From Cytophaga aurantiaca DSM 3654 (GTDB lineage: Bacteria > Bacteroidota > Bacteroidia > Cytophagales > Cytophagaceae), in NCBI RefSeq assembly GCF_000379725.1, contig NZ_KB903620.1, positions 50,663-114,662 of the forward strand: DNA of 64,000 nt, given 5' to 3'. The stretch's first letter is position 1, and each line of letters begins with the position of its first letter. Below the pieces are notes generated by a model. It had not been told where the DNA came from, searched no databases, and worked only from the letters and a program-made list of their open reading frames with translations. Made by a program: the position numbers and the translations under genes. Positions 1 to 64,000 of this stretch are shown here, piece by piece.

Positions 1-1
1 C

Positions 2-103
2 AAGCAGTTCAATACTTTTGCCCAAGTTGATCATGTAGAACGAACCTATTTGATTAAAAGCAAAAATTCCCGTAATTCCACACATATTTGTTCAGTTAAA
101 TAA
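2..103 (+). CDS. C-terminal tail of a truncated gene
   Basis: An open frame enters from the left edge and ends at TAA 101-103, giving about 33 residues ending in ICSVK. The following NlpC/P60 gene starts 15 bases after the stop in the same direction, which is the spacing expected within an operon. The fragment is too short to assign to a family, and that it is coding at all is inferred from its open frame and its position. Confidence 0.4.
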   Translation, partial: KQFNTFAQVDHVERTYLIKSKNSRNSTHICSVK

Positions 104-118
104 ATTATTAAGTATCCA

Positions 119-643
119 ATGCGTCACGTACCTACTATATTTCTACTAAGTATTTCTCTGCTTTTAAGCTGCAAAAGCTCTAAAGTTAGCTCATCGAAAG
201 ATGCAGAAAACAAAAAGCAAAAAGAGACTACAAAAGGAAATATACATGAAAGTAGTGAAAAAGCAGATAAAGTAATAAAAGCAGCACGTTCATACATTGG
301 TACCCCATATAAATATGGTGGTACAAGCAGAGCAGGCATGGATTGTTCAGGGTTGATGTTGCTGTGTTTTAAAGAAGTTAATATCGACTTACCGCGAACA
401 TCTATCGAGCAAAGTAATGTAGGTACATCTATCAAATATGCAGATCTTCGGCCAGGCGACCTGGTATTTTTTACAGATAAAAAGGGCAACTCCAAAGTTG
501 TGCATGCTGGTCTGGTAAGCAAAGTAAACGGACCACGGGATGTAAAATTCATTCACTCTTCTACCAAACTGGGTGTTGTTGAAAGCGATTTGTATGTTAG
601 CTATTATGAAAGCATTCTGGTAAAAGCGCGGCGAGTATTGTAA
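119..643 (+). CDS. NlpC/P60 (C40) peptidoglycan endopeptidase, lipoprotein
   Basis: The protein has 174 residues. The N-terminus is a lipoprotein signal with a lipobox ending at Cys18 (LLSC), followed by a Lys/Ser/Glu-rich linker to about residue 50 and then a C40 domain to the end. The catalytic Cys is in GMDCSGLM (Cys76), the catalytic His in VVHAGL (His129), and the third polar residue is His146 in FIHSST. The set fits a cysteine peptidase that cleaves peptide stems in peptidoglycan, anchored to a membrane facing the periplasm. The size is normal for the single-domain Spr/NlpC type. It starts 15 bases after the preceding stop, so it is probably the distal gene of an operon. The family is secure; the exact bond cleaved is not known. 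Confidence 0.9.
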   Translation: MRHVPTIFLLSISLLLSCKSSKVSSSKDAENKKQKETTKGNIHESSEKADKVIKAARSYIGTPYKYGGTSRAGMDCSGLMLLCFKEVNIDLPRTSIEQSNVGTSIKYADLRPGDLVFFTDKKGNSKVVHAGLVSKVNGPRDVKFIHSSTKLGVVESDLYVSYYESILVKARRVL

Positions 644-666
644 ATCAAAATAATCCGATACCTTTG
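638..666 (+). promoter_or_regulatory. Bacteroidota-type promoter for tRNA-Ala
   Basis: TACCTTTG at 659-666 matches the Bacteroidota -7 consensus TAnnTTTG exactly. A TTG at 638-640 lies 18 bases upstream as a -33 element. The tRNA begins 10 bases after the -7 element. The -33 element overlaps the end of the preceding gene. Confidence 0.6.
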
Positions 667-675
667 CCTTATCAT

Positions 676-749
676 GGGGGATTAGCTCAGTTGGCTAGAG
701 CGATTGGCTGGCAGTCAATAGGTCATCGGTTCGAATCCGATATTCTCCA
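676..749 (+). tRNA. tRNA-Ala (anticodon GGC)
   Basis: The cloverleaf folds fully. The acceptor is GGGGGAT (676-682) paired with ATTCTCC (742-748). The D arm is 685-701. The anticodon stem is ATTGG/TCAAT around the loop CTGGCAG (708-714), giving anticodon GGC at 710-712. The T arm is ATCGG-TTCGAAT-CCGAT (725-741). The third acceptor pair is G3:U70, the identity element read by alanyl-tRNA synthetase, and the discriminator is A749. CCA is not encoded, so it must be added after transcription. Confidence 0.95.
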
Positions 750-757
750 CTAAAATG

Positions 758-780
758 CCTTATGTTTGCGATAAGGTCTT
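758..780 (+). terminator. Hairpin after tRNA-Ala
   Basis: CCTTAT (758-763) and ATAAGG (771-776) form a 6-bp stem with a 7-base loop, followed by a pyrimidine-rich TCTT. It lies 9 bases after the tRNA, the right place for a terminator, but the stem is short and the T tract poor. Confidence 0.35.
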
Positions 781-795
781 CTTATTTCCCCCTTC

Positions 796-826
796 ACGGA
801 TGCTGAATATTCAGGTCATCCGTTTT
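796..826 (+). terminator. Second hairpin after tRNA-Ala, with T tract
   Basis: ACGGATG (796-802) pairs with CATCCGT (817-823) and is followed by TTTT. The loop itself contains the self-complementary CTGAATATTCAG (803-814), so a longer structure is possible. It is a better terminator candidate than the hairpin at 758. Confidence 0.5.
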
Positions 827-1044
827 ATTAAATCTCAGTCTGCTTGCGGGACCGAAGCCATTGATACTTCTTTTGGATTTTAGTCACAATTCCAAGATTC
901 TATAAATTGTATTGCAAAAGTAATTTGGGGATTAATGTTTATAATATATGTGTATTATATAGAAATTATTTTCTACTTTTAGTACATTGGTTTGTGTAAA
1001 CTCACCCTACTAACAGGATTTGTATTGTTTTATAAACACTTTTC

Positions 1045-2478
1045 ATGTCGAAGCTTAAAAACATCATTAAACAGCTGTCCACCAAGGATTATACAGCAAT
1101 CTACGACTCTCTAATAAACAGCAATGCCGAAAAATCTGCATATTTATTAAAGTTCATGCGCGAGAAACAACTTTCTGACACGCGCATCATGGAAGAGTTG
1201 GAAGTTAATAATAATGCTTACTATACGCTTAGATCGCGCTTGAACCAGAAGATTGAAGAATATCTGCTTCAGGAAATGGAAAGTCCGAGAACTTCTTTGA
1301 TTAAAAAAGTTGCTACTGTACACGACATTATTTTTACAAAAAAACGTGCCATTGCAATTGCATCTCTTAAGAAATTGGAGAAAGAACTTCTTGATTATGA
1401 TTTATCAAATGAACTAACAATTATTTATAAAACATTAAAAAAATTATTAATCAATACCCCTGAAGATCATTTCAGTTACTCACAACAATACAACAGACAC
1501 GTTGCATACATGCTTGCTTTAGACAAGGCTGAAGACATGTTGGGCAATTACTTCAAAAAATACGGGGAGTATTTCCTTACCGGAAGCGAAACAGATAAGC
1601 TAGGTTTAGAATTGTTGCAAGGCGAAATGAATAACATCGCCAACTTATATCAATCACACCGTCTGTTTGTTTTTCAATCGTTCATTAATATTTTCCATGA
1701 ATTAAAAATTGAAAAGGTTGCGAAGCCTGAAATGGAGCAAACGTTTGAATCCATACAAGCAATTTTTGATCAGTACTATTTAGATGCAATTTATTATCAT
1801 TTGATCTTAGTACTGGATTATTTAAAAGTTGAATACTACGCACTGGTTAATAATACTCAGGTTCTAAATAAAGCAATAGACGACATCACAGAATCAATCC
1901 CTGTATTTGTATCTAATTATTCCTTGTATACATTCTCACCAGGTATTTTACTTGCAAAGCAAAAACATTACTTAGCTGAACGTACCGAGAAAATGATGTA
2001 TGGAGATGCGAAAGAATTGTTTGAGGATTACGAAACGAATAAATTAAATCTTCCTGAATTTATTCTTTATATCAACTACAGAGTTACTGCTTGTTTCTTT
2101 GCTGAAAAATATGAAGAAGCTGCTAAATTTTTAAATAGCTTATTGAATGAGACTTCAATAAAAAAATATCCGAATACCCTTCTTGAAATAAAATTGTTTT
2201 TGGCATTGCAGTATGCGTTGGTTAAAGAACACGATCTGTTCAATCAACTTGTGAACAGCATACAGCGCCAAATAAGACTTCTGGGAAAAGATGATTGTCC
2301 GCATGCAGTACTTATTATAAAAATATGCAAGACGGCTTTAAATGAAGGTAAGAAAGGCAAAAAAGCTAAACTAAGTCAACTTGTAGAAAAACTTAATTTA
2401 GCTTTGCCAACGTATTATTCTCCGTTCAATTACATTCCTCTTAACGAGCAATTCATTAACAGACTTTCAGAGATATAA
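1045..2478 (+). CDS. Conserved hypothetical helical protein
   Basis: The protein has 477 residues, with no signal peptide, no membrane segment and no catalytic motif that I recognise. The composition (Leu, Lys, Glu, Asn, Tyr; no long Gly/Pro stretches) and spaced aromatic-alanine pairs such as FAEKYEEAAKFLNSLL suggest an all-helical, TPR-like cytoplasmic scaffold. The N-terminal 60 residues include a segment (DTRIMEELEVNNNAYYTLRSR) that resembles a helix-turn-helix, but this is only an impression. It converges with the response regulator at 2481 with a gap of two bases. The start at the ATG at 1045 is the only good choice. Function unknown; it may be a regulator or assembly partner. Confidence 0.75.
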   Translation: MSKLKNIIKQLSTKDYTAIYDSLINSNAEKSAYLLKFMREKQLSDTRIMEELEVNNNAYYTLRSRLNQKIEEYLLQEMESPRTSLIKKVATVHDIIFTKKRAIAIASLKKLEKELLDYDLSNELTIIYKTLKKLLINTPEDHFSYSQQYNRHVAYMLALDKAEDMLGNYFKKYGEYFLTGSETDKLGLELLQGEMNNIANLYQSHRLFVFQSFINIFHELKIEKVAKPEMEQTFESIQAIFDQYYLDAIYYHLILVLDYLKVEYYALVNNTQVLNKAIDDITESIPVFVSNYSLYTFSPGILLAKQKHYLAERTEKMMYGDAKELFEDYETNKLNLPEFILYINYRVTACFFAEKYEEAAKFLNSLLNETSIKKYPNTLLEIKLFLALQYALVKEHDLFNQLVNSIQRQIRLLGKDDCPHAVLIIKICKTALNEGKKGKKAKLSQLVEKLNLALPTYYSPFNYIPLNEQFINRLSEI

Positions 2479-2480
2479 GA

Positions 2481-2906
2481 TTATATTTTTCTTAGGTTGT
2501 CTAATGTCAACGGCTTATTGATGTATTTAACAATGTGCTTATTTTTCTTTGCTTTCATTAGATCCTGAGGATTCAATGAAGACGTAAGCATAATTACATT
2601 ACATTGATTTTTAATCAAATCAGACATTCTTTCAAATTCTTCCAGGAATTGAAACCCATCCATTAATGGCATGTCTATGTCAAGGAAAATAAGATCGGGC
2701 AAATAAAGTTCCAGTGATCCTTTAGCTAGTTTTTCAATATTCTTTAAAAATTCTATTGCACTTCTTGCGCCCGAATGCACAAAAATGTGAGTACATATTC
2801 CCGCTGCTTCAATCATTTTCTGATTAATAAGATTGTCAATCTCATTGTCATCAACCAACATGATTGAATGATATTTTGTATCCACTACAGTTTCGGTATT
2901 TTTCAT
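2481..2906 (-). CDS. Single-domain response regulator (REC only)
   Basis: The 141 residues are one receiver domain. The acidic pocket is Asp19-Asp20 (LVDDNE), the phospho-acceptor is Asp76 (FLDIDMP), the switch Thr is Thr108 (MLTSS) and the conserved Lys is Lys131 (INKPL), so it should be phosphorylatable. No DNA-binding or enzymatic output domain follows, so it must act by protein contact, as CheY-like or phosphorelay shuttle proteins do. A long acidic loop (about residues 58-70) before the Asp76 strand is typical of the Rcp1-like branch that is abundant in Bacteroidota. No histidine kinase is nearby. Its own promoter element lies at 2927-2934. Confidence 0.9.
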   Translation of the reverse strand: MKNTETVVDTKYHSIMLVDDNEIDNLINQKMIEAAGICTHIFVHSGARSAIEFLKNIEKLAKGSLELYLPDLIFLDIDMPLMDGFQFLEEFERMSDLIKNQCNVIMLTSSLNPQDLMKAKKNKHIVKYINKPLTLDNLRKI

Positions 2907-2926
2907 ATATAAAAAAGTTAAGTAAC

Positions 2927-2934
2927 CAAATGTA
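2927..2934 (-). promoter_or_regulatory. -7 element for the response regulator
   Basis: Read on the minus strand this is TACATTTG, an exact TAnnTTTG match, 20 bases upstream of the start codon. No TTG was found at the -33 distance. Confidence 0.45.
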
Positions 2935-2973
2935 AATAAATATTATTAAAATTTATTGAATCATGCTAATAAA

Positions 2974-4518
2974 TTAAAGGTCAAATTTTATCCCTTGAGC
3001 CAAAGGTAAAGTGGCTCCATAATTAATTGTATTTGTTTGTCTTCGCATATAAGCTTTCCAACTATCTGAGCCTGACTCCCTACCTCCGCCTGTTTCTTTT
3101 TCGCCTCCAAATGCTCCTCCAATCTCTGCTCCGGAGGTTCCAATGTTTACATTTGCAATTCCGCAATCAGAACCTCTATTAGATAAGAACCGTTCCATTT
3201 GCTGCATATCATTTGTAAAGATTGCAGATGATAAGCCTTGCCGCACGTTATTGTTTAGTTGAATGGCAACATCAACACTTCCTGAATACTTTGATACGTA
3301 TAAGATCGGAGCAAAGGTTTCTTCTTGTAATGAAGGCAGCGAAGGTTGTGCCTCTAATAAGGTTGGCATAACATATGTTCCACCATCTAATCCAACAGGC
3401 TTTAGTCTCTTACCTCCTGCCAACAGAACTGCCCCTTCCGCCAGCGCTATTTTTATCCGCTGTTCATACAGCTCAACAGCGCTGTTATCTATTAATGGCC
3501 CAACCAATACACCTTTCTCTAAGGGGTTGCCTACCACTAACTGTCCATATAGGTGTTTTAATTTTTCTACGATGGCGTTGTAAATCGTTTCATGAACAAT
3601 CAATCGTCGCGTAGTCGTACAACGCTGCCCTGCTGTGCCTACTGCTCCAAAAATAATTGCACGGACGGCCATTTCTATATTCGCATTTTCAGTGACAATG
3701 ATTGCATTGTTGCCACCTAACTCTAACAATACTTTCCCTAAACGACCTGCTACAACCTGGTTTACTTTCTTACCCATTGCTACAGATCCTGTTGCAGAGA
3801 CCAACGCAATACGTTCATCTTCGGCAAGCCAGCTGCCTTGCTCTGCACCGCCATGATATAACGTGAAAATTCCTGAAGGAAGATTATTTTTCTTAAGAAC
3901 TTTTGAAACAATGTACTGACAGGCAATGGCAGACAATGGTGCTTTCTCAGAAGGTTTCCAGATGCTCACGTTGCCACACACGGCAGCAATGATTGCATTC
4001 CACGACCATACTGCAGCAGGAAAATTAAATGCAGAGATAATACCGATGACACCTAATGGATGATATTGTTCATACATACGGTGATCAGGCCTTTCTGAAT
4101 GCATGGTCAAGCCGTACAATTGTCTTGAAAGTCCGACTGCAAAATCACATATATCTATTATTTCCTGAGCCTCTCCTAATCCTTCCTGCAAGAGCTTTCC
4201 CGTCTCAATTGAGATCAATGCTCCAAGATCTTCCTTGTCTTCCCTGAATGCTTCGCCTATCTGTCTAATGATCTCTCCGCGTTGTGGCGCAGGCATGGCC
4301 GACCAAATCACATATGCCTGTTGCGCTTCTTCTATTAATTTATTGTACGCATCCTTGTTTGCAACCTCAATATCAGCAAGGCGCTCTCCATTAATGGGAG
4401 AATGTTTAGAAAAAATCTTTTCTCCCGACAAAGATCCCGATGCCGACATTCCTGAAGGATTTCGATCTGCCAATTGAAATTTGTGACTGATTTTTTTTAT
4501 TAATTCCTGCTGATTCAT
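2974..4518 (-). CDS. amaB: ALDH7-type aldehyde dehydrogenase (aminoadipate semialdehyde / piperideine-6-carboxylate dehydrogenase)
   Basis: A 514-residue NAD-dependent aldehyde dehydrogenase of full length. The catalytic Cys is Cys300 in AGQRCTTTRR, the general base is Glu266 in LLELGGNN, the oxyanion Asn is Asn165 in SAFNFPAA and the cofactor Lys is Lys188 in WKPSEK. The GQRCTTTRR form of the active-site motif is characteristic of the ALDH7 (antiquitin) family, which oxidises alpha-aminoadipate semialdehyde, in equilibrium with piperideine-6-carboxylate, in lysine breakdown. No other lysine-catabolic gene is in the window, so the substrate is inferred from the family. The gene stands alone, with the degQ terminator immediately upstream of it. 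The symbol follows common annotation of this family and is less certain than the fold. Confidence 0.85.
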   Translation of the reverse strand: MNQQELIKKISHKFQLADRNPSGMSASGSLSGEKIFSKHSPINGERLADIEVANKDAYNKLIEEAQQAYVIWSAMPAPQRGEIIRQIGEAFREDKEDLGALISIETGKLLQEGLGEAQEIIDICDFAVGLSRQLYGLTMHSERPDHRMYEQYHPLGVIGIISAFNFPAAVWSWNAIIAAVCGNVSIWKPSEKAPLSAIACQYIVSKVLKKNNLPSGIFTLYHGGAEQGSWLAEDERIALVSATGSVAMGKKVNQVVAGRLGKVLLELGGNNAIIVTENANIEMAVRAIIFGAVGTAGQRCTTTRRLIVHETIYNAIVEKLKHLYGQLVVGNPLEKGVLVGPLIDNSAVELYEQRIKIALAEGAVLLAGGKRLKPVGLDGGTYVMPTLLEAQPSLPSLQEETFAPILYVSKYSGSVDVAIQLNNNVRQGLSSAIFTNDMQQMERFLSNRGSDCGIANVNIGTSGAEIGGAFGGEKETGGGRESGSDSWKAYMRRQTNTINYGATLPLAQGIKFDL

Positions 4519-4540
4519 TTTTGATTATACGTTTTAACAC

Positions 4541-4569
4541 AAAAAAAGTGTCCTGCGAACACTTTTTTT
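4541..4569 (-). terminator. Terminator of the HtrA/DegQ gene
   Basis: AAAAAAAGTGT (4541-4551) and ACACTTTTTTT (4559-4569) form a perfect 11-bp stem with a 7-base loop. On the minus strand it lies 31 bases after the protease stop codon and ends in a T tract. Confidence 0.8.
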
Positions 4570-4599
4570 ATTTTGCCTTACTATTATATAATTAGTTTA

Positions 4600-6075
4600 T
4601 TACCAACCAATTCCATAGAATTCCTTCTTTCCATTCGGATAAATTCCTTCCATCAAAATTCCACCATTGGTTGTTTCTTCCAAAATCCGGATAACATCTT
4701 CCGGTGAACTTACTGGTTTTTTATCGATCGATGTAATAATGAATCCTTCGCGTACACCAGCCTCCTTTAACTTACCGCTGAATATTTTTGCAACTTTTGC
4801 TCCGCCCGATATTTCAAGCACACTCATTTCTCCACCTGATACCGGCTGTAGATCTGCACCCAGCTTCGTTTTAACAGAATTGTCGCCTTTCGGTACAATT
4901 GCCATATCACCCAACTTGTTTTTCAAAACAACATTGGCCTCGCCTGTTGTACCCTTACGTATATAGCGAACTTTCAATTTATCCCCAGGTCTGTATCTAG
5001 CCACAACTTCCTGCAACTGGGTAGTAGCTCCGATATTGATGTCGTTTATTTTAGTAATGATATCGCCTTCTTTTATTCCGCCTAGATCTGCTGCACTACC
5101 CTGATTAACGCCGCTTACATATACGCCTGTTATAAAGTCAAGTGATTTCTCTTTAGCTAATGTTGTTGTCATATCCTGAATTACCACGCCAAGTAAGCCG
5201 CGCTGCACCTGACCGTAATTCATAATATCATCAATTACTTTTTTAACCAATGCAACCGGTACCGCAAATGAATACCCTGCATACGCTCCAGTAGGACTCG
5301 CAATCGCCGTGTTGATTCCAATCAATTCTCCTCTCAAATTAACCAATGCACCTCCGCTATTGCCGGGGTTTACCACAGCATCTGTCTGAAGAAACGATTC
5401 TATCGCCATATTATCTTTATCTCTCAATAAATTAATACTTCTTGTTTTGGCACTGATGATACCGGCCGTTACAGTAGATGTTAAGTTGAATGGATTTCCA
5501 ACTGCAAGTACCCATTCACCAACACGTACATTATCTGAGTTGCCATAGGTTATATACGGAAGATTTTCTCCTTCAATTTTTATTAACGCTAAATCCGTTG
5601 TAGGGTCTGTGCCTATTAGCTTTGCATCGTATGTTCTTTTATCGTTTAATACAACCTGAATTTTTGAAGCTTTTTCTACAACGTGATTGTTTGTAACGAT
5701 GTAACCACCTGCAGTAACAATTACACCTGAGCCTGAAGCCTCGCGCGGTTGATTGTAATTTTCATATGGATCGCCGTAATAGTATCTAAACAATTCTTCA
5801 TCACGCGTATTTGGCCGGGTTGTTTCAGGCATATAGGTTGTCTTGATATGCACAACAGCGGGAGTTGTTAACTCTGCTGCATAAATAAAATTCAAACCTG
5901 CCGGAACACTTAAGCCAGCTGTGTCTGAAAAGTTAGCAAACGTTGCACGTTGCTGCATCGACTCTATTGTTGTAAACTCATTTGACTTTACAAAATAATG
6001 ATATCCTGTCAAAGCTGTAATTCCTCCAAAAATGGAAGCTATTACGACCAATATGCCTATTTTCTTAATGTTCAT
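4600..6075 (-). CDS. degQ: HtrA/DegQ family periplasmic serine protease
   Basis: A 491-residue Do-type protease. Residues 5-28 form a signal anchor; the trypsin-like domain follows with the triad His131 (TNNHVVE), Asp161 (TDLALIKI) and Ser240 (NPGNSGGALV). Two PDZ domains follow at about 285-390 and 410-490. Such proteases degrade or refold misfolded envelope proteins and assemble as trimers or larger cages. All catalytic residues are intact. A Tyr/Asn-rich stretch (residues 95-110, RYYYGDPYENYNQ) between the start of the protease domain and the catalytic His is in the LA-loop region, which varies between DegP, DegQ and DegS. The gene is monocistronic, with its own terminator at 4541-4569. 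The symbol is given by family; degP is an equal alternative. Confidence 0.9.
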   Translation of the reverse strand: MNIKKIGILVVIASIFGGITALTGYHYFVKSNEFTTIESMQQRATFANFSDTAGLSVPAGLNFIYAAELTTPAVVHIKTTYMPETTRPNTRDEELFRYYYGDPYENYNQPREASGSGVIVTAGGYIVTNNHVVEKASKIQVVLNDKRTYDAKLIGTDPTTDLALIKIEGENLPYITYGNSDNVRVGEWVLAVGNPFNLTSTVTAGIISAKTRSINLLRDKDNMAIESFLQTDAVVNPGNSGGALVNLRGELIGINTAIASPTGAYAGYSFAVPVALVKKVIDDIMNYGQVQRGLLGVVIQDMTTTLAKEKSLDFITGVYVSGVNQGSAADLGGIKEGDIITKINDINIGATTQLQEVVARYRPGDKLKVRYIRKGTTGEANVVLKNKLGDMAIVPKGDNSVKTKLGADLQPVSGGEMSVLEISGGAKVAKIFSGKLKEAGVREGFIITSIDKKPVSSPEDVIRILEETTNGGILMEGIYPNGKKEFYGIGW

Positions 6076-6300
6076 GGTATTTCTCGGGCTAATAACTATT
6101 AGGTATGTTAAAGTTATAAATTGTTGAAGAATATTCCTTTCTTCTTAGATTATTTAAACGATTAAGCTGATTCTTTATTTTAAATACTCCCTATTCCGCT
6201 TCGTTTACATCAGCTCTTAAGCATAAATTTGTCCATTTGGTTTTTTTTATAATTAAATGAACTCATACTGAATAAGATGAGAAATATTTGCTTGAAGCTG

Positions 6301-6331
6301 TTGCAAAATAGAAAACAAACTCTTAATATTG
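6301..6331 (+). promoter_or_regulatory. Probable promoter for tRNA-Asn
   Basis: TAATATTG at 6324-6331 matches TAnnTTTG at all but one base, with a TTG at 6301-6303, 20 bases upstream. The tRNA begins 21 bases after the -7 element. The upstream TAAATTTG at 6224-6231 is an exact match but further away. Confidence 0.45.
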
Positions 6332-6351
6332 CATTCCCAATTCGGAGACAC

Positions 6352-6425
6352 TCCTCCTTAGCTCAGCTGGTTAGAGCACATGACTGTTAATCATGGGGTC
6401 CTTGGTTCGAGCCCAAGAGGGGGAG
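6352..6425 (+). tRNA. tRNA-Asn (anticodon GTT)
   Basis: The acceptor TCCTCCT (6352-6358) pairs with AGGGGGA (6418-6424), with one T·G wobble at pair 4. The D arm is GCTC...GAGC. The anticodon stem CATGA/TCATG encloses a loop with anticodon GTT. The T arm is CTTGG-TTCGAGC-CCAAG. The discriminator is G6425, normal for bacterial tRNA-Asn. CCA is not encoded. The anticodon arm onward (6380-6427) is partly repeated at 6752-6823. Confidence 0.95.
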
Positions 6426-6431
6426 CACACT

Positions 6432-6462
6432 AAAGCCTTTAGAAATTCTAAAGGCTTTTTTT
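6432..6462 (+). terminator. Terminator after tRNA-Asn
   Basis: AAAGCCTTTAG (6432-6442) pairs with CTAAAGGCTTT (6448-6458) around a 5-base loop, followed by a long T tract. It separates the tRNA from the GIY-YIG gene, whose ATG lies only 17 bases after the stem. Confidence 0.85.
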
Positions 6463-6474
6463 ATTTTATTTTTT

Positions 6475-6762
6475 ATGGATACTGTATATACACTCTATTC
6501 TTCCAAACTTGATAAATTCTACATCGGTCAAACGACAGACATAAATAAGCGATTACTTCAGCACAATGACCCAGATAGTTCTTATTCTACTAAAGGAGGT
6601 CAGCCGTGGGAAATCTTTTTAACTATGCATTGTAATTCTATTGCCCATGCCATGAAACTTGAACGACATATCAAAAATATGAAAAGCAAAAAGTTTATTA
6701 TGGACTTGAAAAAATATCCTGAATTACTTGAACGTACCGTACAACGTTTTAATGACTGTTAA
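6475..6762 (+). CDS. Small GIY-YIG nuclease-domain protein
   Basis: The protein has 95 residues. The GIY-YIG core is visible as VYTLYSSKLDKFYIGQT (the V/GIY-like strand, then YIG), with the conserved Arg in NKRLLQHN and a Glu in MKLERHIK. Single-domain proteins of this size are abundant in Bacteroidota and are often labelled UvrC-like or UPF0213-like; what they cleave is unknown. The gene lies between tRNA-Asn and a partial copy of the same tRNA's 3' part. Its last codons (Asn-Asp-Cys-stop) are the copied anticodon-arm sequence, so the reading frame ends inside tRNA-derived DNA. The ATG directly follows a terminator, and I see no promoter match, so expression is unclear. It may be a mobile or homing-type passenger. 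Confidence 0.8.
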   Translation: MDTVYTLYSSKLDKFYIGQTTDINKRLLQHNDPDSSYSTKGGQPWEIFLTMHCNSIAHAMKLERHIKNMKSKKFIMDLKKYPELLERTVQRFNDC

Positions 6763-6823
6763 TCATGTCCCGACCCCGATAGCTATCGGGGTCGGGATTG
6801 GTTCGAGCCCAAGAGGGGGAGCA
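6752..6823 (+). repeat. Partial second copy of tRNA-Asn 3' part, split by a palindrome
   Basis: Positions 6752-6767 are identical to 6380-6395 of tRNA-Asn (16 bases, anticodon arm), and 6798-6823 are identical to 6402-6427 (26 bases, T arm, acceptor 3' strand and three trailing bases). Between them, the six bases GGGTCC of the true tRNA are replaced by a 30-bp palindrome. No 5' half is present, so it cannot fold as a tRNA. The arrangement looks like the distal duplicate left by insertion at a tRNA 3' end or by unequal recombination between tandem tRNAs. Confidence 0.9.
6768..6797. repeat. Perfect 30-bp palindrome
   Basis: TCCCGACCCCGATAG is followed directly by its exact reverse complement. 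The GC content is far higher than the surroundings. It sits at the position of the variable loop/T-stem junction of the tRNA-Asn fragment. It could be a dispersed REP-like element; no other copy is seen in this window. Confidence 0.9.
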
Positions 6824-6858
6824 AAAAGGTTACTAAGCAATTAGTAACCTTTTTTATT
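6823..6858 (+). terminator. Terminator after the tRNA-Asn fragment
   Basis: AAAAAGGTTACTAA (6823-6836) pairs with TTAGTAACCTTTTT (6841-6854) around a GCAA loop and runs into a T tract. It may be the original tRNA-Asn terminator, displaced by the insertion. Confidence 0.8.
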
Positions 6859-6948
6859 TTAAGCTTCTTCTGAAATGAAGTTTACTTTTGAAATACATTT
6901 AAAGCAAATTGCAATGGATTGCTTACGAGAACAAGGTATAACTCCTTA

Positions 6949-8214
6949 TTAAAAGTACTGCCCTTCTACAAACAACACAATCAACTTAAACACTTCCTTA
7001 TACTTCGTCAACGGTAAGGTCTTAGCCACATCCTGCACGTCGTGATACGCTGCTATACCGCCTAGGGTATAGATAAAAAAACACGGAACTTTTCTTTTAT
7101 AAAACGGATAGTGATCGGAATTGGCAGCTTCGCCGCGCATTTTTACTGCAGGCAATAACTGTTCTTTTTCATTTATTGCAACAAGTTCATTGTACTCTTT
7201 CTTAAACACACTACCATTCACCACCATAATTCCATCGTCGCCTGTTCCAAGCAGATCCAGGTTGATCAGGAAATGAATTGCAGCTAGTTCTATGGTTGGC
7301 TTCCGCACAAAATAAGACGAACCGATCAATCCGGATTCTTCGCCGGCAAATGCTATAAACACCATGCTGTATGCGGGTTTATAAGCACTGTAGTAATGCG
7401 CAAGCTCAAGCAACATACTAACACCGCTAGCATTGTCATTGGCGCCAGGGAAATAGGTTTTATTTCCTAATGTTCCTAAATGATCGTAATGTGCCGTGAT
7501 CACAATGAATGAATCAGGCTTAACACTTCCTTCAATGTAACCAATCACATTGCGTGCAAGGTGTTTTGATACGACTTCGTTTTCAACTTCAAAAGAAATT
7601 GTCTTTATATCTTTTGAAAAAGCTGCTGCCAACACTTCGAAAAATGGCGTGTCGTACGATTCATCTGCCAAGCCCATGGTGAGCTTTGTATCCTGCAATT
7701 CAATAATGGCTGCTGCCGAATAAAGTTGCTTCAACAAATCAATGGATGACTCTGTAAATTCTTTAAAATGTTTTTTATAATAAACGACTACAACTTTGCT
7801 TAAATCTTTTTTCAGAAAATCTGCATACACATTCTTATCTGTAAAAATCAATGAGTCAATGTACAATAATGGGAACGTGCCTTTACCCGAACCGCAGGTT
7901 GATCGCACGATGTAATCCACTCCGGGTTTAAAGCTCCCTTTGTCGGATGCTAAATGCATTTTACCGGGAAAGGTATTTATTCCATAGGTAAACGACTGGT
8001 AATAATCTGCAGTAAGGGGCTTAAGTCCGATTGCCTTGAATTGTGCTGCAAGATATTCAGCTGCTAAGGCATCACCATTTAACGCAGCACCTCTGCCATG
8101 AAACTTTTTTGATGTAAGTATTGAAATGTTTTTTTGAACACGTTCTAAATCTTGCGCAAAAGAACTAAAAATATAAAGCTGTATAAAAACGATGATGAAG
8201 ATTTTTAATTTCAT
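6949..8214 (-). CDS. M28 family zinc aminopeptidase, exported
   Basis: The protein has 421 residues with a signal peptide ending near Ala20 (SSFAQ). The M28 co-catalytic zinc set is complete: His242 and Asp244 in AHYDHLG, Asp260 in ANDNASG, Glu292-Glu293 in AGEESGL, Asp320 in NLDLLG and His391 in AYHDVQD. A protease-associated-like region precedes the metal domain. It should release N-terminal residues from peptides in the periplasm or outside the cell. Its start overlaps the VanZ-like gene's stop by 4 bases, so it is co-transcribed downstream of gcvH and the VanZ-like gene. Confidence 0.9.
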   Translation of the reverse strand: MKLKIFIIVFIQLYIFSSFAQDLERVQKNISILTSKKFHGRGAALNGDALAAEYLAAQFKAIGLKPLTADYYQSFTYGINTFPGKMHLASDKGSFKPGVDYIVRSTCGSGKGTFPLLYIDSLIFTDKNVYADFLKKDLSKVVVVYYKKHFKEFTESSIDLLKQLYSAAAIIELQDTKLTMGLADESYDTPFFEVLAAAFSKDIKTISFEVENEVVSKHLARNVIGYIEGSVKPDSFIVITAHYDHLGTLGNKTYFPGANDNASGVSMLLELAHYYSAYKPAYSMVFIAFAGEESGLIGSSYFVRKPTIELAAIHFLINLDLLGTGDDGIMVVNGSVFKKEYNELVAINEKEQLLPAVKMRGEAANSDHYPFYKRKVPCFFIYTLGGIAAYHDVQDVAKTLPLTKYKEVFKLIVLFVEGQYF

Positions 8215-8600
8215 GTTACCTTTTTTCGATGAACAAAATAAAAAATAAACTGTGCGAGTACAATTCCAAACGTATTCGCAATAACATCGTATCGATCCGT
8301 ACCACGGTCTGGAATGTATTGCTGCATACCTTCTATCGCTATACCAAACAAAATAGTTGATACCCCAACAATTAAATATACGCTTGTTTGATTGCTATTG
8401 TTGCCGGAAAGGAAATAGGCTCTTAATACAAGCCAGGCAAACACTCCAAAAATTACAACATGAATGATTTTGTCGAACCTGAAAAGAGAAACACTGGGAA
8501 GGGATTTCCCCGGCATCAAGGTTGCGACTAAAATAAATATTCCCCAAAGTATGGCCGGACCATAAACTTTGAGGAATCTTATGTATTTATTATTAAGCAC
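8211..8600 (-). CDS. VanZ-like membrane protein
   Basis: The protein has 129 residues with about four membrane segments (about 12-30, 42-62, 74-90, 105-123). The VanZ-family signature is present: LMPGKSLP after the first helix, FDKIIHV at the second, and [23 protein letters not shown] before the last. The start is GTG at 8600, the only reasonable choice, and overlaps the gcvH stop by 8 bases, suggesting translational coupling. The family is named for a teicoplanin-resistance gene, but the single-domain members have no defined activity. It follows gcvH in many Bacteroidota. Confidence 0.85.
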
Positions 8601-8973
8601 CTACTAATGCTGTATATGCCGTTGCGTCTAATAATGCATTCAGATCTGAGGCATCCTGTATTGAAATTTTTACGATCCATGCTTTACCATAGGGATCAGA
8701 GTTGATCAACTCAGGTGCAGATTCCAATTCTGAATTGAATTCAAGAATTTCACCGCCAACCGGCATAAATAAATCTGAAACTGTTTTTACTGCTTCAATG
8801 GTACCGAAGATCTCTTCTTTTGAGATTGTTTGTCCAACAGTAGTAACATCAAGATATACAATGTCACCTAATTCCTTTTGAGCAAAATCTGTAATACCAA
8901 CATAAGCTGTATTACCTTCTACACGAATCCACTCGTGATCTTTGCTATACTTTAATTCAGACGGAAAGTTCAT
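8593..8973 (-). CDS. gcvH: Glycine cleavage system H protein
   Basis: A 126-residue lipoyl carrier of normal length. The lipoylated residue is Lys63 in [12 protein letters not shown], and the domain opens with the typical [11 protein letters not shown] segment. It carries the aminomethyl group from the P protein to the T protein in glycine breakdown. The P, T and L protein genes are not in the window. It lies between sprA and the VanZ-like gene, as in other gliding Bacteroidota, and has its own well-formed promoter at 8994-9026. Confidence 0.97.
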
Positions 8974-8993
8974 AATTATTAAGATTTGATACT

Positions 8994-9026
8994 CAAAAGT
9001 ACACTCTTTTTATATTGAAAACAAAA
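8994..9026 (-). promoter_or_regulatory. Bacteroidota-type promoter for gcvH
   Basis: On the minus strand, TTTTG (9026-9022) is followed after exactly 20 bases by TACTTTTG (9001-8994), an exact match to TTTG-N19/20-TAnnTTTG. The gcvH start codon lies 20 bases downstream. This uncouples gcvH expression from sprA. Confidence 0.75.
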
Positions 9027-9044
9027 CTGGAATCTTACCACCGG

Positions 9045-12000
9045 TTAAGATAGTGTAAATCTGATTTGCACCCCTATTGCAGTCGTCGCTCTTCGGTAAG
9101 ATGAAGATATTTTAGGACTGTTTATCGTCCGTTCAAAATACAGCATCATTGTAACACGCTGCGACATATTGTAACTCACCGTTGGCTTAAACTGAATATT
9201 GGTATTGCCCGATGTAACCGTTGCATTTTCAAGGAACTTACGTTGATAGGTAATCATATCATTGATCGTGAAGTTCACCTGAATATTCAATTCGTTTTTC
9301 AAAAACTTCTTCGCACCGCCTGTCAAAAACTTAGGTATCGGCAGATTCGAACGGGCAAAGCCAATTCCCACCTGCCAGGAATTATTGTAACTCTCCGTTA
9401 ATTGAGCATTGGACAACGACATATTCAGTATCCGCGTTCTGCTATACGTTACCCTGTATGAAACTTTATTTTTTGTGCGCGCATTGATCCCGATAAACGG
9501 AGCAAATGCTTCCGTAATCATTACACCCGTCATTACATATATAGGCACAAGCTGTCCGCTGGAATTCTTTTCAGTAGGTATTATGTTTGTATCATAAAAG
9601 TTACTGGTTGGCGTAACTACATTCGCATTGTAAATACTTTGTGACGTAAAACTACCAACAAAATACTGGCTGGAATATTTGTGTGAGATCGTTATCGATG
9701 AAAACTTCCTGGCAAGTGCTTTTGATCTTGCGAGGCCTGTATAGTCAATCTGCCAGCCGGGAAGCGGAATTTTTGGGATACCGCTTATGTTGATTTTATT
9801 GGGATCCTTCCCTGAGTATGCTGCCAGGAATGAAGGCAGCAAGACTGCCTGAGAATTTCCTGTATACGATGAATCGCTAGGAGTAGCTCCTAAACGGTCC
9901 AACATGATATCTCTATACTCTGTGTAATTTTGAAAATTCTTTGAAGAATTAGGATCCTTCGAGCCGGAGATGTGTTTATCAAATGCCGTTAAAATGGTAA
10001 TTGTCGAGATGGAATATGTACCAATCAATAATGGTTTTTCTGATATAAAGCCCTCCTTCGTTCCATCAAAACTTCTGAAACGCTCTGTATATGTATTCCC
10101 CTTCGAATATTTTGCTTCCAACACGACCTTGAAATCTTTTATGGGTTCTATATTCATACGGGCAATAATGTCTTGCGTCGACTTCTGCATATAAAGTGTG
10201 TTTAGCGAAGGGGCAGTTGAGATCCAGCCTTTACCAGCCGCATCCGTTCGGAAATTCGCATTCTGAGAACCGAATACAAATGGTGCCATGGTACCTATGT
10301 TCTGATTGTCGGTAAAGCCTAAATACTTAGGTGTCTCCATAAAGCCTGCTATGAATGTTGACTGTGCTCGAGTATAGGTAATGTTCGCATTGCGGATCAT
10401 CATCAGTGTTTTGAATGCCGCTTTGAGTAATGTTCTGTTTGGTGGAGGCGGAATGGTATCTTTAGGATCCGGTTTTTTTAATGGGGGTTTCGGTTTTTTC
10501 ATCTCCATCAAAAACTTGGACTTACTGTACAGTTTGTCCAGATCAAGTTTTCCATTTATAGAATTATCCTGCTTGTTCGAAATGGTATTCCCCAAGGTAT
10601 CTCTTTGTCCGAGTGCACCTGCAGTCCATGTATATCCTGCCCCATAAGTATAATCCATGCTTGTCCAGTTAAGCATTTTTATTTTATCCAATGGTACCCT
10701 GTACGTTAACGTATAAGTTTGATTAAATGCTTTAAGACGTCCCATCTTCATTAAATTCGACTTAAGACTATCGCTGTATTCCTTGCCACCAGGTGCTCGG
10801 TTTGGCTCATCAATCAAGGCGTCTGCATCTGCCCTGTAGGTTCCGGTGATCGATTTTGTAAAATTCCACATTAAGGAATAATTACGTTTGAATGTAAATG
10901 ATTTTGCATACAACGGATCCTGCACAAGTCCCTCTAATGGATTCGATTGATAATACTGTGTTGTTCGGAGTTCTCTCGTCAAATCTGCTTTAAAACTCAT
11001 TTGGCTCGGCATGAGTGCAAAATTGAAATCCTTCATCAAAGGCGCCAATGGACCTTTGGTGGCTTTCATTGATTTTAATGGTGTATAGCTCTTTGCGGCA
11101 TTAGAAAAATTGTACGCTAACGTCCCGTTATATTTTTCATATTCCATATTTTTAAGCTCGTAGCTGGTTTGCTTGGTTTGGGTATACCCAGCAGACAGCA
11201 TTAAATTTTCAACATCATATACATGCTTTTTAGACGTAGGTTTTACTTTTACCTTTTGAATTCCTGTAAAATTAATTGCCTTCGTCATGGTTTGATCTAC
11301 AATGAGTTTCCGGTATTCCTGGGGGTCAGCTTGACTATTGACGGATTGGTTAATAGACACATCGGGGTTTAACGGATCGTATTCCGGGCTTATAACTTTC
11401 CGGTTGAACCCAACATACATAGGCAGTTTAATACCTGTCTTCCCCGGAATGAATTTATCCATCTCTAGTTTGGTATTTAAGCCATATTCAAGTGTGTTCG
11501 CACGTTCACGCTGCGAAACCTTTTGATCCAGCGAACCGAAGCCTGCAGAGGTGTATCGTATGGATCCGTTTAATGTACCCAGATCGGCAAGATTGGCACT
11601 TAACGTTGCAGCATAAGCAATCGAAGAATGGCTGTTAAATCCGGTTGCCCTTAATTCATCTGCCCAGATACAGAATTTCATTGGATTTGCATTGCTACCG
11701 ATTGGGTTTTTAACGCCCAGCATGAGTGTCACAACAGCAGACAGATCGGGGTTTCCGACAACAACAATAATATTTCCATTTGGTAACTTACCGGTTGAGT
11801 AAGCAGATTGTAGAGACGCACCGCTGCTATTGCGTGCTACTTTTGCATTGACCAGATCTGTTATGTTTACAGAAATTTCATTCTGACTTCTCCATACTAC
11901 ATATGGATCCGTTGAAGTAATCGGTGTGGTAAAGTACAAGGGTACCTGTATCTCATAATAGTTGTTGGTATAATCTGTACCCAAACGGAGGATCGCATAT

Positions 12001-15000
12001 GCATCTGTACTATCGTGAATCGTATTTTTATCGTCATTACTTTCAGCATGAATGAACATTTCAATCTTCGTATAATTCATCAGATTTAAGTTCACATTTT
12101 TATATGCTGCACGAATAGATCCATCCTGTAACCCATCAATGCATAATCGAAGGGACTGTTCGTTTGTTCTTCTTGTTGTTACTGAAGTTGCATCGTAATC
12201 TCTACCAAAATCAGGAGGCAATACATAAGGTGTTGTATTCCCATTGGATGAACTGTTCTCTTCCACATTCACAACAGAAAGGTCTATAACGGATTCATCT
12301 GTTCTAGGCGCCAGGTTAGGTCCTTGCTGCAGATCCGGTAAATTGTATGGTCTCCATTGATTGGCCACCAACTGAAATTGAGCCAAACGCAAAACAACAG
12401 GAGATTTAAATCCTGTAACATAGGTGCGCATCCATTTAATGGATTTGTATCCTTGAATGCCTCCTACAATAGAATCGGGCGTACGGATAGGAACACGGAA
12501 TTGATACCAGGTTACCTGATCATTACCCGATCCATCAGAAGCAGTGATCGTAAGTGTTCTGGAGCTGACTATATAATTCTTTCCGACTTGAAATTCACTT
12601 GAATCAATTTTTATTTTGTATTCGTAGTACTCTTCAATGGTATTCAGGTTGTTGTCCTGATTCAGATCTTCGTTGTCCGGATAGCTTGAACTTGACGGCG
12701 TAATTGTAGTACCGTTATTTATAGGCGAGTTATTTTGCGTTAAGTTGAAATGTTTATATCGCTGCAATATGGTTAACTCTTTTGTATCCTGATCTGAGCC
12801 CAGATAATATTGAAAGTTATCTGAACATAAATCGTTTTCAATACCTGCGTATACACTCGGAGTTACCTTCGCTTTTATTGCTGCTGCGCGGGCAGCGAAT
12901 TTCGTTTTCTCTTTGTCGTCATTCAAACCGTCTAAACCTATATCCTGAAATGGGCGCGATGAAGGATTATTATCAAATGCATTTGTTATGTACTGCTGCG
13001 TTGTTATAAGTCCCCATGTTGTCTCAGTGGTTCCCGTATTTGAATCATCAACAGGTAAACCATTTTCAAACGATTGCAAATTATCGGGCAAAACATCTTC
13101 AGAGATACTTCCAAGGTTGAAATACAAATATCCTGTATTGTTTGGATCAAATGGCACACCGTCAATTTTAGTATGTCCGTTTGCCCCGTCAATAAAGGGA
13201 CTCAGCAGCCAGAACTCGATGTATTGAATGTTTGCATTGTCAAAATCAATATTGTTTTTAATTGCTTTTGTTATACCGCCCCAGCTGGCTCTTGGATTAT
13301 TTAATTTTCCATCCGAGCTCACATCATCCGTAAAATTGTATGCGCCTCGTTCTTCCGGATAAAAGGCCAGGTCTAATGTTGGGATATTTGTTACAGCAAC
13401 ATTTAAATCCTGATTAGGAAACAGCTCAAGCTGAGTAATGTTTCGCTCAAAGTGATTTGTAATATTTGTATAATCCAGATACGCCGGTAAACCGTTATTG
13501 GAACGGTAAAAAATATTATCAATATTATACCAGGCCAGTCGAGCTCTATGATATCCATTAATTAATCCAGTAGAGTCTGCCTCATCGATGCGTTGCGGTG
13601 TTGCAGACATTGTCCATGTAATCGGAGAACGTGTAAGATCGTATGGAGTTTTAGCACCTTCAAAATCATCTATAAAGGCAATCCCCTTTTCGTCGTTCCC
13701 ATTTTTGTCCAGTATCTTATTATAACCTGGAATAAACTGTGCAAATTCTCCTTGGAAACTAATGTTAGAAGGTGCTTTGGTTGATACAACCGGTAAGAAA
13801 TCTACTGCACGTGTCAATAGCCTTGAGCTTGATTTTATATTTGCATCAAAGCCCCAGATCGTATTTGCTGCAGGTTCATCACCAATGTTTACACGTGTGA
13901 TATTTGGAGCTTCATTTGAATGCAACATGGTAGCTCCCAATAAAATTTTATCGTTTACTTTATAATCAAAGCGGGTACCTAAAAATGATTTTCTTCTAAA
14001 ATTAAATAAATCCTGTTTTTCAAAACGAATCCGAATTTCCTGACCAGACGCAAGAATACTATTATCTAATATTTTTATTCGACCCAAACTATAATCAACT
14101 GTGTAATCCTTCCCTTCAACCAATGTTGTACTTCCTGCTATAACAACAACGGACCCTTGAGCTACGTTGATGCCGGGTAGCATAATTTCACTCGCTGTCC
14201 CTGCAGTATAGCGGCCCTTGAAGAAATATTTATTTTTACTGGCTACCTGAGAAGCATCCGATGCAGTCGAATCATAGAGTTCATTAAATACATACTTTTG
14301 CTTTAAATCTGTTTCAGTTGCCAGAAATTTACTGTCTAAATTTGACCCAAAGGGTTCCAGTACAGGAAATATAATACGCCCATTTCTTGAATCTACTGTA
14401 ATGCCTTCTACATAATCAAAGTTACCATCCGGCGCCGGATCATTATTCGGATTCAAATAATCCAGACCGCAAAGCTGCAAGAGCGGTACATCCTTTGTTT
14501 TTGCCCCTTGCTGTAAATTTGGAATATCTAAACCGGTAGCATCATCTTTATAGATGATTTTAAATTGAAAATTATCCCGCTGAATTTGAGTAACACCTAA
14601 CTGATAAATGTTTTTCATCATCAAATCCCAAGTAGGCAAGTGTGTTTTGATAACCGGGGGCTTGATCATTTTTGCAATGATCAATTCATTCTCATTAACC
14701 TTTGTCAAATCATCTGTTAATTCACCGACTGTATAACTTTCGTTGTTATAGGTATATTGATAGGCCACCAGCAACGCTTCATCTTCATTTAACCGCGACA
14801 TTAACGTAATGTATCCTAAGTCTGCGTTGAATGTAAATTCAGTCGGTAATAATTTTCGTGCACTTTTTAAATATGTATAATCGGTACCGTTTTGAAAATC
14901 GCAACCACACTGGATAGACATATTTGCCAGATCCTGATCCAATGTTTGTGCATTTCTATACTTAGTAACAGAATCTGAACTGGTATATAATTTATTTATT

Positions 15001-16208
15001 CCGTTGTATGGCACCTTAGGACCGAAGGGAGGTGGATCTGCTAACCCGTCCCGATAGAGTGAGTCACTTTCTCCTAAATCCAAATACCCTACAACACTTC
15101 GTAGATTGGCTGTTGTATTGTTACGGTTTGTAATGTATACATCCACACGTTTTATTTGTACGCCTGAAAGTATCGTTGGGATTGACTTGAGTGACTTTTC
15201 ATAATTTGCTCTGAAAAACTGGCTCAAAAAGAAGTGTCTGTAAGGTTCATATCCATCGGCTTTGATTTCAAAGGTACGTCCCTGCCCACCGCCTCCTATT
15301 TTAATTTCATCGAGTTTACCATCCTGTCTTGCAGCAACTGCTGTAACAGATAATCTCCCGAATTGCAATTTGGTTTTTATACCAAATAAATTTTGAGGAC
15401 CAGTCATCAAAGATGATTGCAAAGGCATGTTTACTCTTCCGACTTCGATTGCCTGAATGATGTCTTCTTCAAACGCTGTGTATTGGATCTTAACACTATT
15501 TTGAAATTCAAAGGCTGCTTTGGTATCCCAGTTAACTGTCAATTTTAATTTTTCACCAACTTTACCAATCACGTTCATACTGATCTGCTGATCAAAATCG
15601 AACAAGCCTGTTTTCTGTTGTTTAATTGGTAAAGATGGATTGTTAACCCGCTGAAAACGTCCTGCAAAATCAAGTGTAACTAAACCACTCGGACGAATGT
15701 CTACATAGTTACTACCAAACGGACCCTCAAGCCCTTTAATATGTTTGGTGAAGCCAAAAGGTTGTCCTGGTTTTGCTGCACCTCTCGGAGCATCAACTGC
15801 TGTATCGCCTCTGTTTCTCCAATAGTTGCGCAGCATTTGTTTGTTTTTGTAATTGTAGTATTCCTCAAAGGTCATGTAGGTCTGCGTACGGTAATCCATA
15901 TCGCCCACCTTTTCCCTTACAATATAATTTCCTGTAGCAGTATCAATTTCTACCTCTTCTGTAATATTGTCGGGGTTTTGAAGCTCAAGCGGAGATTTAT
16001 TTGTTTTATTGTTGTACTGATCTCCAACACGATCTTCTGTTTGATAGGTTGGTCTCCGCGACTTTGTACGGGTTGTACTATCTTCAGGCGTTAAAAGTTT
16101 TTTGAAAGAATATATAGACCTATACTGTGGACTAGACAATGCAGCCCAAAACACAAAAAATAGGGAAGCCCCTAAAATAGACAGTATGGTAATTTTCCTC
16201 AGGTTCAC
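9045..16208 (-). CDS. sprA: SprA, outer-membrane translocon of the type IX secretion system
   Basis: This giant protein of 2387 residues has a signal sequence (about residues 5-25, ILSILGASLFFVFWAAL), a periplasmic N-terminal part, and then a very long beta-rich region full of alternating aromatic strands and Asn/Asp/Thr turns. Recognisable SprA segments include the YRPF-type repeats of GLVTLDFAGRF, LLYNTDN-free barrel strands, and a C-terminus ending in QIRFTLS typical of an outer-membrane barrel. SprA (Sov in Porphyromonas) forms the huge barrel through which T9SS cargo and gliding adhesins leave the cell. The start is GTG at 16208, placed just before the signal sequence. It follows ruvA by 10 bases, with gcvH downstream; this order is conserved in gliding Bacteroidota. 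No frameshift is seen. The identification rests on size, architecture and synteny. Confidence 0.93.
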   Translation of the reverse strand: MNLRKITILSILGASLFFVFWAALSSPQYRSIYSFKKLLTPEDSTTRTKSRRPTYQTEDRVGDQYNNKTNKSPLELQNPDNITEEVEIDTATGNYIVREKVGDMDYRTQTYMTFEEYYNYKNKQMLRNYWRNRGDTAVDAPRGAAKPGQPFGFTKHIKGLEGPFGSNYVDIRPSGLVTLDFAGRFQRVNNPSLPIKQQKTGLFDFDQQISMNVIGKVGEKLKLTVNWDTKAAFEFQNSVKIQYTAFEEDIIQAIEVGRVNMPLQSSLMTGPQNLFGIKTKLQFGRLSVTAVAARQDGKLDEIKIGGGGQGRTFEIKADGYEPYRHFFLSQFFRANYEKSLKSIPTILSGVQIKRVDVYITNRNNTTANLRSVVGYLDLGESDSLYRDGLADPPPFGPKVPYNGINKLYTSSDSVTKYRNAQTLDQDLANMSIQCGCDFQNGTDYTYLKSARKLLPTEFTFNADLGYITLMSRLNEDEALLVAYQYTYNNESYTVGELTDDLTKVNENELIIAKMIKPPVIKTHLPTWDLMMKNIYQLGVTQIQRDNFQFKIIYKDDATGLDIPNLQQGAKTKDVPLLQLCGLDYLNPNNDPAPDGNFDYVEGITVDSRNGRIIFPVLEPFGSNLDSKFLATETDLKQKYVFNELYDSTASDASQVASKNKYFFKGRYTAGTASEIMLPGINVAQGSVVVIAGSTTLVEGKDYTVDYSLGRIKILDNSILASGQEIRIRFEKQDLFNFRRKSFLGTRFDYKVNDKILLGATMLHSNEAPNITRVNIGDEPAANTIWGFDANIKSSSRLLTRAVDFLPVVSTKAPSNISFQGEFAQFIPGYNKILDKNGNDEKGIAFIDDFEGAKTPYDLTRSPITWTMSATPQRIDEADSTGLINGYHRARLAWYNIDNIFYRSNNGLPAYLDYTNITNHFERNITQLELFPNQDLNVAVTNIPTLDLAFYPEERGAYNFTDDVSSDGKLNNPRASWGGITKAIKNNIDFDNANIQYIEFWLLSPFIDGANGHTKIDGVPFDPNNTGYLYFNLGSISEDVLPDNLQSFENGLPVDDSNTGTTETTWGLITTQQYITNAFDNNPSSRPFQDIGLDGLNDDKEKTKFAARAAAIKAKVTPSVYAGIENDLCSDNFQYYLGSDQDTKELTILQRYKHFNLTQNNSPINNGTTITPSSSSYPDNEDLNQDNNLNTIEEYYEYKIKIDSSEFQVGKNYIVSSRTLTITASDGSGNDQVTWYQFRVPIRTPDSIVGGIQGYKSIKWMRTYVTGFKSPVVLRLAQFQLVANQWRPYNLPDLQQGPNLAPRTDESVIDLSVVNVEENSSSNGNTTPYVLPPDFGRDYDATSVTTRRTNEQSLRLCIDGLQDGSIRAAYKNVNLNLMNYTKIEMFIHAESNDDKNTIHDSTDAYAILRLGTDYTNNYYEIQVPLYFTTPITSTDPYVVWRSQNEISVNITDLVNAKVARNSSGASLQSAYSTGKLPNGNIIVVVGNPDLSAVVTLMLGVKNPIGSNANPMKFCIWADELRATGFNSHSSIAYAATLSANLADLGTLNGSIRYTSAGFGSLDQKVSQRERANTLEYGLNTKLEMDKFIPGKTGIKLPMYVGFNRKVISPEYDPLNPDVSINQSVNSQADPQEYRKLIVDQTMTKAINFTGIQKVKVKPTSKKHVYDVENLMLSAGYTQTKQTSYELKNMEYEKYNGTLAYNFSNAAKSYTPLKSMKATKGPLAPLMKDFNFALMPSQMSFKADLTRELRTTQYYQSNPLEGLVQDPLYAKSFTFKRNYSLMWNFTKSITGTYRADADALIDEPNRAPGGKEYSDSLKSNLMKMGRLKAFNQTYTLTYRVPLDKIKMLNWTSMDYTYGAGYTWTAGALGQRDTLGNTISNKQDNSINGKLDLDKLYSKSKFLMEMKKPKPPLKKPDPKDTIPPPPNRTLLKAAFKTLMMIRNANITYTRAQSTFIAGFMETPKYLGFTDNQNIGTMAPFVFGSQNANFRTDAAGKGWISTAPSLNTLYMQKSTQDIIARMNIEPIKDFKVVLEAKYSKGNTYTERFRSFDGTKEGFISEKPLLIGTYSISTITILTAFDKHISGSKDPNSSKNFQNYTEYRDIMLDRLGATPSDSSYTGNSQAVLLPSFLAAYSGKDPNKINISGIPKIPLPGWQIDYTGLARSKALARKFSSITISHKYSSQYFVGSFTSQSIYNANVVTPTSNFYDTNIIPTEKNSSGQLVPIYVMTGVMITEAFAPFIGINARTKNKVSYRVTYSRTRILNMSLSNAQLTESYNNSWQVGIGFARSNLPIPKFLTGGAKKFLKNELNIQVNFTINDMITYQRKFLENATVTSGNTNIQFKPTVSYNMSQRVTMMLYFERTINSPKISSSYRRATTAIGVQIRFTLS

Positions 16209-16218
16209 AGGGGGATTC

Positions 16219-16818
16219 TCAAGACATTTTTAAGGCCTGTTTTATCAGGTCTTCTAGCGTTAATGGATTAGAACTGTTTTTTAAAATTAAATCGATGTTT
16301 TTTTCGGCGATACTTTTGGTAAAACCCAAGGTTATCAAGGCTGTTAACGCTTCAGATCGGATACTATTGTGTGGTATAGAAAAATTCTGTTTTGAATCTG
16401 ATGAAGAAAGAAGGTAGTCTTTTTTCATCTTATCTTTTAATTCTAAAATTACCCGCTGAGCTGTTTTAAGACCGATGCCTTTTACAGCCTGAATTACCTT
16501 AACATCCTCACTAACAATAGCATCCCTCACCTCTTTTGGATTTAAAGAAGAAAGCATAACCAAAGCAGTGCCCGGACCAATACCACTTATTGAAGTCAGA
16601 TGTAAAAACATTTCTTTCTCTAACAATTCAGCAAATCCAAAAAGCGTATGTGCGTCTTCTTTAATATGCAAAAAAGTATGAACCTTTGTCCTTTCTAAAT
16701 CTTTAACCTGAGAATAGGTATGCAATGATATTCGTATTTGATATCCTACCCCTTGTACATCCACAATTATGTAAGTGGGATCCTTATGTGTCAGCTTGCC
16801 CTCAATGTATGCAATCAT
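16219..16818 (-). CDS. ruvA: Holliday junction helicase subunit RuvA
   Basis: A 199-residue protein of normal RuvA length. It opens with MIAYIEGKL and the OB-fold region, has the helix-hairpin-helix pair TSISGIGPGTALVMLS (about 71-86) and AVKGIGLKTAQRVILELKDK (about 110-130), and ends in the mobile domain III (LTALITLGFTKSIAEKNI) that contacts RuvB. It binds four-way DNA junctions and directs RuvB-driven branch migration. Its start overlaps the maeB stop by 4 bases and sprA follows 10 bases later, so maeB-ruvA-sprA can be one transcript. Confidence 0.97.
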   Translation of the reverse strand: MIAYIEGKLTHKDPTYIIVDVQGVGYQIRISLHTYSQVKDLERTKVHTFLHIKEDAHTLFGFAELLEKEMFLHLTSISGIGPGTALVMLSSLNPKEVRDAIVSEDVKVIQAVKGIGLKTAQRVILELKDKMKKDYLLSSSDSKQNFSIPHNSIRSEALTALITLGFTKSIAEKNIDLILKNSSNPLTLEDLIKQALKMS

Positions 16819-19088
16819 AAATTAATTTTATTGTTATGTGATTGAGCATCCACTACAGCAATCGCAACCATATTTACAATTTCCCGCACAGACGAACCCA
16901 ACTGCAAAATATGTACAGGCTTTGCCATTCCCATCAACAGCGGACCAATAGCCTCCATGCCACCAATCTCCTGTAATAATTTATAAGCAATATTGCCCGA
17001 CGTAAGTGCCGGAAATATAAATGTATTTGCTCCGTCTTTTGCTAAGGCACTGAATGGATACATCTCTTGCTGTAACAGGGTGTCCACTGCAACGTTTGCC
17101 TGAATGTCTCCATCAATAATAAGATCCGGATACTTTGCTTTGGCAAGTTTTGTTGCTAAAGCAACTTTGGCCGGTACTGCTCCTTCGTTCGAACCAAAAT
17201 TAGAATAGGAAAGCATTGCGATGCGTGGTTCAAAATCAAAAAACTTAACACCGCGCGCCGTAACACCAATAATATCCACAAGCTCTTCCGCTGTAGGATC
17301 CATATTTACTGTGGTGTCAGAAAAGAAATAAACTCCTTTGCTGTTGCTGAGAATATACATCCCCGCAACTCTGTTCACTCCTGGTTCAACACCAATCACC
17401 TGAAGCGCCGGTTTGATTGTTTCACCGTACTCCTGAGTTAAACCTGAAATAAATGCATCGGCTTCTCCTGTCTCAACCATCATCGCACCGTAATAATTAC
17501 GGTTACGCATTAGCTTTCTTCCTATTTCTGCCGTAACGCCTTTGCGCTTTCTTTTATCGTGCAACAGATATCCAAAGTGCGCGCGTTTTTCTTTTTCTTC
17601 AAACGGATCAACAATCTCATATTGTTTGATCGACAATGAATTTTCTTTTAATAACTCTTCTATCTTTTCTGCATTACCCAATAAGATCGGGAATGCAATT
17701 CCTTCTTCTGCTAAAATTTGTGCGGCCTTAAGTATTTTCAAATTGTCTGCTTCAGCAAATACTACACGCTTCGGAGCTTGTTTCGCTTGTGTAATGATAC
17801 GCGACATCAGTCGCTGATCGATACCGATACGCTGCAGCAATTCTACTTCATATGCTGCCCAATCTTCAATATTTTTCTTTGCTACACCGCTTTCCATAGC
17901 TGCTTTAGCTACCGCAGGTGAAATCGTTGTGATTAAACGCGGATCTAAAGGCTTGGGAATTAAATAATATTTTCCGAAAGTGATTTTATTATCTCCATAA
18001 GATTTATTTACACTTTCAGGAACAACTTCTTTGGCAAGTTTTGCAATTGCATAAACTGCTGCCAATTTCATTTCTTCATTTATTTCCGTTGCACGTACAT
18101 CCAGCGCACCTCTAAAAATATATGGAAACCCAAGAACGTTGTTGACCTGATTTGGATAATCAGATCTTCCTGTAGCCATTATGACATCAGGTCTCGTAGC
18201 AATTGCTAAATTGTAATCTATTTCCGGAGTTGGATTGGCTAATGCAAACACAATCGGATTTACAGCCATGGTTGCCAACACTTCAGGCTTTAAAATATTT
18301 CCTGCCGATAAGCCAACAAATACATCTGCGCCAGGCATTGCATCTGCCAGTGTATGTAAATCTCTATCTGTTGCAAACTCTAATTGTGAGATATCAAGAT
18401 CTGCACGATCCTTTCTAAGCACGCCTTTAATATCGCACATTACAATATTCTCAGAGCGTACGCCAAGATGCTTATACAAACGAGTACAGGATATTGCAGC
18501 AGCACCGGCGCCACTTACAACAATCTGTACTTCTTCAATTTTTTTACCAACGATTTCAAGTGCATTCAATAAGGCAGCGGAAGATATGATAGCTGTACCA
18601 TGCTGATCATCGTGCATGACAGGAATATTCATGCGCTTACGCAACTCCTGTTCAATCACAAAACATTCAGGCGCTTTAATATCTTCCAGATTGATCCCGC
18701 CGAATGTAGGCTCCAGCGATTCAACAATTTTAATAAACTGTTCCGGATCTTCGCAATTAATTTCTAAATCAAAAACGTCAATGCCCGCAAACTTTTTGAA
18801 TAGAACACCTTTGCCCTCCATTACAGGCTTAGACGCATCCGGACCAATATTACCCAGTCCCAATACAGCCGTACCGTTTGAAATTACTGCAACCAGGTTA
18901 CCCTTTGCAGTATATTTATATACCTCTTCTTTGTTGGCAGCAATTTCTTTGCATGGCTCTGCAACTCCAGGAGAATAGGCCAATGCCAGGTCTAATTGCG
19001 AGCTTAATGTTTTTGTAGGAACAACTTCTATCTTACCTGGTTTGCCTTGCATGTGATAGTTCAAGGCATCTTCTCTGTTTATTGACAT
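16815..19088 (-). CDS. maeB: NADP-type malic enzyme with C-terminal phosphotransacetylase domain
   Basis: The protein has 757 residues. The N-terminal half (to about 430) is a malic enzyme: the Tyr/Lys region [16 protein letters not shown], the metal ligands in [12 protein letters not shown], and an NAD(P) fold [15 protein letters not shown]. The C-terminal half (about 430-757) is a phosphate acetyltransferase-like domain ([30 protein letters not shown]). This MaeB fusion oxidatively decarboxylates malate to pyruvate; the second domain is thought to be regulatory (acetyl-CoA sensing) rather than catalytic. It heads the minus-strand run into ruvA and sprA. Confidence 0.95.
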
Positions 19089-19145
19089 ACTAGATAAAAG
19101 TTATAGTGTAGATAAAAAAGAAGTTTAATCTGTTAAATCAGCTGA

Positions 19146-20618
19146 CTAATTTAAAATAAGTTTTTGTCCTACTTTAATACTATTGGATGTTAACCCGTTT
19201 AGTTTTTTAATCTTGTCAACTGTTAAACCGGGGAATTTTTGCGAGATCGTCCATAAGCTGTCGCCTGAACGAACGTAGTATACATTTGGAGTAGCTTTAG
19301 AAGTACTACCCGATGATGATGATGTTTTAGATTTTGATATGGACGAACTTGATGAAGCAACAGCAGATGAACCTTTTTTATAGATCACCAAACGTTGTCC
19401 AACCCGAATCGTATTCGATGATAATTTATTCCAACGTTTAATATCTGAAATATATACATGGTATTTTGCTGCAATGGAGCCGAGTGCATCTCCACTCCGT
19501 ACTGTATAGTACACTTTTGTTGTTCCTGTAGTACTGCTGCTACTGGAAGTGGCTGAGGAGGCTCGACTCGTGACGGGCCCTGTAGCAACGCCTGCTCTTG
19601 ATATTTCTTTACTGCATGCATCTAAAATATCAATTCTGTTCAGATAAAATTCAGCCATTTTATCTACCGGAACTTTTATTTTATAAGAATATGCACCACT
19701 TAAAATTCCTTTTTTTAATGCAGGATTTAATTTCCGCATATCGTCCGGACAGATATTCAATACTTCACTGAACGTATACATGTCGAAATACTGATTTACT
19801 GTAATGGTATCGAACGCAATTGGGTACTCTAATGAATCAGCTACAATGCCGTGATCGGCCATGTGATTCATAATATAAGTAAGCGCTACAAATTGCGGAA
19901 CATAACTTCTTGTTTCTTTAGGCAGGTAATCATAGATCTGCCAGAATGTTTCTTTGTATCCGGATCTGCGGATCGCTCTACGCACATTGCCCGGTCCACA
20001 GTTGTAAGAAGCCAGTGCTAATTCCCAATCATTAAATGTACGATGTAGTGCAGATAAATATTTACAGGCAGCAACGGTTGCCTTTTCCGGATCTAAGCGT
20101 TCATCTAAAAGTTCGTCTTGTTTCAAACCAAACTCTTTACCCGTAAAAGTCATAAACTGCCATAAGCCTGCCGCACCTGCTGGTGAAACAGCCTTTGCAT
20201 TCAAACCCGATTCAACAATAGCTAAGTATTTAATTTCTTCCGGTACATTCTGAGCTTTTAAAATCTCTTCGAACATCGGGAAGTAAATACGTTTTCTACG
20301 TTCCATTACCAATGCATATCGTGCATTGCGCACAGAAAAATAATCTATGAATCCTTTGATCTTTGCATTGTATACCAAAGGAACTTCATTCTGCAATACT
20401 TTTAATCGCTTTGCTATCACTTCGTCAACAGAAGGTTGAGAAGGAGAAGGAGTTAGTTCCGCTTTTTCTTCAAATTTTTCTGCTTCTATGATCGTTGAAT
20501 CACTTGAAGTTACTACGCCGCTGGAATCTATTTGCGCACATGCAGGAGCCCCTCCAACAAACAATATTGAAGCAGTTAAAAGAATACCTGATAGTGCTGA
20601 ATAGATTCTGTCTTTCAT
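19146..20618 (-). CDS. mltD: Membrane-bound lytic transglycosylase with two LysM domains (MltD-like)
   Basis: The protein has 490 residues. The signal peptide (about 1-28) ends near PACAQ. A lytic transglycosylase domain follows (about 105-300) with the catalytic Glu136 in YLAIVESGLN and the family motif SPAGAAGLWQFM. After a Ser/Thr-rich linker come two LysM peptidoglycan-binding domains (about 370-418 and 446-490) separated by another Ser-rich linker. It cleaves glycan strands to 1,6-anhydro products in the periplasm. The architecture matches MltD, though the N-terminal Cys is not a clear lipobox. It lies 2 bases downstream of gatA. Confidence 0.92.
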   Translation of the reverse strand: MKDRIYSALSGILLTASILFVGGAPACAQIDSSGVVTSSDSTIIEAEKFEEKAELTPSPSQPSVDEVIAKRLKVLQNEVPLVYNAKIKGFIDYFSVRNARYALVMERRKRIYFPMFEEILKAQNVPEEIKYLAIVESGLNAKAVSPAGAAGLWQFMTFTGKEFGLKQDELLDERLDPEKATVAACKYLSALHRTFNDWELALASYNCGPGNVRRAIRRSGYKETFWQIYDYLPKETRSYVPQFVALTYIMNHMADHGIVADSLEYPIAFDTITVNQYFDMYTFSEVLNICPDDMRKLNPALKKGILSGAYSYKIKVPVDKMAEFYLNRIDILDACSKEISRAGVATGPVTSRASSATSSSSSTTGTTKVYYTVRSGDALGSIAAKYHVYISDIKRWNKLSSNTIRVGQRLVIYKKGSSAVASSSSSISKSKTSSSSGSTSKATPNVYYVRSGDSLWTISQKFPGLTVDKIKKLNGLTSNSIKVGQKLILN

Positions 20619-20620
20619 TC

Positions 20621-22039
20621 TTACTTTAATAAGTATTTAGAGAAAGCTAATAATTTCGCTTCTTCAAATTCACGACCCATTAGCTGTAAGCCAATCGATA
20701 AGCCTTGTGAATCTTTCCCATTCGGAATAGAGATTGCAGGTATACCTGCAAGGTTTGCATGTACTGTAAAGATATCTGCTAAATACATTGCAATCGGATC
20801 ACTTTGATGATCACCGATCTTAAATGCCGTTGTTGTTGTTGTAGGCAATAGCATGAAGTCGTATTCGGATAATAATTTTTCTGTATACTCTCTTATTAAA
20901 CGACGCACCTTCTGTGCTTTAGTATAGTAGGCATCATAAAAACCTGCGCTCAGTACAAAAGTGCCTAACATGATACGTTTTTGAACTTCTTTGCCAAAAC
21001 CTTCTGAACGTGTTTTTTTGTACATGGACTCCAGATCCGTTCCGTTAGGACTTCTGTATCCATACTTCACACCATCAAAACGAGAGAGGTTTGAGCTTGC
21101 CTCTGCTGTAGTCAGGATGTAGTAGGTTGGAAGAATATATTCAAGTAATGGAAACTCAACCGCTTCAACGGTGTGTCCATCTTTAATCAATTGATCAATT
21201 TTATTTTGTGTTGCTTCGCGAATTTCTTTTGCAACTCCTTCAGATGAAATCGCTTCTTTTAAATAACAGATCTTTGCTTTGCCTGTAAAAGAAAGCTCTG
21301 AAGAATATGATGGAACCGGTTTTGAGGAAACCGTACTGTCATACTCATCGTACCCTGCAATCACTTCAAGCATCAATGCTGTATCTTCAATACTTCTGGC
21401 CATGATCCCGATAGAATCAAATGACGAAGCATAGGCGATAAGTCCGTAACGGGAAATTCTGGAATAAGAGGGTTTGAAACCGATGATGTCGCAGAATGCA
21501 GCAGGCTGTCTTACCGAGCCACCTGTATCCGAACCAAGAGAAACCAAACACGTATCGGCTTGTACACCAACAGCAGAGCCACCTGAAGAACCTCCTGGCA
21601 CACGTGTATTGTCGGCATCATTTTTTACCGGACCAAATGCTGAATTCTCATTGGATGATCCCATTGCAAATTCGTCGCAGCTTTGGCGACCAATGATGAT
21701 GGCATCTTCGTTGATCACACGTTCAACAGCAGTGCCATTGAATTGCGATACAAAACCTTTTAAAATATTACTGGATGCCTGCAGACCGTGATCTTTATGA
21801 CACAATACATCTTTCAAGCCAACAACCATACCGGCTAATTTACCAGCGGTGCCTGCTTTTATTTTAGCATCAACCGCATCTGCTGTAGCAAGTGCTTCTT
21901 GTGCATACACTTCCACATAAGCATTTAAGTGTGCTTTTGCTTCGATGTTTTTAAGATAATATTCAGTTAGGGAACGGCATGTGATTATGCCTTCGGAAAG
22001 GTCTTTCCGAACTTCTTGCAGCGAATTATAACGTTTCAA
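20621..22039 (-). CDS. gatA: Asp-tRNA(Asn)/Glu-tRNA(Gln) amidotransferase subunit A
   Basis: A 472-residue amidase-family protein. The catalytic triad is visible: Lys76 in VVGLKDVLCHK, the cis-Ser in GGSSGGSAVGV and the nucleophile Ser in GSDTGGSVRQPAAF. In complex with GatB and GatC it makes ammonia from glutamine to amidate misacylated Asp-tRNA(Asn) or Glu-tRNA(Gln). GatB and GatC are not in the window. No in-frame ATG exists near the N-terminus; the start is TTG at 22039, three bases after the tatA stop, and it is placed right for the family N-terminus (YNSLQEVRKDLSEG). Confidence 0.95.
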   Translation of the reverse strand: MKRYNSLQEVRKDLSEGIITCRSLTEYYLKNIEAKAHLNAYVEVYAQEALATADAVDAKIKAGTAGKLAGMVVGLKDVLCHKDHGLQASSNILKGFVSQFNGTAVERVINEDAIIIGRQSCDEFAMGSSNENSAFGPVKNDADNTRVPGGSSGGSAVGVQADTCLVSLGSDTGGSVRQPAAFCDIIGFKPSYSRISRYGLIAYASSFDSIGIMARSIEDTALMLEVIAGYDEYDSTVSSKPVPSYSSELSFTGKAKICYLKEAISSEGVAKEIREATQNKIDQLIKDGHTVEAVEFPLLEYILPTYYILTTAEASSNLSRFDGVKYGYRSPNGTDLESMYKKTRSEGFGKEVQKRIMLGTFVLSAGFYDAYYTKAQKVRRLIREYTEKLLSEYDFMLLPTTTTTAFKIGDHQSDPIAMYLADIFTVHANLAGIPAISIPNGKDSQGLSIGLQLMGREFEEAKLLAFSKYLLK

Positions 22040-22042
22040 TTT

Positions 22043-22261
22043 TTAAGCGTTTTTTGTGTCGTCTTCTTTGATACCGTCCTGAATTTCTTTTTTCACTTCT
22101 TTACTCGCGTCTTTAAATTCACGAATACCGCGACCTAAGCCACGAGCAAGTTCAGGTATCTTTTTACCGCCAAACATAAACACTAATAAAACGGCGATTA
22201 TAATCCATTCGGTTGGTCCGATATTGCCAAGAAATAGCAAATTGCAAATAGTTAAGATCAT
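22043..22261 (-). CDS. tatA: Sec-independent protein translocase TatA/E
   Basis: A 72-residue protein with one N-terminal membrane helix (about 5-24, the segment before FMFGGKKIPEL) and the TatA hallmark FGGKKIPELARGLGRGIREFK amphipathic helix, then a charged tail. TatA oligomers form the pore for folded twin-arginine substrates. TatC is not in the window. It lies just before gatA (3 bases) and has its own -7 element at 22290-22297. Confidence 0.93.
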   Translation of the reverse strand: MILTICNLLFLGNIGPTEWIIIAVLLVFMFGGKKIPELARGLGRGIREFKDASKEVKKEIQDGIKEDDTKNA

Positions 22262-22289
22262 GATTGTTAGAGTAATTTCGTATACCTAA

Positions 22290-22297
22290 CAAAGATA
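22290..22297 (-). promoter_or_regulatory. -7 element for tatA
   Basis: The minus strand reads TATCTTTG, an exact TAnnTTTG match, 28 bases upstream of the tatA start. No clear -33 element was found. Confidence 0.5.
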
Positions 22298-22334
22298 GGA
22301 AAATATAATAAGAAAGGGAAGATAAAAGGGCTGT

Positions 22335-23555
22335 TTAGCGCTTACGAAGCCAAATTTCCGGATTTAGCTTTGTTTCGTTTTTCCAGATCTGAAACTGAAG
22401 CTCGCTTTCACCATCTTTATTTGTATAAACAGAACCGATGCTTTGCTTTACAGTAATTTCTTCGCCTATAGCCACATGTACTTCACGCAGCTTTGCATAC
22501 ACCGTAAAGTATTCTCCATGCTGGATCATAACGATCTTATGCATGCCCGGCACCTCTGCAACGGTAATGACTTTTCCTCCAAAAACTGCCTTAACATCCT
22601 CATTCTGAACAGTCAAAATGTCAACTCCCAGATTATCGACAAATACCCCCTTTAAAACCGGGTGTGCCTGACGTCCAAAATGATTGGAAACTCTACCATT
22701 TTGTACAGGCCATGGCAATTTTCCCATATTTCCTTCAAAACTGGAAGATAATAAGATGTTCTTTTCTGCCGTTGCTTTATTCGCGCTGTTGCTGGATACT
22801 TTTGCTTTTTCAATTGCCTTTTTTCTTTCGGCAGCAATGAGATCTTTGATCAGCTTCTGAAGTTTTTCTTCTGCTTTCTTTGACTCATCCAAATCCTTTT
22901 TCAACTTTTCTTCCTTTGAAGAAAGCTGTTTCAGCACATTGCTCTGTTGATTTTTTGTATTCGTTAAATTTTCTGTTTCAATCGTTTTTGCCTGAAGCAA
23001 GCCTGTTTTCTCAGCCTGCTTATTCGCTAGCATACGCTCATACGATTTCATTGCCAGCGCAACATTTTGAATCTCCTCCAACTGGTAAGTACGTGCGTGT
23101 GCATACTGTTTGAAATAACTATTGCGTCGCAACATTTGTCCGATATTATCGGCTGATAAAATATGGATCAGCTTATCGTAACCGTTTAAATGTTTATATC
23201 CTAAATAAATTAATTGAGCGTACTCTTCCTTCAAGCCTTTTAAATCCTCTTCTAAAGCTGCAACGATCATTTTTTGTTCGGCAATTTCCTGCTCCAAAAT
23301 GCTTACCTCTGAAGACATAGAGTTGATCACGATTTCGCGTTGCTCTATCTGATCATTCAATAAATTCAATTGGCTTATTGTAGCGCTCTTTTGCTCTTTT
23401 GTTTCTTCAAGAACTTTCGAGGTTTCCTTGATTTTTTTCAAGTTCTTCTCGCGCTCGCGTTCCAGGTCTTTACGGCTTTTTTTCTGTGCTACCGTTGTTG
23501 TAATAACAATGAATAGCAAACCAAGTACCGCTAGATATTTAAGGTTATTTTTCAT
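22335..23555 (-). CDS. EnvC-like murein hydrolase activator (degenerate M23)
   Basis: The protein has 406 residues. The signal peptide (about 1-23) ends at TTVAQ. Residues 25-250 form a long charged coiled coil. The C-terminal 120 residues are an M23/LytM fold. The zinc ligands of active M23 enzymes are missing: HxGxD is NLGVD, the YAHL His is Lys (VYAKL), and the HLHF motif is ELQF. This matches EnvC and NlpD, which have inactive LytM domains and activate N-acetylmuramyl-L-alanine amidases during division. It lies 11 bases overlapped with the DUF4292 gene upstream, so they share a transcript. No amidase gene is in the window. Confidence 0.9.
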   Translation of the reverse strand: MKNNLKYLAVLGLLFIVITTTVAQKKSRKDLEREREKNLKKIKETSKVLEETKEQKSATISQLNLLNDQIEQREIVINSMSSEVSILEQEIAEQKMIVAALEEDLKGLKEEYAQLIYLGYKHLNGYDKLIHILSADNIGQMLRRNSYFKQYAHARTYQLEEIQNVALAMKSYERMLANKQAEKTGLLQAKTIETENLTNTKNQQSNVLKQLSSKEEKLKKDLDESKKAEEKLQKLIKDLIAAERKKAIEKAKVSSNSANKATAEKNILLSSSFEGNMGKLPWPVQNGRVSNHFGRQAHPVLKGVFVDNLGVDILTVQNEDVKAVFGGKVITVAEVPGMHKIVMIQHGEYFTVYAKLREVHVAIGEEITVKQSIGSVYTNKDGESELQFQIWKNETKLNPEIWLRKR

Positions 23556-24309
23556 TGAATTTCTTAGGAACGTTAAACGGAAAATTAAGTGGCTTGGTAG
23601 TGAATTCTATTTTTGAATGTGTCAATACCAATTGGTTTCGTAAAATCTGGCCGTTCTTCTTATACTCAATATCCAGCGTACATACAGAAGGCGCTAGTAT
23701 AGAATCGGACAGTATATAATTACTATAAGTTACAGTAGTTTTTGACAAAGCAACGGCATCGGTTATGTTTGCCTTTTCTACTTTCATGTTATCTAAACGG
23801 ACAAAACTTTCAATGTTCAGATTGTCTTTCTTTTGCACAACAATGAAATGTGTATCGGTCTTTGTTACCACATCAGTTGTATCACTATATGGAAATAACA
23901 AATCACCAATGAGTAAATTCTGAATGTTGTAATAAGATAAATTAGATTGAATAAGATTTTGAAGATATTTCAAATCGTAACTGTATGCATCATTTTTCAT
24001 TTTATCCAAAATGAACAGTGAGTCCGGACGTAAAAGTCCACGAACCCCTTCAACACCGGCCTTCCCGATGGATGCCCAAATTACACTATCCTTTTTAACA
24101 CGTAACGACAAGGCGTATTGATCGTTGTTGGTTCCGTCTGAATATTCCAGTTTTGTCTTTGTTGTTAAATAAACAAAGTCAACATATTCAGGATGAAAAT
24201 CTATAACCGATTTTGTCACAACAGCCGGAAGCTGACTCGAAACCGGAACTTTTTTACATGCAATATTTAAGAACGAAATTGCTATTATTAACAGAACTAA
24301 CCTATTCAT
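23545..24309 (-). CDS. DUF4292 lipoprotein
   Basis: About 254 residues from the ATG at 24309. A longer frame exists only with a TTG start at 24327, and it spoils the signal peptide. The signal ends with a lipobox at IACKK (Cys about residue 18 of the mature start). The body has alternating beta strands typical of a LolA/LolB-like half-barrel, matching the Bacteroidota family DUF4292. Such proteins probably bind lipid or act in outer-membrane lipoprotein handling, but this is inference. The start overlaps the TPR gene stop by 8 bases, and its end overlaps the EnvC-like start by 11. Confidence 0.85.
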   Translation of the reverse strand: MNRLVLLIIAISFLNIACKKVPVSSQLPAVVTKSVIDFHPEYVDFVYLTTKTKLEYSDGTNNDQYALSLRVKKDSVIWASIGKAGVEGVRGLLRPDSLFILDKMKNDAYSYDLKYLQNLIQSNLSYYNIQNLLIGDLLFPYSDTTDVVTKTDTHFIVVQKKDNLNIESFVRLDNMKVEKANITDAVALSKTTVTYSNYILSDSILAPSVCTLDIEYKKNGQILRNQLVLTHSKIEFTTKPLNFPFNVPKKFNEK

Positions 24310-26062
24310 ACAACTTGCCTTCGGCAACTTTTTTATTTATAAATTCTGATGCATCACCTGCAGCCTTAGCCTTTTTCCAGTATTCAACAGCGTTTACTTT
24401 ATCCCCTAACTGATACAACACATCACCATAATGTTCCAGAATTGTCCCACTCTTCGTATTTGGTAATGCTATTTCCAATTGTTTTTTTGCACCTTGATAA
24501 TCCTTCATCTGATACAACACCCAAGCGTATGTGTCAATATAATTGGGCTCTGCTGGATTTCTATTTACAACACGTTCGGCCATACTCTTTGCAAGCTCAA
24601 GCTTATCTTTGCGCAATGAAAGATAATAGCTGTAGTTGTTTAATACATAATCGTTGTTTTTATCATACCTTAACACCTCGTCAAATGCGGCATCTGATTC
24701 TGAATATTTTTTTGTTTCATTGTATGCATCTCCAAGCAATGTCAAACATTGCATCCTAAATTGCATATCCTTTGAAGAAAGGTTTTTAGCTTCTTCTAAA
24801 GATTCAATCGCATTCGGATACTTTTTTAAATTATAGTAACCCAATGCTCTATAATACCAAAGCATCGATTGATTCGGAAAGTAATCGACCGCTTCTGTAC
24901 CATGTAGTGCAAGCGAATCATACTCCTTAAATTCGAAATCCAATATCACTATCTGTAACCACAGGTTATAATTATTGCCATCCTTTTTTGCCGAAGCGAT
25001 ATAGAACTTTCGTGACTCAGCTTTCTTTCCATTAAGAAACAAGGCGTCTCCCTGGTTTGTTAAAGCAACATTACTTGAAGGATTCGCCTTTACAAAAATA
25101 GTACTCAGCTCAAGTAACTGAACTTTCTTCTCGTTCGTTGTTGCAGCTTTCATGACATCTTGCATGATCTTCTGTTTGTCCTGAACAGATACATTCTGCT
25201 GAGCTAATAAATATTTATATTCAGCAAATACTTTTTCATTATCATTTGTTGATTTATATATATCAACAAGCAAGAGGTGTGCAGAGATTTGATCCGGATC
25301 CTGTTTTAATACTCCATTCACCAGTGATAGTGCATCCGGCAATCTATTGATGAAATAATAGAACTCAGCCTGATCCACTCTGTATTGAAGGTTTGAGGGG
25401 TCTGAATCTATTAATTTTTGTCCTTCTTTAATCGCAAGGTCAATCTTGTTTTGTTTAACATAGATCTGTTGCTTCTGTCTGGTCAGTTCAAAACTTGCTC
25501 CGTAAATAGTTCCGATCTTGTCGTATGTTTTTATGGCATCATCTAATTTGTTGAGCTGAATCTGTGCAGCTCCAATCTGATAGTAATATTCGTTATTGCC
25601 GGGAAAATCTGAAATGATTTTTTGATACGTTTTAATTGCATTCTCAAATTCGCCTTGCGCCTCATATACACTAGCCAGCTGAATAATGTATTCAATGTTT
25701 TTCGGGTCAGACTTAATTGCTGCCTGAGCTGTAACTAGTGCCCTTGCATTATTAGATAAAGCAGAATTGACTTTTGAAAGCTGGTAATTAACGCCTCCGT
25801 TTGTTTCATCAATGACATAAGCTTTCTCAAAAAAGTTCTGTGCAAGTTTTGTTTGCCCGATCAAATAATAGCGCATCCCTTCAATGAAGCATGCTTCAAA
25901 ATAAACACGATCCTCTGTAGATAATACCTTGGGCGTAAAACCTGACTTAGAGGTTTTAGGGCTTTTTTTCTTAGGGCTCTTTTGCGCCAATGCCGGTTCA
26001 AATAGCACCGGCATCAGAATCGCAATAAGAATACTTTTAAAAACGTGTTTTTTTACACTCAT
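24302..26062 (-). CDS. Exported tetratricopeptide-repeat protein
   Basis: The protein has 586 residues with a signal peptide (about 1-26, PALAQ) and then a Lys/Ser-rich linker. From about residue 45 to the end, TPR repeats follow one another (for example AIKTYQKIISDFPGNNEYYYQIGAAQ and AIESLEEAKNLS). These are protein-interaction scaffolds in the periplasm or outer membrane. The gene heads a tight operon with the DUF4292 lipoprotein and EnvC-like gene, and directly follows the nucleotidyltransferase (0-base gap). The conserved TPR-DUF4292-EnvC run suggests a shared envelope role, but no partner is known to me. Confidence 0.88.
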   Translation of the reverse strand: MSVKKHVFKSILIAILMPVLFEPALAQKSPKKKSPKTSKSGFTPKVLSTEDRVYFEACFIEGMRYYLIGQTKLAQNFFEKAYVIDETNGGVNYQLSKVNSALSNNARALVTAQAAIKSDPKNIEYIIQLASVYEAQGEFENAIKTYQKIISDFPGNNEYYYQIGAAQIQLNKLDDAIKTYDKIGTIYGASFELTRQKQQIYVKQNKIDLAIKEGQKLIDSDPSNLQYRVDQAEFYYFINRLPDALSLVNGVLKQDPDQISAHLLLVDIYKSTNDNEKVFAEYKYLLAQQNVSVQDKQKIMQDVMKAATTNEKKVQLLELSTIFVKANPSSNVALTNQGDALFLNGKKAESRKFYIASAKKDGNNYNLWLQIVILDFEFKEYDSLALHGTEAVDYFPNQSMLWYYRALGYYNLKKYPNAIESLEEAKNLSSKDMQFRMQCLTLLGDAYNETKKYSESDAAFDEVLRYDKNNDYVLNNYSYYLSLRKDKLELAKSMAERVVNRNPAEPNYIDTYAWVLYQMKDYQGAKKQLEIALPNTKSGTILEHYGDVLYQLGDKVNAVEYWKKAKAAGDASEFINKKVAEGKLYE

Positions 26063-27064
26063 TTATGCTATAACATTAAAATCACCAACGCTCAGATCAA
26101 GCGCCTTGCCTTTATATTGAGCAGAATTACCAAACATGGAGTTTGTAATTGTAGCATTTGAGATCACAGCATTTTCCTGAACGATAGAACGGTTGATTAC
26201 GGTATTTGTGATCTTTGTTCCATTGCCGATAGATGCATGCGGACCAACAACAGAGTTTACCAACTCAACATTTTCGCCGATGTATGAAGGCTGAATGATT
26301 ACTGAATTTGTAAGTTTGACTGTTGATGCTACCAACTTCTGATCTTTGATATATTCTAAATATCTTGAATTTGTATCTACCGTAGAATCTTTGTTGCCAC
26401 AGTCCAACCAATCTGTTACTTTTCCCGGAAGGAATTTAATTCCTTTGTTCTTCATATTCTCCAATGCAGAAGTCAATTGGTATTCACCTTTGTCCTTGAT
26501 GTTGTTATCAATTACATATTGAAGTTCTTTTTTCAGGTTCTCGCCATCCTGGAAATAATAAATACCGATGATCGCTAAATCTGAAACAAAGTGTTCAGGT
26601 TTTTCAACGAAATCCGTGATCTCATTTTTATCGTTCAGCTTAACAACACCAAATGGTCTTGGATCTTCTACTTTCTGTACCCAGATAATTCCTTCATTAG
26701 ACGTATCCAATGTAAAGTCTGCCTTGAACAAAGTATCAGCAAATGCTACTACGACTTTACCACCTAACGATTCTTTTGCGCAATAAATTGCATGAGCTGT
26801 ACCCAATGCTTCGCGCTGATAATAGATCGAACCTTTAGCACCAACAGATTCTGCAATTTTAATTAAACGTTGTTCTGTTTCTTTTCCAAAATCTCCGATA
26901 ATAAATGCTACTTCATCGATTTTTTCACCACAAACTTTTGCAATATCTTCTACGAGTCTGTGAACAATCGCTTTACCAGCGATAGGCACAAGAGGTTTAG
27001 GAACTGTTAGTGTATGAGGGCGCATTCTTTTACCCATACCCGCCATTGGAATAATAATTTTCAT
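26063..27064 (-). CDS. Sugar-phosphate nucleotidyltransferase
   Basis: The protein has 333 residues. The N-terminal 235 residues are an NTP_transferase (Rossmann) domain with the signature MAGMGKRMRPHTLTVPKPLVP, in which the Lys and Arg bind the nucleotide. The C-terminal 90 residues contain hexapeptide-like turns (SVVGPHASIGNGTKITNTVI), a left-handed beta-helix. It should transfer NMP to a sugar-1-phosphate, giving a nucleotide sugar such as dTDP-glucose, UDP-glucose or GDP-mannose. The substrate cannot be told from the sequence. It abuts the TPR gene downstream. Confidence 0.88.
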   Translation of the reverse strand: MKIIIPMAGMGKRMRPHTLTVPKPLVPIAGKAIVHRLVEDIAKVCGEKIDEVAFIIGDFGKETEQRLIKIAESVGAKGSIYYQREALGTAHAIYCAKESLGGKVVVAFADTLFKADFTLDTSNEGIIWVQKVEDPRPFGVVKLNDKNEITDFVEKPEHFVSDLAIIGIYYFQDGENLKKELQYVIDNNIKDKGEYQLTSALENMKNKGIKFLPGKVTDWLDCGNKDSTVDTNSRYLEYIKDQKLVASTVKLTNSVIIQPSYIGENVELVNSVVGPHASIGNGTKITNTVINRSIVQENAVISNATITNSMFGNSAQYKGKALDLSVGDFNVIA

Positions 27065-27112
27065 GCCTTCTTTGTTTGTGTTGTTATTAATTCGATTTAA
27101 TTTCTTGGGAAG

Positions 27113-27130
27113 AATACGTCTGTACGTATT
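27113..27130. repeat. Short inverted repeat downstream of dut
   Basis: AATACGT (27113-27119) and ACGTATT (27124-27130) are exact inverted arms around CTGT. It lies between the dut stop and the nucleotidyltransferase start on the minus strand. It may be an operator or a weak terminator; it lacks a T tract on the minus strand. Confidence 0.35.
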
Positions 27131-27148
27131 TTTGGTTATCCTGGTTTA

Positions 27149-27586
27149 CTATTTTCCTGTACTGCCAAAACCTGCTGCTGCTCTTGCAGAATCTGCCAAT
27201 GAGTCAACTTTAACAAAATGAGCTTGTTCAACTTTGGCAATCACCATTTGGGCAATACGTTCTCCGTTTTTTATCGTAAAATCTTCATTTGAAAGATTCA
27301 CCAGCAACACTTTGATCTCGCCTCTGTAATCAGCGTCAATTGTGCCTGGACTATTTAATACCGTAATTCCGTGCTTGAATGCCAGCCCGCTGCGTGGCCT
27401 GATCTGCGCTTCTGTATTTTCAGGAAGTTCTATAAATAAACCTGTTGGGATCAGTTGTCTTTGAAGAGGTTGTAAAATAACAGGTTCCGATAGGTAAGCA
27501 CTTAGATCCATTCCGGCAGCCTGTTCCGTTTGGTATGCAGGCAAAGGATTGGTTGAAGAATTAACAATTTTAATAACCGTATTCAT
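27149..27586 (-). CDS. dut: dUTP diphosphatase
   Basis: A 145-residue trimeric dUTPase of normal length with its five motifs: AGMDLSAYL (1), [11 protein letters not shown] (2), [15 protein letters not shown] (3), [10 protein letters not shown] (4) and the C-terminal [11 protein letters not shown] (5) that closes over the active site. It hydrolyses dUTP to dUMP, keeping uracil out of DNA and supplying thymidylate synthesis. It lies between the flippase-like gene (44 bases upstream) and the nucleotidyltransferase. Confidence 0.97.
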
Positions 27587-27630
27587 TTCATTTTAAAATG
27601 GATGCACCATTTCAAATGTACAAAATAATC

Positions 27631-29151
27631 TTAGGCTTTTAAACCATTAAAGCGTTTTTCTAAGAGAAGGATTATTCCCAGCCAAACGACTATAATACTA
27701 TTGCTAATCAATAGATTATTAACGGCATTTTCAAAATGAACAAAGCTGGAAAGGTAAACCAAAAAAGAGGCTGAAATAATCCACATTCCCATTTTGACTG
27801 TCTGATAAGGAATCGGATAATATTTGTGCCCAAGCAGATAGCTGAAGATAGCCATAGACGCATAACATAAGAGCGTTACATACGCCGCGCCCATGTAGCC
27901 CATAAGCGGTATCAGGATGATATTTCCTGCAACCGTTAATGCCGCTCCAAACAAACTGATATAAATGCCCCAGTACGTTTTGTCTGTCAATTTAAACCAG
28001 ATTGCCAGATTGTAATATACTCCCAAAAACAAATTTGCGAGCAGTAAAATCGGCACAATTGCTAAGCCTTCCCAAAACGCTTTATTTCCTAAAAATTGCT
28101 TTACAATATTTATATTTAGCGAAACACCTAAGAAAATAAGCAAGCACACCAGGACAAACCATTTCATAATATCAGCAAACAGTTGCGGTGAATTTTTATC
28201 TGCGGCTCTGCTGAAAAAGAAAGGCTCTGCCGCATAGCGAAACGCCTGAATCGCTAAGGTCATAAACATAGACAGCTTATAACATGCGCCGTATACACCT
28301 AATGCATGTAGTTTGGTACTGCCCGGATAAAAATTATCCGGAAGCAATTCACGCAAAATTAATCTATCCAGCATTTCATTGATCATCCCTGCCAAACCCA
28401 TAACCATTAGCGGCAGCGCATATACAAGCATGGGTTTGTATAAATACGTATCCCAAACAAATTTAAATCCTGCAAATGCTTTTATTAAAAATGGAAGTTG
28501 CAACAGATTGGCAACGAGATTTGAAATGAAAATGTAGGAAACCAAATCATTCGGATCATACCAGGATAAAATAAAACGTTTTGTTTCTTCAGAAATCGAA
28601 TCTGAACTCAATAGCAAAGGTATACCCCATAGCAAAATAATATTCAAGAGTACTGTAACTCCAATATTCATAAGCTTTACAGAAGCAAACCAAAATGCTT
28701 TGTTTCGCATCCGTAAACGTGCAAATGCAATTGCTAAGGCTGCATCTGTAAAAAGAATTAAAACAATGTAATAGATATAAGCCGTAAAATCTGCGGCAGT
28801 TTTTTGTGCATTTCCTAGGCTAAGATGTCCTGCAATGGACGGTGTTACTAAAAAAATGACTGCTGAAATGATGAAGCTGCCAAAAAGAACCTGTGTATTT
28901 ACATGATTGAAAATATGTGCTTCATCGGCATCTTTTTTATTTGCAAAACGGAAGTAGGTTGTCTCCATTCCGAATAAATACAAAATGTTAAAGAAGGCTG
29001 CATACGCATACAACTCTGTAACGATACCATATTCAGCAGGAAGTAATAAGCTTGTATAAACAGGTACCAATAAAAAATTGATTGCCCTACCAATCATACT
29101 GCTTAAACCATACAGCGCCGTTTGTCCGGCTAATTTTTTCAGCAGCGACAT
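27631..29151 (-). CDS. Polysaccharide flippase-like membrane protein (MOP superfamily)
   Basis: The protein has 506 residues with about 12-14 predicted membrane helices and opens with SLLKKLAGQTALYGLSSMIGRAINFLLVPVYT, the Wzx/RfbX pattern of MATE-like exporters. Such proteins flip lipid-linked sugar repeats across the inner membrane. It lies 3 bases after the enoyl-CoA hydratase gene, whose function is unrelated, and away from the capsule cluster at 47-53 kb. The substrate is unknown; peptidoglycan lipid II (MurJ) is less likely from the overall pattern. Confidence 0.88.
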   Translation of the reverse strand: MSLLKKLAGQTALYGLSSMIGRAINFLLVPVYTSLLLPAEYGIVTELYAYAAFFNILYLFGMETTYFRFANKKDADEAHIFNHVNTQVLFGSFIISAVIFLVTPSIAGHLSLGNAQKTAADFTAYIYYIVLILFTDAALAIAFARLRMRNKAFWFASVKLMNIGVTVLLNIILLWGIPLLLSSDSISEETKRFILSWYDPNDLVSYIFISNLVANLLQLPFLIKAFAGFKFVWDTYLYKPMLVYALPLMVMGLAGMINEMLDRLILRELLPDNFYPGSTKLHALGVYGACYKLSMFMTLAIQAFRYAAEPFFFSRAADKNSPQLFADIMKWFVLVCLLIFLGVSLNINIVKQFLGNKAFWEGLAIVPILLLANLFLGVYYNLAIWFKLTDKTYWGIYISLFGAALTVAGNIILIPLMGYMGAAYVTLLCYASMAIFSYLLGHKYYPIPYQTVKMGMWIISASFLVYLSSFVHFENAVNNLLISNSIIVVWLGIILLLEKRFNGLKA

Positions 29152-29154
29152 CTC

Positions 29155-29940
29155 TTATTTCCCTGTGAAAGAAGCTTTACGTTTTTCCATAAATGCCTGT
29201 ACACCTTCTTTGAAATCCTGTGTACCTGCGCAACGCCCAAAAGACTTTGCTTCTTCATTAAATGCTGTACCAGATGTATCCATTGCCAGATGCGCACATC
29301 TCAATACTTCCTGAATAGAAGTCGGAGCTTTTGTAAAAAACTTTTGTAGCAATGCGATGCATGTTGGCAGCAATTCTTCTTGTGTAGTGACTGTATTTAC
29401 AATGCCCCATGCAAGTGCTTTATCTGCAGGAATCTGTTCTGCAGTAAGCATCAATTCTATTGCACGACCTTTGCCAATGATCAATGGCAAACGTTGTGTT
29501 CCGCCGTAACCGGGCAACAACCCTAAGGTAGATTCAGGCAAACCGAATTTTGCATTATCAGAAGCTATGCGAATATGACAAGCAAGTGCCAATTCAAATC
29601 CGCCGCCTAAGGCAAAGCCATTCACCGCAGCAATTACGGGCTTGGTAAGCTTATCTATTTTTTGAAAGATGAGTTGTCCTTCTTGTGACAATAATTGTGC
29701 TTCATGTGCTTGCAAAGAAGAAAATTCACTGATGTCGGCACCGGCAGCAAACGCTTTAATACCTGAACCTGTAATAATAATTCCTTTGACAGTTTCTGAT
29801 GCGTAAGCAAATTCAATTTGTTCATCCAATGCCTTAAGCACCGCTCTGTTCAGTGCATTTAATTTATCCGGTCTGTTTAATGTAATAATTAAAATTCCGG
29901 ATTCGTTACGTACATCGAGTATAGCTGGCGTTTCGCTCAT
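29155..29940 (-). CDS. Enoyl-CoA hydratase/isomerase family protein
   Basis: A 261-residue crotonase-fold protein. The oxyanion-hole segments are present: AFAAGADISEF (about 62-72) and AVNGFALGGGFELALACHIRIA (about 105-126). The catalytic Glu positions are met by the ALGGGFE region and PESTLGLLPGYGGTQRL (about 140-156), as in 2-enoyl-CoA hydratases. It would hydrate a trans-2-enoyl-CoA in beta-oxidation. It is tightly followed by the flippase-like gene (3 bases) and preceded by a rhomboid (1 base), which is a transcriptional rather than functional grouping. Confidence 0.9.
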   Translation of the reverse strand: MSETPAILDVRNESGILIITLNRPDKLNALNRAVLKALDEQIEFAYASETVKGIIITGSGIKAFAAGADISEFSSLQAHEAQLLSQEGQLIFQKIDKLTKPVIAAVNGFALGGGFELALACHIRIASDNAKFGLPESTLGLLPGYGGTQRLPLIIGKGRAIELMLTAEQIPADKALAWGIVNTVTTQEELLPTCIALLQKFFTKAPTSIQEVLRCAHLAMDTSGTAFNEEAKSFGRCAGTQDFKEGVQAFMEKRKASFTGK

Positions 29941-29941
29941 A

Positions 29942-30820
29942 TTATTGACTTGCTTTAAAAAGTTTTTGTTTCTCCTCTTTGGTCAAACTTTCATAACCCG
30001 AACGAGAAATTTTATCTAAAATGGTATCAATTTCTTTTTGATCCGGCATGTAGCCATTATCAATAGCAGGCATTGATTTATTAAAAAAGCTCATCCGTAC
30101 TCTACGTTTTTTAGAGAACAGCCTACTTACAAAATCTGAAATAGCGTTAATTGGTTTCCCCAGGTCTACACCTCTTTTCAAAGAGAAAATAAAAATAAAG
30201 CCTGCAAACGCGCCACCTAAATGGGCAAGGTTCCCTCCTGCATTTCCTTGAACGGTACCAATCAATGAAATCAAAATATAAAATGCTGCGATATAAACGA
30301 TCTTAACCGGACCAATAAAAACCAGATGAAAGCGGTACTCCGGAAGCAACGTTGCAGAAGCAACTACAGCTGCAAGAACGCTTGCGCTGGCCCCAACCAA
30401 AAGTCCTTGTGTGCCGGCATAAAATGGCACATAATTAAAACAGATCACATACAATGCTACACCAAAGAGTGCGCCTATAAAGTATAAACTCACCAATCGC
30501 CTTCCGCCTAAGTATTCGCTGATCAGTCCGCCAAACCAGTACAAACCCAACATATTAAAGAAAATATGAAAGGGCGATGGCGTGTCGTGTGAAAAGGCGT
30601 AGGTAATAAGCGTCCAGGGTTTGTAAAGGATTTCATTAAAATTAGATGAAACACCTTGATACGATTGAACAATATGGAATAAAAAATCCTGAGAAGTAAC
30701 CTGTGCAAAAATCCATATCAAGCAGTCTAATACATACACAAGTACATTCAGCAGGATAATTTTAACCAATGCATTATCCTGCATTTTAAATTGGTCTTGT
30801 ATATCTTTTACTAAACTCAT
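29942..30820 (-). CDS. Rhomboid family intramembrane serine protease (second of pair)
   Basis: The protein has 292 residues with six membrane helices. The nucleophile is Ser145 in LLVGASAS, the catalytic His is His200 in NLAHLGGAFAG, and the helix-2 motif HIFFNMLGLYWFG is present. Residues about 220-292 are a cytoplasmic tail containing KKRRVRM and an acidic end. It should cut type I membrane proteins within the bilayer. It lies directly after the other rhomboid (7 bases), an arrangement conserved after mutL in many Bacteroidota. Substrates are unknown. Confidence 0.92.
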   Translation of the reverse strand: MSLVKDIQDQFKMQDNALVKIILLNVLVYVLDCLIWIFAQVTSQDFLFHIVQSYQGVSSNFNEILYKPWTLITYAFSHDTPSPFHIFFNMLGLYWFGGLISEYLGGRRLVSLYFIGALFGVALYVICFNYVPFYAGTQGLLVGASASVLAAVVASATLLPEYRFHLVFIGPVKIVYIAAFYILISLIGTVQGNAGGNLAHLGGAFAGFIFIFSLKRGVDLGKPINAISDFVSRLFSKKRRVRMSFFNKSMPAIDNGYMPDQKEIDTILDKISRSGYESLTKEEKQKLFKASQ

Positions 30821-30827
30821 CTATATA

Positions 30828-31628
30828 TTAATAAAAAGAATTTCTTTTGGTCTTCCAAAACCGAATCAGGATAAATGCAAAAATCATACCTGTGAGGTGT
30901 GCAAAATGCGCCACGTTATCATCCGGTCTATTTGAATATAACGAATAAATTTCAAAAGCTGCATATGCTCCAACCAGATACTTTGCCTTGATCGGAATGG
31001 GCGGAAATAATAGAACTAATTCTGTATTCGGGAAGAGCAAGGCAAACGCCATCAATATTCCGAAGATAGAACCCGACGCGCCAACTAAGGCATAGTTTGA
31101 TTGTCCTGCAGTAATATCCCGGACATACTGTACACTTTCGCTTATATACGTTTGATTCTCCGGATCGGCTGTATAATTTTCGATTGAATTTTCAATTTGC
31201 GGTATGTTATGCCCTCTTTTAAAATGATCATTTATGAATACATTGTATGCATCCGGATCCGGACTTTGAATATATGCAACTGCATCTGCCCGAATATTCT
31301 GTACTTCATATGCATTCACTCCCCATGATAACAGACCGGAACCAATACCACACACAAAATACAGTATCAAAAACTTTTTAGCTCCAAGAAAATATTCAAG
31401 TAAAGGCCCGAAGAAATACAAGCCAAGCATGTTGCCGAAAAGATGCATGAAACCTGCATGCATGAACATATAGGTAACAAACTGATAAGGCACAAAATAA
31501 TCCGAATAAATGCCATGTAAAGCCAGCTTATTGTCTAAGTCTAACGAAGTCAAAAAATTCGCTAAAACAAAAAGACCGATATTTAATAATAACAGTCTTT
31601 GTACATACGGTGTCAGGCGTTGATTCAT
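30828..31628 (-). CDS. Rhomboid family intramembrane serine protease (first of pair)
   Basis: The protein has 266 residues. The nucleophile is Ser185 in LVGASGSIFG and the catalytic His is His244 in VAHFAHLTGM; MHLFGNMLGLYFFG marks helix 2. It differs from its neighbour by an unusual 70-residue hydrophilic insertion (about 105-178) between helices 3 and 4, just before the catalytic serine, and has almost no C-terminal tail. The insertion could form a periplasmic cap over the active site. It is preceded by mutL (18 bases). Confidence 0.92.
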   Translation of the reverse strand: MNQRLTPYVQRLLLLNIGLFVLANFLTSLDLDNKLALHGIYSDYFVPYQFVTYMFMHAGFMHLFGNMLGLYFFGPLLEYFLGAKKFLILYFVCGIGSGLLSWGVNAYEVQNIRADAVAYIQSPDPDAYNVFINDHFKRGHNIPQIENSIENYTADPENQTYISESVQYVRDITAGQSNYALVGASGSIFGILMAFALLFPNTELVLLFPPIPIKAKYLVGAYAAFEIYSLYSNRPDDNVAHFAHLTGMIFAFILIRFWKTKRNSFY

Positions 31629-31646
31629 AGTTGCAAGATAAAAAAA

Positions 31647-33479
31647 TTACATAAACAATCTTCCGATTTTATCCATGTCTAACATCACAACGGTTAAATT
31701 TCCATCCGGTGCAAAGTTCGGGGTTTTGCATGCAAATAGCTGATCAATGATCGAATTCATTTCTGTCAGACTCAGCTTGTTACCTGCTCTTATTGCCGAA
31801 CGTTTTGCCAACGAACGCGCCAGGTTTTCCTGTCTGTCAATTTTAAGATCCGTTCTATTCTGTTTGAATTGTTCTATCAACCCTTCGAACAAATCTTTTT
31901 CGCTACCACCTTTCACATCCGATGGAACACCATTCACAACAATCGTTGTATTGCTGAACACATTGAATACAAAACCAAGTTTGCGGATATCGTCTTCCAT
32001 TTCAACAACCATGGCAAAATCTGCAGCACTTAATTCCAATGTCTGCGGAAATAAAAATTGCTGAGAGCTGCCGAATTTATTCTGCAGCATGCCAATATAT
32101 TTTTCAAATAATATACGTTCGTGCGCTGCTTGTTGATCAACAAGCATAACGCCGGATTTTACCTGCGTAACAATATACTTCTGGTGCAATTGAAACGTAG
32201 ATGTATTTTCTGTATACAATAATTCTTTGTTCAATTGCTTTGCATCTCCTGATCCATTAATGGCGCTTACCATTTTGATTGACTCCTGATATGTTTCTTC
32301 TCTGTTATTTTCCAACCCACTATACATACGTTCCCAATTTGATTGATTTGATCTTTCTATACTGCTTGGTGCAGAAAATGATTTTGTTGCAAAACTTTTA
32401 AACGATTCGTTACCCGAATGATCCGATTGCCCTAGGCCTGTGAATCCCGAAACATTCACATTGTAATCAAAGTCCAGCGAAGGCATAATGTTATGCGTTC
32501 CCAAAGATCTTTTTACACAGGCTTTAATAATTGCGTATACTGTTTTTTCATCATCGAATTTGATCTCCGTTTTTGTCGGGTGCACGTTCACGTCTATGTG
32601 TGCAGGATCTATTTCGATGAATAAAATATAAAATGGAAACGAATCCGTTGGTATCAATTCTTCGAACGCATGCATGACTGCATGGTGTAGGTAGTTACTT
32701 TTAATAAAACGATTGTTTACAAAAAAGAATTGGTCTCCTCTTGTACGTCTTGCACTTTCAGGCTTACCAATGTATCCTGAAATGGAAACGAAATCTGTAT
32801 CTTCTTTACAAGGGATTAATTGCTCTCTGTAACTTCCTCCTAATATGGATACTGCTCTTTTGCTCAGTATTTCTTCCGGAAGATTAAACAATTCCAAATC
32901 GTTGTGATAAAATGAAAAAGCAACTTCCGGATGCGCCAATGCAACTCGCACAAACTCATCCATGATGTGACGCATTTCTACCGAATTCGATTTCAAAAAA
33001 TTGCGGCGTGCAGGAATATTGTAAAAAAGATTTTTTACAGAAATAGAAGTGCCTATGGGATTTGCCGTTTGTTCATGAACAATGATCGAAGAGCCTTCGA
33101 TACGAATCAATGTTCCCAATTCGCTATCTGCTTGTTTGGTCTTCATTTCAACCTGAGCAACCGAAGCAATAGAAGCCATTGCTTCTCCTCTGAAACCAAA
33201 GGTCTTGATCGCAAATAAATCTTCAGCGGTACGAATCTTAGATGTAGCATGACGTTCAAAACAAAGCCTTGCATCGCTATCCGACATACCTTTGCCATTA
33301 TCAATCACCTGTACCAATTGTTTGCCCGCATCTTTTACAATCAACTGTACACTTGTACTTCCGGCATCAACAGAATTTTCAAGCAATTCTTTAACAACAG
33401 AAGCAGGTCGTTGCACAACTTCTCCGGCAGCAATTTGATTCGCAATATTATCCGGCAATAAACGTATGATATCTGACAT
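31647..33479 (-). CDS. mutL: DNA mismatch repair protein MutL
   Basis: About 610 residues from the ATG at 33479. The family N-terminus [19 protein letters not shown] begins right there, and the upstream codons of the longer frame do not match. The GHKL ATPase motifs are [16 protein letters not shown] and ATSKI...FGFRGEA. The C-terminal dimerisation/endonuclease domain spans about 420-610 and ends in the region [19 protein letters not shown]. The DQHA(X)2E(X)4E endonuclease motif is visible as [13 protein letters not shown], with Gln in place of one residue of the usual form. It links MutS-bound mismatches to strand incision. Confidence 0.95.
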
Positions 33480-33720
33480 AGGGGAGAAATACAAACCGCA
33501 CATTCCGCATGAATAATAATTTCCATTCCGTTGAGAATGGCCTTATTCTTGCAGTTGTGCTCTTTGATACGGTCTTACATTAATAATGTTTCCTCTAAAT
33601 TACTTCACATTTTAATGAGACTACCCACAGGTTATCCACCAAATTGGTAACATTTGCAGGAATGATGTAAATTGTATTAATTCTACATTACTATCAATTA
33701 GGCTATCAAACAATTACACA

Positions 33721-33736
33721 ACTATTCGCGAATAGT
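33721..33736. promoter_or_regulatory. Perfect 16-bp palindrome upstream of the GH3 gene
   Basis: ACTATTCGCGAATAGT is its own reverse complement and ends 14 bases before the ATG at 33751. The size and position suit an operator for a dimeric regulator. No other copy was found in the window. Confidence 0.5.
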
Positions 33737-33750
33737 ATTTACCCGTATTA

Positions 33751-36720
33751 ATGAATAAAAAATATTTAACAAGATTAAGTTTGCTGTTGTTCGTGCTGAT
33801 TTTTGTAGCAAGTGCGGCAGTTTGGGAAAAACCGGAGCCCTTTAAAATCCTTGGCGCAGAAGCATGGGCTGATAGTGTGCTCAATACAATGAGTGAGGAA
33901 CAAGCGCTTGGTCAATTATTCATGGTTGCTACGTATTCAAATAAACCGGAATCGCATGCCTTGGAAATTGAAGCACTTATAAAAAACAATGGCATCGGCG
34001 GAGTAATATTTTTTCAGGGCGGCCCTGTTCGCCAGGCACAGTTAACCAACAGATATCAGGAACTATCCCGTGTACCCTTGTTTATTGCCATGGATGCAGA
34101 ATGGGGACTTGGTATGCGTCTGGATAGCACAATGAATTTCCCAAAACAGATGACCTTGGGTGCTATACAGGATAATACTTCCATCTATAAAATGGGTGTT
34201 GAGATTGGCAAGCAATGCAATCGTTTAGGTGTTCATATAAATTTCGCTCCCGTTGTAGATATCAATAGCAATGCAAATAATCCCGTGATAGGCGTACGTT
34301 CTTTTGGCGAAGATAAATTTAACGTGAGTGCAAAAGCAATTGCTTATATGAAAGGTATGCAGTCTGTCCATGTACTAGCAAACGCTAAGCATTTTCCCGG
34401 ACATGGAGATACGGATACAGATTCTCATCTGGCATTGCCGATCATCAATAAAAGTGCAAAAGATCTGAATGAAATGGAATTGTATCCATTCAAACAGATG
34501 ATCGATTCAGGTGTTACAAGTATTATGGTTGCGCATATACATGTGCCATCCTTAGACGATGCAACCAACAAGCCTTCAACACTGTCAAAACCTATTGTAA
34601 CAGATCTGTTGAAAAACGAATTGGGTTTCAGAGGGTTGTTGTTTACGGATGCGCTGAATATGAAAGGTGTCAGCAGTCAGTATAAACCTGGTGAAGTGGA
34701 TGTACGAGCACTGTTAGCAGGCAACGATGTATTGTTGTATGCAGAAAATGTTCCGCTGGCAATTAAAAAAATAACCAAAGCAATAAACGATAAAGATATT
34801 TCAAGAGAAGAAGTTCAGGCGCGTGTCAAAAAAATATTAATGGCAAAATATTGGGCCGGACTAAATCAGCGCAAAAAAATTGAGACTGAAACTTTATATC
34901 AGGACCTTAACAACCCTTCTGCTCAAGCCTTACTCAACAATTTATATCAGCAGTCAATAACCGTAGTTAAGAATGCGAATAATGTTATACCTATTAAATT
35001 TCCGGATACAACTTCTTTGGCATCCGTAAGTATTTCATACAATGGAGCAGAAAATATTTTCCAGAAGACTTTGTCTGCATATGCTCCATTCGATCACTAT
35101 TCAATCGACAAGGCCATTTCTGACACTGCAATGAATCAACTGATCGATAAACTGCAACGATATGAAACGGTTGTTGTAAGTGTACATCAGATCAATTCAT
35201 ACAATACAAAAACGTATGGAGTAAGTGCTTCAACTAAAGCGTTTATAGAAAAAATTCAGGCGTCACACCCAAGAGTAATTATAACTGTTTTTGGAGTTCC
35301 CTATTCCTTGAAATATTTTAGTCAAGCTACCAATCTGATTTGCGGATACGAAGACAATGTGTATACGCAAAAATTGGTGCCGCAATTATTGTTTGGAGTT
35401 GTTCAATCCAGCGGAAAACTTCCGGTAACAGCAACAACAGAATTTAAATTAAATAGCGGAATTAATATCAGCACCAACAATCTTCGCCTGCGCTACGATT
35501 ATCCGGAAAACTTACGAATGGACAGCAAGACACTCGCAAAGATTGATACGATTGTTAACCTTGCAATCAAAGAAGGCGCAATGCCGGGCTGTCAGATATT
35601 GGTTGCTAAAAGCGGCGCCGTCATTTACAATAAATCTTTTGGCTATTACACGTACGATAAGACAACTCCTGTTACACAAACAACCTTGTATGACATCGCC
35701 TCTATCAGTAAAGTTGCCGGCACGCTTCAGGCGATTATGTTTTTAGAAGAACGCGGTTTAATTAAATTGAATTATAAAATATCCATCTACCTTCCGGATC
35801 TGATCGGCACCAATAAAGAAGATCTTGTGATTAGCGATATATTGACCCATCAAGCAGGTTTGCAGCCCTACCTTCCGCACTGGCGCAGAACAATGGATAG
35901 TTCTGGATTCAGTCCGAAATATTATCGTACTGTTCAAAGCGATAGCTTCCCGAACATGGTATCACAAAATCTATACAGCATTGCAGGCATGGAAGATTCG
36001 TTGTGGAAATGGACCAAAGAGTCCGCATTGATGGCACATCCAAAGATTCGTAAAAAGGTCCTTCCGTACAATTATGTATACAGCGATCTTGGATTTTACA
36101 TTATGAAACGTTTGGCAGAAAGTTTACTCGATCAACCTCTGGAGGATTTTCTAAAACAGAATTTTTATGATCCGATGTGTCTCCAAAATTTCTACTACAA
36201 TCCTTTACAGCAAAATATTTCGATTGACCGCATAACGCCCACCGAACAGGATAAATATTTCAGAAAATGCCTGGTTAGAGGTACCGTACATGACCCGGGA
36301 GCAGCTCTATTAGGAGGTGTAGGCGGGCATGCAGGAATCTTTGCGAATGCAACAGACCTTGCTACACTGATGCAAATGAATTTGCAATTGGGATATTATG
36401 GAGATTACCGTTTCTTATTACCAGAGACTATTAAAATGTTCAGTCGCACGCAATCTTCCAGAAACAGACGTGGCCTAGGCTGGGACAAGCCTCAAGCATC
36501 CAGCGGCGGACCATGTTCGTATCTGGTTTCTTCAGCTACCTATGGTCATACAGGCTTTACGGGAACTGCGGCCTGGGTAGATCCCGAACAGGGCTTGGTT
36601 TATATATTCCTTTCGAATCGGGTGTATCCGGACGCCAATAACAACAGGTTAATACGGGACGGCATCCGCACGCAAATTCAAACCGTTATTTATAAATCGA
36701 TTTTGAATTTTAAGGATTAA
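33751..36720 (+). CDS. Glycoside hydrolase family 3 / class C beta-lactamase fusion
   Basis: The protein has 989 residues with a signal peptide (about 1-22). Residues about 40-375 are a GH3 (NagZ-type) domain with KHFPGHGDTDTDSH, whose His-Asp pair is the acid-base dyad, and the nucleophile region LLFTDALNMKG. A middle GH3 C-terminal-like domain follows (about 390-570). Residues about 590-970 are a serine beta-lactamase/transpeptidase fold with Ser-x-x-Lys in ASISKVAG, the Tyr motif VYSDLGF (YSD instead of YAN) and HTG in YGHTGFTGT. NagZ removes N-acetylglucosamine from muropeptides; the attached serine hydrolase may act on the peptide part. The gene is monocistronic behind the 16-bp palindrome. 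Confidence 0.9.
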   Translation: MNKKYLTRLSLLLFVLIFVASAAVWEKPEPFKILGAEAWADSVLNTMSEEQALGQLFMVATYSNKPESHALEIEALIKNNGIGGVIFFQGGPVRQAQLTNRYQELSRVPLFIAMDAEWGLGMRLDSTMNFPKQMTLGAIQDNTSIYKMGVEIGKQCNRLGVHINFAPVVDINSNANNPVIGVRSFGEDKFNVSAKAIAYMKGMQSVHVLANAKHFPGHGDTDTDSHLALPIINKSAKDLNEMELYPFKQMIDSGVTSIMVAHIHVPSLDDATNKPSTLSKPIVTDLLKNELGFRGLLFTDALNMKGVSSQYKPGEVDVRALLAGNDVLLYAENVPLAIKKITKAINDKDISREEVQARVKKILMAKYWAGLNQRKKIETETLYQDLNNPSAQALLNNLYQQSITVVKNANNVIPIKFPDTTSLASVSISYNGAENIFQKTLSAYAPFDHYSIDKAISDTAMNQLIDKLQRYETVVVSVHQINSYNTKTYGVSASTKAFIEKIQASHPRVIITVFGVPYSLKYFSQATNLICGYEDNVYTQKLVPQLLFGVVQSSGKLPVTATTEFKLNSGINISTNNLRLRYDYPENLRMDSKTLAKIDTIVNLAIKEGAMPGCQILVAKSGAVIYNKSFGYYTYDKTTPVTQTTLYDIASISKVAGTLQAIMFLEERGLIKLNYKISIYLPDLIGTNKEDLVISDILTHQAGLQPYLPHWRRTMDSSGFSPKYYRTVQSDSFPNMVSQNLYSIAGMEDSLWKWTKESALMAHPKIRKKVLPYNYVYSDLGFYIMKRLAESLLDQPLEDFLKQNFYDPMCLQNFYYNPLQQNISIDRITPTEQDKYFRKCLVRGTVHDPGAALLGGVGGHAGIFANATDLATLMQMNLQLGYYGDYRFLLPETIKMFSRTQSSRNRRGLGWDKPQASSGGPCSYLVSSATYGHTGFTGTAAWVDPEQGLVYIFLSNRVYPDANNNRLIRDGIRTQIQTVIYKSILNFKD

Positions 36721-36889
36721 CCTATTCACACAGATGGCATTATACCATTTTAATCTATTTAACGATTATTTAATACATTAAAATGGCATAATTTCGCTTA
36801 AAACAAGGAATCATTTGCCAATTTTAGGTGTTCATACCTGTACGAAATTTTCCGGAAGGACATATCATTCGGAATAGAAAAAAGTATTC

Positions 36890-38029
36890 ATGAAAATAGG
36901 AATTGTTTGTTACCCAACATTTGGAGGTAGTGGAGTAGTTGCAACGGAATTAGGCAAAGCATTAGCGGAGCTAGGAAACCCTGTTCATTTCATCACATAT
37001 TCTCAACCACATCGCTTAGAGTTTTTACATGAAAATATTTTCTATCATGAAGTAACTGTTAAGTCCTATCCTCTATTTGAATTCGCACCTTACGAAGTTA
37101 TTCTTGCCAGCAAAATTGTAGATGTTGTAAAACATGAGAAGCTTGATTTGCTGCATGTGCATTATGCGATACCACATGCTTCTGCTGCTTTTATGGCAAG
37201 AGAGATTCTGAAAACACAAGGCATCTACATCCCGATCATTACAACCCTACATGGTACAGATATAACGCTGGTTGGTAAAGACCCATCCTTCGCACCGGTT
37301 GTAGCCTTCTGTATCAACCAGTCTGATGGTGTTACTGCAGTTTCTGAAGATTTAAGAAAAGACACCTACGAGCATTTTGATATCAACAGAGAAATTGTGG
37401 CAATCCCCAATTTTATTGATGTTTCAAGATTCAGAAAACAAAAAAAGGATCACTTCAAAAAAGCCATTTGTCCGAACGATGAAAAATTAATCGTACACAC
37501 GTCAAATTTCAGAAAAGTAAAACGCGTAGAAGATGTCGTTGCTATTTTTAATATTGTCCGTCAGACAGTTCCTTCTAAATTGTTATTGGTAGGTGACGGT
37601 CCTGAACGTGCTATCATCGAAAGTAAATGTAGAGACTTGGGAATAAGCAGTGATGTGCGTTTCTTAGGAAAACTCGATGCGGTAGAAGAAGTACTTTCTG
37701 TAGCCGATCTGTTTATCATGCCTTCTGAAAAAGAAAGCTTTGGTCTTGCTGCATTAGAAGCTATGGCTTGTGAAGTTCCTGTAATCTCTTCCAATACAGG
37801 TGGATTGCCGGAATTGAACATTCAAGGGAAAACAGGATTCTTAAGTAATGTTGGAGATGTGGCAGATATGGCCAAAAATGCCATTTTTGTGCTATCGGAC
37901 ACGAACCTTCCTACATTTAGAAAAAATGCATTAGAAAGAGCTAAAGAATTCGATTCCAACAACATAGTACCAAAATACATTGAGTATTATCAGCAAGTTC
38001 TTGATAAATCTCATTCTTTTGTTAAATAA
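36890..38029 (+). CDS. bshA: N-acetyl-alpha-D-glucosaminyl L-malate synthase
   Basis: A 379-residue GT4 glycosyltransferase. The N-terminus MKIGIVCYPTFGGSGVVATELGKALA and the segment HYAIPHASAAFMAREIL are the BshA pattern, and the nucleotide-sugar site is MPSEKESFGLAALEAMACEVPVI. It joins N-acetylglucosamine from UDP-GlcNAc to L-malate, the first step of bacillithiol, the low-molecular-weight thiol of many Bacteroidota. bshB and bshC are not in the window. It is cleanly separated from the GH3 gene by 169 bases containing a weak inverted repeat (36745-36786). Confidence 0.95.
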   Translation: MKIGIVCYPTFGGSGVVATELGKALAELGNPVHFITYSQPHRLEFLHENIFYHEVTVKSYPLFEFAPYEVILASKIVDVVKHEKLDLLHVHYAIPHASAAFMAREILKTQGIYIPIITTLHGTDITLVGKDPSFAPVVAFCINQSDGVTAVSEDLRKDTYEHFDINREIVAIPNFIDVSRFRKQKKDHFKKAICPNDEKLIVHTSNFRKVKRVEDVVAIFNIVRQTVPSKLLLVGDGPERAIIESKCRDLGISSDVRFLGKLDAVEEVLSVADLFIMPSEKESFGLAALEAMACEVPVISSNTGGLPELNIQGKTGFLSNVGDVADMAKNAIFVLSDTNLPTFRKNALERAKEFDSNNIVPKYIEYYQQVLDKSHSFVK

Positions 38030-38041
38030 AGTCTCTTATAC

Positions 38042-38072
38042 TTGTATGGGTTTTAATACTCCCCTAAATTTG
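38042..38072 (+). promoter_or_regulatory. Bacteroidota-type promoter for the fatty-acid hydroxylase
   Basis: TTG (38042-38044), 20 bases, then TAAATTTG (38065-38072), an exact -33/-7 pair. The start codon at 38090 lies 17 bases after the -7 element, so the leader is very short. Confidence 0.7.
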
Positions 38073-38089
38073 CATAAAATTAATTAACC

Positions 38090-38722
38090 ATGGATCAGCA
38101 CGCTGAAAAAGTAAAACCGAAAAATACTGGAACAAAGAAAGTATTTGAAAATCCAATACTTGAACGTTTAACACGTACTCATATTTCTGTTCCAATTATT
38201 ATTTTAATGACTATTGCTGCAGGTTTGTTATATGTAGCTTTTGTATATACAGACTATACAAAATTAACACCTTTGTATGTTGTAGGTTTGTTCTTTACTG
38301 GTTTCTTCTCTTTTACATTATTGGAATATGTTGCTCATAGATATTTATTCCACATGAAGCCAACAAACGAGTTCAAACGCAAAGTACAATATGCCCTACA
38401 TGGTTTACACCATGAATATCCAAAGGACAAAGACCGTTTGGCAATGCCTCCGATTATGAGTTTCTTATTGGCAGGTGTATTCTTCTTGATTTTCTATAGC
38501 TTGATGAACACAAAAGTGTTTGGCTTCTTGCCAGGATTTATAACAGGCTATTGTGCTTATATCTCTGTTCACTTCATCGTTCATGCGTACAACCCACCTA
38601 AAAACTTCTTTAAAGGCTTGTGGTTGAATCATGCGATTCATCATTACAAAGACAATACACAGATCTTCGGAGTTTCTTCTCAGCTTTGGGATTACGTGTT
38701 TGGGACGATTAAGAAATCATAA
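38090..38722 (+). CDS. Fatty acid hydroxylase superfamily membrane di-iron enzyme
   Basis: A 210-residue membrane protein with about four helices (about 35-53, 60-80, 122-140, 145-163). The eight-His di-iron set of the sterol desaturase/fatty-acid hydroxylase family is visible: HRYLFH (with the preceding AH), HGLHHEYP, HFIVHAYNPP and NHAIHHYKD. Members close to this size hydroxylate the 2-position of fatty acids or sphingolipid acyl chains. 2-Hydroxy sulfonolipids and ceramide-like lipids are known from gliding Bacteroidota, so that is a reasonable but untested role. It has its own promoter and a strong terminator. Confidence 0.9.
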   Translation: MDQHAEKVKPKNTGTKKVFENPILERLTRTHISVPIIILMTIAAGLLYVAFVYTDYTKLTPLYVVGLFFTGFFSFTLLEYVAHRYLFHMKPTNEFKRKVQYALHGLHHEYPKDKDRLAMPPIMSFLLAGVFFLIFYSLMNTKVFGFLPGFITGYCAYISVHFIVHAYNPPKNFFKGLWLNHAIHHYKDNTQIFGVSSQLWDYVFGTIKKS

Positions 38723-38738
38723 CGATTTTCGATTAGCA

Positions 38739-38787
38739 TACATAAAAAGGCCTTGTTCCGATAGTTGGAACAAGGCCTTTTTATGTA
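38739..38787. terminator. Strong bidirectional terminator
   Basis: TACATAAAAAGGCCTTGTTCC (38739-38759) pairs perfectly over about 20 bp with 38767-38787 around a 7-base loop, with A and T tracts on both sides. It lies between two converging genes (ends at 38722 and 38813) and should stop both. Confidence 0.92.
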
Positions 38788-38812
38788 TAGGCTTCAGACA
38801 ATTGGGATACTA

Positions 38813-39322
38813 TTATTTACTTACACCAAGTTCGTATTCAAAACCAAGCTCCACAAAAAAACTTTTGAGTTCATTCCATTTGTGGTTATCAAAGTCTTCT
38901 ATGTTTTCTAAATCTTTTGATTCCTTAAATCGATGGCAGCGAAAACAGACATCTATATAGGATATCTTTCCATCCTTTATTAAAAGGATTGCATGATGCG
39001 GAATGAAACAGTTGGCCATAGCAGTATTCTTGCTTTGCAAGGGCTGCGTAAGAATACGTGATAGTGTTTGACGTTCTACACCTGCAAGAACCTTACTTTC
39101 TATAACGATCGAGCCATTTAGCTTATTCGCAATTATTAATTCAGGAGGTGGGCTAATTTTTCCTGTACTATCCTTATAATATTCTCCCGCTGTAGCTTTG
39201 TGACTGATCAAAAGAACAGTATCTGCTGCTTTTATTTTTTTTACCAGCCAATTCGAATTGTCTTGCGACAAAGCTGAAGAAGAAATGGCAAGTGCGCAGA
39301 TTACGATTAGAAAATATTTCAT
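38813..39322 (-). CDS. Exported hypothetical protein
   Basis: The protein has 169 residues with a signal peptide (about 1-19, ALSQ). The rest is one compact domain with the conserved-looking segment NCFIPHHAILLIKDGKISYIDVCFRCHR near residues 115-145. The CFRCH formally fits the haem motif CxxCH, but its position inside a strand-rich domain and the upstream CFIPHHAI motif suggest instead a disulphide or metal site. I do not recognise the family. It lies 9 bases after the exonuclease gene and shares its transcript. Confidence 0.7.
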   Translation of the reverse strand: MKYFLIVICALAISSSALSQDNSNWLVKKIKAADTVLLISHKATAGEYYKDSTGKISPPPELIIANKLNGSIVIESKVLAGVERQTLSRILTQPLQSKNTAMANCFIPHHAILLIKDGKISYIDVCFRCHRFKESKDLENIEDFDNHKWNELKSFFVELGFEYELGVSK

Positions 39323-39331
39323 AGATCTAAA

Positions 39332-39883
39332 TTAAAATACTTTCAATTTCATTTTTAACGTTGCTAAAAGAGCGTCTATTGAGGTGATATCTAACCGTTC
39401 GTTCGCTTTAATAATGATCTGTGCGGCGCCTATGGCATCACTCTCTGCCTCATGATGATTTAAAGGGATATTGAGATGTTTACACACAGTAGAAAGTTTG
39501 TGGCTTGGCAATTCATTGAAAACTTTTTTGCTGACAACATGCGAACAAAAATAAGTTGTATTAGGAAATGAAATATCGTGCGCAGATAATATACTTCTTA
39601 ATGCACCTACATCAAATGCTGCATTGTGTGCAACAAGCGTTGTGCCGTCGATATATGGCTTCAACTCTTGCCAAACGTCAATGAAATACGGTGCATCCTG
39701 CGTCATCTCCGGAGTAATGCCATGGATCTGTACATTCCAGTAACTATAGAAGTCCGGTATTGGCCTGATCAATTTTGAAATGGTTTTTACAACTTTCCCA
39801 TTTTCAACAATAGCCATGCCAACCGCACAAATGCTGGTTTTGTGGGTATTTGCTGTTTCAAAATCAAGTGCGGTAAAATTCAT
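39332..39883 (-). CDS. DnaQ-like 3'-5' exonuclease (DEDDh)
   Basis: A 183-residue exonuclease domain. ExoI is ALDFETANTH (Asp7, Glu9), ExoII is LVAHNAAFDVGALR and ExoIII is HHEAESDAIGAA, with the His five residues before the last Asp giving the DEDDh type. It removes nucleotides from DNA or RNA 3' ends with two metal ions. It is a stand-alone domain, so it may act as a proofreading subunit or a repair nuclease. It lies next to uvrB in the same direction, which suggests repair. Confidence 0.93.
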   Translation of the reverse strand: MNFTALDFETANTHKTSICAVGMAIVENGKVVKTISKLIRPIPDFYSYWNVQIHGITPEMTQDAPYFIDVWQELKPYIDGTTLVAHNAAFDVGALRSILSAHDISFPNTTYFCSHVVSKKVFNELPSHKLSTVCKHLNIPLNHHEAESDAIGAAQIIIKANERLDITSIDALLATLKMKLKVF

Positions 39884-39900
39884 GAATTAAGTTTTGTATG

Positions 39901-39935
39901 TTAACCGCAAAGGTCGCAAAGTTTTTTGCGGTTAA
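39901..39935. terminator. Hairpin between uvrB and the exonuclease
   Basis: TTAACCGCAAA (39901-39911) and TTTGCGGTTAA (39925-39935) pair perfectly over 11 bp with a 13-base loop. It lies 5 bases below the uvrB stop on the minus strand. The T tract is weak, so it may be a regulatory stem rather than a terminator. The loop repeats CGCAAAG. Confidence 0.55.
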
Positions 39936-39939
39936 ATTC

Positions 39940-41964
39940 TTATGCTTTAGAATCGATAATCTTTTGTAAAGCAAACATTTCATCTCTGCAACGCGCTGCT
40001 TCAACGAAGTCTAGATCTTTCGCTGCTTTGTCCATATCTTTTTTCGCACGTTCGATCATCTTCGTAAGCTCGGGCTTACTTAATAATGCTACAACCGGAT
40101 CAGCGGCAAGAGATGGTTCACCATCCGGTTCGATGTATTGCTTAGAAAACTTATTTGAATCAGCCACTTTGGTCTGACTCATAATTTCAGATGTCGATTT
40201 ATTAACTGTAATTGGTGTAATGCCATGGAGCTCATTGTATGCTATTTGTGTGGCACGTCTGCGGCTAGTCTCATCCATCGCCTGCTGCATCGACGCAGTG
40301 ATCCTGTCCGCATACATAATTACTTTGCCATTACTATTACGTGCGGCTCTGCCTATTGTCTGTACAAGCGAACGTACATTACGAAGAAAGCCTTCCTTAT
40401 CCGCATCCATGATTGCAACCAAAGAAACTTCAGGAAGATCCAATCCTTCTCTCAATAAGTTTACACCTACTAATACATCAAAGATTCCCAGACGCAGCTC
40501 CCGCAGGATCTCTACGCGGTCTAATGTTTTTACTTCGGAGTGTATGTAACGCGTCTTAATTCCAACGCCTTCAAAATATTTTGTCAGTTCTTCGGCCATG
40601 CGTTTGGTTAATGTTGTAACCAATACCCGATCACCCATTTCGATACGCTCCTGAATTTCTTCTAACAGATCATCGATCTGGTTTGTGCTGGGCTTAACAA
40701 ATATTTCAGGATCTAACAATCCTGTTGGACGGATGATCTGTTCAACAATGGTCCCTTCTGCTCGCTGTAGTTCGTAATCTGCAGGCGTTGCACTAACATA
40801 GATCGACTGTTTATTAATTTCTTCAAATTCATCAAAGGTCAATGGTCTGTTATCCATTGCCGATGGCAACCTAAATCCATATTCAACAAGATTGGTCTTA
40901 CGTGCTCTATCTCCGCCAAACATAGCGCGGATCTGAGGTATGGTAACATGGCTTTCATCTACAACCAATAAAAAATCTTCCGGGAAATAATCGATTAAAC
41001 AGAATGGTCTTTGTCCAGGAAGACGTTGGTCAAAATAGCGTGAGTAATTTTCGATGCCTGAACAATAACCCAGTTCACGCATCATTTCAATATCAAACTC
41101 TGTACGCTCCTGGATACGCTTGGCTTCCCCATATCTTTTTTCCATTTCAAACATATGCACTTGTTTCATCAAATCGTCCTGGATCTGATGAATAGCATTG
41201 TTCAATGCATCTTTACCTGTAATAAATAAGTTTGCAGGAAATAAGGTTAAGCTTTTCTGTTCACTTATTTTTTTGCCTGTGTCAGGTTCTATCAGTTGAA
41301 TGGATTCAATTTCATCTCCCCACATTTGTATGCGATATGCAATATCGGCATAGGCAGGGTATACATCCACTGTATCGCCTGTTACCCGGAATGTGCCTCG
41401 TGTAAAATCTCTGGTTGTTCTGTTGTATAAAATTTCAACAAACGAATACAATAATTTATTCCGATTGATCTGTTGTCCCTGATGCAGTACAACGATGCTC
41501 TTCCTGAATTCATCCGGATTACCGATACCATAGATGCACGATACAGAAGCAACAACAATGATATCTCTCCTTCCCGACATCAAAGACGATGTTGCAGCAA
41601 GTCGTAGTTTTTCGATTTCCTGATTTATTGCAAGGTCCTTTTCAATGTACATATTAGACGAAGGCATAAATGCTTCGGGCTGATAGTAATCGTAATAGGA
41701 AATAAAATATTCCACTAAATTGTCTGGAAAAAACTGCTTGAACTCGCCGTAAAGCTGAGCCGCCAGGGTTTTATTGTGGCTCAATACAAGCGTAGGCTTT
41801 TGTGTTTGCTGAATCACATTTGCCATGGTAAATGTTTTCCCTGAGCCTGTAACACCAAGCAGCACTTGAGCAGGATCGTTGCGTTCAACCCCTTCAACCA
41901 ATTGTTTAATTGCTTGCGGCTGATCGCCCGTTGGCTCGTATTTAGATGTTAAGTTAAATCCCAC
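39940..41964 (-). CDS. uvrB: Excinuclease ABC subunit B
   Basis: About 674 residues from the GTG at 41964, chosen because the family N-terminus (GFNLTSKYEPTGDQP) begins there; the upstream TTG at 41985 adds residues unlike UvrB. Walker A is GVTGSGKTFTMAN; the beta-hairpin region with Tyr pairs (FISYYDYYQPEAF) inserts between DNA strands; the helicase motifs and the C-terminal UVR motif (TKMIERAKKDMDKAAKDLDFVEAARCRDEM) are present. It verifies damage and recruits UvrC. uvrA and uvrC are elsewhere. Confidence 0.97.
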   Translation of the reverse strand: MGFNLTSKYEPTGDQPQAIKQLVEGVERNDPAQVLLGVTGSGKTFTMANVIQQTQKPTLVLSHNKTLAAQLYGEFKQFFPDNLVEYFISYYDYYQPEAFMPSSNMYIEKDLAINQEIEKLRLAATSSLMSGRRDIIVVASVSCIYGIGNPDEFRKSIVVLHQGQQINRNKLLYSFVEILYNRTTRDFTRGTFRVTGDTVDVYPAYADIAYRIQMWGDEIESIQLIEPDTGKKISEQKSLTLFPANLFITGKDALNNAIHQIQDDLMKQVHMFEMEKRYGEAKRIQERTEFDIEMMRELGYCSGIENYSRYFDQRLPGQRPFCLIDYFPEDFLLVVDESHVTIPQIRAMFGGDRARKTNLVEYGFRLPSAMDNRPLTFDEFEEINKQSIYVSATPADYELQRAEGTIVEQIIRPTGLLDPEIFVKPSTNQIDDLLEEIQERIEMGDRVLVTTLTKRMAEELTKYFEGVGIKTRYIHSEVKTLDRVEILRELRLGIFDVLVGVNLLREGLDLPEVSLVAIMDADKEGFLRNVRSLVQTIGRAARNSNGKVIMYADRITASMQQAMDETSRRRATQIAYNELHGITPITVNKSTSEIMSQTKVADSNKFSKQYIEPDGEPSLAADPVVALLSKPELTKMIERAKKDMDKAAKDLDFVEAARCRDEMFALQKIIDSKA

Positions 41965-42096
41965 TTTTATCAGTTTTACATACAAACAGTAAGTTAAAAA
42001 ATAAAGTTTGCATTCTATAAATCATTTTGATCTTAGCCTTCTTAAATTCATTTACAATAAATGAATAGCCCCCTATATCTAAAATAAGCATGCAAT

Positions 42097-42104
42097 TATT
42101 TTTG
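42097..42104 (+). promoter_or_regulatory. -7 element for the beta-barrel gene
   Basis: TATTTTTG is an exact TAnnTTTG match, 76 bases upstream of the start at 42181, implying a leader of about 70 AT-rich bases. No TTG is present at the -33 distance. Confidence 0.4.
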
Positions 42105-42180
42105 GAATGTGGTTTACTTATTTATATTTAATATACTAACTCAAATATATTTTTAACTAACCAACCTAATTTCAATTATT

Positions 42181-42936
42181 ATGAAAAAAATTATTATTGC
42201 AGTATCTCTGCTTGCGGCAACATTTGTTGCAAACGCTCAAGAACCAGTAGTTGCAACAGTGCCGGTGGCTCCAACAGCAAAGATGTATAAGCCTGTAGCT
42301 GGGAATGTTCTGGCAGAACTTGGTCTTTTTGGTGCTACAGGTTTTGTAAATCTACCTACCAGCACATTTGGTACACCTCAGATAAAAGTCCGTTATTTCT
42401 TACAGGACCAAATTGCGCTTCGTGTTGGATTCAACCTTTCACAAAACGTCAGTACAAACAGATTTTATGAAGCAGGTGGTTCGGGCAAAGGTTTCGCAAA
42501 AGATGTATCTGCTTTATTTGGTTTAAATGCCGGTATTGAAAAGCACTTCTCAGGTACAGGACGCCTTTCTACGTATGTTGGTGCTGATGCTTCGTACCAA
42601 CGAATTTCTGCTGCCACTAAATGGGAAAACACAGCAGATGGTACTACATTCTCTGATGGTGACACCAGAAAAACAAGAGGTTTCAATGATGCAGGCGTAA
42701 ATGCTTCTTCGGGATTTGGCTTACGTGCCTTTGCAGGTGCCGACTACTATTTTGTAGAAAAAGTTTACTTAGGTGCTGAATTCGGTTGGGGCTTCACAGC
42801 AATGAGAGATACCAAAACAAAAGAAGAAACAACTGTTGGTGGCGTGTCAACTACTGTTGAAACTAAATCAGGTGGTGGTGTCTACACACTAGCTCCTTCG
42901 TTAACTGCTGGTGTTCGTATTGGTTTTATTTTCTAA
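42181..42936 (+). CDS. Outer-membrane beta-barrel protein
   Basis: The protein has 251 residues with a clear signal peptide (about 1-19, VANAQ). The mature part alternates hydrophobic/aromatic strands (for example RVGFNLSQNV, GLRAFAGADYYF, KVYLGAEFGWGF) and ends in SLTAGVRIGFIF, a terminal Phe as needed for outer-membrane insertion. It fits an 8-stranded OmpA/OmpX-like barrel (PorT/OM_beta-brl type). Its function cannot be told from the sequence. The gene stands alone with a strong terminator after it. Confidence 0.85.
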   Translation: MKKIIIAVSLLAATFVANAQEPVVATVPVAPTAKMYKPVAGNVLAELGLFGATGFVNLPTSTFGTPQIKVRYFLQDQIALRVGFNLSQNVSTNRFYEAGGSGKGFAKDVSALFGLNAGIEKHFSGTGRLSTYVGADASYQRISAATKWENTADGTTFSDGDTRKTRGFNDAGVNASSGFGLRAFAGADYYFVEKVYLGAEFGWGFTAMRDTKTKEETTVGGVSTTVETKSGGGVYTLAPSLTAGVRIGFIF

Positions 42937-42960
42937 TACAAAGTCTACACCCGCTTAAAT

Positions 42961-42998
42961 ATAAAAAATGTCCCGCCAATAAGAGGGACATTTTTTAT
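42961..42998. terminator. Bidirectional terminator
   Basis: ATAAAAAATGTCCC (42961-42974) pairs perfectly with GGGACATTTTTTAT (42985-42998) around a 10-base loop. It separates the converging beta-barrel gene (end 42936) and aroE (end 43020). Confidence 0.9.
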
Positions 42999-43019
42999 AT
43001 AATCGAAATCAAACTCTTA

Positions 43020-43757
43020 TTATTGATTCCATATTTCCCAGGCTTTCTCTGCCTGCCCTATCAGCATCTCAAGTCCGTTTACAACATGCGCTCCATGCTG
43101 CTTCCCTTTGCGCATAAACGCTGTTACCTCTGGATTGTATACCAGATCATACAGATAATGTTTATCCGTTAAAAATTGATATGGAATCGCAGGAAATGAA
43201 TCTACATCCGGATACATACCAAGCGGTGATGTATTTATAATGATTGAATGCTGTTTCAATACGTTCACATCCATTTCATCGTAGCTGATAGTGCCTGCGC
43301 CTTTTGATCTGGAAACATATTGATAGGGTATCTCCAAGTCTTTTAAGGCCACCGCTACAGCTTTAGCTGCGCCGCCTGTACCAAGTATTAATGCACGGTG
43401 TGATTTATCTGCAGGAATGAATTTTTGAAGCGATGTTTTGAATCCGTAATAGTCTGAATTGTATCCGACCAGTTTTCCATTTGGTAAGATCTTAACGACA
43501 TTCACAGCGCCTATTTCTTTTGCTGCCACATCCAATTCATCTAAATAGGGTATGATCTCTTCTTTATATGGAATGGTAACATTGCAGCCTTTCAGGTTGG
43601 GCGTGTTTTGCAATAACTCAGTAAACTCTTTAATGCTATCTAGCGGAAAATTTTCATACACACAATCTGAAATATTTTCTTTCAGAAATTTCTCATTGAA
43701 ATATTTTTTAGAAAATGAATGCGACAAGCGATATCCAATAAGTCCGTATGTTTTCAT
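43020..43757 (-). CDS. aroE: Shikimate dehydrogenase
   Basis: About 245 residues from the ATG at 43757; a TTG at 43766 would add only three residues. The shikimate-binding segment LIGYRLSHSFSKKYFNEKF, the catalytic Lys/Asp region GCNVTIPYKEEIIPYLDEL and the NADP loop ILGTGGAAKAVAVAL are all present, and the end GLEMLIGQAEKAWEIW is typical. It reduces 3-dehydroshikimate to shikimate in aromatic amino-acid synthesis. It lies downstream of dedA on the same strand, beyond the terminator at 43787. Confidence 0.95.
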   Translation of the reverse strand: MKTYGLIGYRLSHSFSKKYFNEKFLKENISDCVYENFPLDSIKEFTELLQNTPNLKGCNVTIPYKEEIIPYLDELDVAAKEIGAVNVVKILPNGKLVGYNSDYYGFKTSLQKFIPADKSHRALILGTGGAAKAVAVALKDLEIPYQYVSRSKGAGTISYDEMDVNVLKQHSIIINTSPLGMYPDVDSFPAIPYQFLTDKHYLYDLVYNPEVTAFMRKGKQHGAHVVNGLEMLIGQAEKAWEIWNQ

Positions 43758-43782
43758 TTTATTCAATGCGCTTTCTCTAAAT

Positions 43783-43811
43783 GAAAAAGCCCTTTCGTTG
43801 GGAAAGGGCTT
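43783..43811 (-). terminator. Terminator after dedA
   Basis: AAGCCCTTTC (43787-43796) pairs with GAAAGGGCTT (43802-43811); on the minus strand it runs into TTTTTCAT. It lies 18 bases after the dedA stop, within the short aroE leader region. Confidence 0.75.
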
Positions 43812-43828
43812 ATTATGAAGTAGTGTTA

Positions 43829-44485
43829 TTAAGCAGCTGCTTTATTTTTGTTTCGAAAGTACTCTATGATTATAGGTAGTATAGAGATGAATATAAGACC
43901 AATGATTACCTTTTCAATATTCTTCTTAACAATTTCAAATTCTCCTAAGAAATATCCAGCCAACGTTAATCCCGCCACCCAAACAATCCCTCCTACAACA
44001 TTGTAGGTAATGAAGCGAGAGTAATTCATTTTACTTATTCCTGCTACAAAAGGTGCGAACGTACGAACGATAGGAACAAAGCGAGCCATAATAATGGTTT
44101 TCCCTCCATGCTTTTCATAAAAAGTCTGGGCCTTTTCTAAGTGTTCTTTCTTCAATAATTTCATGAAGAAATTTTTTGGTTCATCGGTGAAGATTTTCGG
44201 ACCAATAAATTTTCCTATGTGGTAATTAACTGTATCTCCTAAAATAGCTGCAACAATAAGTACCGCTATTAAAAACCATAGATTCAAACTGCCTTGGGCA
44301 ACGACCATACCTGCTACAAATAACAATGAATCTCCTGGTAAAAAGGGTGTAACAACTAAGCCTGTTTCAGCAAAGATTACAAGAAACAAGATTATATAAA
44401 CAAGTGTGCCGTATTCAGAAACTAAAAGAGGCAGTTTGTCGCCTATATGCAGAATCCAGTCAACAAGAAACTTAATGATTTCCAT
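43829..44485 (-). CDS. DedA family membrane protein
   Basis: The protein has 218 residues with about five hydrophobic segments. The DedA/VTT core is visible: FAETGLVVTPFLPGDSLLF (about 40-58), then DTVNYHIGKFIG and ARFVPIVRTFAPFVAGISKMNYSRF (about 133-157), with the conserved Arg pair. DedA proteins are lipid scramblases or flippases; some return undecaprenyl phosphate or phosphatidylethanolamine to the inner leaflet. It follows the phosphosulfolactate synthase gene by 7 bases in the same direction. Confidence 0.92.
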   Translation of the reverse strand: MEIIKFLVDWILHIGDKLPLLVSEYGTLVYIILFLVIFAETGLVVTPFLPGDSLLFVAGMVVAQGSLNLWFLIAVLIVAAILGDTVNYHIGKFIGPKIFTDEPKNFFMKLLKKEHLEKAQTFYEKHGGKTIIMARFVPIVRTFAPFVAGISKMNYSRFITYNVVGGIVWVAGLTLAGYFLGEFEIVKKNIEKVIIGLIFISILPIIIEYFRNKNKAAA

Positions 44486-44492
44486 CCTGGTA

Positions 44493-45263
44493 TTACAGCT
44501 TATCTATGAAATGATGGAATGTATCGCTGCGTAAGCCTAAACGAACCGTTTCCAGAGGGATCAATTCGTTTGGAGCAATGTTACCTAAGTTTACATTTGC
44601 ACCGCACAATTTTACAAAGAATACCTGTTGTTCTTTTTGTGGCGCTTCCCAGATGATTTTATCAACCGGTACGGCACTTAAAATATCTTCTACCAATCCT
44701 GAACGAACTTCGCCTGTTGAACGGAACAAACCAACGTTACCTGCTTCGCGTGCTTCGCCGATTACTTTCCATGAACCCGCTTCTAATTCAGTATTCATTA
44801 ATTTGATCCACTTTGAAGGTGGGATGATCTTTTCTGCATCTTTTGAACCTACTTCAGACAATACTGTTACCTGAGTTGCAAGCTTAGAAATGTATTCACA
44901 TTTCTCGTCGTGCGGCAATTCAATGGATCCGTCAGAAACTTCTGCATGCACAAGACCAAACTTATCTAATAACTTTCTGTAATCGTCAAATTGATTACGT
45001 ACGATAAATGCTTCAAATAATGTGCCGCCCAAATAACAAGGAATGCCGGCAGATTTATAGATTGCAAGCTTTTCTTTTAATGTAGGTGTGACGAAAGAGG
45101 TAGCCCAACCAAGCTTTACAATGTCAATATACTCGCTGGAAACGGAAAGCATGTCTTCTACTTCACGGCAACTTAAGCCTTTATCCATCACCATTGTAAA
45201 TCCAGCCTCACGTGGTTTTACTGTTCTCTCCGGAACCTTTGAAAGGGTAAAATTTTGATACAT
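44493..45263 (-). CDS. Phosphosulfolactate synthase (ComA family)
   Basis: A 256-residue TIM-barrel protein of the ComA family, which adds sulfite to phosphoenolpyruvate to give (2R)-phospho-3-sulfolactate. Matching segments are KPREAGFTMVMDKGLS at the start, DIVKLGWATS, YLGGTLFEAF, LSEVGSKD and the end region ANVNLGNIAPNELIPLETVRLGLRSDT. In methanogens this starts coenzyme M synthesis, which this organism does not need. Gliding Bacteroidota make sulfonolipids (capnine), so a sulfonate precursor role is possible but unproven. The gene sits 1 base after a TPR gene and 7 before dedA. Confidence 0.88.
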   Translation of the reverse strand: MYQNFTLSKVPERTVKPREAGFTMVMDKGLSCREVEDMLSVSSEYIDIVKLGWATSFVTPTLKEKLAIYKSAGIPCYLGGTLFEAFIVRNQFDDYRKLLDKFGLVHAEVSDGSIELPHDEKCEYISKLATQVTVLSEVGSKDAEKIIPPSKWIKLMNTELEAGSWKVIGEAREAGNVGLFRSTGEVRSGLVEDILSAVPVDKIIWEAPQKEQQVFFVKLCGANVNLGNIAPNELIPLETVRLGLRSDTFHHFIDKL

Positions 45264-45264
45264 T

Positions 45265-46665
45265 TTATTTATTTCTGTATTGATCTATAATTCTGAATAA
45301 AGCCTTCTGAGTTTCCAGTTTAGGAAAAAACTCAAACAGTACGGTATGCTTATCGAAGTCCAAAGTTAATGCATTTTCTAGATAATTAAATGCTTCTTTG
45401 TACTTTCCTGCTGTAATCAGGTAGGCAACGGCACGATAATATAAATCTGCATTGCCCGGTATTTCATCAATACCAGCATTAATCAAATCTACTGCTTTGT
45501 CCATATCACCACTTTCATAGTGCACAAATGACCAGTTTTTCCAAACTTCAGGATTGGAAGGTTCTAATACACAGGCTTCTTCAAATGCTTCAAGGCTAGA
45601 AATGATGTTGCCTGTTTTATACTCTGCATTGGCTTTAGCTAACCAATAATCAGCATTGGCTTCGTCTAATTTTAATGCTCTTTTAAAGAAATGGATGGAT
45701 TCGTATGATTTATCCTGAGCTTCCAGACATTTTCCAATTCCATAAAATGCCTCATGAAAATAAGCGTCTGCTTTAGAAGCTTTTCTATAAAATTCTATTG
45801 CCTTAGGGTGTTGTCCAAGATGCTCGTAACAAAAGCCGATGTTGTAAAAAACATCCGCAGTTTTGTCTTCCATGTCCAGCGTCTGGAAAAAATATTCTAA
45901 CGCCTTTTCATACTCATTTTTGTAAACGTAACATTCCCCGATGTTGTAGAACGCTGATGAATACTTGTCGTTAATAGCAACAACAAATTCATAGGCATTC
46001 ATTGCTTCATCCAATTTTCCTTGTTTGAAATACGAAACACCAAGGCAGAACCACGCATAGTGAGAATAAGGATCCTCTTCGATCAATTGCGAAAAGAAAT
46101 CAATACTTTCATCCAATCTGTCTAATACCTCTAAGCTATATGAAAGCTCATAAATGGCATCTTCGTGTTTGGGATTGATGATAATAGCAAGTTTCAGATG
46201 TGTAATGGAATCTTCAAAATTGCCCATATCCTGATAAATTACCCCCATGTGGTAATGAATCTCATCTTTTTCTTCTGCAAGATCTAAGATTTCCTGAAGC
46301 AGCTCGATAGCTCCTTCAAAGTCATCCTGCTGAGCCATGATATTGGCCCGCAACAATTGAATATCTGTATCGTTGGGTTGGTAAAGCTGTGCTTTATCCA
46401 GTAACTCTAATGCATCTTCAAACTGAGTCATCTGCATCAATACCTGAACCTTCAGAAGCATGATCTCTACTGCATACGGATGCTGTTCCATAGCAATATC
46501 ACAGGTTCTGTGTGCCTTTCTGAATTTTGTTCCCTCAAGATAGTATTGGATGATGCTTTCGTACACGCTAACGTCAAAAAAGCCAGGAGTACCTTCTTTT
46601 AGAAGTTCCTCGAATTTTCTGGCCAATTCCCGATCATCAGATTGTCGTTTATTTTGTCTGGCCAT
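45265..46665 (-). CDS. Tetratricopeptide-repeat protein
   Basis: The protein has 466 residues, almost entirely TPR (about 10-11 repeats). Clear repeats include HYHMGVIYQDMGNFEDSITHL, AFYNIGECYVYKNEYEKALEYF and YGIGKCLEAQDKSYESIHFF. There is no signal peptide, so it is a cytoplasmic scaffold. It precedes the ComA-like gene by 1 base in the same transcript. The partner proteins are unknown. Confidence 0.88.
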   Translation of the reverse strand: MARQNKRQSDDRELARKFEELLKEGTPGFFDVSVYESIIQYYLEGTKFRKAHRTCDIAMEQHPYAVEIMLLKVQVLMQMTQFEDALELLDKAQLYQPNDTDIQLLRANIMAQQDDFEGAIELLQEILDLAEEKDEIHYHMGVIYQDMGNFEDSITHLKLAIIINPKHEDAIYELSYSLEVLDRLDESIDFFSQLIEEDPYSHYAWFCLGVSYFKQGKLDEAMNAYEFVVAINDKYSSAFYNIGECYVYKNEYEKALEYFFQTLDMEDKTADVFYNIGFCYEHLGQHPKAIEFYRKASKADAYFHEAFYGIGKCLEAQDKSYESIHFFKRALKLDEANADYWLAKANAEYKTGNIISSLEAFEEACVLEPSNPEVWKNWSFVHYESGDMDKAVDLINAGIDEIPGNADLYYRAVAYLITAGKYKEAFNYLENALTLDFDKHTVLFEFFPKLETQKALFRIIDQYRNK

Positions 46666-46801
46666 AGTCTCACAATTTAATATGCTCTAGTATACTTATA
46701 CGCTGTGATTACTCCTAAAGCTAAAAAAATAAAATTTAATTCATTTATGCGTGAAAGATTAGTTATAAACATGCACATAATGATATTTATCAGCAATAAA
46801 C

Positions 46802-47788
46802 CTACTTAAGTTGTTTGTCCTTAAATAGATTTGCGCAGGTCCATACAACCGTTTCTTTAAGGGGATTAAAGACTATATTGGTTGTTTTTTTAATCTTATC
46901 AGATTGATATTCAAATTTATGAGCAGATACTGATGCTGTTTCTCTGGTAATAAGAGGTTCTTTGCCTGTAAAAAAAGATTTTACAGCATAAAATCTCCAT
47001 GCCAGAGCACGCATCCAAGGTCTTGCGCTGATTTTAGGAGGTTCTATGTTAAGTACCTGAGCTATTGCCTCGAAAAATTCTTTATAGCGAACAATCCCAG
47101 CATTTAAAATATATCGCTCACCACTTGGAGTTTGGTTCTCAATAAAAAACAAAATTGAGGAAACAACATCGCGTACATCTACATAATTCATGTAGCCTTC
47201 TGTATAAAATTTATTTTTTTGCGCTACATATTCAAACAGTCGTGCAGTGCTGGTACCTTTAAGTGCAGGACCTAATATGATAGATGGATTTACAAGTATA
47301 GCATTCAACCCTTCTTCAACGGCTCTGTAAACTTCTAATTCTGCCTGGTGTTTTGTTACTGCATAACGTGTGTTCAATGCAGATTCTTCCCATGTATTCG
47401 TTTCATTTATAAACGTATCTGAAACCTTACGACCAATAGCGGCAACGGAGCTTATGTGTATGAATTTTTTAATGCCAAACTCCAATGCAGCATTCAAAAT
47501 ATTTCTTGTGCCTTCCACATTTGTCTGAAACATTTCATCGCGTCGCTTCGACCAAAAAGAAATCATTGCTGCTGTATGCACAATGCATTCTACATGGTTC
47601 ATCGCATCGATCAAAGAGCCTGCATCATTCAGATCTCCAATATGTATTTCCAGTTTGTCTTCAAATTCTTTCAAAAGAGAAATATCCGAATTCTTTCTTA
47701 TCAGTGCTCTTACACGATATCCTTTGCCAATTAATTCTTTGCAAAGAAAACTGCCCACCAAACCATTCGCACCTGTAACAAGTATCAT
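46802..47788 (-). CDS. NAD-dependent epimerase/dehydratase
   Basis: A 328-residue extended-SDR protein. The Rossmann motif is VTGANGLVGSFL (about residues 4-15), and the catalytic Ser/Tyr/Lys triad is HISSVAAIG, TRYAVTKHQAE (YxxxK). It would act on a nucleotide sugar or a related alcohol. It is the last gene of the exopolysaccharide cluster, overlapping the CpsB-like gene by 4 bases, so it probably modifies a sugar precursor; dihydroflavonol-4-reductase-like activity is an alternative. Confidence 0.87.
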   Translation of the reverse strand: MILVTGANGLVGSFLCKELIGKGYRVRALIRKNSDISLLKEFEDKLEIHIGDLNDAGSLIDAMNHVECIVHTAAMISFWSKRRDEMFQTNVEGTRNILNAALEFGIKKFIHISSVAAIGRKVSDTFINETNTWEESALNTRYAVTKHQAELEVYRAVEEGLNAILVNPSIILGPALKGTSTARLFEYVAQKNKFYTEGYMNYVDVRDVVSSILFFIENQTPSGERYILNAGIVRYKEFFEAIAQVLNIEPPKISARPWMRALAWRFYAVKSFFTGKEPLITRETASVSAHKFEYQSDKIKKTTNIVFNPLKETVVWTCANLFKDKQLK

Positions 47789-48531
47789 GAAAGCAATGTA
47801 TTATTAAGTAGATTTAAGTTGGCCAATTTGTTGTAGTACTTGGATGCTCTGGTATCCTTCAATACATTCAGGTGCCGCATTCCATGGCAATCTGTTCCAA
47901 CAAAATCAACCATTTTATTGTCAATTAATTTTTCAGCAAACTGCTTCGCAGGTTTTGAATAATAGCCCATCAGCGAATTTAAATTGATTTGAAATAAAAC
48001 ATCCATTTCATATATCTTTTCGAACGCAGAAAAATCATTGTATAAATACAAATATCTTTCAGGGTGCGCCAATACAGGAGTATAGCCTAATGTACGCATT
48101 GAAAAAATTGCCTGATGCAAATGCGCAGGTTCATTCATATACGACGTTTCAAACAACACGTATTTTTTACCGAATGTTAGCAACGGTTCATTCTTATTCA
48201 ATTTCTCAATAAACCATTCATCCAGATAGTACTCGGCAGCAGCGTCTATTTCTATTTCTATATTTTCGGATTTCAAACGTTGTTTTAATTCAGACAAACC
48301 TCCTAAAATAATCTCAGGTGTATTTTTATAAAAATCACCCATAATGTGGGGCGATGTAATTATTTTCTTATAGCCGAATTCTACAAGTTTTTTAATCAAC
48401 TCTACAGACTCATCCAACGATTTGGAGCCATCGTCTATTTTTGGTATCAAATGCGAATGCATGTCAACAAAAATAAAATCTTCATGCTGCGCTTGCTCTT
48501 TCTTTCCAAATAATGAAGTCAGAAAACTCAT
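47785..48531 (-). CDS. PHP-domain tyrosine-protein phosphatase (CpsB/YwqE type)
   Basis: About 248 residues from the ATG at 48531, which overlaps the autokinase stop by 4 bases (ATGA); a longer frame from 48558 lacks ATG support in context. The PHP metal motifs are FVDMHSHLIPKIDDGS, TSPHIMGDF, EYYLDEW, LAHPERY and GTDCHGM. It belongs to the metal-dependent bacterial tyrosine phosphatases that dephosphorylate the capsule autokinase. The tight coupling to that kinase supports this role strongly. Confidence 0.92.
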   Translation of the reverse strand: MSFLTSLFGKKEQAQHEDFIFVDMHSHLIPKIDDGSKSLDESVELIKKLVEFGYKKIITSPHIMGDFYKNTPEIILGGLSELKQRLKSENIEIEIDAAAEYYLDEWFIEKLNKNEPLLTFGKKYVLFETSYMNEPAHLHQAIFSMRTLGYTPVLAHPERYLYLYNDFSAFEKIYEMDVLFQINLNSLMGYYSKPAKQFAEKLIDNKMVDFVGTDCHGMRHLNVLKDTRASKYYNKLANLNLLNNTLLS

Positions 48532-50903
48532 AATTTTTCGACAAGTTTTTGCAGCCAATTTTTTGGTTTGGTAGCAGTTTCGTTTTCGTAATATCCGTAA
48601 TTATATTTGAAGCCTCTATTTACAGGGACTCCATTCGCAATTACACGCAGTTTATTATACCCGCCTCTATTCAATGCTCTTTTAATTTCCTGCCCAACAA
48701 AGAACTTAGAGTAATTTATACGCACAATATACAACGGAATATCTGCCTTCGTCATTAACAACATCCCATCTGTAACAATACCTACCGGAGGCGTATCGAT
48801 AATAATCACATCGTATAAGCCTTTTAGTTCCTCGATCAAATTGTCTAATGTCGGCAGCAAGATTAATTCAGACGGATTAGGCGGTGTAGGGCCTGCAGTT
48901 ATAAAGTCCAGATTAGGGATTCTGGAAAGCTGCACAACATCAGAAACGGTGTGCTTACCAATCAATACAGTACTTAGACCGTTTGTATTTTCTGCTCCAA
49001 ATGCTAAATGGATCTTAGGTTTACGCATATCCAGATCGAGTACAACTACACGCTGATTTGCCATTGCAATTACTGCAGCTAAATTTACTGCAACAAATGT
49101 TTTTCCCTCACCCCCAACAGTTGATGTTACGGTTATAACTTTTTGAGATTTATCCGTTGAAATAAATTCAAGGTTGGTACGTATGGATCGAAGCGATTCA
49201 GTGATTGCAGATTTTGATTTTTTATCTACGATCAATTGTGAGAACAACATTTTTTCAGCAACGTATTCCGGCACAGTACCTATGATTGGTATAGGTAATG
49301 AACGTTCCAATTCAGCTAATGTCGTAATGGTCTCATACATTAAGAATCTGGACACAACCAGTAACAAACATAATAAAATTGCAATCCCGACACCCGACAT
49401 CAAGATGATGCTCTTTTTAGGATAAATAGGAACTGTTTCAACGGAAGGTTGTGAAAGAATAATAAAATCCACCGTCACCCCAGCCTTTGTCAACCCTTGC
49501 TCAACAAGCTTATCCATCAATAAGCCATAAAACTTATCGTATAGATTGTAGTGTCTTTTTAATCGAGACATTTCTGTTTCTTTTGCAGGAAAAGACATAA
49601 TGGATGACTCGATTTCGAATTGATCAAGATTCAAATCGTGAATTTGTTTTTTAATTATTTTTTCATTCTGAGCAATAAGGTCCAGTGCGTCGTTCTTCGC
49701 TTTAAGTGCTGCATTTTTCTTTACTTGAAATGCATGTGTGCTTTCACTTTGCGACATCAATAAACTTTCTTTATCCAGATTAAGTTGATTCAGATTTTTA
49801 ATCACCTCCACCAATTGTTCATCTTCTAAATTCGGCAACAGCGGAATAAAATCTTCTAGGTTTTTATTGTTTTGAATTAAGCTTTCCAGATTTTTAAGCA
49901 ACTCAATTCTGAATGCTAAGGATTTTCTTTCAACCGTATTTTCATCTGCCAACTCAGAATATTTTGCATAGTCTGCCATTACATCCATCGTCTTATTTTT
50001 ACGCATGAATGCTTCGAATTTTTTTTCCGCATCTATTAAATTATCTTCTGATTTTTTAATAGAGTTTGTCAGGAATTCAATCGACTGATCAAATGTTTTT
50101 AATTTAAGCTGAAGTGTTTGTTCAAAATAGATCGAATCGATTGACTTTACAATACTGTACGCTTTAAATGCATTGTGGTCTTTAAATGAAATGGTAAGTG
50201 TTCTCGCTTCGTTATTTGAAACATCTGCAAATAAGCTTTGCTGAAAATAACCATTCAAAGCACCTTGACTATTGAATGTAAAAAAAGTTTTTTGGTTGGA
50301 ATTGAAATTTTCGAATTGCTTCGTTTTCTTCAATGTAAAATTACCGAACGGCGTTTCGCACAATTTGTCAAAAGTGAATTCCTTAGAATAATCACCATGT
50401 TCTAGTTTAAACGTTTTATTATCTATAATTTCAACATCAAGACGTATATCGTAAAGTACTTTTGAATAATCTTCAACAAATGAAACTTCATAAGGTGAAT
50501 TTTTAAAACGCTCTTCGAATAAGATATTTCCGTAAACAAAATACGAGATCCCTAAATTCAAATCTGCAATTACCTTATCACGTACTACAGGAGACCTTAT
50601 AATCTCTAGCTCTCCGGCCAGACTCGAGCTTTCCTCATCAAATCCATTTGTAGATAAACCTAACGAATTGGTACGGTTGCCATTTTCTAATTTGATCAAC
50701 GAATTAGATTCGTATACAGGTTTTGCATATCGTATAAATAAAAACACGCCTGACATTGTAATTAAAAAAATCAATGCCATTGCAATAAAAGATCTTTTAA
50801 AAACTACTAATAGTTTATACGGATCAAGTATGTTTTGAACTTCTTCTTCAAACTGTCCCGTATTGTCAATTAAGGATTTATTGCGTTCTTCATTTACTGC
50901 CAT
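48528..50903 (-). CDS. Exopolysaccharide tyrosine autokinase (Wzc-like)
   Basis: The protein has 791 residues. Two membrane segments (about 37-57 and 505-525) flank a periplasmic Wzz/GNVR region with coiled coils. The cytoplasmic part (about 570-791) is a BY-kinase: Walker A TVGGEGKTFVAVNLA, Walker A' VVLDLDMRKPK, Walker B VIIDTPPVG. A C-terminal tyrosine cluster (KYNYGYYENE, near 770-780) is the autophosphorylation tail. It controls chain length and export together with the Wza-like gene upstream and the phosphatase downstream. All parts are in one chain, as in Gram-negative Wzc. Confidence 0.95.
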   Translation of the reverse strand: MAVNEERNKSLIDNTGQFEEEVQNILDPYKLLVVFKRSFIAMALIFLITMSGVFLFIRYAKPVYESNSLIKLENGNRTNSLGLSTNGFDEESSSLAGELEIIRSPVVRDKVIADLNLGISYFVYGNILFEERFKNSPYEVSFVEDYSKVLYDIRLDVEIIDNKTFKLEHGDYSKEFTFDKLCETPFGNFTLKKTKQFENFNSNQKTFFTFNSQGALNGYFQQSLFADVSNNEARTLTISFKDHNAFKAYSIVKSIDSIYFEQTLQLKLKTFDQSIEFLTNSIKKSEDNLIDAEKKFEAFMRKNKTMDVMADYAKYSELADENTVERKSLAFRIELLKNLESLIQNNKNLEDFIPLLPNLEDEQLVEVIKNLNQLNLDKESLLMSQSESTHAFQVKKNAALKAKNDALDLIAQNEKIIKKQIHDLNLDQFEIESSIMSFPAKETEMSRLKRHYNLYDKFYGLLMDKLVEQGLTKAGVTVDFIILSQPSVETVPIYPKKSIILMSGVGIAILLCLLLVVSRFLMYETITTLAELERSLPIPIIGTVPEYVAEKMLFSQLIVDKKSKSAITESLRSIRTNLEFISTDKSQKVITVTSTVGGEGKTFVAVNLAAVIAMANQRVVVLDLDMRKPKIHLAFGAENTNGLSTVLIGKHTVSDVVQLSRIPNLDFITAGPTPPNPSELILLPTLDNLIEELKGLYDVIIIDTPPVGIVTDGMLLMTKADIPLYIVRINYSKFFVGQEIKRALNRGGYNKLRVIANGVPVNRGFKYNYGYYENETATKPKNWLQKLVEKL

Positions 50904-50913
50904 AGATCCTTAA

Positions 50914-51687
50914 TTATTTAAATACTACGATTAATGACACAATGCTTATTGTTAATGACACAAGCGGCACAATGGTAGTAACTGTTTCTTTTAATATAAA
51001 TCTCTTCGGTTCAATATATACAATATCTCCAGGCACCATATCTGTCTGTGCTGCACGCAAACCTTCAATGGTATTTAAATTAATCAGTTGTACATCCGGA
51101 TTTTTCAAATCTCCGCGTACAACCCGAATATTATTTGCCTTTCCATCGAGCTTAATACCACCATACCTTGCAATGACTTCAATAAGATTCATATCCTGAT
51201 ATTCAAGCGGTATAATTTTACCTCCATCGGGACCAAATACAATAACCCGTTTACTTAACAATGTTACTTTTACATACGGATCAGTATAATACGGTTTGAA
51301 TTTTGAAGCGATGATGCTATCTGCCTGAAAGACCGTATATCCTTTCAGCATTACATTGCCGACCATGGGTAGGTGCGCACAGCCATCTGAATAGACGGTA
51401 TATTTAATGGGATCCTTTGATACTTTTGAATCGCTTGCACTTCCTCCTTCTGTCAATGCATTATTCGGATCAACAAGTTTTTCTCCGCTGTTGGTGAATA
51501 CATCCATAGAAATAACATCGTTTATTTCAATTTTGTATTCACTTGTAGATGAGTTTCTCAATCGTTCAATTGAATCGATTAAAATACTGGAGTCAGTATT
51601 AAACATTCTATAGTGATAATACGAACTGCACGAAGATAGCAAGCTCAGCAAACCTAAAACCAGTGCCCAAGGGGTTATTTTTTTCAT
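50914..51687 (-). CDS. Polysaccharide export outer-membrane lipoprotein (Wza-like)
   Basis: The protein has 257 residues with a lipoprotein signal (LLSSCSSYYHYR; Cys about 20). The Poly_export domain and a SLBB-type domain follow (YKIEINDVISMDVFT; VKVTLLSKRVIVFGPDG; LIEVIARYGGIK). It ends in a hydrophobic helix (VTTIVPLVSLTISIVSLIVVF) that may be the outer-membrane pore helix. It forms the exit channel for the polysaccharide made by this cluster. It lies between rfbC (1 base) and the autokinase (10 bases). Confidence 0.92.
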   Translation of the reverse strand: MKKITPWALVLGLLSLLSSCSSYYHYRMFNTDSSILIDSIERLRNSSTSEYKIEINDVISMDVFTNSGEKLVDPNNALTEGGSASDSKVSKDPIKYTVYSDGCAHLPMVGNVMLKGYTVFQADSIIASKFKPYYTDPYVKVTLLSKRVIVFGPDGGKIIPLEYQDMNLIEVIARYGGIKLDGKANNIRVVRGDLKNPDVQLINLNTIEGLRAAQTDMVPGDIVYIEPKRFILKETVTTIVPLVSLTISIVSLIVVFK

Positions 51688-51688
51688 T

Positions 51689-52234
51689 CTAAAAATTTAA
51701 TATTGACTCAATATCTCTTAAATACGGTAATTCCTGATCTTTAGTTGATACCAATGGGTTCTTAATTGTCCAATCTATTGACAAATCCTTGTCGTCCCAT
51801 TTAATTCCAAGCTCGGATGCTTTGTGGTATAAGTTAGTACATTTATACTGCACTTCACAATCTTCAATAGACACGAAGCCGTGTGCAAAGCCTTCAGGTA
51901 CATACAGCATGCACTTGTTTTTATCATCCAGCAATACTTTGGCAACTTGTTTATAGGTTGGAGAATTTTTGCGCAAATCAACAACCACATCCCAAATGGA
52001 ACCTTTCGTAGTCCTAACCAGCTTTCCTTGAGCATAGGGAGCATTTTGAAAATGCAATCCTCTCACCACGCCTGCCGCAGATTTAGAATGGTTGTCCTGT
52101 ACAAACTCCATTGTCAGTCCGGCTTTATAAAAAGCATCTTTGTTGTACGTTTCCATAAAAAAACCTCTATCGTCACCAAACACATTCGGGGTAATTAATA
52201 TCAGATCTTTTAATTCTAATTCTTTGAAAGTCAT
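51689..52234 (-). CDS. rfbC: dTDP-4-dehydrorhamnose 3,5-epimerase
   Basis: A 181-residue RmlC of normal length. The catalytic His/Asp region is QDNHSKSAAGVVRGLHFQNAPYAQGKLVR, and VPEGFAHGFVSIEDCEVQYKCT is the second active-site part. It epimerises dTDP-4-keto-6-deoxyglucose on the way to dTDP-L-rhamnose. The other rhamnose genes (rfbA, B, D) are not in the window. Its start overlaps the GT4 stop by 1 base. The polymer made here may therefore contain rhamnose or a related sugar. Confidence 0.95.
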   Translation of the reverse strand: MTFKELELKDLILITPNVFGDDRGFFMETYNKDAFYKAGLTMEFVQDNHSKSAAGVVRGLHFQNAPYAQGKLVRTTKGSIWDVVVDLRKNSPTYKQVAKVLLDDKNKCMLYVPEGFAHGFVSIEDCEVQYKCTNLYHKASELGIKWDDKDLSIDWTIKNPLVSTKDQELPYLRDIESILNF

Positions 52235-53358
52235 TATCTGCTGTCTTTTGTTATAATTTCATTTGCCAAACAAAAATAATCATTGAATATTATTTTATCA
52301 GAAAAATTTTCTTCTACCAATCGCCGGCTATAGTTCCCCATCTCATTCAATCTGGCCTTGGGCAATTTTACCATGTCGCTCATTTTCATAAACAGATCCT
52401 GCGCATTCTTCACCTCGCACAAGAAGCCGTTTTTGTTATCGAAAACAACATCTTTGCAGCCAGCAACATTTGTGGCAATCAAGGGCTTTGAGCAGGATGC
52501 CGCTTCCAGCAAACTCTTAGACAATCCTTCTCTATAAGAAGGAAGTACAACTGCCGTTGCCAGTTGGTACTCCGCTACAATTTCTTTCGAAAACGGTTTG
52601 TAGATCAGTTTATGTTCAGCAATCCAGGAGTCTAATTCTTCTTTTCGAATTCCTAAGTTTTTATCTGAATCAATTGCTCCGATCAACACACATTCAACCG
52701 CTTGTCCAAAACGTTGGTGTAATAATTTGGAAGCCACTGCATATTCCGTAATCCCTTTATCAAAGATTAACCGGGCAGCCATCACAAACCTGAAAATATG
52801 ACGGTCTGGACTCACACTTGCTGCTTTAAAGATGGAAGTATCTACCCCGGATCCCCGAATAATGCAGGTTTTACTTTCTTCTACAATTTTATTCTGAACG
52901 AAAACATACTGATCTTCCTTGTTTTGAAAAACGACGAAGCGTGCAAACTGAAAACTGAACGCATACAGCTTTCTCGCAATTTTAGAAACCAGATTGTTAT
53001 GTAAAAACACAGTACCTAAGCCTGTAACGGTGTTAATGGTTGGAATTCCAGCGATACGGGCAGCCAATGTTCCGTATATGTTCGGCTTGATCGTGTATTG
53101 AAAAATTACATCCGGTTTCTGGTTTTTATATATTCGTGTGAATTGCCTCAACAACAAAAAATCGATGAAGGGATTATTACCCTTTGCGTGAATGTTGATG
53201 GGTATAAATGTAACCGGGAGCTTTTGGATATCCGCAGTAAATTCATCTACCGGTGCAATACAAATCACCTCATATCCTTTATCAATAAGACCTAAAATTA
53301 AATTGCGTCTAAAATTAACTATGTTCCAGGAGGTGTTTGCAACCAGTGCTATTTTCAC
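52234..53358 (-). CDS. Family 4 glycosyltransferase
   Basis: A 374-residue GT-B enzyme. The N-terminal half has VANTSWNIVNFRRNLILGLIDKGYEV (acceptor domain), and the C-terminal half has the donor-site motif PSYREGLSKSLLEAASCSKPLIATNVAGCKD (EX7E type). The start is GTG at 53358. It heads the minus-strand exopolysaccharide operon and has a TAATTTTG element just upstream. It should transfer one sugar of the repeat unit; UDP-sugar use is typical but the specific sugar is unknown. Confidence 0.92.
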   Translation of the reverse strand: MKIALVANTSWNIVNFRRNLILGLIDKGYEVICIAPVDEFTADIQKLPVTFIPINIHAKGNNPFIDFLLLRQFTRIYKNQKPDVIFQYTIKPNIYGTLAARIAGIPTINTVTGLGTVFLHNNLVSKIARKLYAFSFQFARFVVFQNKEDQYVFVQNKIVEESKTCIIRGSGVDTSIFKAASVSPDRHIFRFVMAARLIFDKGITEYAVASKLLHQRFGQAVECVLIGAIDSDKNLGIRKEELDSWIAEHKLIYKPFSKEIVAEYQLATAVVLPSYREGLSKSLLEAASCSKPLIATNVAGCKDVVFDNKNGFLCEVKNAQDLFMKMSDMVKLPKARLNEMGNYSRRLVEENFSDKIIFNDYFCLANEIITKDSR

Positions 53359-53375
53359 GAATCAGTTTCTTTTAT

Positions 53376-53383
53376 CAAAATTA
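53376..53383 (-). promoter_or_regulatory. -7 element for the exopolysaccharide operon
   Basis: The minus strand reads TAATTTTG, an exact TAnnTTTG match, 17 bases upstream of the GTG at 53358. No clear -33 TTG was found. Confidence 0.5.
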
Positions 53384-53408
53384 AATATACGTAATAATAA
53401 CCCATTTA

Positions 53409-53440
53409 TTGGCATTTGCGGCGTTAAAACGTTAATTTTG
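53409..53440 (+). promoter_or_regulatory. Promoter for the SirB2-cytochrome gene
   Basis: TTG at 53409-53411, 21 bases, then TAATTTTG at 53433-53440; the start codon is at 53463. Together with the element at 53376-53383 it gives a divergent promoter pair within 105 bases. Confidence 0.55.
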
Positions 53441-53462
53441 AGATTCTAATACAAATAATTAT

Positions 53463-54110
53463 ATGGAAAAGGGATTTCTTCATTTACACGTTACCATCGT
53501 TTCGATCTTCATACTTTTATACGTTGCAAAAGTATATTTACTTCTTGCAAACAAGTCTGAAGCATTGGAAAAACTTCGCAGCAAAACGAAGATTGCAGAT
53601 ATGATCTTAGGAAGCTTGATCATTATCACTGGTGTATTTTTGACTGTTAAAATGCCGTCGATTGAGACATTTTTGATTGTGAAAATCATTTTAGTATTAG
53701 CTTCTATACCTATTGGTATTATTGCTATGAAGAAAGCGAATAAGCCGATGGCTATTACAGCTTTATTGATTTATGTTTATGTATTTGCACTAGCTAAAAC
53801 GGACAGCCTAAGATTAAAAAAAGAAGCCTATATAACACCTGTGGCTATTGTAGATTCTAGTTCAGCACAAGGTCCGACTGCTGTAGATGAAGGCGAAATT
53901 ATTTATACAGCTAAGTGTGCGTTATGCCATGGAGCAGATGGCAAATTGATGCTTAACGGAGCAAAAGATTTATCTGTTTCAAAATTAACAAAATCTGAAG
54001 CTATAGAAATGATCAAGTCCGGCAAAGGAATAATGCCTCCTTTTAAAGATGAATTTAACGAAAAACAATTGAATGCTCTTGCCGATTACGCAGAAGGCTT
54101 GAGAAAATAA
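53463..54110 (+). CDS. SirB2-like membrane protein fused to a c-type cytochrome domain
   Basis: The protein has 215 residues. Four membrane helices (about 7-28, 45-62, 70-88, 97-112) form a SirB2-like part with LHLHVTIVSIFILLYVAKVYL. The C-terminal periplasmic domain (about 140-215) has a haem-binding CALCH (Cys152-His156) and a downstream GIMPPF Met ligand, so it is a class I cytochrome c with one haem. It should carry electrons at the outer face of the inner membrane. Its stop overlaps the hflX start by one base. Confidence 0.88.
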   Translation: MEKGFLHLHVTIVSIFILLYVAKVYLLLANKSEALEKLRSKTKIADMILGSLIIITGVFLTVKMPSIETFLIVKIILVLASIPIGIIAMKKANKPMAITALLIYVYVFALAKTDSLRLKKEAYITPVAIVDSSSAQGPTAVDEGEIIYTAKCALCHGADGKLMLNGAKDLSVSKLTKSEAIEMIKSGKGIMPPFKDEFNEKQLNALADYAEGLRK

Positions 54111-55288
54111 TGATGCAGGAAGAAACCGGTTTTTCAACACACAAAGCAGCAGACAAAGCAATCCTGATCGGCTTGTCGCACAGAAATCAACCACAGGAAA
54201 AAACAATAGAATATTTAGACGAACTTGACTTCTTAGCCCGAACAGCGGGCCTTGAAGTGAAGTATCGTTTTACGCAAAAGCTCGACAAGCCAGACATACG
54301 TACCTACATCGGTAAAGGAAAACTTGCCGATGTAAAAGCATATATTCAGGAACATTCCATACCGGTAATTATTTTTGATGATGAACTCAGTCCTTCTCAA
54401 TTGCGAAATTTAGAGAAAGAGCTGGTTTGCAAAATCTATGACCGGAGCTTATTAATTCTGGATATATTCTCCTTACGTGCACAAACAGCACAGTCACGCA
54501 CGCAGGTAGAACTGGCACGTTTGCAGTATTTACTTCCACGGTTGACAAACCTATGGACACACTTGGAACGCCAGCGTGGCGGCACAGGAACAAGAGGTGG
54601 ATCGGGTGAAAAAGAAATTGAAACGGATAGACGTATTATCCGCGATCAGATCTCTTTATTAAAAGGTCGCTTAGGAAAAATTAATAAGCAAAGCGAAACA
54701 CAGCGTAAATCCAGAGATGGTATTGTGCGTGTAGCACTTGTAGGTTATACCAACGTTGGTAAATCTACGTTGATGCAACGCTTATCAAAATCGGATGTGT
54801 TTGCAGAAAATAAATTATTTGCAACTGTTGATTCTACGGTGCGCAAAGTTGTATTAAATGAAATCCCCTTTCTGTTAACCGACACCGTTGGCTTTATCCG
54901 TAAGCTTCCGCATGGTTTGATTGAAAGTTTTAAATCCACGCTGGACGAAGTTCGGGAAGCAGATATTTTATTGCACGTGATTGATTTGCCGCATACATCG
55001 TATGAAGAACACATGCATGTGGTGCAAACAACGCTTACTGAAATTAAAGCAAGCGACAAGATCATGATCCTTGTGTTTAATAAAGTAGATGCATATCTGG
55101 AAAATATCAAAGACAACCCGGATGCCCTTTCATTACAGGAGATCGACAAAATGTACACCGGTGCCAATAATGAAAACAGAGTTTTTGTTTCAGCTACTCA
55201 GAATCTGAATCTGGATAAATTACGAGCAATCTTAATTGAAAAAGTAACAACCGTACACTGCACTATTTATCCGAATTACCTGTTATAA
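54110..55288 (+). CDS. hflX: GTPase HflX
   Basis: A 392-residue HflX. The N-terminal domain has the glycine-rich RQRGGTGTRGGSGEKEIETDRR segment after the helical LQYLLPRL (about 130-170). The G domain has G1 GYTNVGKST, G3 DTVGFIRKLPHGL and G4 FNKVDAY. HflX binds stalled 70S ribosomes and splits them under stress. It is coupled to the cytochrome gene by a 1-base overlap (a second Met codon follows directly, so the start could be 54113). tRNA-Arg follows 27 bases after its stop. Confidence 0.95.
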   Translation: MMQEETGFSTHKAADKAILIGLSHRNQPQEKTIEYLDELDFLARTAGLEVKYRFTQKLDKPDIRTYIGKGKLADVKAYIQEHSIPVIIFDDELSPSQLRNLEKELVCKIYDRSLLILDIFSLRAQTAQSRTQVELARLQYLLPRLTNLWTHLERQRGGTGTRGGSGEKEIETDRRIIRDQISLLKGRLGKINKQSETQRKSRDGIVRVALVGYTNVGKSTLMQRLSKSDVFAENKLFATVDSTVRKVVLNEIPFLLTDTVGFIRKLPHGLIESFKSTLDEVREADILLHVIDLPHTSYEEHMHVVQTTLTEIKASDKIMILVFNKVDAYLENIKDNPDALSLQEIDKMYTGANNENRVFVSATQNLNLDKLRAILIEKVTTVHCTIYPNYLL

Positions 55289-55315
55289 ACAGCGGGAGTT
55301 TTAGATAATTTTACT

Positions 55316-55387
55316 GGCATCGTAGTTCAATGGATAGAATAGACGTTTCCTAAACGTTAGATGCAGGTTCGATTCCTGCCGGAGCCA
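55316..55387 (+). tRNA. tRNA-Arg (anticodon CCT)
   Basis: The acceptor GGCATCG (55316-55322) pairs with CGGAGCC (55380-55386) except for an A4·A69 mismatch and a T5·G68 wobble. The anticodon stem GACGT/ACGTT encloses the loop TTCCTAA, giving anticodon CCT. The T arm is GCAGG-TTCGATT-CCTGC. The discriminator is A55387; CCA is not encoded. It reads AGG codons. Confidence 0.9.
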
Positions 55388-55500
55388 CTATTTTAGTTCA
55401 ACTTGTGTTGACTTTAAAAATATAAAATTTTGAATTGTTGCTATATTCAAATTTTTCTCATAACTAGTACATATTCTATACGTATATTATATATAAAACG

Positions 55501-55508
55501 TAACTTTG
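55501..55508 (+). promoter_or_regulatory. -7 element before the islet gene pair
   Basis: TAACTTTG is an exact TAnnTTTG match, 103 bases upstream of the ATG at 55612. No -33 TTG. If used, the leader would be about 100 AT-rich bases. Confidence 0.4.
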
Positions 55509-55611
55509 TGAAAAATTCAAATATTCATTAGTATATATAATCTTAAAATTATTAATGAGTATTTTATTAACTGAAAAATATAGGGCTTCCCAAAAGCTAT
55601 CTAATTAAATT

Positions 55612-56109
55612 ATGATCGAAAAAACTAAGCCTTCTTCTGAAGAGGAATCAATTGATGAAAAAAGAAATCAATGGTTTGAGTTATTAATACATCATATTAA
55701 TACTGATCGGGATTTTTTAGAAATGGGGATAGCATCTGAAGAAACAAAAGGGTTTTATAATAATGCAATTTTTGGAAACCCTACAAATTTTGTTTTTGAA
55801 ATGAGGGAAAAAAGTACACAATACTTTATAAGTAATTTAGTAATGGATTATATTAAAGAATTAAAAACTTTAAATATTAACCCATTAAAATTATACCTAG
55901 ATCATACTGATTCTCAAGTTTTAGTTTGGGCTGAAATCCAAGAAGATGATGAAGAAACTGAAATGGCACTTTACAAAGCTGAAGCTAAAGCTAATGCTAA
56001 GAATTATCAGTATGGTTTTCATATCAGCTCAACAATTCTAGAAGACGCTGACCATATTGAAGCACCCCCTCATTATCAAAACATTTTAAAGTCGATACAA
56101 CTTGGCTAA
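55612..56109 (+). CDS. Hypothetical protein, first gene of the islet pair
   Basis: The protein has 165 residues and is acidic (N-terminus SSEEESIDEKRN, a central DDEETEMA run) with no signal or membrane segment. The second half (SQVLVWAEI...YQYGFHISSTILEDADHIEAPPHYQNI) looks like a conserved alpha/beta domain, but I cannot name a family. The last 8 bases overlap the next gene, which starts at a TTG inside this gene's end. The overlap and shared direction suggest that the two act together. Its AT content is higher than the neighbouring core genes. Confidence 0.7.
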   Translation: MIEKTKPSSEEESIDEKRNQWFELLIHHINTDRDFLEMGIASEETKGFYNNAIFGNPTNFVFEMREKSTQYFISNLVMDYIKELKTLNINPLKLYLDHTDSQVLVWAEIQEDDEETEMALYKAEAKANAKNYQYGFHISSTILEDADHIEAPPHYQNILKSIQLG

Positions 56110-56596
56110 TCATAGTGAACACCTTAACCAAGCTGTTAAGAATATTGATTTTTTAGAAAAAGTTAATACTAATATTCCCGAAAGTTGGGATTGGCAAGTT
56201 ACTATAAGTTTTTACAGTGCATTGCATTTAGCAAATGCCCATATTGCCCATACTATTAATCAACATTATAGAACCCATGGAAAAGTAAGTGAAGCATTAA
56301 ATGCATATCTAGCTGTGAATCCATCTATGTTCAACGAAGAAGCTTATTTATCATATTTAGCTCTTCAAGGATTGTCAAGAAGGTCTAGATATTTATGTAG
56401 TGATAAAGACGATCCAATAAGTAAAGCCGATATCAGAGTACATTTCACTTCTGAAAAACATTTAGCAAAAGCATTAAGACACCTAAACAACATTCAGAAA
56501 TTTTTTTCACTGACATATAAATATGAATTCAGCCCCATCTATATTGGTTGCTCGAAATTAAAAGAAGATAGTTTGGAATATATTTCTTGTAAATAA
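56102..56596 (+). CDS. HEPN-like hypothetical protein, second gene of the islet pair
   Basis: The protein has 164 residues and is almost all helical. The segment WDWQVTISFYSALHLANAHI resembles the helix of HEPN-domain proteins, and LSRRSRYL follows. The canonical HEPN ribonuclease motif R-x(4-6)-H is not seen in clear form, so it may be a non-catalytic or divergent HEPN. The start is TTG at 56102, which gives an 8-base overlap with the first gene. HEPN proteins paired with a small acidic partner are often toxin-antitoxin pairs; here that is only a hypothesis. Confidence 0.7.
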   Translation: MANHSEHLNQAVKNIDFLEKVNTNIPESWDWQVTISFYSALHLANAHIAHTINQHYRTHGKVSEALNAYLAVNPSMFNEEAYLSYLALQGLSRRSRYLCSDKDDPISKADIRVHFTSEKHLAKALRHLNNIQKFFSLTYKYEFSPIYIGCSKLKEDSLEYISCK

Positions 56597-56670
56597 TATT
56601 TCAAACTACTATTAATTAATAACAAAGCCCACGGAAAATATCAACGAGGTCTTTTTGTTTTAACGAGCTT

Positions 56671-57630
56671 TTATTGAATTGTTAAAACTCTAGTATAAAG
56701 ATAAGTTTTTTCAAAATCTTCCTTTGAGAGCTGCCATGTCTCCATAAAATGGGTAGGGTTTAAATTGATTTGCTCTAAACTATTCGAATCAACTAAATCC
56801 ATCATTTCCTTGTCATTTAAAAGAGGGATTACTTCCGCATGACGCCAAATAGAAGTCCACGTAATAGTATTTATAACTCCTCCTTTAATAGCCTTTCCAG
56901 CTTTTCTTAATTTGACAATATTCTTTATTGTGCCACTCTTAATCAAATAAACAATAGCATCCTGTTTTTGCTGTTGACTTTTATTAGTATCATTAAGGCT
57001 TCTATCAAAATATTTAGTTGCGTAGTCTGTTTCTACATTGCCAATAATTTTATTGAGTAAGGATATTGTCGAAGTGTTATTTTTGACATTATCCAAAATA
57101 TGAACTATGTCAAAAGCCTGCTGATTAGTAAGCTCCATATTATGGTTCGTTTGAAAATATCTATTAGCAGCATTCTTTTCATCTGAATTTCCATGATTCA
57201 GTTGCTCTATAGCCTTTTCAAACTGTCTTGCATTACTTTCCTGGATAGATTCCACTATCTTAAGATCAATAGTTTTATTCACCTCATTTATGAAATCATG
57301 AGACGGCTTAATTCCCCAAAAATATGAGATTAATGGAATGCCTATAGCTAATAAGGCAATTATTATGGTAAGAATAGTATAAATCACTCCAAAACTCGTT
57401 ACAAAAGCGTTTTGATTGGCTATCGTATCTGACGCTTGATTAAGTCTTTGTTGTAAAAGTGCCAATTTCTCATCCTTTACAATACTAAGATCAGCATTGA
57501 TTTTTTTTAACATTGCAAGGCTGTCTGACAACTCCTTAATATGCTTATTAGTACTTAAATCTACTTTTGGTTTTCCGGTTACTATAAAACTCAGAAACGA
57601 AAATATTAAAATTATCAAAGTGTGTTTCAT
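56671..57630 (-). CDS. Hypothetical membrane protein of the islet
   Basis: The protein has 319 residues. It has an N-terminal signal or anchor (about 1-19), a predicted coiled coil (about 28-75, ELSDSLAMLKKINADLS onwards), one strong membrane helix (about 82-110, TILTIIIALLAIGIPLISYF), and a soluble C-terminal part of about 205 residues (helical, with no known motif). The topology suggests an envelope protein with a cytoplasmic C-terminal domain. It converges with the islet pair (75-base gap). It shares no recognisable motif with the neighbours. I do not recognise the family. Confidence 0.7.
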   Translation of the reverse strand: MKHTLIILIFSFLSFIVTGKPKVDLSTNKHIKELSDSLAMLKKINADLSIVKDEKLALLQQRLNQASDTIANQNAFVTSFGVIYTILTIIIALLAIGIPLISYFWGIKPSHDFINEVNKTIDLKIVESIQESNARQFEKAIEQLNHGNSDEKNAANRYFQTNHNMELTNQQAFDIVHILDNVKNNTSTISLLNKIIGNVETDYATKYFDRSLNDTNKSQQQKQDAIVYLIKSGTIKNIVKLRKAGKAIKGGVINTITWTSIWRHAEVIPLLNDKEMMDLVDSNSLEQINLNPTHFMETWQLSKEDFEKTYLYTRVLTIQ

Positions 57631-57664
57631 AGATTAAAGATAATTGTTTTGCCAAAAAATCTAA

Positions 57665-57699
57665 TAATAAAAAAGCCACAGATATGATCTGTGGCTTTT
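57665..57699 (-). terminator. Terminator of glmS
   Basis: AAAAGCCACAGAT (57671-57683) pairs perfectly with ATCTGTGGCTTTT (57687-57699); on the minus strand it is followed by TTATTATTAG. It lies 20 bases below the glmS stop and ahead of the islet's membrane gene. Confidence 0.88.
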
Positions 57700-57718
57700 A
57701 ATGGATTATATATTTTTC

Positions 57719-59554
57719 TTACTCTACCGTTACCGACTTCGCTAAATTCCTCGGCTGATCTACGTTACAGCCGCGCATTACCGCAATGTGGTACGATAAT
57801 AACTGCAATGGAATAACCGTCAATAATGGCATCAATGCTTCGTGTGTAGCAGGAACCTCAATAGTATATTCCGCCATATTTTTAATATGCGTATCCCCTT
57901 CTGTAACTACAGCAATTACACGTCCTTTACGCGCACGCACTTCCTGAATATTCGAAACGATCTTTTCGTATGAATTATCTTTTGGTGCAATAACACATAC
58001 CGGCATCTCAGCATCAATTAATGCAATCGGACCATGTTTCATTTCTGCAGCAGGGTATCCTTCTGCATGGATGTAGGAAATTTCTTTTAATTTTAATGCG
58101 CCTTCTAACGCTACAGGGAAATTATATCCTCTTCCCAGGTACAGGAAGTTTTTAGCGTCTTTAAATTTCTCAGCAATTTCAATGATCTGTTCGTTGCTTT
58201 GCAATGCTTTTTCAACTTTCTGCGGTATTGCTTCAAGCTCTGTAAGCAATGCGATGTATTGACTTTCAGTAATCGTTCCTTTTTTATTTCCAACAATAAT
58301 AGCCATCATGGCCAATACGGAAACCTGTGCTGTAAACGCCTTCGTACTTGCTACACCAATCTCCGGACCAGCGTGCAAATAAGCACCTTCGTGTGATGCT
58401 CTTGAAATAGATGAACCTACCACATTACACACACCAAAGATCACTGCACCTTTTGATTTTGCTAATTCAATAGCTGCTAAGGTATCTGCTGTTTCTCCGG
58501 ATTGAGAGATTGCAATCACAACATCTCCTTCTCTGATGATCGGATTTCTGTATCTGAATTCAGAAGCATATTCTACTTCTACCGGAATACGTGCAATGTC
58601 TTCGAATAAATATTCGGCAACAAGGCCTGCATGCCAGGATGTACCGCATGCTACGATAATAATACGTTCTGCATTGGTAAGTTTATTCGCATACTGAAGA
58701 ATACCGCCTAATTGTAAATGTCCTAATGAGGCATTCACACGTCCGCGCATACTATCTTTGATCGACTTAGGTTGTTCAAAGATTTCTTTTAGCATGAAGT
58801 GCGGGTACCCTCCTTTTTCAATCTGATCCAATTCAAGATCCAGTGTTTGAATGTATGGAGTCTGCGTTACCGCATTTATATTTTTGATTGTTAACTCACC
58901 TTTGTTGATGATCGCTATTTCATAATCATTTAAATACACTACATCGTTTGTGTATTCAATGATCGGCGATGCATCTGAAGCTAAGAAAAATTCTTTTTTG
59001 CCAATACCGATTACAAGAGGACTTCCTTTACGTGCAGCAATAAGCATTTCCTTGTCGCTGTTGCTCATTACAACAATCGCATATGCGCCAACTACCATTG
59101 ACAAAGCCAAACGCACTGCTTCGTCCAGTGAGCAATCGTTATTTTGCTTTACATCTTCGATCAGATGGATAAATACTTCTGAATCTGTTTCACTTAAAAA
59201 TACGTGACCTCTTGCTTCTAACTCCGTTTTTAAGGAAGCGTAGTTTTCAATAATACCATTGTGAATAATGGCCAACTCTTTGTTTGAGCTGTAGTGCGGA
59301 TGGGCATTCACATCATTCGGCTCGCCGTGTGTTGCCCAACGTGTATGACCAATACCAATCGTACTGCTGATCGGTAAATTTTTAATGAATGCTTCTAATT
59401 CGCTAACCTTACCTTTTTTCTTATACACCGATAACTCACCTGTCATCAATGCAATACCGGCACTGTCATAGCCTCTGTATTCAAGTCTTTTCAGGCCTTT
59501 TATAATAATCGGGCATGCTTCACGATGACCTACATATGCAACAATTCCACACAT
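57719..59554 (-). CDS. glmS: Glutamine--fructose-6-phosphate aminotransferase (isomerising)
   Basis: A 611-residue GlmS of normal length. The glutaminase domain begins MCGIVAYVG with the nucleophile Cys2 after Met removal, and two SIS isomerase domains follow (ISQSGETADTLA near 350 and the second near 500), ending in the conserved NLAKSVTVE. It makes glucosamine-6-phosphate for peptidoglycan and lipopolysaccharide. No upstream riboswitch or ribozyme is seen in the 8-base gap after the DUF4270 gene. Confidence 0.97.
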   Translation of the reverse strand: MCGIVAYVGHREACPIIIKGLKRLEYRGYDSAGIALMTGELSVYKKKGKVSELEAFIKNLPISSTIGIGHTRWATHGEPNDVNAHPHYSSNKELAIIHNGIIENYASLKTELEARGHVFLSETDSEVFIHLIEDVKQNNDCSLDEAVRLALSMVVGAYAIVVMSNSDKEMLIAARKGSPLVIGIGKKEFFLASDASPIIEYTNDVVYLNDYEIAIINKGELTIKNINAVTQTPYIQTLDLELDQIEKGGYPHFMLKEIFEQPKSIKDSMRGRVNASLGHLQLGGILQYANKLTNAERIIIVACGTSWHAGLVAEYLFEDIARIPVEVEYASEFRYRNPIIREGDVVIAISQSGETADTLAAIELAKSKGAVIFGVCNVVGSSISRASHEGAYLHAGPEIGVASTKAFTAQVSVLAMMAIIVGNKKGTITESQYIALLTELEAIPQKVEKALQSNEQIIEIAEKFKDAKNFLYLGRGYNFPVALEGALKLKEISYIHAEGYPAAEMKHGPIALIDAEMPVCVIAPKDNSYEKIVSNIQEVRARKGRVIAVVTEGDTHIKNMAEYTIEVPATHEALMPLLTVIPLQLLSYHIAVMRGCNVDQPRNLAKSVTVE

Positions 59555-59561
59555 AATAAAC

Positions 59562-60902
59562 CTACTTTACCTTGGTATAATATATTTCTAAGCGCATCCT
59601 GTTTGTTGATGCATTTGTGCCGTTTAATACAACTCTGTTTGTATAATACGAATTGAAAATAGGGTTAAGTATAAACCCGTCATTTGGATACTTTCCACTT
59701 AATAAAAACTGAAGGTATCGTGTAATATCAAAACTATATGACGTTGTTGTAATATCTATTCCTGACGCTGTCACACTCGGATATGCACCCAGATTATTCG
59801 GGTAACTGCCGGGCACGTAAGCCAACACGCCATTCCTGTATTTATATGTATTGTCCGGATTCAATTCTAAAAGACCTAAATCTCTGACCGGCCAATAACT
59901 TTGTTGATTACTTGTTTCATCAATCGGCGCGATCAACACGGCTTTATTTATAATTACCGAAGCGCCGTCTATCGTTGCTAAATTCTTCAGATAAGGGATC
60001 GTTACTTTCGTAACAACGCCTGTGCCTGCCTGTATATAACATTTATTATTCGTTGCAGCATCTGTAAGATTATCCGTGTTGTATACCAACGAAGAAATCG
60101 GTGTACTGCTACGATCTGTGATAACCCGGTTAAATGAAGCAGTATTCTGTACTAAATAAAACGCCGCGGAATCTGCTACAGAACCTCTTTTGAAATAAAC
60201 AATCAATCTGGTTGTTATTGTTTGTGCTGTATTTGAAAAGGAACCACGAATAACGCTGCCTGTAGAATTGTTGTTTGATTTTACAACAATTCCATAATAA
60301 TTGCTGTTGAAGTCGATGTTGCTTCTATCATCTGCAGCACCTAAAATTGTTGATGCAAATGTATTTGCCAATGGGATAGTAACTGTATTTTTTTGACTTG
60401 CGATAGCTTTAATGCCCGACTTTGAACCGCCGATTGTTGGGTCATATGTAACAAAACCCGTAGTTGTTTGGTAAGGTACTGAAACGTCCATCTGAGTTGT
60501 TACCTGATGCACCGCAAGATCTTGTCCACTCAATGTGTCACCATATGCATAATCATAATACAAGTACAAGTTAGATGAATCAATCGTCACCCCTGTGTAG
60601 TCAACATAGCTTGAGCCCAACGTCAACGAAGAATATGCTTCAGCATAGGTAACTCCTGTAACACCCGGATCTGAGTAAGCTCCAAAAGACAGGTTCGCAG
60701 GTCTTGCACTAATCAGTGAGTCGTTCAGCAGGAAAGTCTGATTGGTCAGTGTGATGGTATCCGTGTATTGCACACCAACATTAGATCCTCCACCAGGGGT
60801 ACCCCCTAAATTAAAATCACCTTCCTTTTTACAGGAGGTGATTATTAATATTAAACAAATTATTGAAACAGCAGGTGAGCAAAACTTAGCCCACCAATTC
60901 AT
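59562..60902 (-). CDS. DUF4270 domain lipoprotein
   Basis: About 446 residues from the ATG at 60902; the longer frame has a charged run before the hydrophobic stretch, which is wrong for a signal. The signal ends with a lipobox near LIITSCKKEG. The rest is beta-rich with many Asn/Thr/Ser turns and matches the Bacteroidota family DUF4270, often seen near the GT5/panC block. It should be a surface or outer-membrane lipoprotein. The start overlaps the GT5 stop by 17 bases. Confidence 0.85.
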   Translation of the reverse strand: MNWWAKFCSPAVSIICLILIITSCKKEGDFNLGGTPGGGSNVGVQYTDTITLTNQTFLLNDSLISARPANLSFGAYSDPGVTGVTYAEAYSSLTLGSSYVDYTGVTIDSSNLYLYYDYAYGDTLSGQDLAVHQVTTQMDVSVPYQTTTGFVTYDPTIGGSKSGIKAIASQKNTVTIPLANTFASTILGAADDRSNIDFNSNYYGIVVKSNNNSTGSVIRGSFSNTAQTITTRLIVYFKRGSVADSAAFYLVQNTASFNRVITDRSSTPISSLVYNTDNLTDAATNNKCYIQAGTGVVTKVTIPYLKNLATIDGASVIINKAVLIAPIDETSNQQSYWPVRDLGLLELNPDNTYKYRNGVLAYVPGSYPNNLGAYPSVTASGIDITTTSYSFDITRYLQFLLSGKYPNDGFILNPIFNSYYTNRVVLNGTNASTNRMRLEIYYTKVK

Positions 60903-61704
60903 TGTAAAAATTATAATACTTCTCTTCATCCAACGTTTCATCAGTTGCTGCTAATAATTCAACTTTTTTATTCTTTTCTGTTTCTGCAAATAACTTGCTG
61001 ATACTTTCTGTATAATCAGATTCTGTTTTTATAACCGCATCTGCATATTCCAATCCGATCTTGATAAAGCCTTCGTAATCTCCGGTATTCAGATTAGACA
61101 ACATTTTATCTTCAATATCAAGCATCTTAACTTTGCTTAATAGGTCTTTGCCGAATTTGAATTTGATCGGGTTGTTATGAACTGTAAATACAGACTTCGC
61201 ATCTTTAAATACAGGATCTAATTTATAACGTGTTTTAAGATATAGCGGAATCAAACTTGTCATCCAGTCGTTGCAATGAACGATATCCGGTGCCCAGCCC
61301 AGTTTTTTTACTGTTTCCATTACTCCCTTGCAAAAGAATATTGCTCGTTCGTCGTTGTCGTCGTAAAACTTATTTGCTTTGTCATGGAAAACGTATTTTC
61401 TTTGAAAATAGTCTTCATTGTCGATAAAGTAAACTTGTAATTTCGCATTTGGAATGGATGCAACTTTGATAATAAGAGGTTTCTCTTCTTCGCCTACTGA
61501 AATATTGATACCTGAAAGGCGAACAACTTCATGTAAACGGTTTTTGCGTTCGTTAATCAATCCGAAACGAGGAATCAATATACGCACCTCTAAGCCTCGC
61601 TCCTGCATGGCTTGTGGTAGTTTGCGTAGCATTTTACCTACTTCTGAATACTGTAAAAAAGGGTTGATTTCACTGGCAACGTAAAGGATTCTCAATTTAG
61701 ACAT
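60886..61704 (-). CDS. Glycogen/starch synthase-like N-terminal domain protein (short GT5)
   Basis: The protein has 272 residues covering only the N-terminal half of glycogen synthase: RILYVASEINPFLQYSEVGKMLRKLPQAM resembles the GlgA start, but KTGGLADV is degenerate (YSEVGKML), and HCNDWMTSLIPLYLK and TVHNNPIKFKFG match later GT5 segments. The C-terminal ADP-glucose-binding domain (about 200 residues) is absent and the protein ends in its own tail (LVG). Short versions of this kind are conserved in Bacteroidota, so this is likely a real family and not a broken gene. Whether it transfers glucose is doubtful. Confidence 0.85.
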   Translation of the reverse strand: MSKLRILYVASEINPFLQYSEVGKMLRKLPQAMQERGLEVRILIPRFGLINERKNRLHEVVRLSGINISVGEEEKPLIIKVASIPNAKLQVYFIDNEDYFQRKYVFHDKANKFYDDNDERAIFFCKGVMETVKKLGWAPDIVHCNDWMTSLIPLYLKTRYKLDPVFKDAKSVFTVHNNPIKFKFGKDLLSKVKMLDIEDKMLSNLNTGDYEGFIKIGLEYADAVIKTESDYTESISKLFAETEKNKKVELLAATDETLDEEKYYNFYNELVG

Positions 61705-61812
61705 ATACCCTTTTTTAGATGGAAAATAAAACCGGACATATTACGGCAGGTCAAAACTACGAAAAATATGTGACTTTTTCAAGTCAAAAGCTAGTAGATG
61801 CCTTGATTTTTG

Positions 61813-61835
61813 GTGTAAAATGCGCAGTTTTACAC
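61813..61835 (+). promoter_or_regulatory. Perfect hairpin in front of panC
   Basis: GTGTAAAA (61813-61820) and TTTTACAC (61828-61835) are exact inverted arms around a 7-base loop, ending 4 bases before the panC ATG. Being so close to the start codon, it could be an RNA hairpin controlling panC translation or an operator. Confidence 0.5.
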
Positions 61836-61839
61836 CCAA

Positions 61840-62691
61840 ATGATTTGTATTCGTTCCATTAACGCATTACGCCTTCATATAGCCGATGAAAAGCGTAAAT
61901 CTAAAGCCATCGGATTTGTTCCAACCATGGGAGCATTGCATGAGGGCCATATTTCACTTATCAAGCAAGCAAAAGCTGAAAATGCGCTTTGTATTGCGAG
62001 TATTTTTGTGAATCCCTTGCAATTCAACAACGCAGAAGATTTCAAAAAATATCCCATTCAGCAGGAAAAAGACATTCAACTGATGGAGCAAGCAGGCTGT
62101 GACGTTCTGTTTATTCCTTCTGTTGAGGAATTCTATCCTTCTCCGCCTAAACTATCGATCGATATTGGTGCATTAGACCGGATCCTGGAAGGAACGCATC
62201 GTCCGGGCCATTTCAGCGGTGTGGCAATTGTGGTCTCGAAATTATTCAATGTTGTTTCGCCCGATAAAGCATATTTCGGACAAAAAGATTTGCAGCAGGT
62301 GGCTGTGATCAATCAATTGGTGCGTGAATTGAACTTTCCGATTGAAATAATTGCTTGTCCTATTGTAAGAGAACAGAATGGCCTGGCAATGTCTTCCCGC
62401 AATATGCGTTTAAGTAATGCCGGCAAAACAGTCGCTTCAAATTTATTTGCAGCACTTTCTCTCATTAAGCAGTCAATCAGCAAAGGAGAACGATCTACAA
62501 GTACCTTAGTTACCGTAGGGGGAAATTATTTAAATACATTTAAAGAAATTGAAATAGAGTATCTTGAAGTTGTAAATGGCGATACCCTTGAATCTATAAC
62601 CGAGATTAAAGGGGTTTCGAAAGTTGCTGTTTGCATCGCCGCTCATATCGAAGGTGTTCGCCTTATCGATAATCTAGTTATTATTTTATAA
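61840..62691 (+). CDS. panC: Pantothenate synthetase
   Basis: A 283-residue PanC. The HIGH-type ATP motif is MGALHEGHISLI (about 28-39); IFVNPLQFNNAEDF binds the pantoate; the FSGVAIVVSKLF and FGQKDLQQ segments complete the active site. It joins pantoate and beta-alanine with ATP. It is co-directional with panD (23-base gap), which supplies the beta-alanine. A perfect hairpin lies just before its start. Confidence 0.97.
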   Translation: MICIRSINALRLHIADEKRKSKAIGFVPTMGALHEGHISLIKQAKAENALCIASIFVNPLQFNNAEDFKKYPIQQEKDIQLMEQAGCDVLFIPSVEEFYPSPPKLSIDIGALDRILEGTHRPGHFSGVAIVVSKLFNVVSPDKAYFGQKDLQQVAVINQLVRELNFPIEIIACPIVREQNGLAMSSRNMRLSNAGKTVASNLFAALSLIKQSISKGERSTSTLVTVGGNYLNTFKEIEIEYLEVVNGDTLESITEIKGVSKVAVCIAAHIEGVRLIDNLVIIL

Positions 62692-62714
62692 TTTTGATCG
62701 ATTAAATCATTGTC

Positions 62715-63062
62715 ATGAATATTGAAATATTAAAATCTAAAATCCATCGCGTTAAAGTTACTCAGGCTGAATTGCATTATGTTGGAAGCATCACAATCGA
62801 TGAAGCTTTAATGGAAGCCTCTAATATTATCGAAAACGAAAAAGTTCAGATCGTAAATATCAATAATGGAGAGCGCTTTGAGACATATGTTATCAAAGGT
62901 CAAAAGCATAGCGGAACCATCTGTTTAAATGGGCCTGCAGCGCGTAAAGTTGCTGTCGGAGATATTGTAATTGTGATTGCTTATGCTTCAATGGATTTTG
63001 AAGAAGCAAAAAAATGGAAGCCAACGCTTATTTTCCCAGATGAAAATAATCGACTTAGTTAA
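62715..63062 (+). CDS. panD: Aspartate 1-decarboxylase
   Basis: A 115-residue PanD. The self-cleavage site is Gly24-Ser25 in YVGSITID, which forms the pyruvoyl cofactor; Lys9 and the Tyr near 58 are in the usual places. It decarboxylates L-aspartate to beta-alanine for panC. No panZ-like activator is visible. It is followed after 6 bases by the membrane protein gene. Confidence 0.96.
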
Positions 63063-63068
63063 AACATT

Positions 63069-64000
63069 ATGAACTCAATTTTAAAAAACGCCATCAAGTA
63101 CGTGCTTATGCTCGGTCTTGGTGGCTTGTTATTTTGGTACGTTTTAAAAGATCAGGATCCGAATAAAATTGCGGACGACTTCAGACATGCAAATTATTTC
63201 TGGATCGCTGTTTCGGTTTTGGTTTCTATTGTAGCCTATTGGTCAAGAGCTGTGCGCTGGAATTTACTGCTGGAGCCGCTTGATATAAAGCCTCCTGTTT
63301 ATAAAACATTTTTAGCGTTGATGTCTGGTTATTTTGCAAATCTGTTATTGCCACGGGCAGGTGAAGTTGCACGCTGTCTGATATTAAACAAAATGGAAAA
63401 AGCCCCTTTTAACAGTACTTTTGGAAGTGTTGTTGCAGAACGTGTTTTTGATCTGATCGGATTATTGATTGTGATTGGTTTGACATTCGTATTCGAATTT
63501 TCGCTTATCAGTGGTTTTTTGAGCGATATATTTATCAATAAATTCCGCAATCTTTTTTCCAGTCTGCAACACATGTATCTGGTGTTACTCATTGTTGTTG
63601 TAGTACTGATTACCCTATCCGCAGTGATCTGGATGCTGCGGAATAAGATTAAACAAAACACTTTATATCAAAATATCGCTGCCTTTATAAGCGGTGTATG
63701 GAAAGGTGTTATCGGAATAAAAGATCTGGAAAAGAAATGGCAGTTCTTATTTCATTCTATCCTTATATGGGTTTGTTATTATTTTATGACCTATACTGTA
63801 TTCTTTGCATTTGAACCTACTGCTCATTTAGGAATGGGTGCTGGTCTTGTGTTGCTGGTAGTGGGTGCATTGGGGATGTCGGCGCCTGTACAAGGAGGTA
63901 TTGGAGTATTTCACCTATTGGTTTCTTCTGCATTGGTCATCTATGGAGTTTCAGAACAAAATGGTGTATCGTACGCTTTTCTACTTCACACTTCTCAAGC
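63069..64000 (+). CDS. LPG-synthase-TM / UPF0104 family membrane protein (incomplete)
   Basis: The gene runs off the right edge; 310 residues are present and no stop is reached. At least six or seven membrane helices are visible, with the family segments YWSRAVRWNLLLEPL, SGYFANLLLPRAGEVARC and APVQGGIGVFHLLVSS. The family includes the flippase domain of lysylphosphatidylglycerol synthase and many uncharacterised lipid transporters. It follows panD by 6 bases; this arrangement recurs in Bacteroidota. Confidence 0.88.
   Translation, partial: MNSILKNAIKYVLMLGLGGLLFWYVLKDQDPNKIADDFRHANYFWIAVSVLVSIVAYWSRAVRWNLLLEPLDIKPPVYKTFLALMSGYFANLLLPRAGEVARCLILNKMEKAPFNSTFGSVVAERVFDLIGLLIVIGLTFVFEFSLISGFLSDIFINKFRNLFSSLQHMYLVLLIVVVVLITLSAVIWMLRNKIKQNTLYQNIAAFISGVWKGVIGIKDLEKKWQFLFHSILIWVCYYFMTYTVFFAFEPTAHLGMGAGLVLLVVGALGMSAPVQGGIGVFHLLVSSALVIYGVSEQNGVSYAFLLHTSQ

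Follow-up and report, generated by a model that had tools for sequence, protein, structure and literature searches.

The tRNA-Asn locus and its counterparts in relatives

The locus described here lies in a 64,000-nt stretch of the genome of Cytophaga aurantiaca DSM 3654, referred to below as the window, and consists of an intact tRNA-Asn gene, a small nuclease gene and a second, interrupted copy of the 3' part of the same tRNA, with a terminator behind each tRNA sequence. The features are as follows (positions counted from the first base of the window):

6352..6426, + strand, intact tRNA-Asn(GTT), called by ARAGORN and the Rfam tRNA model
6432..6466, + strand, terminator-like hairpin and T run 3' of the intact tRNA, with a perfect 13-bp inverted repeat (arms 6432-6444/6446-6458, then the T run)
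6475..6762, + strand, GIY-YIG nuclease gene of 95 aa, from the ORF list (Pfam PF01541, 6.4e-13)
6752..6767, + strand, displaced tRNA bases 29-44 (anticodon arm), 16/16 identical to 6380-6395
6768..6797, no strand assigned, perfect 30-nt palindrome in place of the variable loop (tRNA bases 45-50), filling the gap between the two repeat blocks
6798..6823, + strand, displaced tRNA bases 51-76 (T arm and 3' acceptor strand), 26/26 identical to 6402-6427
6823..6860, + strand, terminator 3' of the displaced copy, with a perfect 14-bp inverted repeat (arms 6823-6836/6841-6854) and a T run

The original prediction had described a lone GIY-YIG gene between a tRNA and two exact repeat blocks of its 3' part, each copy followed by a strong terminator of its own, and this description was borne out: both repeats are exact, a perfect inverted repeat and T run stand 3' of both copies, the Pfam match confirms the identity of the gene, and it is the sole ORF of at least 60 aa listed within the window element. 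Two features were absent from that account, namely the 30-nt palindrome and the position of the nuclease stop codon. The 3' end of the nuclease ORF corresponds to tRNA bases 29-42, with the last codons and the stop within the displaced anticodon arm; since the codons GAC TGT TAA (6754-6762) are copied anticodon arm, the stop codon derives from the displaced tRNA. The longest exact direct repeat within 6200-7100 is 26 bases long, against a maximum of 14 among 300 dinucleotide shuffles. A DNA search of the same genome found one full tRNA-Asn copy (75/75 match), the remaining matches being five at 80-85% and a 25-base partial copy, which is the displaced end. On the reading adopted here, the 3' part of the intact tRNA-Asn is taken as supplied by the element, the terminator at 6432..6466 as the element's own, and that at 6823..6860 as the one native to the tRNA gene. 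Integrases that target tRNAs usually leave a replaced tRNA 3' end behind as well, so that the duplication might go back to the integrase of a larger, since-lost island with the nuclease as leftover cargo. This origin is highly improbable, as the GIY-YIG gene is the only listed ORF of this size in the window element, the loci read repeatedly show units of about 0.3-0.5 kb in which this is likewise the one gene, and the choice of tRNA tracks the nuclease tree (see below). Two candidates were rejected: an integrase-borne tRNA island, with no integrase among the ORFs of at least 60 aa within the window element, and a group I intron with an endonuclease, the Rfam search of the window at gathering thresholds having returned three tRNAs only.

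Comparison of the locus with relatives, where the original prediction had suggested seeking an empty site, gave a mixed outcome: the insertion is kept in one relative (G003), with a broken nuclease ORF, and no clean empty site was found among the three relatives compared (G003, G002 and G009). In G003, a similar terminator follows the tRNA-Asn immediately before the GIY remnant. In G002, the same M28 gene is flanked by only 49 bp of displaced end and native terminator, matching window 6811-6859 at 100%. Neither the tRNA-Asn nor the neighbouring protease gene is present beside M28 in the stretch of G002 examined (L164), and the element may mark a rearrangement breakpoint there. In G009 the tRNA-Asn is uninterrupted and has a terminator behind it, the nuclease is absent, and 1.2 kb of other sequence precede M28. 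The evidence for insertion is thus weaker at the window's own locus than in another genus, in which syntenic tRNA sites were fetched via their flanking genes (the 30 best-scoring places per search plus the starting locus). The tRNA-Asn was present in 29 of the 31 syntenic loci, of which five carry the nuclease, 20 do not, and four have only 76-180 bp after the tRNA, too short to decide; the tRNA-Pro was present in 28 of 31, three with the nuclease (L104, L305 and L314) and 25 without. The occupied fraction in this genus is therefore 5/25 decidable tRNA-Asn sites and 3/28 tRNA-Pro sites. A further locus (L313) has four nuclease matches, with the tRNA absent from the stretch examined.

The empty site that was missing among the window's relatives was found in this genus, in the comparison of an occupied locus (L337) with an empty one (L332). 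The two match at 83.5% over 1.8 kb upstream, the upstream side leaving about 1 kb (L337 1839-2829) unaligned, and at 95.1% over 410 bp downstream, where the match begins within the tRNA 3' end; about 400 bp separate the intact tRNA of L337 from its displaced end, and its nuclease ORF has an in-frame stop. This pattern of matches points to an insert of about 400 bp, with the native 3' end and terminator displaced. Among the non-carriers, one (L321, one of the 20) has a nuclease remnant 759 bp downstream, and another (L289) retains the tRNA end and terminator a second time, 153 bp downstream, in what resembles a scar. The five tRNA-Asn nucleases of this genus fall into one clade of four and a fifth that stands apart, so that at least two lineages have occupied the tRNA-Asn site; because four of five belong to one clade and because L321 holds a remnant, part of the patchiness is probably loss, and loss besides gain is likely at this site. 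In the occupied allele the displaced copy is interrupted by a palindrome, while the carriers' intact tRNA-Asn is unchanged: its bases 6-68 are identical in carriers and non-carriers (5 and 24 loci), and the intact gene thus has no visible protection from the proposed nuclease.

The nuclease family and its tRNA genes

In an alignment of ten nuclease sequences (A1), Y16, H30 and E63 are invariant and Y5, G18 and R26 nearly so; we take these conserved GIY-YIG residues to be of catalytic type. The closest solved relatives by sequence profile are UPF0213/SLX1-type GIY-YIG proteins (PDB 1zg2, 1ywl and 7cq2), which to our knowledge have not been described as mobile or tRNA-linked. Ten orthologous nuclease pairs were compared (three from Pedobacter, with L256 of that genus left out, six from the Aquiflexum group, and L159/L319): dN was 0.05-0.17 and dS 0.31-2.2 in seven, and dN 0-0.02 and dS 0.10-0.36 in the remaining three, so that dN lies below dS in all computed pairs, several dS values being near saturation. 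No phage match to the protein of locus L044, used as a single query, was found at 1e-5. The genome of the window holds three nuclease homologues, each beside an ARAGORN-called tRNA or tRNA-like sequence (Asn, Leu and Lys), the "Lys" call (L003) being itself a damaged copy that resembles tRNA-Val. At the tRNA-Leu locus (L002 1617-1634), a palindrome copy lies in frame within the minus-strand nuclease gene and adds residues to the protein.

The association with tRNA genes was followed at several taxonomic levels. At the family level, nuclease matches were found in 11 of 19 genomes, at 17 places, 15 of which have a same-strand tRNA within 1.5 kb upstream, one an opposite-strand tRNA only and one none; a partial tRNA copy past the nuclease gene was present at 12 of the 17, in one case merely 12 bases long. 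The family loci read have the same layout at Asn, His, Pro, Val and Met tRNAs, with different palindromes in the displaced copies. The L044 protein was matched at E <= 1e-8 in 136 of 395 genomes of the class and 106 of 296 genomes of a phylum sample; the two samples overlap, and tRNA adjacency was checked in the examined loci only. A wider survey comprised 125 loci with 164 nuclease matches, from which 23 matches shorter than 70 aa were excluded to leave 141 genes, and two loci were omitted from the counts (L055 and L100, which repeat the gene of L003 and the place of L076, respectively). The 110 loci of the class-wide search comprised 30 fetched and 80 picked by eye in E-value order among the matches listed, places near contig ends mostly being left out of the latter.

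Across these 125 loci, 81 of the 141 genes have their start no more than 150 bp behind a same-strand tRNA; the distance is 150-600 bp for 25 and larger for 7, and the adjacent tRNAs represent 18 anticodon types. A downstream partial copy of the tRNA 3' part, sought up to 700 bp downstream, was found for 91 of the 113 genes with a same-strand tRNA within 1.5 kb upstream, which answers the question, raised with the original prediction, of whether homologues elsewhere also lie between a tRNA and a 3' copy of it. Together with the L337/L332 pair, this survey supports the reading of the window as an insertion into a tRNA 3' end that restored the tRNA and displaced the old end. Of the 28 genes without an upstream same-strand tRNA, eight have a same-strand tRNA just downstream; the other 20 have no intact same-strand tRNA in reach, seven of them with less than 600 bp of upstream sequence. 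Several of the tRNA-less loci read keep tRNA fragments with palindromes, and three loci adjoin an opposite-strand tRNA (L048, L120 and L131, the last two that of tRNA-Ala). Rfam searches of 20 loci, most of them without an upstream tRNA, gave tRNA hits in five loci, an unrelated Flavo-1 in another, and no other RNA target. In control loci of two other genes, a tRNA within 150 bp was found in 0/30 and 0/15 (0/45 in total); the M28 control omits the window locus and that of G003, both being the tRNA-Asn site, and the loci of the L249 flank search (another genus, 30-38% identity, no synteny) were used only as control. A named set, the best 80 of 296 loci, which partly overlaps the 125-locus survey, gave 55 loci with a tRNA within 150 bp, 11 with one farther upstream, five with a tRNA only downstream (these including unrelated ones such as Cys and Gln), five at contig edges and four with none; the 3' copy was found downstream in 58 and a palindrome at the junction in 45. 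Judging by their labels, all 80 are from Bacteroidota except one labelled 'bacterium' and two bins labelled Streptomyces and Bifidobacterium. These two (L212 and L246) are Bacteroidota-type loci on contigs labelled Streptomyces griseus and Bifidobacterium breve, which are probably mislabelled bins.

Many loci are more complex. Two or more nuclease matches were present in 30 loci, of which L114 consists of two separate elements and L050 and L044 hold pieces. Short nuclease copies (<70 aa) stand last in eight arrays (L056, L093, L101, L107, L127, L129, L140 and L157), first in L076 and, at contig edges, in L066 and L152, and in the middle of L128. The arrays are not uniformly younger near the tRNA, as L076, L084 and L128 do not fit such an order. 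A mirrored form was seen in the eight loci with the tRNA just downstream of the gene (L073, L116, L135, L139, L146, L148, L153 and L160); its order is a broken 5' tRNA copy, the nuclease and an intact tRNA, with the sequence upstream of the tRNA duplicated in several. The orientation of the tRNA relative to the flanking gene(s) is opposite in L210, L211 and L245 to that in L225 and L226, in L182 to that in L194 and L196, and in ten tRNA-Pro loci (e.g. L292, L294 and L314) to that in L104, as if the tRNAs, with or without a nuclease cassette, had been inverted in place. In L038 (1161-1393, reverse complement), two extra tRNA-Asn-like copies have a palindrome as a long variable arm; both remain ARAGORN tRNA calls, and annotation could count both as tRNAs. 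Tandem tRNA or pseudo-tRNA copies beside the gene, as in L038, L045 and L070, are what might be expected if an ancestral tandem tRNA pair had decayed with an unrelated nuclease gene between the two by chance. Such an origin is nonetheless very improbable in view of the recurrence of the arrangement at 18 anticodon types and the matching of nuclease clades to tRNA type, and it is disfavoured by the empty/occupied pair, in which L332 has a single tRNA where L337 bears the insertion.

Palindrome classes and nuclease clades

The distribution of tRNA type, host family and palindrome class was compared on a tree of 117 nuclease proteins, one per locus, built from a short alignment with weak resolution. 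On this tree, tRNA type requires 31 changes (shuffled mean 68.5, minimum 64; 99 rows), host family 83 (shuffled mean 95.9, minimum 91; 117 rows) and palindrome class 4 (shuffled mean 19.1, minimum 16; 70 rows), indicating that a nuclease lineage passes between host families with its tRNA and its palindrome class unchanged. Both the class and the position of the palindrome go with the nuclease clade. In the Asp clade the palindrome lies at 38|51 (host families f60, f31 and f56), in the Met clade after CATA (f44, f8, f23, f52, f2 and f36) or CTTA (f14), and in the Val clade in the anticodon arm at about 28|46 (in at least f41, f2, f48, f40 and f56), a separate Val/Phe group having it in the T loop; at tRNA-Asn it lies at 44|51 or 45|51 in f1 and f56 and at 32|44 in f36 and f48. 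Placed palindromes numbered 110 over 82 genes, six of them being terminators behind the tRNA end and a few derived from the tRNA, and none passed the scan in 43 of the 141 nuclease genes. Two palindrome classes are present at different loci within each of three genomes (G275, G373 and G152), and the class is therefore not a property of the genome.

The palindromes are also dispersed. The 18-nt core of the window palindrome has 48 near-copies (at most two mismatches) in its own genome. The palindrome TCCCGATAGCTATCGGGA is a dispersed repeat of that genome (G000, 48 places), and many of the 19 places read (e.g. L023-L036) lie in the loops of terminator hairpins with differing outer stems. Among the 395 genomes of the class, there are 3761 occurrences of the pattern TCCCGA-N2..8-TCGGGA and 517 of the reversed pattern, about a sevenfold difference. 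Genomes with a nuclease match (E <= 1e-8, one query) have a mean of 16.0 palindromes, copies within nuclease loci contributing some of these, against 6.1 in genomes without a match (p = 1e-14); within-family permutation reached this in 0/2000 cases, and the control means for the reversed pattern were 1.32 and 1.30. Some unmatched genomes are rich in palindromes too (98 in G025), so that the link is not exclusive; such genomes may hold nucleases below the threshold.

Given the 48 near-copies in one genome, many of those read lying in terminator hairpins, the palindromes might be REP-like repeats in their own right, which insert into hairpin loops and persist in defunct tRNA copies without being parts of the element. 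The in-frame copy in the L002 nuclease gene and the fact that several loops of one displaced copy can be struck fit such a view, which we consider somewhat unlikely, since palindrome class tracks nuclease clade and not genome and exact palindrome positions recur across families. A wider proposal would join the two distributions in a two-part mobile system of GIY-YIG nucleases specific for tRNA isoacceptors, each with a palindrome class as the working end of its element; the nuclease would recognise or make the palindrome, and the machinery would scatter solo palindromes into terminator hairpins genome-wide. REP/RAYT systems likewise consist of short dispersed palindromes tied to a nuclease gene, RAYTs being relatives of HUH (Y1) transposases, and the system proposed would be their GIY-YIG counterpart, with dispersed palindromes and a nuclease gene in common and a GIY-YIG enzyme in place of HUH (Y1). 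Taken as a whole, this proposal is speculative and we regard it as doubtful.

The tRNA specificity of the clades and the excess of dS over dN could also be expected of a tRNA-directed toxin or a domesticated host nuclease, for which the palindrome-bearing tRNA-like copies would serve as RNA decoys or antitoxins. The repetition of these copies, each with a terminator, and hairpins of similar size replacing the anticodon arm would accord with a decoy. We nevertheless give this explanation a slender chance: displaced copies often lack the 5' acceptor strand or hold several palindromes, the palindrome lies in the variable or T loop in other clades, a toxin has no need to sit within its target gene, and GIY-YIG enzymes are known as DNA nucleases.

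Proposed mechanism, significance and known systems

Together, these observations suggest that the feature in the window is probably a minimal mobile element of the homing type, about 0.4 kb long, that entered a tRNA gene. The original prediction of a minimal tRNA-targeting mobile gene gains support from the recurring architecture, the L337/L332 pair and the tRNA-specific clades. The element would be ordered as replacement tRNA 3' part, terminator, GIY-YIG gene, short tRNA copy and palindrome. The 5' part of the host tRNA would be completed by the 3' part brought by the element, the essential tRNA remaining whole, and the native 3' end and terminator would be pushed downstream. We infer that homing is by the nuclease itself: the putative enzyme would cut its cognate tRNA gene at the segment that the palindrome now occupies, and repair of the break would copy in the rest of the tRNA 3' part, the terminator, the ORF, the short left copy and the palindrome, the last abolishing the cut site in the displaced copy. 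The tandem arrays would grow by further rounds at the intact tRNA. Break-induced homing of this kind would account for the tRNA specificity, the clade-specific palindrome position, the intact tRNA, the displaced end and the arrays; it leaves unexplained why the intact tRNA survives, its bases 6-68 being the same in carriers and others.

No earlier description of the element or the palindrome was found in the literature of one open library. Should these prove to be homing elements, a major bacterial phylum has essential tRNA genes that are permanently targeted, and the family offers a ready-made collection of nucleases whose natural DNA sites are tRNA-specific; for these sites the palindromes provide a candidate map of cut sites per nuclease clade. 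The palindromes may further be relevant to a dispersed repeat family and to the growth and inversion of tRNA arrays in these genomes, and the nucleases raise the question of how a nuclease aimed at a near-invariable essential gene spares its own carrier.

Two known systems come closest, the nearest by enzyme and target being SegB of phages T4 and T6, and the nearest by architecture the fungal mitochondrial mORFs, as far as the parts of the sources consulted describe them. SegB is a free-standing GIY-YIG homing endonuclease that cuts within tRNA genes, is co-located with tRNAs and drives segmental amplification (PMC13096335; PMC2988022), and free-standing GIY-YIG enzymes usually cut their donor alleles with low efficiency (PMC13096335). 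SegB is phage-borne and reportedly without preference for particular tRNA isotypes, whereas the nuclease clades described here are tRNA-specific; the passages on SegB describe no replacement of a tRNA 3' end and no palindrome, both of which are seen here. In the mORFs, according to the part of the study consulted, an endonuclease ORF (LAGLIDADG, or GIY-YIG in atp9) brings a replacement 3' end for the host gene, leaving the native one downstream of the ORF, as in Allomyces atp6 and Glomus atp6, atp9, cox2 and nad3 (PMC3630166). The window element and L337 share with them the carried 3' end of the host gene and the native end displaced downstream. The mORF hosts are protein-coding and mitochondrial, whereas the host here is a bacterial tRNA gene. 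The inserted mORF ends, moreover, are foreign, being 64-81% identical to the gene of a relative against 91-98% for the native ends (PMC3630166), whereas the inserted part in the window is identical to the displaced one (26/26 and 16/16); a tRNA gene can hardly afford a foreign, diverged 3' end. Unlike in the mORFs as described there, the displaced copy is here broken by a palindrome. On the best reading, the element thus resembles the fungal mitochondrial mORFs, yet is aimed at bacterial tRNA genes and tipped with a palindrome matched to its nuclease clade.
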